Source: Tissierellia bacterium
GTDB taxonomy: Bacteria > Bacillota > Clostridia > Tissierellales > Tissierellaceae
Assembly (NCBI GenBank): GCA_012520755.1
Contig: JAAYNS010000100.1
Location: forward strand, 1-40,815
DNA length: 40,815 nt
Direction of reading: 5' to 3'
Shown: positions 1-40,815 of the stretch, in pieces
Position numbering within the stretch: position 1 is the first letter of the stretch
How the letters are laid out: every line of letters starts with the position of its first letter
Program-made: the position numbers and the translations under genes
Notes under the pieces: model-generated
The model's input: only the letters and a program-made list of their open reading frames with translations
The model's database searches: none
What the model was told of the DNA's origin: nothing

Positions 1-15
1 AAGAAAGGTGATGTT

Positions 16-2850
16 ATGAGAAGAAGAATGAAAAAAATGATACTATCAATATTAGCCGCTACTAGCTTGTTTGCTTACACAGGACCTGTCTTTGCTAATG
101 AAATTGCTGTTACAATGCCTGCAACTATATATGAAACTTCTAGTTCAGAGAATATTGCTTCAGGTGTTGTACATGAACATATACTAAGATTTACTAATGA
201 TGGCTGGTGGAACATAAATGTTACAAGAGTCGATTTAACTAATCCTTATGTTGAAATTAAGGGACTTATTAATCCTGATGGAATACCTAAGAGAAGTACA
301 GTCAGTAACTTAGTTGATACTTATAATGCTGTAGCTGCAGTAAATGCTGATTACTTTAATTATCAGCCTGTAGCATCTTCCCTGGGACCACTTATAAATA
401 ATGGAGAACTAATTTCAACTTCACACTTTAATTTTGCACAAGCTCTCCCTACTTTCTTCTTAGATAGTAATAATAATGCATCTATAACTTATTTAGATAA
501 TAAGATGACTGCCCTTAACAATTCTAAAGGGACTCAAGCTTTTATTGGTGCAATTAATAAGGTTGACACTTATTTTAGCGAAGTAAAACTTCTTAATAAG
601 TATTGGGGAGATAAGTCTCCAGGGAATACTTATCGTCAAGATCTAACAGAGATATTAGTTGTAAATGGTATGGTTGTTGATAAAAGGATAGGTGGAGACC
701 CCTTTACTATACCTACTACTGATAATTCATACGTACTATCAGTAAGAACAAATGCCCTAGATTCCTTTGAAATAGGAGATCAAGTCTCCCTGGAAATATC
801 AACTACTCCAGATGTAAATGATATTAAGTTTGCTATCGGTGGTGGCAGTATAGTTCTAAACAATGGGCAAACAACTCTTACTAATATTATTAATAAAGGT
901 CTTGAACCTCGTACTGGAATAGGTATCAATAGAGATAGTAGTGAAATAATATTAGTAACTATTGATGGTAGAGGCTCTTCATTTGTAGGGGTAAGCCAAG
1001 AAATGTTAGGTGCTATATTAAGAGAACTTGGGGCCTATAATGGTATGAATCTTGACGGTGGCGGTTCTACTACAATGGCTATTAAAGCTAAAGATCAAGA
1101 AAAAGCTACAGTTGTCAATAAACCTTCTGAAGGAAGTCAACGATCTATAGTAAACTCTGTTGGGGTATTTTCAGATGCACCAGTAGGAAAACTATCCTAT
1201 ATTAGAATAAGCACTGACGAAACAAAAATGTTTGAAAATACTACTAGGTATTTTAATGTTAAAGGATATGACGAAAATCATAATCCACTTGCTCTTAATG
1301 AAGATCGCATCACCTTCTCCACATCAGGTATAGAAGGCTCATTTGAAGGAAATAAGTTTAGAGCAAGCTCATCAGGAAATGGGAAAATTATAGCTAAGTA
1401 CAATGGAAAAACTAGTGAAATAGATATAGAAGTATTAGGTCCTGTTGTTGATTTAGAAACTAATAACAAGGAAATAAATATTGATACTAATAGTCAATAC
1501 ACTTTTGGTGACTTCTATGGAAAAGATAAAAATGGTACAAAAGCAAAAGTATATATGGATGATATTGTCTTCAATATTCTCGGAAATATAGGAGAAATCA
1601 GAGATGGATCCTTCTACAGTGTAGATCAGCCTACAGGCGGTGCAATCTCAGTTTATCTTGGCAATAGTGTTGAGAACATCTTAGTTTCAGTTGGTTCACA
1701 AGCTCAATTTGTATCAGGTTTTGAAACATTAGAAGGTATAAATCCTTCCTCATATCCTGATACAGTCACAGCTAATTTAAGTTTAAGTGAAGACAAGTAC
1801 CAAGGAAATTATAGCTTGAACTTAAACTATGATTTCACTCAAGCTACAAACACTAGAGCTGCCTATATAAACTTTACTGAAAATGATAAACCAGGTATTA
1901 CTTTAGAAGAAAAGCCACAAAAACTTGGACTTTGGGTAAAAGGAGATGGAAATGGCATCTGGTTAAGGGGCACCATAAGGGATGCTAGTGGTAAGGAACA
2001 TATATTGGATTTTATCAAGTCATTAAGTTCTAGTGAATGGCAATATGTTACTGCTGATATACCGAAAACAGTATCTTATCCAATTACTCTAGAAAGAATA
2101 TATGCGGTAGAAACGGATGCTAACAAAATTCCAAGTGGAAGTATATTATTAGACGAATTAACAGCTTATTATCCAACACCTATTGGAAATTTAGAATTGC
2201 CTACTCCGACTGTGGTTGAGGATGAATTAAGAACAAAACAAGACCTTGATAAAAATGGTTTTTCATTTGTAGTTACAAGAGAACCAAAGGGACTGGAAGA
2301 AATAGTAGGTCTTGATACTATTAGTAGAATAAAATCAATAGTTTCAGATAGTGCAATTACCGTACTATTAAATGGTGGCTCTGAAGATTTCAAAAATGAA
2401 TTAGGCAATAACTCAATAGTTGACACCACTAATGCATATAGTGTAACTAAACACACGGACACTCTATTCTTCAATATTAATTCATCAAATGGTGGTATAA
2501 GAGCTACTGATTCAAGCCAATGGGCTAAGCTAATTAATGATCTGGAAAATAGAACTGAAACAAATTTTGTACTCTTCCTACCAACACCTATATTTGGTTC
2601 TAATGGTTTTAAAGATACACTAGAAGCAGACCTCCTACATTCAAAACTTGTAGAGGCCAAGGCAAAGGGCAAAAATGTATTTGTAGTTTATGGTGGAAAC
2701 AATACAAATAGTGATTTAATCGATGGTGTAAGATATATTAGTTTAAATACTAATCAAATAACAAGCAGTGAAGATTTAAAGAATATTGCAGTAGTTGAAT
2801 TTGTAGTAAATGCCAACAAAATAACCTATGAAATAAATAAACTATATTAA
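16..2850 (+). CDS. Exported phosphodiester glycosidase (NAGPA-like) family protein with a C-terminal metallophosphatase-like region
   Basis: Signal peptide MKKMILSILAATSLFAYTGPVFA; GIGINRDSSEIILVTIDGRG...NLDGGGSTTM is typical of the NAGPA/phosphodiester glycosidase domain; C-terminal FVLFLPTPIFG...VFVVYGGNN...DGVRYISL. Confidence 0.8.
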   Translation: MRRRMKKMILSILAATSLFAYTGPVFANEIAVTMPATIYETSSSENIASGVVHEHILRFTNDGWWNINVTRVDLTNPYVEIKGLINPDGIPKRSTVSNLVDTYNAVAAVNADYFNYQPVASSLGPLINNGELISTSHFNFAQALPTFFLDSNNNASITYLDNKMTALNNSKGTQAFIGAINKVDTYFSEVKLLNKYWGDKSPGNTYRQDLTEILVVNGMVVDKRIGGDPFTIPTTDNSYVLSVRTNALDSFEIGDQVSLEISTTPDVNDIKFAIGGGSIVLNNGQTTLTNIINKGLEPRTGIGINRDSSEIILVTIDGRGSSFVGVSQEMLGAILRELGAYNGMNLDGGGSTTMAIKAKDQEKATVVNKPSEGSQRSIVNSVGVFSDAPVGKLSYIRISTDETKMFENTTRYFNVKGYDENHNPLALNEDRITFSTSGIEGSFEGNKFRASSSGNGKIIAKYNGKTSEIDIEVLGPVVDLETNNKEINIDTNSQYTFGDFYGKDKNGTKAKVYMDDIVFNILGNIGEIRDGSFYSVDQPTGGAISVYLGNSVENILVSVGSQAQFVSGFETLEGINPSSYPDTVTANLSLSEDKYQGNYSLNLNYDFTQATNTRAAYINFTENDKPGITLEEKPQKLGLWVKGDGNGIWLRGTIRDASGKEHILDFIKSLSSSEWQYVTADIPKTVSYPITLERIYAVETDANKIPSGSILLDELTAYYPTPIGNLELPTPTVVEDELRTKQDLDKNGFSFVVTREPKGLEEIVGLDTISRIKSIVSDSAITVLLNGGSEDFKNELGNNSIVDTTNAYSVTKHTDTLFFNINSSNGGIRATDSSQWAKLINDLENRTETNFVLFLPTPIFGSNGFKDTLEADLLHSKLVEAKAKGKNVFVVYGGNNTNSDLIDGVRYISLNTNQITSSEDLKNIAVVEFVVNANKITYEINKLY

Positions 2851-2886
2851 AACAGAAAAAGATTTAGGGTCTCCTAAATCTTTTTC
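2851..2886. terminator. Bidirectional rho-independent terminator between the NAGPA-like gene and mbl
   Basis: aaaaagatttagg-gtct-cctaaatcttttt hairpin with A and T tracts. Confidence 0.8.
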
Positions 2887-3912
2887 TTATCTATATCTAG
2901 ATGCTCTTCCTTCATCCGAATTCTTTTCTAGTACCTCTACCCAATCAAGGGACTTCCCTGTTCCAATGGCAACACATTCTACAGCATTTTCAGCAACTTT
3001 AGTGGTAATACCTGTTGTCTTTTGGATAAGCTTGTCCATTCCATAAAGAAGGGATCCGCCACCAGTCATCAGTATACCACGAGTGCTAATATCAGCTGCT
3101 AATTCAGGAGGTGTTTTTTCTAGAACCTCATGGATAGTTTCAATTATTTCTTGAACAGGTTCTTTTAATGCCTCCAGCATATCTGAAGATCCTACTTCAA
3201 CATTCATAGGAAGCCCTGTAAGTAGGTTTCTCCCCTTTACATTCATGAATTTCTCTTCATCATATGGATATGCGCAACCTACATTTAACTTTAGTTCTTC
3301 TGCAGATCTTTCACCTATCATCATATTATATCTTTTTCTAATATATCTGGTAATGGCATCATCACAATCATCACCAGCAATTTTTATGGATTCACTTAAG
3401 ACAATGCCCCCTAAAGAAATAACTGCTACATCTGTAGTTCCACCGCCTATATCCACTATCATATTGCCATTTGCCTCTGTAATATCTAGTCCTGCTCCTA
3501 TAGCAGCAGCAATTGGCTCTTCAATTAAGTAAGTCTTACTTGCTCCAGCTTCATTACTCGCCTCTATTACCGCTCTTTTTTCTACTTCGGTAACTCCACT
3601 AGGAACACATATTATCAATCTTGGTTTTAAAATCATTCTGCCTAAAGCTTTTTGAATAAAATATTTTAACATTCTTTGAGTAATATCATAATCAGAGATT
3701 ACTCCATCCTTTAGTGGACGTAAGGCAACAATATTTCCAGGGGTTCTACCAAGCATTTTTCTAGCATCTTCACCTACAGCTAAAAATTTATTAGTATATT
3801 GATCTATAGCTACAACAGAAGGCTCTTTTAAAACAACTCCTTTTCCTTTGATATATACTAAAATACTTGCTGTTCCTAGGTCAATTCCAACATCTGTTCT
3901 TAGAGCTGCCAC
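2887..3912 (-). CDS. mbl: MreB/Mbl family rod-shape actin homologue
   Basis: VGIDLGTASILVYIKGKGVVLKEPSVVAID; MIVDIGGGTTDVAVISLGG; located next to spoIIID as in Bacillus. Confidence 0.9.
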   Translation of the reverse strand: MAALRTDVGIDLGTASILVYIKGKGVVLKEPSVVAIDQYTNKFLAVGEDARKMLGRTPGNIVALRPLKDGVISDYDITQRMLKYFIQKALGRMILKPRLIICVPSGVTEVEKRAVIEASNEAGASKTYLIEEPIAAAIGAGLDITEANGNMIVDIGGGTTDVAVISLGGIVLSESIKIAGDDCDDAITRYIRKRYNMMIGERSAEELKLNVGCAYPYDEEKFMNVKGRNLLTGLPMNVEVGSSDMLEALKEPVQEIIETIHEVLEKTPPELAADISTRGILMTGGGSLLYGMDKLIQKTTGITTKVAENAVECVAIGTGKSLDWVEVLEKNSDEGRASRYR

Positions 3913-4112
3913 ATTATCCCTCCTTTGATACCGTAATTAATAAATTCTACATAAATATCCAAAATCCTTTTTATCTAGAACTATTTAAGTATTCCATATC
4001 ATATATTATCAAATATAACCATGGAAGACAATGTAAAATTACGTTTAATCGTAGACTATTCATAAATTTTTCATAATTAATAAGCCTGAACAATAAAATG
4101 TTTTCTTCTAAA

Positions 4113-4147
4113 AAAAATCTACCCATTTATTTTAAGGGTAGATTTTT
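4113..4147 (-). terminator. Rho-independent terminator downstream of the RiPP cassette
   Basis: aaaatctaccc-(atttattttaa)-gggtagattttt perfect stem with T tract read on the minus strand. Confidence 0.8.
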
Positions 4148-4158
4148 AATAATTCAAT

Positions 4159-4302
4159 TTACCAAGGCCTGCAATAGGGGCCACAACCATTAACAGGTCC
4201 ACAGTCATCTGGGTAACAACCATCTGTATCCAGTGGATAACAACCGCTAGTCATATGTATTTCCTCTTCTACAACATCCTCAATAGTTAGAAGCTCAATC
4301 AT
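4159..4302 (-). CDS. Putative 47-aa Cys-rich RiPP precursor peptide: MIELLTIEDVVEEEIHMTSGCYPLDTDGCYPDDCGPVNGCGPYCRPW
   Basis: ATG 2 nt after the maturase stop; GGGGGTG ribosome-binding site overlapping the maturase 3' end; acidic leader then a 5-Cys core; terminator follows; absent from the supplied ORF track, evidently because of its length. Confidence 0.85.
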   Translation of the reverse strand: MIELLTIEDVVEEEIHMTSGCYPLDTDGCYPDDCGPVNGCGPYCRPW

Positions 4303-4304
4303 GT

Positions 4305-5513
4305 TTACACCCCCAATCCATTTATAAATTCATCTATATCATACCACTCCCCATCATATGGGTTGTATGTACAATACCATGGTTTCTCTCTTAAATCTCC
4401 ATTAAGGGAATCAGGTCGACAATCATGGCAAGCATAACGATATTCGCAATGCTTACATTCATTCACTTGATCTTTCGTAAAGTCTATAAGATTATGCTTG
4501 ATAATATCTTTTAACTTGTCTTCTTTAATATTCCCATGTTTTACCCTTCTCTCCATAACACAAGGATAAACATTTAAGTCCACATCAATATATAATCTAT
4601 TTGAAAAGCAATTATGTCCTTGCATATTTTTTTCTATAGCCTTGGGAGTTATCTTTTTTTGAAAATGTTTCTTAGTAATTAATTTTTGTTTTAGTAAATC
4701 TTTATCGTATAGGTCCAAATTCGCTCTTCCTGACAACCTTACAAAATCATATCCAGACTTAGGATGAAGAGTCCCAATATGGTTTTCACCAACTTCTATA
4801 TCTTTCATTCTTACATTTGCAACACGGAAAGGAATTTCATTTTCTTTTAATAGTTCTATTGTGCATGTAAGATTATTATAGGACCCCATTGACTTTGTTA
4901 CCTTATCATGTTCAGAAGGAATATTAGAGTAAAGAGACAAAGCTACTTGGCTAATATTATTATCAATTAACTCCTTAATATCATTGTCCTTTATCAATGT
5001 GCCGTTAGTAAATATTTCAATAAACTCAAACTTATTTTTTATATACCTTAACATTTTAGATAGCTTGTCCCCAAGAACATAAGGCTCCCCTCCAATTAAT
5101 TGGATGCGCCTTACCCCCATATCTTCTAACATATCAACGGCATAACAAAAATCCGAGAACTTCATTATGCTATTTGAATACTCATGATATTCAGCCTCAT
5201 TATAACAATGAATACAACGAAGATTACAAGACTTGGTAACTTCAATCCATGCAAATGTTATGTTTGCCTTTTTTATGATTGCTTTATTAAACGCCTTATT
5301 TTCTATTGTTAGAATTTCATAATCCAAAAGTTCTTTTAGAAAAGTATTTTCAGACATAGAAAGCTCTTTTTCCTTTGGTGATAAAAAATGATTAATCATA
5401 TTTAAACCTGATTGATTAATGGAATAAAGACGCCTTTTTTTCAGATCATAAATACAATGTTTTTTTGCACCTTTAACAACATGAATATGATTATGTAAAT
5501 AATAGGTATCCAA
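4305..5513 (-). CDS. Radical SAM/SPASM peptide maturase
   Basis: CxxxCxxC motif in TKSCNLRCIHCYNEAEY; SPASM-type Cys set C(X)nC...CKHCEYRYACHDC...C near the C-terminus; N-terminal region resembling PqqD/RRE (YDLKKRRLYSINQSGLNMINHFL). Confidence 0.9.
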   Translation of the reverse strand: MDTYYLHNHIHVVKGAKKHCIYDLKKRRLYSINQSGLNMINHFLSPKEKELSMSENTFLKELLDYEILTIENKAFNKAIIKKANITFAWIEVTKSCNLRCIHCYNEAEYHEYSNSIMKFSDFCYAVDMLEDMGVRRIQLIGGEPYVLGDKLSKMLRYIKNKFEFIEIFTNGTLIKDNDIKELIDNNISQVALSLYSNIPSEHDKVTKSMGSYNNLTCTIELLKENEIPFRVANVRMKDIEVGENHIGTLHPKSGYDFVRLSGRANLDLYDKDLLKQKLITKKHFQKKITPKAIEKNMQGHNCFSNRLYIDVDLNVYPCVMERRVKHGNIKEDKLKDIIKHNLIDFTKDQVNECKHCEYRYACHDCRPDSLNGDLREKPWYCTYNPYDGEWYDIDEFINGLGV

Positions 5514-5592
5514 CTTTCAACCTCCATAGAATTTATATATCGAATTGTAAAATTAGACAACAATAATTCTACCAAAAAATACATTTAAATTT

Positions 5593-5621
5593 ATTATACA
5601 TAATCATAGGTCCAGTTACAA
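5593..5621 (-). promoter_or_regulatory. Candidate vegetative promoter of the RiPP cassette
   Basis: Minus strand TTGTAA-17 nt-TATAAT (-35 at 5616-5621, -10 at 5593-5598). Confidence 0.5.
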
Positions 5622-5631
5622 CAAAAACATG

Positions 5632-5660
5632 AAAAAGGTCCCAGCCCCTGGAACCTATTC
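5632..5660 (-). terminator. Rho-independent terminator of spoIIID
   Basis: Minus strand AGGTTCCAG-GGG-CTGGGACCT followed by TTTTT. Confidence 0.7.
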
Positions 5661-5912
5661 AGCTTTTACAGTCTCATATTTTAATTTAGTTGCTTTCCCG
5701 CCTCTTATATGACGTTCGGCTTTGTTAATTTCTAAAATTTCCTTTACCATAGATGCCACAAGAGGGTTTATCTTTGGAAGACGCTCAGTTACATCCTTGT
5801 GTACAGTGCTCTTACTAACTCCAAATACTGAAGCTGCTTGTCTGACTGTAGCCTTTTCACTAAGTATATATTTGGCAATCTCTAAAGCTCTTTCCTCTAT
5901 ATAATCTTTCAC
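5655..5912 (-). CDS. spoIIID: Stage III sporulation transcriptional regulator SpoIIID
   Basis: MKDYIEERALEIAKYILSEKATVRQAASVFGVSKSTVHKDVTERLPKINP; HTH; synteny with mbl. Confidence 0.95.
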   Translation of the reverse strand: MKDYIEERALEIAKYILSEKATVRQAASVFGVSKSTVHKDVTERLPKINPLVASMVKEILEINKAERHIRGGKATKLKYETVKAE

Positions 5913-5962
5913 CTTTTTAACCCCCTTCTATTTAAGGACTTTTAATACATACTTATGCGTAT

Positions 5963-6757
5963 TTACTCAGTAATAGAACGTGGATCAATCTTTAAACCAT
6001 CTTTACTTACTTCATAATGTAAATGTGGCTCCATTTTCATTTCAATTTTTGCAGTATCGCCTACGACACTTATGGAATCTCCAGCATTTACATTAACCCC
6101 GGCTTTTACCATTTCTTTAGTTCCTAAATTTGAGTATTTTGATTCTAAACCATTGCCATGATCAATAATTATACATATTCCCCATAAGTCATCCTCAATT
6201 ACTTCCTTAACCGTGCCACTTAAAGGGGCTTTTACCTCTGCTCCTATAGGAGCTTTAATATCAATTCCACCATGATATCTCCATTCATCTAGTGTGGTAG
6301 AATATATCAATTTTTCGTCTGAAAAACTTGTTATAATTTCCCCATCTACAGGCAAGAACCTTGCCTTCTCTTCATCCATTACTAAGTTCTTGTCTTCATC
6401 ATCATCTTCTTCCTCATAATCATCTATGAACTCAATCCTTTCTATCTCTTCAGTTGATGTTTCAACAACTTCATTTTCATTTACTAGTTCATCATCTAAC
6501 TCATTATTATTGAGTATTTCTTCATTAGGGACTCCATCTATATGTGATACCTCGATATTCTCAGGAGTTGAAGCCTTTTCATAATCTTCATTTTCTATTT
6601 CTTCTAGAATTACTAACTCTTCATCTGCTCCATTCCTAGCCTCCCTTAGTTCACTTGTTGAAACATATATTGTTCCTGCTGCCACTACACAAACACAAAT
6701 AAAAAGAATGAGTAAAAATCCATTTTGCCTTAAAAAAGTTATAATTTTTTCTTTCAC
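5963..6757 (-). CDS. spoIIQ: SpoIIQ-like membrane-anchored M23 (LytM) family protein
   Basis: N-terminal TM, acidic linker, HGGIDIKAPIGAEV...DHGNGLESKYSNL...PHLHYEV; position between spoIID and spoIIID. Confidence 0.8.
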   Translation of the reverse strand: MKEKIITFLRQNGFLLILFICVCVVAAGTIYVSTSELREARNGADEELVILEEIENEDYEKASTPENIEVSHIDGVPNEEILNNNELDDELVNENEVVETSTEEIERIEFIDDYEEEDDDEDKNLVMDEEKARFLPVDGEIITSFSDEKLIYSTTLDEWRYHGGIDIKAPIGAEVKAPLSGTVKEVIEDDLWGICIIIDHGNGLESKYSNLGTKEMVKAGVNVNAGDSISVVGDTAKIEMKMEPHLHYEVSKDGLKIDPRSITE

Positions 6758-6910
6758 TTCTCCACCTCCAATAGTAGTATTATTTCCACAATGTAGAAAT
6801 TAATACATATGGCGGAAAATATTTAAATAATTTTTCTCTAAGTAATATATAAAAGAAATCTAAGCTCATGATAAAAAGAACAGTAAGAGTATTTTTTAGT
6901 GTTCTTATAA

Positions 6911-6932
6911 AAAAGATAGGAGTTTCCTCCTA
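6911..6932 (-). terminator. Terminator overlapping the spoIID stop codon
   Basis: Minus strand GATAGGAG-GAAA-CTCCTATC followed by TTTTTT. Confidence 0.65.
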
Positions 6933-7973
6933 TCTAATTTCAACTCCCGAATAATAATGCTCAAGGATTTCTAAATAATTACTCCCCTTATTAGCCATGC
7001 CATTTGCTCCCCATTGACTCATTCCAACTCCATGACCATAGCCATAAGTAGTTATATCAATAATGTTTAAATCCTTATCATAAGCTATAATAAAATTTGT
7101 TGAATTAAGTCCAAATAATTCCCTAAATTTTGTGCCATCTATTATTACATTACCAATTGCAATTTTCTTGATTCTTCCACTATTAGTTTTCTCAATAAGC
7201 TTTATTTTCTCATAGAAATTTTCTAGGGTTATAGCTGCATTAGAATAATTTTCGCTTATTTTATTAACAAATTCATCCCCAGTCATAGTAGTAATGCTCT
7301 TGAACTTAGGTGATTCTTCTTCAAAAGGACTAATAACAGATTTTAGATATGGTAAATCTTGCGAGTAAACATTTACAACATCCTCAGTCATTCCGCCACT
7401 TGTAGAATGATAAAGGGGTTCTATGATTTGTCCTTGGTAATATATTAGTATTCCTTTTGTAGACTCTACAGCCTCTGAAATTTTACTCCAATATTTTTCT
7501 TCCCATTCCTCACCATGTATTTTTTTTAGTTCATCTAAGGATAAATATGCTTGACAGTGAACCCCTATACATAATGGGGCTTTTTTATGATCAGGATGAC
7601 CTTCTTGGTCGTATTTTATACTTCTACTTACTGCATAAGTCCTGGCGGCTATTGCCTGAGCTTTTAAAGCTTCAATGTGAAATTCTGCTGGCATCTCTGC
7701 AGATACCACTCCCTTAATATACTCTTCTAAGTCAAGTTCCAACACCTTATCATTGTAGGGGTTATAAACTCTTATAGTATCTATAAGGTTTTTCCTATTG
7801 TTTTTAGCTTGATCTGATATTATGATTTTAGCTGGTTCCCTATTGTTATTATCAAAGCCTTCCCCTGATACAGCGTTCTCTCTAGGTACAAAATTAATGG
7901 TCTTAACAATAACTGTTGGCATAATAATAGTTATTATCAAGACCGAAAACAAGTAAATCACTAATCTTCTCAT
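6930..7973 (-). CDS. spoIID: Stage II sporulation protein D (lytic transglycosylase)
   Basis: LEEYIKGVVSAEMPAEFHIEALKAQAIAARTYAVSR; GYGHGVGMSQWGANGMANKG. Confidence 0.95.
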   Translation of the reverse strand: MRRLVIYLFSVLIITIIMPTVIVKTINFVPRENAVSGEGFDNNNREPAKIIISDQAKNNRKNLIDTIRVYNPYNDKVLELDLEEYIKGVVSAEMPAEFHIEALKAQAIAARTYAVSRSIKYDQEGHPDHKKAPLCIGVHCQAYLSLDELKKIHGEEWEEKYWSKISEAVESTKGILIYYQGQIIEPLYHSTSGGMTEDVVNVYSQDLPYLKSVISPFEEESPKFKSITTMTGDEFVNKISENYSNAAITLENFYEKIKLIEKTNSGRIKKIAIGNVIIDGTKFRELFGLNSTNFIIAYDKDLNIIDITTYGYGHGVGMSQWGANGMANKGSNYLEILEHYYSGVEIR

Positions 7974-8049
7974 ATCATCCCCTCATCTCCCCAGTATAAT
8001 AAATACTATGAATGAGGATTAGCTAATAGAACAGAAATAGTTCTTGTGT

Positions 8050-8262
8050 CAATTCACAGTTCACAATTGTTTAGGTCATTCTATCGGGTTAAAACCCTTG
8101 CTTCTACAACTTGATAGCAAGCTAGGCCACCTTAGAATAACAACAAAAAAGAGAAGATTCTTAGAAAAATCTTCTCTTTTTACTATTATAATAATTGCAA
8201 ATTATTAATTATCTAATTTTATTTTGTTTTAATTGTGCATTGTGAATTGTGAATTGTTCATT
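8050..8262. repeat. Intergenic element with heptad-repeat ends in inverted orientation; contains a terminator hairpin
   Basis: Left caattcacagttcacaattg; right aattgtgcattgtgaattgtgaattg (reverse complement of the same heptads); inner gtcattct...agaataac. Confidence 0.5.
8143..8180 (-). terminator. Rho-independent terminator downstream of murA
   Basis: aaaaaagagaagatt-cttagaaa-aatcttctcttttt. Confidence 0.75.
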
Positions 8263-8270
8263 ATTGCATT

Positions 8271-9542
8271 TTAAACATTCACTAATTCAAAACTTTTTCT
8301 ATAAATTTTTGCTCCTAAATCGCTAAACTTTTTCTCAATACCGTCATATCCTCTATCTATGTGATAAATATTGTCTATTTCTGTTACCCCATCGGATACT
8401 AAACCTGCTAAAATTAAAGCTGCTCCTGCTCTTAAATCTGTAGCCTTAACAGGTGCTCCTGTTAAACTGCTAGTTCCTTGTACTATGGCAGATCTGCCAT
8501 CAATTTTCACATCTGCTCCCATTCTCTTTAATTCATCAACATGCATAAATCTGTTTTCAAATACTGTTTCAATAGCAACGCTTGTTCCCTTACATATGGT
8601 CATCAAGGCCATAAATTGCGCTTGCATATCAGTTGGAAAACCAGGATATGGCAAAGTTTTTATATCAACTGCTTGTAAATTGTCAGTGCCTATTACCCTT
8701 ATGCTATCTCCATTTTCTATAACTGTACAACCAATTTCTTTCAATTTTGCTATAACCGGCTTTATATGATTTGAAATAACATTTTCTACAACAATATCGC
8801 CATTAGTAATTGCAGCGGCTACCATAAATGTACCTGCTTCTATTCTGTCTGGAATAATTTGATGTCTTCCACCAGCTAGTTTTTTAACTCCTTTAATTCT
8901 AATAGTCGAAGTTCCTGCTCCTTTAATATCTCCACCAAGTTTATTCAAGAAATTAGCTAAATCTACAATTTCTGGTTCCATGGCTGCATTGTCAATAATG
9001 GTTTCTCCTTCTGCCAATACAGCAGCCATCATAATATTTTCAGTTGCTCCCACAGAAGGAAAGTCTAGATAAATCTTATCTCCAATTAATTTGTCTGCAA
9101 ATGCACTTATATTACCATGATCTACATCAATGACAGCTCCTAATGCTCTAAAACCTTTTAAATGTAAGTCTATAGGCCTAGTCCCTATAGCACATCCTCC
9201 TGGTAAGGAGTTTTTTGTTTTCCCTAAGCGTGTCAAAAGTGGCCCCATAACCAAAAAGGAAGCCCTCATCTTACTCATTAATTCATAACTAGTTTCATAA
9301 TTATTGATATTAGCAGAATTTATTTTAATAACATCTCTGTCTAAATATTTGACTTTTGCTCCTAGGGATGTTAATACCTCACACATTATTTCTACATCTT
9401 TTAACTTAGGAACATCTTCAAGTATTATATCTTCTGTCCCCAATAAAGAAGCAGCTAATATTGGTAGTGCCGAGTTCTTAGCTCCACTTACTCTAACATT
9501 ACCCTTTAAGTGAAGGCTTTTCTCCACCATTATTTTCTCCAA
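8271..9542 (-). CDS. murA: UDP-N-acetylglucosamine 1-carboxyvinyltransferase
   Basis: VRVSGAKNSALPILAASLL; catalytic Cys in LPGGCAIGTRPIDLHLKG. Confidence 0.95.
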   Translation of the reverse strand: MEKIMVEKSLHLKGNVRVSGAKNSALPILAASLLGTEDIILEDVPKLKDVEIMCEVLTSLGAKVKYLDRDVIKINSANINNYETSYELMSKMRASFLVMGPLLTRLGKTKNSLPGGCAIGTRPIDLHLKGFRALGAVIDVDHGNISAFADKLIGDKIYLDFPSVGATENIMMAAVLAEGETIIDNAAMEPEIVDLANFLNKLGGDIKGAGTSTIRIKGVKKLAGGRHQIIPDRIEAGTFMVAAAITNGDIVVENVISNHIKPVIAKLKEIGCTVIENGDSIRVIGTDNLQAVDIKTLPYPGFPTDMQAQFMALMTICKGTSVAIETVFENRFMHVDELKRMGADVKIDGRSAIVQGTSSLTGAPVKATDLRAGAALILAGLVSDGVTEIDNIYHIDRGYDGIEKKFSDLGAKIYRKSFELVNV

Positions 9543-9557
9543 ATTATCTCCTCCTAT

Positions 9558-10334
9558 TTAATAGCCGCTGGTTATTATAGGTGTTCCAATCCAAATAAGA
9601 GTTTTATTATCATATTCATTATATCTTAATGCAATATTAAGATTAATTCTATCTTCACCAGCTAATATATATTCTTCAATTTTATCAGTATAAGCTGTAT
9701 AAGAGATTAATTCATTATCCTCATAAACATCTACTATTTTGCCATTTATATTATGTAAAAGCTTTGGGAATATATTTTTAACATACTCCCCACTTAATTT
9801 ACCATTAATACCACCAATAATGCAAGTACTAATTTCTACATTTTTCTCATATTTGTTAAATAAACTTTTCACCGTTAATATTATATCATTAATTTCATTA
9901 TCTTGCTTGTTATTTATCAAATTAATATACAAGTAAGTTTCGCTTTTTTCATTTTCTACATTTAAATATGAACTTAAAATAATAGTCATAGGATTTAATT
10001 TTTCATCGAACCCAAAATAACTAACTTGTCTATAATTATCTTCTAAAATTTTCTCTTTGATATAATTATTAGTTGAAACTTCTGTATACTTTGTCCCTTC
10101 TTTACCTATTAGTCCAAAGTAAACTATTAATTCTTCACCAAGATCGTCTAGCTCTTCCTCAGATAAAAAACTCTCTACTATAATACCATTAGCATTAAAA
10201 TCCCCTTCAATAAATTCTCCACCAATATCCTTTAATATGATTGATAGAACATCATCTTCTTCCAAATAAGTAGCAGATGTTAAAATTGGTAATAAACATA
10301 AAATTATAATTACGAATAATATATATTTTTTCAT
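9558..10334 (-). CDS. ywmB: YwmB family exported protein
   Basis: Signal peptide, C-terminal IGTPIIT, immediately upstream of murA as in Bacillus. Confidence 0.65.
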   Translation of the reverse strand: MKKYILFVIIILCLLPILTSATYLEEDDVLSIILKDIGGEFIEGDFNANGIIVESFLSEEELDDLGEELIVYFGLIGKEGTKYTEVSTNNYIKEKILEDNYRQVSYFGFDEKLNPMTIILSSYLNVENEKSETYLYINLINNKQDNEINDIILTVKSLFNKYEKNVEISTCIIGGINGKLSGEYVKNIFPKLLHNINGKIVDVYEDNELISYTAYTDKIEEYILAGEDRINLNIALRYNEYDNKTLIWIGTPIITSGY

Positions 10335-10516
10335 TTGTACCCTCCCAGAATTTTATTAATTAAGGGAAAGGTCTTTTGTAAAAAATGTAAAGGGGGACAA
10401 AACATTTCAACAAAAAAATACCCTTCCCTTATAATAAAAGTATTACCAAAGAAGGATACCTTAATACCTGTTTTTTATTAAAATTGATTTTTAAACAATG
10501 CATTGATACCAAGTAA

Positions 10517-10610
10517 AGGCTTATGATGATAGAACTACGCTCACTATTTCAGACTTGAAGAATTCTATTCAAGTCTTCAAATGTTCACTCCATTCTATTA
10601 TCATAAGCCT
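10517..10610. repeat. Nested inverted-repeat (MITE-like/hairpin) element
   Basis: aggcttatgatgatagaa ... ttctattatcataagcct outer arms (1 mismatch) and inner agacttgaa-gaattcta-ttcaagtct. Confidence 0.7.
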
Positions 10611-10612
10611 AA

Positions 10613-10662
10613 TTGTTAGTTCTTAATTCTTCACTATTCACTGTTCGTTGTTCCCTATTACT
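10613..10662. repeat. Heptanucleotide-periodic repeat
   Basis: Minus strand GGGAACA ACGAACA GTGAATA GTGAAGA ATTAAGA ACTAACA. Confidence 0.6.
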
Positions 10663-11773
10663 TATTCTCTAAAAGTATTTCCACTATTCTTTCTGAAGCC
10701 TTGCCATCACCATAAGGATTAACTGCCTTTGCCATCTTATCGTATTCGGCTTCATTGCTTAAAAGCAAATCTAAGTTTTCATATAGGCTATCATATGAAG
10801 TTCCAACAAGTTTAGCTGTTCCCGCTTCTACACCTTCTGGTCTTTCAGTTTCTTCCCTTACTACTAAAACTGGTTTACCTAATGTAGGGGCTTCTTCCTG
10901 CAAACCACCAGAATCTGTAACAATTATATGGCATTTTGCCATTAAATTTGTAAAGGGTTCATAATCTAGTGGTTCAATTAAATGTATACGAGAATTGTCA
11001 CCAAACACCTTGTAAGCTACATCTCTTACCTTAGGATTTAAATGCATAGGAAATACCACTTCAACATCCTCATACTTTTTCACAATATCACTTATTGCAG
11101 AAAATATATTTTCCATTGGCTTACCTATATTTTCCCTCCTATGAGATGTTAGGAGTATTACATTTTTACTTTCATAATCTATGTCATTTAACTCTTGTAT
11201 ATTAAAAGTATAATCTTCCTTAATTGCATACTGAAGAGCATCTATTACAGTATTACCTGTAATAAATATATCTTCTTCTGGATAATCTTCTTTAAGTAAA
11301 TTTTGTCTGTTTCTTTCAGTTGGAGCAAAGTGATAATTTGCTAAAATTCCTGTTAGTTTCCTATTTGCCTCTTCCGGATATGGTGAATAAAGGTTTCCAC
11401 TCCTAAGCCCAGCTTCCACATGACCAATTTTCACCTTCTGATAAAATGCAGCTAATGCTCCTGCAAATACTGTTGTTGTATCACCTTGAACCAATAAAAC
11501 ATCAGGTTTTTCTTTTATTATTACCTCTTCTAGGCCTATAATAGCCTTTGTTGTTATTTCAGTTAAGCTTTGACCAGATTTGAAAATATTAAGATCATAA
11601 TCTGGCACTATATTGAATAAGCTCAACACTTGATCAAGCATTTCTCTGTGTTGAGCAGTTACACAAACAATAGTTTCAATTTCAGGTTCTTTTTTAAGAA
11701 CTTTTACTATTGGAGCCATTTTTATTGCTTCTGGTCTAGTTCCAAATACGCACATTACTTTCAAAAATATCAC
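10658..11773 (-). CDS. wecB: UDP-N-acetylglucosamine 2-epimerase (non-hydrolysing)
   Basis: GTRPEAIKMAPIV; HVEAGLRSGNLYSPYPEEANRKL; TDSGGLQEEAPTLGKPVLVVREETERPE. Confidence 0.93.
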   Translation of the reverse strand: MIFLKVMCVFGTRPEAIKMAPIVKVLKKEPEIETIVCVTAQHREMLDQVLSLFNIVPDYDLNIFKSGQSLTEITTKAIIGLEEVIIKEKPDVLLVQGDTTTVFAGALAAFYQKVKIGHVEAGLRSGNLYSPYPEEANRKLTGILANYHFAPTERNRQNLLKEDYPEEDIFITGNTVIDALQYAIKEDYTFNIQELNDIDYESKNVILLTSHRRENIGKPMENIFSAISDIVKKYEDVEVVFPMHLNPKVRDVAYKVFGDNSRIHLIEPLDYEPFTNLMAKCHIIVTDSGGLQEEAPTLGKPVLVVREETERPEGVEAGTAKLVGTSYDSLYENLDLLLSNEAEYDKMAKAVNPYGDGKASERIVEILLENK

Positions 11774-11776
11774 TTC

Positions 11777-12805
11777 CTATTTTTTCTTAGTTCCAAAGAG
11801 CCCTAGTTTAAGCCCCACTATTACAGTAACTACAAATAATATTACTGACAAATAGACAGCTTGATTACTGTTGGCTTTTGCAATTATAACAGCAAACAAT
11901 ACAAAAACTGCTGATATCCCATATAATATCATTACCGTTTTTCTTTGAGAATAGCCTTTTGCTAACAATCTATGATGTAAATGTCCTTTATCTGCTGTTG
12001 TTATAGATTTCCCATTTAATATTCTTCTACAGATAGCAAAGGTTGTATCAAATATTGGGACTCCTAATATCATTATTGGGACTATTACTGCGATGGTTGC
12101 CACACTCTTCATTACACCTTCTATGGATATGGCTGCAAGCATGAAGCCTAAAAATAGTGCACCAGTATCTCCCATAAATATTTTTGCAGGATTAAAATTA
12201 AATGGTAAAAATCCCAAGCAAGCACCTGCAAGAATAGAAGACATTATAATAACATTAGTATAACCAAATTTCCCAGCTACAATAGCAAATGAAAGGCTTG
12301 AAATCATAGCAACACCTGCTGCTAAGCCATCAAGTCCATCGATTAAATTTATAGTATTGGTAATTCCAACTACCCAAAACAATGTAATAGGTATGGACAA
12401 GTAGTTTAAGTAAAATATTTCATTTACAGTTGAAAAAGGGTTTGTTATAAAATCAACTTTTACATCTCCGATTAACAAGCAAATTCCACCTAAGAGCTGG
12501 AAAAGCATTTTTAATCTAGGGCTTAAACCTCTTAAATCATCAATTATACCTGAAATCAATATTAAGGTTCCACCTAAGAGTATTGATATTAGTGTTTTAT
12601 CCACTGGCAAAAACATAAGGCTTGATATTATAACTCCCATATATATAGCCAATCCCCCTATTAAAGGCATTGGCTGTTTATGTATTCTCCTATCATCCTT
12701 TGGTATATCAATAGCACCAATCTTGAATGCCAATTTCATTACTAAAGGTGTAGAGAAAAATGCCAAAAAAATCGCTACAAAAAATGGAATAATTATTCCT
12801 CGCAT
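11777..12805 (-). CDS. tagO: WecA/TagO-type undecaprenyl-phosphate GlcNAc-1-phosphate transferase
   Basis: MraY/WecA family motifs GIDDLRGLSPRLKM, NLIDGLDGLAAG, FNPAKIFMGDTGALFLG, HLHHRL. Confidence 0.9.
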   Translation of the reverse strand: MRGIIIPFFVAIFLAFFSTPLVMKLAFKIGAIDIPKDDRRIHKQPMPLIGGLAIYMGVIISSLMFLPVDKTLISILLGGTLILISGIIDDLRGLSPRLKMLFQLLGGICLLIGDVKVDFITNPFSTVNEIFYLNYLSIPITLFWVVGITNTINLIDGLDGLAAGVAMISSLSFAIVAGKFGYTNVIIMSSILAGACLGFLPFNFNPAKIFMGDTGALFLGFMLAAISIEGVMKSVATIAVIVPIMILGVPIFDTTFAICRRILNGKSITTADKGHLHHRLLAKGYSQRKTVMILYGISAVFVLFAVIIAKANSNQAVYLSVILFVVTVIVGLKLGLFGTKKK

Positions 12806-12929
12806 TAATATTCGCTCCTTTAAGCTTTAGGAAAACCATTTACACTTATAGAGTTTACCCCTTATTTTGCAACTAATACAACTTGTATAGTAGTAATTTC
12901 AAGAGGAACAGATGACCTGTTCCTCCTAC

Positions 12930-13601
<672 letters not shown>

Positions 13602-13607
13602 TCACAA

Positions 13608-14045
13608 CTAGCAATCTATATCACTAATTTTTTTTACTCTTCTTTCATGCCTTCCACCTTGAAATTCACTTTTTAGCCAAACTTCAACTATTTCTAGCGC
13701 TAAATCTATACCTAAAACTCTTCCACCAAGGGCAAGCATATTAGCATTATTGTGTTCCATACTCATTCTTGCAGAATATGTATCTGAACATAAAGCACAT
13801 CTGATTCCCTTTACCTTATTGGCTACTATTGATATGCCTATACCAGTTCCACAAACCACTATTCCTCTGTCAACTTCTCCTGCCATAACTCCCTCAGCAA
13901 CAGCCTTTCCAAAGTCAGGATAATCTACAGAATCCTTGCTTTTTGTTCCATAGTCCACATACTCAATATTATTATTTTCTAAATACTCTCTAATATGTTC
14001 TTTTAATTCAAACCCACCATGGTCACTACCAATGCCTATTTTCAT
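13608..14045 (-). CDS. rpiB: Ribose-5-phosphate isomerase B
   Basis: MKIGIGSDHGGFELKEHI; VVCGTGIGISIVANKVKGIRCAL. Confidence 0.95.
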   Translation of the reverse strand: MKIGIGSDHGGFELKEHIREYLENNNIEYVDYGTKSKDSVDYPDFGKAVAEGVMAGEVDRGIVVCGTGIGISIVANKVKGIRCALCSDTYSARMSMEHNNANMLALGGRVLGIDLALEIVEVWLKSEFQGGRHERRVKKISDIDC

Positions 14046-14061
14046 TAGTTTTCCTCCTCTT

Positions 14062-14102
14062 AATTTAGGTTACAGCTAACAGGGAATAAGGAATAGCTAT
14101 TA
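14062..14102. repeat. Heptanucleotide-periodic repeat
   Basis: GGTTACA GCTAACA GGGAATA AGGAATA GCTATTA. Confidence 0.45.
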
Positions 14103-14549
14103 CTTATTAGCTATCTTCTCAATTATCGCTTCTGAAGCTTTATATATCTCATCTCTGGTCTTTTCATATCTATATATGTTGCCACCAAAAGGATCTGATA
14201 TATCTGTGTATTTTCCATATGCATATTCATTATATAAAAAAGTTTTATTCCTTGCATTTGCAAATCGTTTGATTAGGATATCCTTATGAGAACTTGTCAT
14301 AGTTAAAATTATATCCGATTCATCTACCATATAATCATTAACCAAACTTGATCTGTGATTGGATATATCAATACCCATATCCTTTAAGATACTGACTGAA
14401 TTATCAGAGGCACTATCTCCAACAAAAGCCATAATCCCTGCAGATCTAACCTTTATATTTAAATTCTTTTTATCTGCTAGATATTTTAATATTCCTTCAG
14501 CCATTGGACTCCTACAAGTATTGCCTGTACAGACCACTAAAATTTTCAT
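14100..14549 (-). CDS. ywlE: Low-molecular-weight protein (arginine/tyrosine) phosphatase, YwlE-like
   Basis: VVCTGNTCRSPMAEGILK; DISDPFGG. Confidence 0.88.
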   Translation of the reverse strand: MKILVVCTGNTCRSPMAEGILKYLADKKNLNIKVRSAGIMAFVGDSASDNSVSILKDMGIDISNHRSSLVNDYMVDESDIILTMTSSHKDILIKRFANARNKTFLYNEYAYGKYTDISDPFGGNIYRYEKTRDEIYKASEAIIEKIANK

Positions 14550-14558
14550 AACTCACCT

Positions 14559-15608
14559 CTAGACATTAATTAACTTTCCTCCCGATGCTTTCATCATCCT
14601 ATTCATAATTGCACTTCCTATATGGTCAGTTTCTACACCCTCAGCAAGAATTACATCTACTTTCTCATCATCAAACATTCTAAGAACTTTAAATAGATTT
14701 GCGGCAATAGTAGTCATATCTTTTCGAGAGCCAACTGTTAAAACTGTGCCTTTATCATACATACTTCTTGTTTCTATTGTTGCCATTATTCCTACTTTCT
14801 TTCCTTGACTTATATATTCCTCAGCTTGATTAAGGATATTCTTTATTACATTATCCTTGCTTCCTGTAAAAACATACATATCAGCTTTAGGTGCATAGTG
14901 GGTGTATTTTTGACCTGGTGATTTTGGAATAATTGAATCATCTACAATAATAGTTCCTAAATCTTGAAGAATATCTGGTATAAATTCTTTCAAATTTTCA
15001 AATGTAACCCCGCCTGGCCTTAAAATCATAGGGGCTTCTCCAGTAAGATCAAGAACCGTTGATTCTAATCCTACTCCAGTTTCCCCACCATCTATTATCA
15101 TATCTATCTTTCCTGATAAATCATTTATAACATGTAATGCATTAGTAGGACTTGGTCTTCCTGATAAATTAGCTGATGGGCCTGCTAGTGGTACACCTGC
15201 TTGGCTAATTAACTCTAAAGCTATTTTATTGTTTGGCATCCTAATGGCTACAGTTTCAAGCCCTCCTGTAATCACATATGGTACAATTTCACTCTTCTTA
15301 AAAATCATGGTCAAAGGTCCAGGCCAATATCTATTAATACACTCATAGGCAATATCTGGTACCTCTAAGACTAATGTTTTTAATTGGTCAATACTACTTA
15401 TATGTAATATCAATGGATTGTCTTGGGGACGTCCCTTAGCCTCGAAAAGTCCTTTTACTGCTTTTTCATTTAATCCATTAGCTCCCAACCCATACACAGT
15501 TTCTGTAGGAAAAGCTACAATTTTACCCTCTTTTATGAGATTTGCAGCTTCTTTAATAAGATTCACATCAATTTGGTCATGGTCAATTCGAATGACTTTT
15601 GTTTCCAT
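14559..15608 (-). CDS. ywlC: L-threonylcarbamoyladenylate synthase (Sua5/YwlC)
   Basis: GKIVAFPTETVYGLGANGLNEKAVKGLFEAKGRPQDNPLILHI; C-terminal Sua5 domain. Confidence 0.92.
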   Translation of the reverse strand: METKVIRIDHDQIDVNLIKEAANLIKEGKIVAFPTETVYGLGANGLNEKAVKGLFEAKGRPQDNPLILHISSIDQLKTLVLEVPDIAYECINRYWPGPLTMIFKKSEIVPYVITGGLETVAIRMPNNKIALELISQAGVPLAGPSANLSGRPSPTNALHVINDLSGKIDMIIDGGETGVGLESTVLDLTGEAPMILRPGGVTFENLKEFIPDILQDLGTIIVDDSIIPKSPGQKYTHYAPKADMYVFTGSKDNVIKNILNQAEEYISQGKKVGIMATIETRSMYDKGTVLTVGSRKDMTTIAANLFKVLRMFDDEKVDVILAEGVETDHIGSAIMNRMMKASGGKLINV

Positions 15609-15652
15609 ATTTCACCCTTCTTTATATAAAAAATAGAGGGCACTACCCTCTA

Positions 15653-16723
15653 TTATTCCATTTGTTGTAATTTTTGAGCTTGATCTGTAGTGATAAGGGT
15701 TTCTATCATTTCATCTAAATCTCCGTCAATAAAGCTATTTATCTTGTGCAATGTCAAATTAATCCTATGATCAGTAACCCTACCTTGAGGAAAATTATAT
15801 GTTCTGATTCTTTCTGAACGATCTCCTGTACCTACTTGACCCCTCTTCATGTCTGCAATTTCTGCATTTTGTTCTGACAATTTCATGTCATATAGTCTAG
15901 ATTTTAATATCTTCATTGCCTTATCTTTATTTTTTAATTGACTCTTTTCATCCTGGCATGATATAACAATTCCAGTAGGTATATGAGTTAGTCTAACAGC
16001 TGAATCTGTTGTGTTTACAGACTGACCACCATTTCCTGATGAACGGAAAACATCTACTCTTATTTCATTTGGATCTATGTCAATATCAATATCTTCTGCT
16101 TCTGGCAATACAGCAACTGTTGCTGTAGATGTATGAATTCTACCACTTGCTTCTGTCTCTGGAACCCTTTGTACCCTATGGACTCCTGATTCATATTTTA
16201 AACGACTATAGGCACCTTTACCATTTATCATAAAGATAACTTCCTTATAACCACCTATGCCTATTTCATTAGTATTCATAATGTCAACTTTCCAATTATT
16301 TCTCTCAGCATATCTGACATACATTCTAAACAATGTCCCAGCGAATAATGCTGCTTCGTCTCCTCCTGCACCGCCCCTAATTTCTACAATAACATTTTTG
16401 TGGTCATTAGGATCCTTAGGAAGTAACAATATCTTAAGTTCTTCTTGGTACTTTTCTAAATTTTCTTCAAGAATTTTTACTTCTTCTTTAACTAGTTCCT
16501 TCATCTCATCATCAAGCTTTTCATAAAGCATTTCTTTCGAGTCCTCAAGTTGCTTTTCTGTTTCTTTTAATTCTCTATATTTCAAAACAATAGGCTCTAA
16601 ATCGGCATGTTCTTTCATAACTCTTTGCCATTCTTCACGATCTTCATTGATAAGATTAGGGTCCATGATCTTTTCTTCAAGCTCTTTAAATTTTTCTTCA
16701 ACAAAAGCTAAATTATCTGACAC
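15653..16723 (-). CDS. prfA: Peptide chain release factor 1
   Basis: [40 protein letters not shown]. Confidence 0.95.
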
Positions 16724-16750
16724 TAATATACAACCCCTTCTAATATTTCA

Positions 16751-16787
16751 GTGAACAGCTAACAACGAACAATGAACAGTGAGCATC
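16751..16787. repeat. Heptanucleotide-periodic repeat
   Basis: GTGAACA GCTAACA ACGAACA ATGAACA GTGAGCA. Confidence 0.65.
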
Positions 16788-16917
16788 TGTGTACCCATCC
16801 GCGTGGATATGAACAATTAAATATTTAGTTCCTACCAAAGTTCATCTTAACTGATTACAAACTTAATCAAATTTATCCATCTTTTATTATAATATATAAG
16901 TTGACAAATAACAACTA

Positions 16918-16952
16918 TAATCAATTCACAATGCACAATTCACAATTAAAAC
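16918..16952. repeat. Heptanucleotide-periodic repeat
   Basis: ATAATCA ATTCACA ATGCACA ATTCACA ATTAAAA. Confidence 0.65.
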
Positions 16953-16989
16953 CCAACCCTCTCTTATAGTCGGAATGAAGTACTGCCAG

Positions 16990-17523
16990 CTACCTTCTAT
17001 TCTTCACTTTATTAACAGCTATAGACCCTAATCCACCTGCTAAAACTAGCCATACTGGACTTATATCTAATGCTATAATTAGCACAATGCTAACAATGGC
17101 TACAAGTAATTTATCAACCCCAAATCGTGATTTCTTCCATATTTTATAAACAGCAGATAGGATTAAAGCAACTACTGCAGGCCTAATCCCCATAAATACC
17201 TTGTCAATTATTGGATTATCCCTATACTCATAAAAAAACATAGCAATTAATAAGATAGTGATAAAAGATGGTAAAATAGTTCCTAAAGCACAGACTATGG
17301 CTCCAGGATATCCCCTTAATCTATGGCCACAATAGACACTTGTATTAACTGCTACTGGCCCTGGAGAAGCTTGAGCTAATGCAATCGCATCAATAAATTC
17401 ACTTTCCTCAATCCAATTCTTCTTTTTTACAATTTCTTCTTGAATAATAGGAAGCATAGCATACCCACCTCCGAAGGTAAAAGCTCCTATTTTAAAAAAT
17501 GTTATAAACATACTCCATAGCAT
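16990..17523 (-). CDS. chrA: Chromate transporter family half-protein
   Basis: FFKIGAFTFGGGYAMLPIIQEEIV...ALAQASPGPVAVNTSVYCGHRLRG. Confidence 0.88.
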   Translation of the reverse strand: MLWSMFITFFKIGAFTFGGGYAMLPIIQEEIVKKKNWIEESEFIDAIALAQASPGPVAVNTSVYCGHRLRGYPGAIVCALGTILPSFITILLIAMFFYEYRDNPIIDKVFMGIRPAVVALILSAVYKIWKKSRFGVDKLLVAIVSIVLIIALDISPVWLVLAGGLGSIAVNKVKNRR

Positions 17524-17535
17524 AGCTTTCCCTCC

Positions 17536-18057
17536 TTAGTATAATATGACTCCTAATACTCCAGCTAAGACAATAGCTAAAATAGCATTAAAATTTTTAA
17601 ATGTAACTATATAGAATAAAAAAAGAGCAATCATTACTGACCTTAAATCTATAAAGGCAGCCTGACCTACAGACACCGCTGCTGATGCTATTAATCCTAA
17701 TACAACAGGCCTTATACCTCTAAATGCCCAATCCACATAAATCGAATGTCTAAATTTATTTATAAAATGGAAAATCAAGCTCATTACTATAAATGAGGGT
17801 AAGGTAACACCAATTGTAGCAAAGGCAGACCCAGCTATGCCAGCAACTTTATATCCTAAAAAAGTAGCTGAATTTACTGCAATTGGGCCTGGAGTCATTT
17901 CAGATATAGCAACGATATCTATAAACTGTGAACTAGAAATCCAATTATGTACTTCAATTACCTCTTTTTGTATTAAAGGAATCATAGCATAGCCTCCACC
18001 AAAGCTAAATGCTCCTATTTTAAAAAAAGTAATAAATATATCAAATAAAACCTTCAT
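17536..18057 (-). CDS. chrA: Chromate transporter family half-protein
   Basis: FFKIGAFSFGGGYAMIPLIQKEVI...SEMTPGPIAVNSATFLGYKVAG. Confidence 0.88.
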   Translation of the reverse strand: MKVLFDIFITFFKIGAFSFGGGYAMIPLIQKEVIEVHNWISSSQFIDIVAISEMTPGPIAVNSATFLGYKVAGIAGSAFATIGVTLPSFIVMSLIFHFINKFRHSIYVDWAFRGIRPVVLGLIASAAVSVGQAAFIDLRSVMIALFLFYIVTFKNFNAILAIVLAGVLGVILY

Positions 18058-18068
18058 ATAACTCCTCT

Positions 18069-18923
18069 CTATAACCTTCCCAGTACAACTCTATCTAAAC
18101 CCTGCAAATCTCTTATAATTTCTATATTAATAAAACCCCTATCTTCTAATAGCGATTTTACATATGAAGCTTGATTATAACCGATTTCAAATATCAAAAG
18201 TCCATCCTTAGCTAAAAAGTCCTTAGCCTCTTTAGTTATTCTTCTATAAAAGTCAAGTCCGTCTTGTCCGCCATCTAAGGCAAGTCTAGGTTCATAATCT
18301 TTTACTTCAGTTTGCAGGTCTTCTATATCTAAACTTGGTATATAAGGCGGATTTGATACTATTATATTAAAGCTAAGATTCTTATCATAAAAAGGTTCAA
18401 ACAAATTGCCTTTTATAAAGTCAACATTATTCAGATTAAACCTTTCCTTATTTATATTAGCTATCTTAATGGGAATATCTCCTATATCTACCCCATATAC
18501 ATTTGAATTTGGAGCATAATGGGCTATAGATAAGGAAATGGCACCACTGCCACTTCCTATATCTAAAACCTTTATAACTTCACAATGATGATTTCTACTA
18601 ATATAATCTAATACATACTCCACAAGGATCTCAGTATCTGGTCTTGGTATTAGTACACCCTCTTCTATATAAAAATCAAGACCCATAAACTCCTTGTATT
18701 TTATTAAATATTGAAAGGGATATCCACAAGCTCTTTTATTTATTATATTTCTAAACTCCTGACCTATATCAAGGGATACCTCCTCATCTCCATGGGCATA
18801 CAAATAAGAAATATCAACATTTAATAACTTGGATAGAATTAATCTGGACTCAAGTTGAGGATTGGAAAAATCTTTATCCTTCAATACTTCTACACCAAGT
18901 CTAAGGAGTTCATTTATTTCCAC
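18069..18923 (-). CDS. prmC: Release factor glutamine methyltransferase
   Basis: VLIPRPDTEILVE; VLDIGSGSGAISLS; NPPYIP. Confidence 0.95.
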   Translation of the reverse strand: MEINELLRLGVEVLKDKDFSNPQLESRLILSKLLNVDISYLYAHGDEEVSLDIGQEFRNIINKRACGYPFQYLIKYKEFMGLDFYIEEGVLIPRPDTEILVEYVLDYISRNHHCEVIKVLDIGSGSGAISLSIAHYAPNSNVYGVDIGDIPIKIANINKERFNLNNVDFIKGNLFEPFYDKNLSFNIIVSNPPYIPSLDIEDLQTEVKDYEPRLALDGGQDGLDFYRRITKEAKDFLAKDGLLIFEIGYNQASYVKSLLEDRGFINIEIIRDLQGLDRVVLGRL

Positions 18924-19864
18924 TGGTCTGCCTCCCTATCTTCAGGTATTACAGCAATAAGAGATTTAATAGCCACTTCTATTTGTTCATCATCGGGCTC
19001 TTTAACTGTTGCAAATTTTTGAATCATTAGGCCTGGATATGATAAATAATAGGCTAAACTCGAGTCACTTTTCCCAATAAGTCTATTTATTTCATATGAG
19101 ATTCCAGCTATTACAGGAAACATCACTATTCGAATCACAACTCTAAGAACTGGATTTGGCCAGCCAAAGAATGATAAAACTAAAATACTAACTATCATAA
19201 CCATGAATAAAAAACTTGTTCCACATCTAGGATGTAGTATTGAGTATTTTTTTACATTTTCTACAGTCAAATCATCCCCATGTTCATAACAATGGATGGT
19301 CTTATGTTCAGCACCGTGATATTCAAATACTCTTCTAACATCATCAAGCTTAGCTACCCAAACTACATATATTAAGAATACTATTATTCTAATCAAGCCT
19401 TCAACAAGATTTAATATTACCGAATTGGTAATGTTTCCCTTTACAAGACTTGTAATGAAATTTGGTAAAATCATAAATATTCCAATTGATAAGACAATAG
19501 CTATAAGAAGAGTTAAAAAGACCTCTACATCTTCAGCTTTATCTTTGAAAACCTTCTGTATCCATGTTTCGCTTCCTTCTTCAATATCCTCTTCATCCTC
19601 AAAAAACTCAGCAGAATACATTAAGGCTTTTACTCCAATTGACAATGATTCAATCAAACTTATCATACCTCTTAAAAAAGGCATCCTAAAAAACTTATAC
19701 CTCATTCCAAGAGTATTTAATTTATCTACCTTAAGATCTATCTCTTTATTCGGCTTTCTTACTGCAATGGCCATTTCATTTGGCCCTCTCATCATAATCC
19801 CTTCAATTAAGGCCTGCCCGCCTATTGAAGTTTTATGAATTATTCCATCATTATTTTTCCCCAT
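18914..19864 (-). CDS. yqhQ: DUF1385 (YqhQ-like) membrane protein
   Basis: GGQALIEGIMMRGPNEMAIAVRKPN; FEYHGAEHKTIHCYEHGDDLTVENV; HPRCGTSF. Confidence 0.9.
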   Translation of the reverse strand: MGKNNDGIIHKTSIGGQALIEGIMMRGPNEMAIAVRKPNKEIDLKVDKLNTLGMRYKFFRMPFLRGMISLIESLSIGVKALMYSAEFFEDEEDIEEGSETWIQKVFKDKAEDVEVFLTLLIAIVLSIGIFMILPNFITSLVKGNITNSVILNLVEGLIRIIVFLIYVVWVAKLDDVRRVFEYHGAEHKTIHCYEHGDDLTVENVKKYSILHPRCGTSFLFMVMIVSILVLSFFGWPNPVLRVVIRIVMFPVIAGISYEINRLIGKSDSSLAYYLSYPGLMIQKFATVKEPDDEQIEVAIKSLIAVIPEDREADQWK

Positions 19865-19878
19865 CTAATCACCTCCGT

Positions 19879-19931
19879 GCCAATTCATGATGCCTAATTC
19901 ACAATTCACAAATCACAATGCACAATTCAGC
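19879..19931. repeat. Heptanucleotide-periodic repeat ending in a terminator-like hairpin
   Basis: ATTCATG ATGCCTA ATTCACA ATTCACA AATCACA ATGCACA ATTCAGC. Confidence 0.6.
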
Positions 19932-20035
19932 AGTCGAGTGGAATTGTGTTTTTTTATTTCGTTCTTATTTATTACCCTATTTTAATAAAATTACTTACTT
20001 TTTTAAGCAGCCTAACACCGGAATTAGGTCAACTA

Positions 20036-20072
20036 CAAAAAAGGCTAGGTGCATTTATGTGCAACTAGCCTA
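20036..20072 (-). terminator. Terminator downstream of rpmE
   Basis: aaaaaaggctaggtgca-ttta-tgtgcaactagcct hairpin. Confidence 0.6.
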
Positions 20073-20085
20073 GTTGTTTAAGAAA

Positions 20086-20286
20086 CTAGTCCATATTGTA
20101 TTTCTTTTTGAATTTCTCAACACGTCCACCACGTTCAGCAAACTTTTGACGTCCTGTGAAGAATGGATGACATTCTGAACAAATTTCAACTCTTAATTCC
20201 TCTTTTACTGATCCTGTTTTGAATGTATTTCCGCAAGCACAAGTTACTGTGGCTTCTTTATATTCTGGATGAATTCCATTTTTCAT
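20086..20286 (-). CDS. rpmE: 50S ribosomal protein L31 (zinc-binding form)
   Basis: [26 protein letters not shown]...[15 protein letters not shown]. Confidence 0.96.
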
Positions 20287-20372
20287 CTTGCTTCACCTCT
20301 CTTTATATCGTATCAAAAATTATCTTCATAATATAACCACTAAATTATAGCATAACAAAATAATATTTTCAA

Positions 20373-21752
20373 CTAAATCCACATTTTATTTCTCATTTCA
20401 TTAATAAAAGCATCATTACTTTTAGACTGTACCAATTTTCCAATAAATGCTTCTGTTACTTCTTGAGTTGATTGATTCCCCATTGCCTTTCTCAAGGCCC
20501 ATATCGTCTCTAATTCATTTTGTTCTAACAACAAATCTTCACGTCTAGTTCCTGATTTATAAATATCAATAGCTGGGAAGATTCTCTTTTCTGAAAGCTT
20601 CCTATCAAGATGGACTTCCATATTTCCTGTACCTTTAAACTCTTCAAAAATAACATCGTCCATCCTACTTCCAGTCTCAACTAAGGCTGTAGCCAAAACA
20701 GTTAAGCTACCTCCTTCTTCAATATTCCTTGCCGCACCAAAAAATCTCTTAGGTTTGTATAAGGCACCAGGATCTAATCCACCAGATAGAGTTCTTCCAG
20801 TTGGAGGTATAGTAATATTATAAGCCCTGGCTAATCTTGTTATACTGTCTAATAGTACAACAACATCCTTACCATGCTCAACAAGTCTTTTTGCCCTTTC
20901 CAATACAATTTCAGCTACCTTTGTATGATTTTTAGGTAGTTCATCAAATGTGGAATATATGACATCACCTTTAACAGATCTTTTCATATCTGTTACCTCT
21001 TCTGGTCTTTCATCAATTAATAATATTATTATTTCAACTTCGGGATGATTTTTAGCAATAGAATTGGCTATCATTTTTAATAATGTGGTTTTTCCTGCCT
21101 TAGGGGGGGATACTATCATACCTCTTTGACCTTTGCCAATAGGTGCAATCAAATCTATCATTCGAGTAGCGTATTCATTAGATGAGATTTCAAGATTTAA
21201 TCTTTCGGTTGGATAAATAGGTGTCAAACTTTCAAAATCCGGTCTATTAATGGCTGTTTCTGGATTCATTCCATTAACATTCTTCACATATAATAAGGCT
21301 TTAAACTTTTCTCCTGCTTTAGCTGGTCTAGTAATGCCTGTTACCTTATCCCCAGTTTTTAGTCTAAATCTTCTAATTTGAGATGGAGATATGTAAATAT
21401 CATCTTCACCAGATTGATAGTTGTTTCTCCTTAAAAACCCATATCCATCAGAGTGTAATTCTAAGATTCCTTCAGCCAAATTTATATCTTCTAAGTGTTC
21501 AATTTCTTCTGTAGCATTATCTGATAAATCATCAAAATCTATGTTAGCTAAATCTATTTTATCGTCAAAATTCTCCTCTACAAGCTCAGCTGTTTCTTCA
21601 ATATCAATATTTGGTATTGGAGATGATAATGTATTTATTATTATGTCAATAAGTTCATCCTTTTTATACTTATAAACTGCATTAATACCGTATGCCTTAG
21701 CTATTTCCCTAAGCTCCAAAAGAGTTTTTCCTTCTAACAACTCTTCGTTCAA
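20373..21752 (-). CDS. rho: Transcription termination factor Rho
   Basis: [86 protein letters not shown]. Confidence 0.97.
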
Positions 21753-22052
21753 TATCTTCTCACTCCCTTCAAACTATAATTATACAACATCTTGTCAATT
21801 TTTCATAATAACTAATATTATTAACAAAATAATGCCTTTTAGTCTTAATATATAGTTATTATTTTTGCCTAGTCCCATTGTAACACAATAAATAATTCTA
21901 AGCCATATATTCAATATAAAAACATTCTCACCATTGCTTGCTTTAAATAGTTCTGTTTTTACCCCAATATTGAATTAGTATGAAGCATTTGATATGATTA
22001 GGGTATTAATGAAGATGAAAAGTAATATTCTAATTATAGGAGGATAGATATT

Positions 22053-23279
22053 ATGAATAATATAGGAAAAAAAGGTAAATTATTAATCGCCCAAGGCGGT
22101 GGACCTACAGCAGTTATAAACCAGTCTTTAGTTGGCGCTGTATTAGAGGCTAGAAAGTTTCCACAAGTTACTAGGATATATGGAGCCCTACATGGTGTAT
22201 CAGGGATACTAAATGAAGACTTTATAGATTTGACTCAAGAAACAACTCAAAACCTTGAATCAGTAGCTTGTACCCCTTCATCTGCCCTTTTTTCTACTAG
22301 AGATAAACCAGATGCTAATTACTGTATTGACATGTTTAATATAATGAAAGCTCATGATATTAGGTATTTCTTCTATATCGGGGGGAACGACTCTGCAGAT
22401 ACAGTAAGAATAGTAAATGAAAAAGCAGCCCAAGAAAATTATGAGTTGAGATCAATACATATTCCAAAAACAATAGATAATGACTTACTTGTCAATGATC
22501 ATTGTCCTGGATTTGGGTCTGCAGCAAAATTTGTAGCACAAGCATTTATGGGCGTTAACCTTGATATAAATTCATTGCCTGGAGTATATATAGGTGTAGT
22601 TATGGGAAGGCACGCTGGATTTTTAACTGCCGCTGCAGCTATGGCTAAAAAGTATCCAGAGGATGGACCTCACCTAATATACTTGCCTGAAAGGCCATTC
22701 ACTATGGATAAGTTTTTATCAGATGTAAAAGAGACCTATGAAAAGTATGGCAAATGTGTAATAGCTGTTTCAGAAGGTATTTGTGATAATAAAGGTCAAG
22801 CCATCGTCTCTAAGATATCTGACTCTATTGAAAAAGATAGCCATGGCAATATACAATTATCAGGAACAGGTAGCCTCGGCGATATGCTAGCAAGAGAAAT
22901 TAAAGAAAAGCTTAATATAAAAAGAGTAAGAAGCGATACTTTTGGCTACTTACAAAGATCATTTATGGGATGTGTCTCTGACACAGACCAAAGAGAAGCC
23001 AGAGAAGTCGGTGAAAAAGCAGCTCAATTTGCTTTATGGCAAAATGTAGACGGTTCAGTTACTATTCATAGAACTGGAAATTATTCTGTGGACTACAGGC
23101 TATCAAAATTAGAAGATGTTGCAAAATACACTAAATCAATGCCTGATAATTTTATTAATCAAGCTGCTAACGGAGTAACATCTGATTTTATAGACTATAT
23201 AAAACCTTTACTAGGATCAAACATGCCTGTAGCCTATAAACTAAGAGCTCCTAGAGTAGAAAAAATTTTAAACAAATAG
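22053..23279 (+). CDS. 6-phosphofructokinase, probably PPi-dependent
   Basis: PKTIDND motif (Lys typical of PPi-PFK); IGGNDSADT; GRHAGFLTAAAAM; PERPF. Confidence 0.88.
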   Translation: MNNIGKKGKLLIAQGGGPTAVINQSLVGAVLEARKFPQVTRIYGALHGVSGILNEDFIDLTQETTQNLESVACTPSSALFSTRDKPDANYCIDMFNIMKAHDIRYFFYIGGNDSADTVRIVNEKAAQENYELRSIHIPKTIDNDLLVNDHCPGFGSAAKFVAQAFMGVNLDINSLPGVYIGVVMGRHAGFLTAAAAMAKKYPEDGPHLIYLPERPFTMDKFLSDVKETYEKYGKCVIAVSEGICDNKGQAIVSKISDSIEKDSHGNIQLSGTGSLGDMLAREIKEKLNIKRVRSDTFGYLQRSFMGCVSDTDQREAREVGEKAAQFALWQNVDGSVTIHRTGNYSVDYRLSKLEDVAKYTKSMPDNFINQAANGVTSDFIDYIKPLLGSNMPVAYKLRAPRVEKILNK

Positions 23280-23290
23280 ATACTATCAAG

Positions 23291-23322
23291 ATAAAGTCAA
23301 CGATGGTTGACTTTATTTTTAT
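23291..23322 (+). terminator. Terminator after pfk
   Basis: aaagtcaacgatggttgactttattttt. Confidence 0.65.
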
Positions 23323-23386
23323 CCATTTTGTAACTTTTTACTAGTCCTAGATATGGTAAAATACAATTACTAATGAAGCGGGGTGG

Positions 23387-24121
23387 TTGGGCTTGGAAGA
23401 TTTAATTATCTTAAAAAATCTCAAAAAAATATATAAAATGGGCGATGAAAAAATAATAGCTCTTAACAATATAAACCTTAGCATAAAAAAAAGTGAAGTA
23501 ATCTGTTTGCTTGGTACTTCTGGTTCTGGTAAAAGCACCTTGCTAAATATGATGGCAGGACTTGAAAAACCAACTAAAGGAGAAATAATAATCAATGGAA
23601 TTCACTTAGAAAAAATGAATGAAAATCGAGTAACTAAATTCAGACAGCTCAATGTTGGATTTGTATTTCAATCCTATAACTTGATTTCTACACTATCAGC
23701 TTTAGAGAATGTTAGTTTAGGACTGACATTTAAAGGTATTTCAAAATCAAAACGAGATAAAATGGCTAAGGAAATGTTGGAAAACGTGGGCTTAGGAGAC
23801 AGACTTCATCATAAGCCATCCCAGATGAGTGGTGGTCAACAACAAAGAGTAAGTATTGCCAGAGCTTTCGTTGATAATCCAAAGATTATTTTTGCTGATG
23901 AACCCACGGGAAATCTAGATACAAAAACAACCTTTGAAATAATGGATTTAATAACTGGAATGGCTAAAGAAAACAATCAAACCCTAATTATCGTTACACA
24001 TGATGTTGAAATATCCAGTTATGCCAATAGAATTGTCTACATAAGGGATGGCAGTATAGAAAAAATAAAGCAAAATGAAATAATAACACAGGGGGAAATG
24101 GCAAATGAAGCGAATCTTTAG
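23387..24121 (+). CDS. ABC transporter ATP-binding protein (MacB/LolD type)
   Basis: LGTSGSGKSTLLNMMAGLEKPTKG; MSGGQQQRVSIARAF; IIFADEPTGNLD; TTG start. Confidence 0.95.
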   Translation: MGLEDLIILKNLKKIYKMGDEKIIALNNINLSIKKSEVICLLGTSGSGKSTLLNMMAGLEKPTKGEIIINGIHLEKMNENRVTKFRQLNVGFVFQSYNLISTLSALENVSLGLTFKGISKSKRDKMAKEMLENVGLGDRLHHKPSQMSGGQQQRVSIARAFVDNPKIIFADEPTGNLDTKTTFEIMDLITGMAKENNQTLIIVTHDVEISSYANRIVYIRDGSIEKIKQNEIITQGEMANEANL

Positions 24122-26108
24122 TATGTTTATGGCATTCATGATAGTCCTTACATTAGTACCAAGTACTAGTTTTGGTCAAGGTGGATTGTTTATAACCAGT
24201 CCCAAAACTATAAATGCAATATCAGGAGACTCTATAAGAATACCTATTACAATTGAAAACTTTTCTTATGATTACTATGATAATCTCTTAGTTATGTTGG
24301 AAATAGAAAACCCAGAATATGTCTATCTTCCAGACTCTGCTAGTAAGAAGATAAGCATCGATGAAGATGACGATGCAAGGGTCCGTTTTGATTTGGAGAT
24401 TGATGACTTAGCGCCAAGAGGTACCTATAAAGTTGATGTAACCCTTGTTGATGGAGATTATGGAGATATACTTCAAAGGGAAACAATATACATACGGGTT
24501 ACCAGCAATCCAGCTGGCTTAAATATTTCTAGACTGGATATTTTACCTGATAAAACAGTGCATCCAGGTCAAAAGTTTAATATAGGCATCGAACTTGAAA
24601 ACTTAGGTGATGTATTGGCTGAAAATATTTCTGTTACATTAAAAGGCTTGTCTGAAGATGGAATATCCTTAGCTAATGGTTCAAGTACCCAAAGGATTCA
24701 ATCTATACCAGGAGGATACAAAAACTATGCTGCATATCAATTGGAAGCATCCAAATCACTAAAACAAGGTAATTATCCACTTGAGTTAGAGATAAAATAT
24801 AATGGAAATATAACAGAAATTCATGATATTAATATAAATGTACAAGTTGATCCAGACGCAAAATCAAATCTAATTTTTGAAGACTTAACCTTCCCTTCAG
24901 GGACAATAGGTCAAAACAAAGAAGTTAATATAGATTTTAATCTTAGAAATCAAGGACAAACAGAAGCTAAAAACATCTTGATAAATGCTAAAAGCCTAGA
25001 AATTAATGGATTGGTTCCAAAATCTCTTAGTCAATTTAAAATAAGCTCAATATTGCCTGGAGAAGCAATACCTGTTAGTTTTCAATTTCTGACAACAAAT
25101 AATAGCGAAACTAGAAATTATCCAGTTGAATTAATAGTGGAGTACGAAGATGAATTAAGCCCCCCTAATGAAAGATATAGCATTAACCAATTTGTGGGAG
25201 TATTTGTAGATTCAGCAGATTCAAATCAGTCTAAACCAAAGCTAATTATTGACAAATACAATTTTGAACCCTCTCTAGTAGAGGCTGGTTCTAATTTTAC
25301 AATGAATTTATCCTTTTTTAATACTAATAGTAGTAAGGCTGTTAAGAATATAAAAATTTTCTTAACCTCAGATGAAAGAACAGATTCAGATAGCAATTCT
25401 GCTGGTGGATCCGTATTTACACCTGTAGATAGTTCAAATACTTTCTATATTGATAATATTCCACCTAAGGGTAGAGTTGAGAAGAAGATTACCATGTTTA
25501 CTGTTCCTGATGCTAAGGCTAAGACATATACTCTAACTGCAAATTTTGAATATGAAGATTCAAAGGCTGAAGAATACACTGCCACTGAATTGATAGGGGT
25601 ACCAGTTGTCCAACAATCAAAGCTTGACGTAGGAGAAGTAAATGTCTATCCCGAAGCCTATGTTGGCCAGTCTACTCCTGTATCTCTAGAATTCTACAAC
25701 ACTGGAAAAGTTACCCTATACAATATGATGGTTAAAATAGAAGGAGACTTTCAGACAGAGAATGGTCAATACTATGTAGGAAATTTCCAAAGTGGAAATA
25801 GTGAGTATTTTGAAGGATATGTAATACCTAGTGATGTTGGTGAATTAACAGGTGAAGTAGTCTTTACCTATGAAGACTCCACAGGTCAAAATCAAGAAAT
25901 AAGAAAAGACTTTACCCTAAATGTAATGGAAATGATGATGCCAGAGTTTCCAGATGGGATGCCTTATGAAGAATTCCCAGAAGAAGGGGGTTCATCTGCT
26001 CCGAAAATAATTGGAGCTATAGTAGCTGCAATAGCAATTGCAGCAGGCGTAATAATATACAAGAAGCGAAAGAAAAAACAATTAGAGGCATTAGAAATAG
26101 ATGAATAA
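24105..26108 (+). CDS. Exported, C-terminally membrane-anchored CARDB/NEW3-like repeat protein
   Basis: Signal peptide; repeated Ig-like strands (e.g. IGQNKEVNIDFNLRNQGQTEAKNI, VGQSTPVSLEFYNTGKVTLYNM); C-terminal TM IIGAIVAAIAIAAGVIIYKKRKKK; overlaps both ABC genes. Confidence 0.8.
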   Translation: MKRIFSMFMAFMIVLTLVPSTSFGQGGLFITSPKTINAISGDSIRIPITIENFSYDYYDNLLVMLEIENPEYVYLPDSASKKISIDEDDDARVRFDLEIDDLAPRGTYKVDVTLVDGDYGDILQRETIYIRVTSNPAGLNISRLDILPDKTVHPGQKFNIGIELENLGDVLAENISVTLKGLSEDGISLANGSSTQRIQSIPGGYKNYAAYQLEASKSLKQGNYPLELEIKYNGNITEIHDININVQVDPDAKSNLIFEDLTFPSGTIGQNKEVNIDFNLRNQGQTEAKNILINAKSLEINGLVPKSLSQFKISSILPGEAIPVSFQFLTTNNSETRNYPVELIVEYEDELSPPNERYSINQFVGVFVDSADSNQSKPKLIIDKYNFEPSLVEAGSNFTMNLSFFNTNSSKAVKNIKIFLTSDERTDSDSNSAGGSVFTPVDSSNTFYIDNIPPKGRVEKKITMFTVPDAKAKTYTLTANFEYEDSKAEEYTATELIGVPVVQQSKLDVGEVNVYPEAYVGQSTPVSLEFYNTGKVTLYNMMVKIEGDFQTENGQYYVGNFQSGNSEYFEGYVIPSDVGELTGEVVFTYEDSTGQNQEIRKDFTLNVMEMMMPEFPDGMPYEEFPEEGGSSAPKIIGAIVAAIAIAAGVIIYKKRKKKQLEALEIDE

Positions 26109-27408
26109 GATAGATTTAATACGAATGGGTGCTAAAAATCTGTGGAGAAGAAAATTAAGGACTTTCTTAACTGTTTTAGGTGTTATTATAGGAACAACTT
26201 CCATAATCGTAATGCTTAGTCTTGGTTTTGGACTTTCACAAGGCTTTGAAGATCAAATGTCTCAATGGGGTGATCTTACTACTATAAATGTCTATGAAAG
26301 ATGGGTAGACCCTTCTATGCCAAAGCAAGAACAAGTAAAATTAGACGATGCTGCCGTTGCTGAATTTAAAGCTATTCCTAATGTTACTGCAGTAAGTCCA
26401 ACTATTGAAACATATGGAGCAATTATAAATGGAAGATATGTTTCTCAGATCCCCATTAAAGGAATTGATCCTAACTCAATGGCAGAGTTTGGATTCGAAG
26501 TTGCTGAAGGAAGACTCCTAGAGAGTTCTGATGAGTTAACAGTAGTATTTGGTGGTAGGATGTCCCAACAGTTTTGGGATCCTAACTCTAGGGTTTGGAG
26601 AGAGCCGAAGATTGATTTAATGAAAGACAGAATGTCTCTAACTTTAAATCCAAATTATGGCTATGAACAACCTGGAGGGGATTCACCAAATTACAAAGAG
26701 TACAAGATAAAAGCTGCAGGAGTTTTAGTTGAAGGAAACTGGGAAACAGATTATGGAGTTTACATGCCTATCAAAGAAGTACTAAAGTTAATTAAAGATA
26801 AAGAAAAAGCTGAAGGCGCTCGACCACAAGCCGGTAATAGAAACCAATCTCAGTACCAGAATATTAATATAAAAGTAAATGATATGAAAAATGTTCAGGA
26901 TGTCCAGCAAACTATAAAGGATATGGGTCATGAAGCCTATAGCTTAAATGAACAGCTAGAAACTATGAAGCAAACTGCTGGCATTATCCAAGGAGTATTA
27001 GGTGGAATCGGGGCAATTTCTCTCTTAGTAGCAGCCATAGGGATTACAAACACAATGGTTATGAGCATCTATGAAAGAACAAGGGAGATTGGTATTATGA
27101 AGGTAATAGGAGCCTCCCTAAAGGATATAAGGAGCCTATTTCTATTTGAATCTGCTTCCATAGGAATGTTTGGTGGAATAATAGGGGTTGCATTTAGTTA
27201 TCTACTATCTTTTATCCTGAATCAATTTGGATCATCATTCTTAGGAAATTTTTTTGGCATGGGTGGAGAATCCAAGCTATCAATTATACCAATATGGCTT
27301 GTATTCGCCGCTATAGCCTTCTCAACACTAATAGGAATTATCTCAGGATACGGCCCAGCCAGAAGAGCAATGAACCTATCTGCATTAGATGCTATTAGAA
27401 CGGAATAA
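26101..27408 (+). CDS. ABC transporter permease (MacB/FtsX family)
   Basis: RRKLRTFLTVLGVIIGTTSIIVMLSLGFGL; IGITNTMVMSIYERTREIGIMKVIGA; PARRAMNLSALDAIRTE. Confidence 0.94.
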   Translation: MNKIDLIRMGAKNLWRRKLRTFLTVLGVIIGTTSIIVMLSLGFGLSQGFEDQMSQWGDLTTINVYERWVDPSMPKQEQVKLDDAAVAEFKAIPNVTAVSPTIETYGAIINGRYVSQIPIKGIDPNSMAEFGFEVAEGRLLESSDELTVVFGGRMSQQFWDPNSRVWREPKIDLMKDRMSLTLNPNYGYEQPGGDSPNYKEYKIKAAGVLVEGNWETDYGVYMPIKEVLKLIKDKEKAEGARPQAGNRNQSQYQNINIKVNDMKNVQDVQQTIKDMGHEAYSLNEQLETMKQTAGIIQGVLGGIGAISLLVAAIGITNTMVMSIYERTREIGIMKVIGASLKDIRSLFLFESASIGMFGGIIGVAFSYLLSFILNQFGSSFLGNFFGMGGESKLSIIPIWLVFAAIAFSTLIGIISGYGPARRAMNLSALDAIRTE

Positions 27409-27420
27409 ATGAGATCGAAT

Positions 27421-27470
27421 ATAAAAAGAACTAGTAATTTTCTTAAGAGTTGCTAGTTCTTTTTATAAAA
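27421..27470. terminator. Bidirectional terminator between macB-like permease and liv remnant
   Basis: aaaaagaactagtaattttcttaagagttgctagttcttttt hairpin. Confidence 0.75.
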
Positions 27471-27485
27471 AGGTTTAATTATGTA

Positions 27486-27557
27486 TCAATTACCTAAATA
27501 AGCTTTCTTGACTACATCATTACTCCTAAGATTCTCAACTGTATCTTCAATTACGCT
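27486..27557 (-). pseudogene. Remnant of the C-terminus of a LivF-like branched-chain amino acid ABC ATPase
   Basis: Minus-strand frame reads ...SVIEDTVENLRSNDVVKKAYLGN*; the EEVKKAYLG-type ending is characteristic of LivF/LivG; no start codon or upstream domain. Confidence 0.6.
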
Positions 27558-28681
27558 ATAAGAGTTCCTGTCACAGTTTCAAAGTCCTTAAGGTCTCTGA
27601 TAGCGTCACGCATTTTTACAGGATCAGTGCCAACTTCACCAATTACCTTAAACAAAACTTCAAATGCATCATATACTGATGCCCCTACCATATCAGGAAT
27701 TATACCGTATTTCTCCGTATAAGTTTGAATGTAAGCCTGTGTAGACTCATTTTCGGAATCTCTGTTCATGTTAGTTGTAAGCATTACCCCCTCAGCATTT
27801 TCGCCAGCTATTTCTAAGAACTGGAATGAATCTATCCCTTCAGTTCCAAGTATAGGAATATCTAGACCTAATTTCTTTGCTTGTCTGACAATTTCTGAAC
27901 CATGGGCATAATAATTAGCTATATATAACAAATCAGGCTTAATTTCTTCTTTAATCTTTGTCGTTACTGGTGCAAACTCCTTATCTGCCATAGCAAACTT
28001 ATCTAATGATACTATTTCAGCACCATGGGCTTCTGCATATGCTGTAAATGATTCAGATAGTTCCTTACCGAAATCAATATCAACTGCAATTATTGAAATA
28101 CGCTTAGCATTAAGCATTTCAACAGCTACTTTAGCACCAGCAGTTCCTTGAACTGAACCTGCAAACGATTGTGAAAATATAAAATCACCTGAATTAGTTA
28201 CATCAGGGTGTATTGCATATCCTGAAAGCATAGGAATTCCCGCTTCTTGAAATATCGGAGCTGCAACTCTTGTAGGCCCAGAATAACTCCCACTTACAAC
28301 AGCTACAACATTATCTTTGGTTGTAAGTTTTTGTGCTATATTAACAGCTTGTTTTGTATCAAGTCCATCATCATATTTTATTAATTCAACTAATCGACCG
28401 TCAATTCCACCCTTTTTATTAATTAATTCTACTGCTAGTTCTGCAGAATTAGCTACACTCAATCCATCAGCAGCTGCAGGACCTGTTATAGGAGCAAAAA
28501 ACCCAATTTTAATAGGATCTTTGTTTTCCTCTGGAGCAGGTTCTTTTGTTGTGTTTTCTGCAGGTGCTGCCGCTTCCTCAACAGGTGCAGAAGTTTCAGG
28601 CTGTTTTTGGCATGCTGAAAAAGCAAAAACCAAAATAATAGATAAAACTAATGATAATAATGTTCTAAACCTTTTATTCAT
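27551..28681 (-). CDS. Branched-chain amino acid-type ABC substrate-binding lipoprotein (LivJ-like), probably C-terminally truncated
   Basis: Lipobox FAFSACQ; IKIGFFAPITGPAAADGLSVANSAELAVELINKKGGIDG; ends abruptly at ETVTGTLIA*. Confidence 0.88.
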   Translation of the reverse strand: MNKRFRTLLSLVLSIILVFAFSACQKQPETSAPVEEAAAPAENTTKEPAPEENKDPIKIGFFAPITGPAAADGLSVANSAELAVELINKKGGIDGRLVELIKYDDGLDTKQAVNIAQKLTTKDNVVAVVSGSYSGPTRVAAPIFQEAGIPMLSGYAIHPDVTNSGDFIFSQSFAGSVQGTAGAKVAVEMLNAKRISIIAVDIDFGKELSESFTAYAEAHGAEIVSLDKFAMADKEFAPVTTKIKEEIKPDLLYIANYYAHGSEIVRQAKKLGLDIPILGTEGIDSFQFLEIAGENAEGVMLTTNMNRDSENESTQAYIQTYTEKYGIIPDMVGASVYDAFEVLFKVIGEVGTDPVKMRDAIRDLKDFETVTGTLIA

Positions 28682-28947
28682 ATTTTCTCCCCCTCTTTAA
28701 ATCGGGTAGTTAATATTTGTGATTAACTTTTTCAGGTCATCTTATTCACATTAAATATCTATTTTTGTCCTCACTTAATAAAGTGTAGTATTCCATCTTA
28801 TATAAACAATGGATTTACTCACTTTATAATAATATTGTAACCACTAAGGACAATAGCTTTAATATGAACTTCTATTTTATATTTATGTGGACGTGTCCAC
28901 TTGTATGCATCTAATATATATTTGACTTACACGAATGGATAAAAAAA

Positions 28948-28984
28948 GAAGAGACATATTATTAACGATAATATGTCTCTTCGT
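28948..28984 (-). terminator. Terminator downstream of the SLH protein gene
   Basis: gaagagacatattat-taacg-ataatatgtctcttc with T tract on the minus strand. Confidence 0.75.
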
Positions 28985-29039
28985 ATATCTATCTGTGGTT
29001 TTTTTAAATGGGTATTGATAATTAGAACTTGTTTCTTCT

Positions 29040-30956
29040 TTATCTTATAGTAATTTCTGTAACTATGAATTTATACCCATCATAGTAGCCAAATACTAAA
29101 ACCTCTTGATTTCTTGATAGGTCATCAAAATCCCCTTTAGATCCTCTGTAAGTAATTATAGTATCATCTTCATCAATTGATATAGTCAGTTCATCACCAT
29201 AAGCATATTGGCTAAGATCAGAGCTTACTATTTCTATATCAACTTCTTCTCTTCTTGAATTAACCCTTTTTATTGTTCCCCTAATCATTGACTCAGCACC
29301 ACGAGAATCTGCTTCTAGTTCAATAATCTCATTGCTTCCAATTACTGCCTCTACATAGTAGCCTACATTTAGACTAATAACACTAGCATCTTTATCATCA
29401 ACTTCAATTTCAGCATTTTGAGCTAATGCATATGTCTCTTCTTTATCAGTCTTAATATTTTTTATGGTAATCTCTGTACCACTGTTTAATCTTGTAGCTA
29501 TCCCAGTTATATAGCCTTCAATTTCAGCCTCTACTACATCTGCGTCAATATCTACCACAAGACCGTCTTCCATTTCTATAACCACTTCATCTCCTGGTCT
29601 TAAGTCTTTGAATTCGGCTCTCTTGCCGTTTCTATAGATATCTACATCTTCATCTAATTCATATTCTACCTTTACACCTTTTGATGCTTCAACAGTTATA
29701 TAGTATATAGTCTCTCTTGATTTCACATCGGAATCTAATTCTACTATTATACCTTTTATTTTTCCACTCATTTTTGTTGCATCAATTTCTACAACAGAAT
29801 TGTTTTCAATATATAGTATTGCCTTATCCCCTTGATTTAGATCCTTAAGGTTTGCATTTGTACCATCTAGTTTAATATCTGCATTGTTTATTACTATTAG
29901 TTCAGCACTTCTATTTGAATTGCCTTCCTTATACTCAATGGTTATTCTATTAGTAATAGGTGTTACGCTTTTTATTGTACCTTCAATTTTTGATTCAAGT
30001 GTTTCAACATCTACTCTTACAGCAGAATTACTACCATCCTTTACCGTAACTTCTACTGTTTGTCCCTCAAATAGACTAGCTACTGTTGTCAACTTCCCAT
30101 CTAATCTAATAGCAGTTGTAGTATCAACTAAATAAGTAGTTGATGACCCTGATTTTGCCTCTACAGTAATAAAGGTATTTGTTCCAACTTTAGATATTTT
30201 TGTTATTGTACCTACTATAAGGTTTGTACCTGTTTCTTTTGGTAGCTCTGGTGTTGTAGGAGTTTGTGGGTTTTTATTTAGATACTCATAAGCCACTGAC
30301 ATCATCTTTGCCATTTGCTCTCTTAAAAGTGGAGAGTTTGGTTCAAAATATCCGTTTCCTGTACCACTAGCACTTAATACTCCAGCCTCGATTAATACAT
30401 ATATTAATTTGTGATATGCAGAGTTAATATCTTTCAAATCTTTATAAGTCAATACAACAAATGGCTTGCTATTAGCTTCTTTTTCCAATCCCATTGCCTT
30501 AGCCATATAAATACTTACATCTAATCTACGAACTCTCATTTTTGTTCCGACTGTTATCATTCCCAAAGATGATGCTTGTCTTAACTCAGCTTCACTAATG
30601 ACACCTTCATATAAACATTTCATAACAGCTTCTTGCGCCCAAGTTGGCACACCTAAATCATTAACCAGTTTATTGTACTTAGTTTTGCTTTCATTTACCT
30701 CAGCCGTACTCATGTTCAACAGTTTAGATAATAGTTGCATAGTCTCTAAATATGTCAAGGTCTCTCTTGGTTTAAATGTTCCGTCAGGATAACCATTGAT
30801 GACTCCCTGTTTAGACATATCTTCAATATAGCTATAAGCCCAATGTGTGTCTGGAACATCCTTAAATGTTGCTGCAAAAGTAGGCATTGAAGGCATTATC
30901 ATAAAAACCGTTAGAACTAAGGCAACTGTCCTTAGAAATCTCCTTCTAAATTCCAT
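29040..30956 (-). CDS. Exported S-layer homology (SLH) domain protein with tandem beta-rich repeats
   Basis: Signal peptide; SLH motif FKDVPDTHWAYSYIEDMSKQGVINGYPDGTFKPRETLTYLE and two further SLH-like units; five repeats beginning GTITKI/GTIKSV/GIIVEL/GYITGI/GTIKRV. Confidence 0.88.
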   Translation of the reverse strand: MEFRRRFLRTVALVLTVFMIMPSMPTFAATFKDVPDTHWAYSYIEDMSKQGVINGYPDGTFKPRETLTYLETMQLLSKLLNMSTAEVNESKTKYNKLVNDLGVPTWAQEAVMKCLYEGVISEAELRQASSLGMITVGTKMRVRRLDVSIYMAKAMGLEKEANSKPFVVLTYKDLKDINSAYHKLIYVLIEAGVLSASGTGNGYFEPNSPLLREQMAKMMSVAYEYLNKNPQTPTTPELPKETGTNLIVGTITKISKVGTNTFITVEAKSGSSTTYLVDTTTAIRLDGKLTTVASLFEGQTVEVTVKDGSNSAVRVDVETLESKIEGTIKSVTPITNRITIEYKEGNSNRSAELIVINNADIKLDGTNANLKDLNQGDKAILYIENNSVVEIDATKMSGKIKGIIVELDSDVKSRETIYYITVEASKGVKVEYELDEDVDIYRNGKRAEFKDLRPGDEVVIEMEDGLVVDIDADVVEAEIEGYITGIATRLNSGTEITIKNIKTDKEETYALAQNAEIEVDDKDASVISLNVGYYVEAVIGSNEIIELEADSRGAESMIRGTIKRVNSRREEVDIEIVSSDLSQYAYGDELTISIDEDDTIITYRGSKGDFDDLSRNQEVLVFGYYDGYKFIVTEITIR

Positions 30957-31049
30957 GTCTAGTCCCCCTTTTGTTTTGTATTTATCTACCTATTTATATA
31001 ATATAACAAAAAAACCATATTTGTTGTTACATTTTGGTGACATTAAACA

Positions 31050-32654
31050 TTAATCTCTATTTTTTATACTTGCAGCTATGAAACCTTTAAACAATGGATG
31101 TGCTTTAGTTGGTCTTGATTTAAATTCCGGACGAAATTGTACACCTATAAACCAAGGATGATCTTTTAACTCTACCATTTCAACTAAAGAGTCATCAGGA
31201 GTCACTCCCGAAACAATCATACCATTTTGTTCCATTTTTTCTCTAAATTCGTTGTTGAACCCATATCTATGTCTATGTCTTTCATAAATGACTTGGTCAT
31301 TATAAAGCTCCATAGCCTTTGTAGCTTCTTTTAGCTTACAAGGATGGGCCCCTAGTCTTAGTGTGCCTCCAATATTTTGCACATCTGTTTGATCAGACAT
31401 TAGATCAATTATTGGATATGGTGTATTTTCATCAACTTCTGTAGTATGGGCATCTTTTAAGCCTAATACATTTCTAGCAAATTCTACAGCAGCTAATTGC
31501 ATACCAAGGGATATGCCTAAATATGGTATGTTATTTTCCCTTGCATATTGTATAGCACATATTTTGCCTTCTATCCCTCTACGACCAAATCCATCGGGAA
31601 CAATAATTCCGTCAACATCAGCAAGGGCATCATGACAAGTATCCAAATCTAAATCTTCTGAATGAACCCAGTCAATTTCAACTTCAACATTATTTGCAAT
31701 TCCTGCGTGACTCAAAGATTCAGCAACAGAAAGATAGGCATCTTTTAATTCAACATATTTTCCAACTAATGCTACTTTTACCTTGCCCATAGGGTTATTA
31801 ACCTTATCAACTATTGAATTCCACTCTCTTAAATCTAGGTCATTGCATTCCAAGTTTAAGTGTTCTATAACCTTCATAGATAAACCTTGTTCTTCTAGCA
31901 TTTGTGGTAATTCATAAATTGTTGATGCGTCAAGATTCTCTATTACTTCAGATGGTTCTAAATCACAAAACAATGCAATTTTCCTCTTTAATTCCTCTGC
32001 TAAATGTTTTTCTGCTCTGCATATCAATAAGTCTGGTTGAATCCCAAGACTTCTTAATTCTTTAACACTATGTTGGGTAGGTTTTGTTTTTAGCTCTCCT
32101 GCCTTTGATAGATAAGGAACTAATGTTACATGAATATACATTATATTTTCTCTACCCACATCGTACCTTAGCTGTCTAATAGCTTCTAAAAACGGTAAGG
32201 ATTCAATATCTCCAACAGTTCCACCTATTTCAGTTATCAGAACATCAAGTTCTCTTTCCTTTGCTGATTTCATGATTCTTTCTTTGATTTCATTAGTAAT
32301 ATGAGGTATTACTTGAACAGTCTTCCCATCATATTCCCCACTACGCTCCTTATTTAGAACCGACCAATACACCTTACCTGTTGTAATACTATTATTCTTA
32401 GTTAAATTAATATCTATAAAGCGTTCATAATGGCCTAAATCTAAATCTGTTTCTCCACCATCTTCCGTCACATAAACTTCTCCGTGTTGATAAGGGCTTA
32501 ATGAGCCAGGATCAACATTTATATATGGGTCGAATTTTTGAATAGTTACTTTTAAACCTCGACTTTTTAACAAACGACCTAAGCTAGCCGCAGTAATTCC
32601 CTTGCCTAAAGAAGAAACTACACCACCAGTTACAAAAATATATTTTGTTGCCAA
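31050..32654 (-). CDS. pyrG: CTP synthase with degenerate glutaminase active site
   Basis: [65 protein letters not shown]; GATase domain with [26 protein letters not shown]. Confidence 0.96.
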
Positions 32655-32831
32655 ATACTATCCCTCCTTATTCCTTCAATAAGTATTCTTAACTATAATA
32701 GTTTATCCTAATTGGATTCCTATGTCAAAATTAATTTGTAATCTTAATTTAATATTTATCGCCTATATTTCATAGTATAATTATAATGTAGTATATTCCA
32801 ATAATCAAAATTTAAAGGAAGGAGAGATAAC

Positions 32832-33431
32832 TTGAAAAAAATAATAATATTTTTAGTGCTCTTATCGATGTTACTATCTGCATTAGTTCCAATCATAGCA
32901 AACGCTCAACCAGATGATTTGTTTCTCTCCTCTGGAGAGATTCTCAGATCTTTAAATGTATTACAAGGAAATAAAGATAAGAACTTAATGCTTGACAATA
33001 AACTGAAAAGACAAGATATGATTGTGCTCATGAGTAGATTGTATAAAGAGGAAAACTCCCTAAAAAATAATTTAATAAAGGCTAATTTTACTGATATTGA
33101 AGATAGTTTTTATGAAACTTATATTAATTGGGCTGTTGCCAAAGGTTTAATAATTGGTATGGACAAGGATACTTTTGGCTTTAATGAACATGTTACAGTC
33201 CAACAATTTATGACTGTATTGCTAAGAGTCTTAGGATATGATGAAGAATCAAAACTTTGGGATACAGTACCTGATATAGCAAGTAACCTAGGAATTATGA
33301 AGGACTTAAATCTAAATCCAAATTCCCACTTAACTCGTGGTCAAATGGCTGTCATGACTTTAAACACCTTAAATCTTACAATAAAAGGCAGCACCCTACC
33401 TTTAGCTGAGGCTTTGAATTTGAAAATGTAG
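32832..33431 (+). CDS. Small exported SLH-domain protein
   Basis: Signal peptide MKKIIIFLVLLSMLLSALVPIIANA; FTDIEDSFYETYINWAVAKGLIIGMDKDTFGFNEHVTVQQFMTVLLRVLGY. Confidence 0.8.
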   Translation: MKKIIIFLVLLSMLLSALVPIIANAQPDDLFLSSGEILRSLNVLQGNKDKNLMLDNKLKRQDMIVLMSRLYKEENSLKNNLIKANFTDIEDSFYETYINWAVAKGLIIGMDKDTFGFNEHVTVQQFMTVLLRVLGYDEESKLWDTVPDIASNLGIMKDLNLNPNSHLTRGQMAVMTLNTLNLTIKGSTLPLAEALNLKM

Positions 33432-33503
33432 ACCACCAATGTTAACTATAAGCTTTATATTGGGTATACTCTAATTAGAAGAAATAACGAAAGGAGACTT
33501 GAT

Positions 33504-34181
33504 ATGAAGATAACTTATCTTGGGCATTCTGCTTTTATAATAGAAGAAGGTGATTTTAAAGGAATCATAGATCCCTTTATCACAGGTAATTCCCTTTCTA
33601 ATATAAATGTAGATGAAATAACCGGTCTAAGCCATATATTTGTAACCCATGGTCACGGTGACCACCTTGGCGATACGATAAAACTAGCAGCAAATAATGA
33701 TGTGCTTGTAATATCAAATGCAGAAATCTCTAACTATCTCAAGGAACAAGGCCTTAATACCCACTCAATGCATATCGGTGGAAGGCATAGCTTTGATTTT
33801 GGTGTAGTAAAATTGACACCTGCCCTTCATGGTTCAGCTATATCAACTGAGAGTGGCCCTGTGGACGGTGGAAATCCTTGTGGATTCGTAATTGAGATAA
33901 ATGGCAAGAAAATATACCATGCTGGAGACACAGGACTTACAATGGATATGAAATTACTAGAAATTGAAAATATCGATGTGGGTCTCTTCCCAATCGGAGG
34001 AAATTTCACAATGGACATAGAAGATGCTATTAGGGCTGTAGACTTTGTAAAACCAAAGCTTGCCATCCCAATGCACTATGACACCTTCCCAGTAATAAAA
34101 GCTGACCCAAGGGAATTCGCTGAGAAGAATAAAACATGCAATACTAAGATAATGAGTATAGGAGAATCATACGAGTTTTAA
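33504..34181 (+). CDS. UPF0173 metallo-beta-lactamase-fold hydrolase
   Basis: MKITYLGHSAFIIE; THGHGDHLGDTI; YHAGDTGL; PMHYDTFP. Confidence 0.93.
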   Translation: MKITYLGHSAFIIEEGDFKGIIDPFITGNSLSNINVDEITGLSHIFVTHGHGDHLGDTIKLAANNDVLVISNAEISNYLKEQGLNTHSMHIGGRHSFDFGVVKLTPALHGSAISTESGPVDGGNPCGFVIEINGKKIYHAGDTGLTMDMKLLEIENIDVGLFPIGGNFTMDIEDAIRAVDFVKPKLAIPMHYDTFPVIKADPREFAEKNKTCNTKIMSIGESYEF

Positions 34182-34189
34182 CGAAAAGT

Positions 34190-34228
34190 CAAAAAGCCAA
34201 AAGGAATTGTTCCTTTTGGCTTTTTTAA
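34190..34228. terminator. Rho-independent terminator
   Basis: aaaaagccaaaaggaa-ttg-ttccttttggctttttt. Confidence 0.85.
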
Positions 34229-34295
34229 AATCCGTGATTCCTTGACGACCTCACCCTAAACAGAATTATTATCATAAGACGGTGCATATTAGCTC

Positions 34296-35213
34296 TTAAT
34301 AAACAGGCGTGCAATAATGAGCATATTTTGGATTTCTTCCTTTTGTTATATCAAAGAAAAGTTCCCTAAGTTTCTTACAGACTTGACCTTCTTCTCCTGT
34401 CCCAACTATTCTTCTATCTACTTCTATTACAGGAGTTACTTCCATTGCAGTCCCACTAAAGAAAACCTCATCAGAATTATAAAGCTCTGTTCTAGCTACA
34501 CTTCTTTCTACAACCTCTATATTAAGTTCATTTTTTGCTAATTCCATTACCACATCCCTAGTAATCCCTTCAAGTATATGATCTGATACTGGAGGGGTGA
34601 TAAGTTTGCCCTTTTTCACTAAAAATATATTTTCCCCCGGTCCTTCACATACATTACCTTGTTCTGTTAAAAATATGGCTTCATCAAATCCGTTTTGAAG
34701 AACTTCTAGAGATGCCAAAGCTGAATTCAGATATGCTGCTGTAGCTTTTGTTCTAGGTGGAAGCATAGTATCTGATATTCTTCTCCAACTTGAAACTGCT
34801 GTACGCAAACCTTTTGTTTCTATATACTTATCAAGAGGATGACAATATATCAAAACCCTATTATCATCGTCTCCATATAAGCTAGGAGGTAAGTCTGTAG
34901 ACCCCTTATACACAACTGGTCTTATATATGTTGTAGTTTTAAAATTATTCTTCTTTAATAAGTCTACAGTCCAATCACACAATTCTTGTGCTGTATAAGG
35001 TATATCCATATATAATGCTTTACAGGATTGTAAAAGCCTCTCATAATGTTCCTTTAATTTAAAGCCATATAATTGCTGTTCTTCATCGTCCCAATATGCT
35101 CTTATTCCTTCAAAACATCCAAGACCATAATTAAAAGCTTTTGATCTTATATCTATACTAACTTCATTTTCATTAACAATTTCACCTTGATAAAATACAT
35201 ATGATTCACTCAT
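34296..35213 (-). CDS. ilvE: Branched-chain amino acid aminotransferase
   Basis: FNYGLGCFEGIRAYW; EAIFLTEQGNVCEGPGENIFLVK; location in ilv operon. Confidence 0.93.
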   Translation of the reverse strand: MSESYVFYQGEIVNENEVSIDIRSKAFNYGLGCFEGIRAYWDDEEQQLYGFKLKEHYERLLQSCKALYMDIPYTAQELCDWTVDLLKKNNFKTTTYIRPVVYKGSTDLPPSLYGDDDNRVLIYCHPLDKYIETKGLRTAVSSWRRISDTMLPPRTKATAAYLNSALASLEVLQNGFDEAIFLTEQGNVCEGPGENIFLVKKGKLITPPVSDHILEGITRDVVMELAKNELNIEVVERSVARTELYNSDEVFFSGTAMEVTPVIEVDRRIVGTGEEGQVCKKLRELFFDITKGRNPKYAHYCTPVY

Positions 35214-35272
35214 TTCTTCCTCCTTGTGATAATAGGAACAATAATCTCTGTCCTCGTTATTTTCCCCTATAT

Positions 35273-36931
35273 CTATGGGATTAAAATAGCTCCAGTTGAA
35301 GCAGATGTTACCATCTTTTCATATTTAGCTAAATAACCCTTTAATTCTAATTTTCTTGGTTCCCAATCTTTCTTCCTATCATTAAGGACTTCTTCATCTA
35401 TTAAAACATTTAATTTGCCATCAATCATATCTATTTCTATTGTATCTCCATCCTTAATAAAAGCTATAGGTCCACCTAGTGCAGCCTCAGGGGATACATG
35501 GCCTATAGATGCTCCCTTGGTAGCTCCAGAAAATCTTCCATCTGTTATAAGAGCAACATCCTTATCAAGGCCCATACCAGCCAATGCAGAAGTTGGAGTA
35601 AGCATCTCTCTCATTCCAGGTCCACCCTTTGGTCCTTCATATCTTATTACAAGAACTTCTCCCTTATTTATACTACCATTCATAATGGCTTCCACAGCTG
35701 CATCTTCTCCGTCAAAGACCCTTGCAGCTCCTCTATGCTTTAGCATTTCCTCTGCTACAGCTGATCTTTTTACTACCGCCCCATCTGGAGCAAGGTTGCC
35801 TATTAATATAGCTATCCCACCCGTTTGGCTATATGGTTTATCTATTGGTGCAATAATATCATTATCTAATACCACATGACCTTTTATTACTTCAGCTAAT
35901 GGTTTGTTAGATACACTTTGAGTATCTAAGTGCAATAACCCTTTCTTAGCAAGCTCATTCATAACAGCAGCAATTCCTCCAGCTGCATTAAGGTCTTCAA
36001 TATGATTTGGACCTGCTGGCCTTAATCTGCAAAGATTTGGAACTTTTTTACTCATATCATTTATTTTTCCCAAGTCCATTTCCACATTAGCCTCATGTGC
36101 TATTGCAAGGAGATGTAAGACTGTATTTGTTGAACAACCTAAGGCCATATCTACAGCTAAAGCATTTTCAAAAGCTTTATCAGTTAGTATTTGGCTAGGA
36201 GTGATATTCTCTTTTACTAGTTCCATTATCTTCATTCCAGAAAGCTTTGCAAGTCTAATCCTCTCACTATATACGGCAGGTATAGTTCCATTGCCTGGTA
36301 AAGCAAGGCCTAAAGCCTCAGTCATACAATTCATAGAGTTGGCTGTAAACATTCCAGAACAAGAACCACAGCTTGGGCAGGCACTATTCTCATATAAATC
36401 CAACTCTTCATTTGTCATCTTTCCAGCTTGAACTGCTCCCACAGCCTCAAACATTGTACTTAAATCTATTTTTTGCCCATTTACTTTGCCAGCTAGCATT
36501 GGTCCACCGCTTATAACAATTGTAGGTATATCAAGCCTTGCCGCTGCCATCATCATGCCTGGAACTACCTTATCACAATTAGGCACCATTACCAAACCAT
36601 CTAAGCCATGAGCCCTAGTTACTATTTCTATACTGTCAGCAATAATCTCTCTGCTTACTAGGGAGTATTTCATGCCTTCATGATTCATAGCTATACCATC
36701 ACATACAGCTATGGCTGGGAACTCCAATGGAGTTCCCCCTGCCATTATTACACCTTTTTTAGCAGCTTCTACAATACTATTAAGATGTGTGTGTCCAGGT
36801 ACTATTTCATTAAAGGAGTTTACTATCCCTATTAAAGGTCTATCCATCTCTTCATTTGTTAATCCTAATGCCTTCATTAGGGATCTATGAGGGGCCTTAG
36901 CTAATCCCTTCTTAACACTATCACTTCTCAT
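35273..36931 (-). CDS. ilvD: Dihydroxy-acid dehydratase
   Basis: [62 protein letters not shown]. Confidence 0.97.
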
Positions 36932-36977
36932 TTTATCCTACCTTTCTATTCAAGGATTATAACAAGATTTCAATGAC

Positions 36978-37095
36978 GGTTTTGCACACTTGCAAAACCT
37001 ACCCGAGCGTTTCAACGAGGCAGGAGATATGCTCATCGCCTGTTTTACAATAAACCGGGTACCCTCTATTTGTAGAAATAGAGAGATTTTTAGCC
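36978..37095. repeat. Structured, comparatively GC-rich intergenic element between ilvC and ilvD
   Basis: ggttttgca-cact-tgcaaaacc; caggagat-atgctc-atcgcctg; ctctattt-gtag-aaatagag; three hairpins in tandem. Confidence 0.6.
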
Positions 37096-37098
37096 TCG

Positions 37099-38091
37099 TT
37101 ATTTCTTTAACCAGCTCATCATAGCTCTAAGCTTTCTTCCTACAACTTCTACTGGATGTTCAGCTTCCATTCTCTTTTTAGCATTATAAAATGGTCTACC
37201 AACTTGGTTTTCTACTAACCAACTCTTAGCAAAGCTACCATCTTGAACTTCAGCTAGTACTTTTCTCATTTCATTTCTTGTATCTTCAGTAATTATTCTC
37301 TTACCAACTGAATAATCTCCATACTCTGCAGTATCTGAAATTGAATATCTCATGTATTCAAACCCACCTTGATTTATCATGTCAACTATTAATTTCATTT
37401 CATGTACACATTCAAAATATGCACTTTCAGGTTGATAGCCAGCTTCAACTAGTACCTCGAAGCCCACCTTCATAAGCTCTGTAACTCCACCACAAAGAAC
37501 TGCTTGTTCTCCGAAAAGATCTGTTTCTGTTTCTTCTTTGAAAGTAGTATCTAATACTCCAGCCCTTGAACCACCAATTCCAGCTGCATAGGCAAGTCCT
37601 ATATCATGTGTATCACCAGTTACATCTTGGTATACCGCTATTAAACAAGGTACTCCTCTTCCATCTTGATACTGACTTCTAACTGTATGTCCTGGTCCCT
37701 TTGGAGCTATCATAAATACATTCACATCAGCTGGTGGCTTTATTTGACCATAGTGGATATTAAATCCATGAGCAAATGCTAAGTATTTACCTGGAGTTAG
37801 ATTAGGTTTTATATGGTTTTCATATAATTCAACTTGTTTTTCATCATTTATAAGTATCATAATAATATCTGCCCATGCTGCTGCATCACTTGAAGTAGCT
37901 ACCTTTAGCCCAAGTTCTTCAGCCTTTGCCCAAGATTTACTTCCTTCATATAAGCCTACTGTTACATCAACCCCTGACTCATGAAGATTTAAAGAGTGGG
38001 CATGCCCTTGACTACCAAAACCTATAACTGCTACCTTCTTACCACTTAATAAATCTAAATTACAATCTTCTTCATAATACATCTTTGCCAT
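37099..38091 (-). CDS. ilvC: Ketol-acid reductoisomerase
   Basis: [34 protein letters not shown]; class I length. Confidence 0.97.
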
Positions 38092-38143
38092 TTATATCTC
38101 TCCTTTTATTAGTTTAATTTTTTCTTTATTACATTTTTCTTTA

Positions 38144-38632
38144 TTACATTTTTTCTCCTCTACTCATTGCAAGAACACCTGTCTTTGCAATTTCAAGGAT
38201 TTCAAAATTATCCATCATAAGGATAAATCCTTTTAGCTTTTCCTCATTACCTGTAATTGAAATTACAAGGGAGTCAGGACCTATATCCAATACATTTCCT
38301 CTATAAATATCTGCTATTTGAATTATTTGAGATCTAGTTTCGCTATTAGCCCTTACTTTAATTAGCATTAGCTCTCTCCTTATAACTCCTTCTGCAGGAA
38401 AAACTTTTACTTTAACTACATCAATTATCTTGTATACTTGTTTTTGTATTTGATCTAATGATACTTCGTCCCCTTCAACTGTCAATGTAAGCCTTGCATG
38501 ATCAGGTATATTGGTCATTCCTGCTGTCATTTTTTTTACAAAGTAACCCCTTCTATTAAATAGAGACATAATTCGGGCAACAATTCCATTTGTATTCTTT
38601 GTAATTATTAATATTTCATATGTCTTATTCAT
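38144..38632 (-). CDS. ilvH: Acetolactate synthase small (regulatory) subunit
   Basis: ACT domain; NTNGIVARIMSLFNRRGYFVKKMTAG; REL(M)LIKV. Confidence 0.94.
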   Translation of the reverse strand: MNKTYEILIITKNTNGIVARIMSLFNRRGYFVKKMTAGMTNIPDHARLTLTVEGDEVSLDQIQKQVYKIIDVVKVKVFPAEGVIRRELMLIKVRANSETRSQIIQIADIYRGNVLDIGPDSLVISITGNEEKLKGFILMMDNFEILEIAKTGVLAMSRGEKM

Positions 38633-38633
38633 C

Positions 38634-40343
38634 CTAAATTACACCTCTCTTACCTACCATCTCAGATACACTAGCACCAGCTGGAATCATAGGAAGTACA
38701 TTTACTTCCTTTTCTACTATGCAATTGATTATAACTGCTTCATCGCCTTCTATAGCTGGCCTTAAATCATTTTCTAGTTTTTCTTTTGTATCTATAGTAA
38801 TTGAATTTATACCATAGCCTTCAGCTATTTTATTGAAATCAGGGTTTACACTTAAGTCAACGAAGGAATATCTCTTTTCATGAAATATCTCTTGCCATTG
38901 CCTTACCATTCCTAAAAATGAATTGTTAATAATTACAACTTTAACAGGTAGATTATATTGCTTTATTAACATCAACTCTTGAAAAGTCATCTGAAAACCG
39001 CCATCACCAACTATTGCAACAACCTTCTTATCTGGCCTTCCAATTTGAGCTCCTATAGCAGCTGGTAGTCCATATCCCATAGTGCCAGATCCTCCAGATG
39101 TCAAGATTGAATTTGGATTGTTAAATGATATATATTGAGCAGTCCACATTTGATGCTGGCCAACATCTGTAGCCACAATTGCATTGCCAGCTAAAACCTT
39201 ATTTAGTTCTGATAGTACTTCCTGTGGCAATAATCTTCCTTCATTACTACTGCCGTAAACCATTGGATATTCTTTCTTCCAGCCTTTAACAGTATTTACC
39301 CAATCACTGTGGTCCATTTTATCTAATCTCCTGTTAAACTCAAACAATACATTCTTTAAATCTCCAACTATTGGGATATCACATTTTTTGTTTTTTCCTA
39401 TTTCAGCAGGATCAATATCTATATGAATTATGCTTGCATTCTTGCAGAACTTATCTGGATTTCCTGTAATCCTATCATCAAATCTAATCCCGGCAGCTAT
39501 AATCAGATCAGCTTCTTCTGTAGCATGGTTAGCTGCAACAGTTCCATGCATTCCTAACATGCCCAATGATAATTCATGATTACTTGGAAAAACCCCTAAA
39601 CCTAGTAAAGTTGTAGTTACTGGAATATTAGTTTTTTCTGCAAATTCAATTATTGATTTAGAAGCTCCAGCCTTTAATATACCTGCACCTGCAATGATTA
39701 AGGGTTTTTTAGCAGTTTTTATTAAGTCTATAGCTTTTTTAATCTGCCTTGGGTGCCCATGATAAGTAGGGTCATATCCAGGTAGATTTATTTCCTCTGA
39801 AAAAAGTTTTTCAAACTCATTAAATGGTATTTCCGAAATTTGTATATCTTTTGGTATATCAATTAATACTGGTCCTGGTCTACCTGTGGTAGCTATATAA
39901 TTTGCCTCTTTAATTATTCTTGGCAAGTCTCTTATATCTGTTATAAGGTAGTTGCTCTTTGTTATAGGTAAAGTAATCCCAACTATATCACTTTCTTGAA
40001 AGGAGTCCTTACCCAAGGAAGATCTTCCAACTTGGCCTGTTACAGCTAATAAAGGTACAGAATCCATATGAGCTGTCATAATTCCTGTAACTAGATTGGT
40101 AGCCCCTGGTCCTGAAGTTGCTATACATACTCCTATTTTCCCAGTTGCTCTAGCAAAGCCATCTGCTTCATGAGCTGCCCCTTGTTCATGTCTCGAAAAA
40201 TAATGTTTTATTTTTTTATATTTATATATTTCATCATATATTGGTATTACAGAGCCACCTGGATAACCAAAAACGGTATCTATCCCCAATCTATATAAGC
40301 TTTCAAGTAATATCCAAGAACCATTAACCATTTTATTATCCAA
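38634..40343 (-). CDS. ilvB: Acetolactate synthase large subunit
   Basis: FGYPGGSVIPIYDEIY; HEQGAAHEADGFARATGKIGVCIATSGPGATNLVTG; GDGGFQMTFQEL. Confidence 0.96.
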   Translation of the reverse strand: MDNKMVNGSWILLESLYRLGIDTVFGYPGGSVIPIYDEIYKYKKIKHYFSRHEQGAAHEADGFARATGKIGVCIATSGPGATNLVTGIMTAHMDSVPLLAVTGQVGRSSLGKDSFQESDIVGITLPITKSNYLITDIRDLPRIIKEANYIATTGRPGPVLIDIPKDIQISEIPFNEFEKLFSEEINLPGYDPTYHGHPRQIKKAIDLIKTAKKPLIIAGAGILKAGASKSIIEFAEKTNIPVTTTLLGLGVFPSNHELSLGMLGMHGTVAANHATEEADLIIAAGIRFDDRITGNPDKFCKNASIIHIDIDPAEIGKNKKCDIPIVGDLKNVLFEFNRRLDKMDHSDWVNTVKGWKKEYPMVYGSSNEGRLLPQEVLSELNKVLAGNAIVATDVGQHQMWTAQYISFNNPNSILTSGGSGTMGYGLPAAIGAQIGRPDKKVVAIVGDGGFQMTFQELMLIKQYNLPVKVVIINNSFLGMVRQWQEIFHEKRYSFVDLSVNPDFNKIAEGYGINSITIDTKEKLENDLRPAIEGDEAVIINCIVEKEVNVLPMIPAGASVSEMVGKRGVI

Positions 40344-40401
40344 ATTATTACCTCCTTACCTTTCAAATCCTTCCTCTGTCTCCCATACAAACTTGCTATT
40401 C

Positions 40402-40815
40402 TTAGGAATGAGAATTCAGCCTTGTTATCTTAAAACCTTCCTTATTTAACTCTTCTGTTATTCTACTTATGTGCTCTTCTCCATTGGTCTCAGCTGTTAC
40501 TTGAAGTTCCACATCATGAAATCTATCAAGATTCTTAAATTGATTGTGGTCTAGCTTTATAACATTGGCATTTAATCTAGATAGTATTTCTGATACCTGT
40601 AGAAGCTGACCTGGCTTATCAGGTAAATTTACAGAAAAGCAAAATACCCTTCCTCTTTGGACCAAACCTTTATTTATCATAGATGAAATCGTCAATACGT
40701 CTATATTTCCACCACTTACTATGGATACAATCTTCTTGTTTTTCTCCTTTAGTCTCTTCAAACCAGCTAAGGGAAGAATACCTGAATTCTCTGCTACTAG
40801 TTTGTGTTTTTCTAC
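40402..40815 (-). CDS. ilvA: Threonine dehydratase, C-terminal part (truncated by the window edge)
   Basis: VEKHKLVAENSGILPLAGLKRLKEKNKKIVSIVSGGNIDVLTISSMINKGLVQRGR plus C-terminal ACT-like domain; frame open to the window end. Confidence 0.9.
   Translation of the reverse strand, partial: VEKHKLVAENSGILPLAGLKRLKEKNKKIVSIVSGGNIDVLTISSMINKGLVQRGRVFCFSVNLPDKPGQLLQVSEILSRLNANVIKLDHNQFKNLDRFHDVELQVTAETNGEEHISRITEELNKEGFKITRLNSHS

Follow-up and report, generated by a model that had tools for sequence, protein, structure and literature searches.

A short Cys-X-Pro peptide paired with a radical-SAM/SPASM maturase: a candidate new RiPP family in Clostridia and Synergistota

In a contig of 40,815 nucleotides from a Tissierellia bacterium (JAAYNS010000100.1, analysed whole and called the window here), a radical-SAM gene is followed by a small reading frame that carries no annotation. 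The locus raises the question of whether this frame is a gene at all and, if so, what the neighbouring enzyme would do to its product.

The peptide gene and the selection acting on it

The frame lies at 4159..4302 on the minus strand and encodes the 47-residue peptide MIELLTIEDVVEEEIHMTSGCYPLDTDGCYPDDCGPVNGCGPYCRPW, as an earlier note on this DNA had claimed. We also confirmed the spacing given there for its five Cys residues (C-X7-C-X4-C-X5-C-X3-C), its start 2 nt past the TAA of the maturase gene, and the presence of GGGGGTG at 4314-4308. This Shine-Dalgarno-like sequence (4308..4314, minus strand) is within the 3' end of the maturase gene, and its G run ends 7 nt 5' of the peptide ATG; at the same position the locus L003 of genome G023 has GGAGGTG. 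The strong terminator described 3' of the peptide was likewise found, as an intrinsic terminator at 4110..4147 (minus strand) with a hairpin of -15.8 kcal/mol and a U tract.

Alignments suggest a division of the peptide into a putative acidic leader of residues 1-18 (4249..4302, minus strand), in which MIELLT is conserved, and a putative core of residues 19-47 (4162..4248, minus strand), in which each of the five Cys is followed by X-Pro. A short acidic leader and a tight intergenic junction, both reported earlier for the window, are retained in the orthologues.

Being small and unannotated, the ORF might be a chance reading frame, or a leftover beside an ordinary radical-SAM gene. The earlier note had proposed coding constraint as a check, and dN was lower than dS in each pair compared. 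Between the window and its nearest orthologue (G003, loci L002/L031), the peptide dN was 0.037 and dS 0.287. The three amino-acid changes were all in the leader, so that the core dN was 0, and there were seven synonymous changes. For the L003 and L034 peptides the values were 0.070 and 0.43, and for the window and L003 they were 0.27 and 1.21. These values rest on few codons, yet they agree with one another, and they indicate that purifying selection is acting on the peptide. From these sequence comparisons we conclude that the ORF is a real gene, since its orthologues adjoin orthologous maturases elsewhere and all core changes between the closest copies are synonymous. Conservation, selection and pairing across phyla together refute the chance ORF, to which we attach practically no weight.

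The maturase and its two-gene cassette

The maturase gene occupies 4305..5513 on the minus strand; it has a TTG start, a GGAGG ribosome-binding site at 5521..5525 (minus strand), and encodes a protein of 402 residues that matches Pfam Radical_SAM and SPASM above their cut-offs. Its CX3CX2C motif is at C96/C100/C103 and its SPASM Cys residues are 302, 318, 353, 356, 362, 365 and 381. All ten of these cluster Cys (three in CX3CX2C and seven C-terminal) were invariant in an alignment of 12 family members, and they would fit one SAM-cleaving and two auxiliary clusters.

Among the best 25 matches listed, no NCBIfam maturase model reached its cut-off, and the matches mostly cover the shared radical-SAM core. 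Among solved structures, that of the sactisynthase SkfB is nearest in sequence, and SkfB also heads the Foldseek list for our maturase model. The latter ranking is only a hint because the models are weak (pLDDT 47 and 51): relatives are too few, and a good structure would need a deeper alignment. An RRE domain was not detected, the hhalign comparison with PqqD giving 1% probability. The weak AlphaFold model suggested a bbb-aa arrangement at the N-terminus (pLDDT 54-77), while the single-sequence model was uninformative; the conserved N-terminal 85 residues are the place where an RRE would sit. The maturase of Clostridium sp. Cult1 (L034:4959-6107) has unalignable first residues and is missing about ten internal residues, although its peptide is intact; this copy may have decayed or may reflect an assembly error.

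The maturase and the peptide alone make up a cassette of ~1.58 kb (4039..5622, no strand assigned). When the window was compared with the sister genome G002 (L045), about 1,584 bases were extra: G002 lacks the cassette in its spoIIID-mreB interval, which is otherwise collinear, and the two flanks join there at a single point. In the sister genomes G001 and G002 mreB comes straight after spoIIID, an arrangement shared by several further genera of the family, and the insertion of the window is also present in G003. In G023 (L003, L053) the spoIIID-mreB interval is intact and the cassette is located elsewhere. As G001 and G002 lack the pair in this interval and G023 has it elsewhere, the two genes were gained or lost together, and the comparison indicates that they move jointly. 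No mobility genes were found inside the cassette, no protease or exporter was evidently linked to the pair, and Rfam gave no match in the window.

The spoIIID terminator lies just upstream of the insertion point (5636..5656, minus strand), and in two sister genomes the cassette fits exactly between this terminator and the leader region of mreB, while the other sisters are without it. Beside it, 5655-9542 (minus strand) holds a sporulation and wall cluster of spoIIID, an M23-type peptidase gene (spoIIQ-like), a spoIID-like gene and a murA-like gene. A sporulation role, suggested by the spoIIID neighbour, was set aside, since in relatives, among them Synergistota, the cassette has different surroundings. 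To our knowledge, Synergistota are not spore formers.

Distribution of the family

The maturase alignment was used to scan ~85,000 species genomes, and profile searches were also carried out. The maturase clade was found paired with short peptides in 13 genomes of Clostridia and Synergistota, a small number of unrelated bacteria from guts and digesters. The earlier note had called for a search for the peptide beside homologous maturases, and a C-X-P peptide was present in all 13 genomes with a readable neighbourhood. Two further genomes were left out: the contig of G1116 ends within the maturase, with a probable transposase gene upstream, and that of G1064, a more distant relative, ends ~190 bases upstream. 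In G1064 (L104/L105) the more distant maturase adjoins a second radical-SAM gene. In a tree that took in the family members and other radical-SAM proteins of related genomes, the family members all fell into a single clade (support 0.97), and the partial G1116 protein grouped with the closer members at 0.999.

A C-X-P peptide adjoins the maturase orthologues at each level of identity (86, 62-63 and 42-45%). The G003 maturase is 86% identical to that of the window and has its peptide at the same position. G023 and a second MAG (L032), both at 62%, and Clostridium sp. Cult1 (63%) have 41-residue versions in which the leader likewise begins with MIELLT and the peptide ends in CGPVNGC-[GS]PYC. In two Synergistota genomes (G1052 and G1068), two different peptides stand consecutively before the maturase; such tandem C-X-P peptides with one maturase are seen at L098:1157-1495 and L097:1226-1501 (Synergistales), beside leu biosynthesis genes. 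The clostridial G302 has an upstream peptide, MLELLTKEVKTYEQITMCFPDCDPVFVGCSPVEQMQECDPTPCGPDYGSDCMPDCDPSDDY, which bridges the groups with a window-like leader and a Synergistota-like core. A more distant pair at 30% identity, also with an upstream peptide, was found in G274 and G307. The G274 peptide (L112:3222-3707, minus strand) has 161 residues with 29 Cys and twelve QCRPCPP repeats, and the G307 copy (L113, from 794 onward) is partly masked. Near these two loci we read from the sequence xylanase-like genes and, at L112, a protein with a cohesin-like domain. The peptide is downstream of the maturase in the group of the window and upstream in Synergistota and G302. As the gene order differs between groups, the adjacency is more than inherited synteny. 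Together, the orthologues support the earlier claim that the locus holds a conserved Cys-rich precursor, missed in annotation, and a radical-SAM/SPASM maturase of its own.

The clade is rare. The peptide profile was matched in 3 of 28 genomes of the family and 4 of 250 of the order. With the maturase profile, matches were obtained in 7 genomes among 183 of Synergistales and in 4 among the 392 sampled from the class. The peptide profile retrieved nothing further from the class and phylum samples. As G302, G274 and G307 were recovered by the maturase profile, the peptide profile evidently misses divergent members. No family member was found in viral contigs, phages or plasmids. Six of the peptides had no NCBIfam match at E up to 10, and the remaining peptides had none in NCBIfam or Pfam; curated libraries miss the family because the precursors are tiny. 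We did not find the family in the main text of open-licence papers, and an earlier mention under another name is possible. The pairs are best read as a new radical-SAM RiPP family, not described in the libraries searched.

The Cys-X-Pro motif and the proposed chemistry

When we examined ten peptides, Pro was at Cys+2 in 53 of the 58 Cys, and 53 of the 60 Pro were at this position. The five exceptions comprise a lone leader Cys in three peptides and, in two, the latter Cys of a CC pair. In a non-redundant set, 46/51 Cys were in C-X-P, while 20,000 shuffles of the cores gave a mean of 8.2 and a maximum of 19. The window peptide was the only one with at least three C-X-P units among 2,809 control ORFs of 20-250 aa, taken from 74 sequences (293 kb) that comprised the window and loci without this maturase. 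The internal echo repeats (GCYP, CGP) that had been noted before are present; we would describe them as instances of this conserved motif.

The nearby Asp residues had also been brought into the proposed chemistry together with Cys. The comparison does not support Cys plus nearby Asp as what defines it, since Asp is variable among the members and missing from the twelve-repeat core, while Pro at Cys+2 is near-invariant. Asp is at Cys+3 in 27 of the 58 Cys, at Cys+4 in 10 and at Cys-1 in 22, and D or E is at Cys+4 in 18, so that CX3D/E is not conserved. The repeat core of G274 has no Asp after residue 47. These alignments indicate that the conserved features are Cys and Pro, and that Asp, though common, can be dispensed with, as in the G274 repeats, which have none.

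These counts bear on a PapB-type ranthipeptide, in which the Cys sulphur is joined to the beta-carbon of an Asp four residues on. PapB works on CX3D/E motifs (PMC9413430), two CX3D units are present in the window peptide (C21-D25, C29-D33), and the Asp residues counted at Cys+3 and Cys+4 also speak for this reading. Freyrasin (PapA/PapB) and SCIFF (CteA/CteB) also resemble our pair in having a short multi-Cys precursor that adjoins a radical-SAM/SPASM maturase, the latter in Clostridia too. However, the conserved motif of the new family is C-X-P and not CX3D, the maturase scores 56 bits against a PapB model cut-off of 340, and no RRE was detected in it. Cys-to-Asp bonds are thus possible in the window peptide but, on the sequences compared, cannot be the rule of the family, and we consider a PapB-type product unlikely.

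The sactipeptides, in which the Cys sulphur is bonded to an alpha-carbon, would be a sub-case of a cross-linked RiPP. Their acceptors vary, which suits a family with no conserved acceptor besides Pro; SkfB is the closest solved relative, and the StsB and AlbA models match six of the six members tested. These matches (68 bits against a cut-off of 625, and 64 against 850) are far under the cut-offs and mostly cover the common radical-SAM core. SkfB, AlbA and StsB are alike in enzyme type, whereas the new family has no linked immunity or export genes and its peptide is acidic with C-X-P repeats. Since variable acceptors are tolerated, alpha-carbon bonds fit better than the PapB-type Cys-to-Asp bonds, and a sactipeptide is a tenable if tentative possibility. 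The clostridial Cys-rich peptide maturase CcpM (TIGR04068) also has a Cys-rich partner, and its match starts at residue 10 and therefore includes the N-terminal domain, but the window maturase has 60 bits against a cut-off of 500. Assignment to PapB, CcpM, AlbA or StsB was rejected, as the cut-offs were missed.

We also considered a metal- or cluster-binding mini-protein, in which the enzyme alters a Pro, Asp or aromatic residue and the Cys are left free. The very regular C-X-P spacing and the 29 Cys of the repeat member would suit metal chelation, and no exporter is linked. Against this, the aromatic residues at Cys+1 are not conserved, and the characterised and reviewed Cys-rich substrates of radical-SAM enzymes are thioether peptides (PMC8326336, PMC8172795); we think this reading improbable.

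From the conserved pairing, the peptide is very probably the substrate of the maturase. That it is a RiPP precursor in which the Cys of the C-X-P units are cross-linked by this dedicated enzyme is the reading that we consider probable. A thioether is the bond type favoured, with a somewhat better than even chance, because S-C bonds are present in the multi-Cys substrates so far characterised for this type of enzyme (PMC8326336, PMC8172795). In this proposal, translation would begin with the maturase and probably re-initiate 2 nt further on at the peptide, and the terminator would end the cassette. The maturase would bind the short acidic leader (MIELLT...EE) and cleave SAM at the CX3CX2C cluster, and the resulting 5'-deoxyadenosyl radical would abstract a hydrogen from the Cys-rich core. 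Electrons would pass to the two auxiliary SPASM clusters as the Cys sulphur is bonded to a nearby carbon, and repetition over successive Cys-X-Pro units would yield a multiply cross-linked peptide. Leader removal and export would be carried out by unlinked proteins. Pro would act as a conformational director rather than a reaction site; it may keep the loop in place, or may take part in the reaction itself. The latter would make Cys-X-Pro itself the reaction site of an undescribed RiPP bond (e.g. from the Cys sulphur to a carbon of Pro(+2), repeated along the peptide), for which we see only a small chance. If true, Clostridia and Synergistota would have a new class of peptide, with small rings in tandem.

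For the SCIFF ranthipeptides, wide occurrence in Clostridia argues against an antimicrobial role (PMC8326336, a review). The new family is in contrast rare, with a patchy distribution and no linked genes for export or immunity, and gives no clear hint of its role. It is a compact, putative two-gene radical-SAM RiPP family defined from sequence alone, with a motif unlike that of the characterised thioether peptides, and is present in two phyla with swapped gene order. The natural 12-repeat substrate in one branch would ease the reading of the chemistry by mass spectrometry, and the question of the radical acceptor is approachable with two genes.
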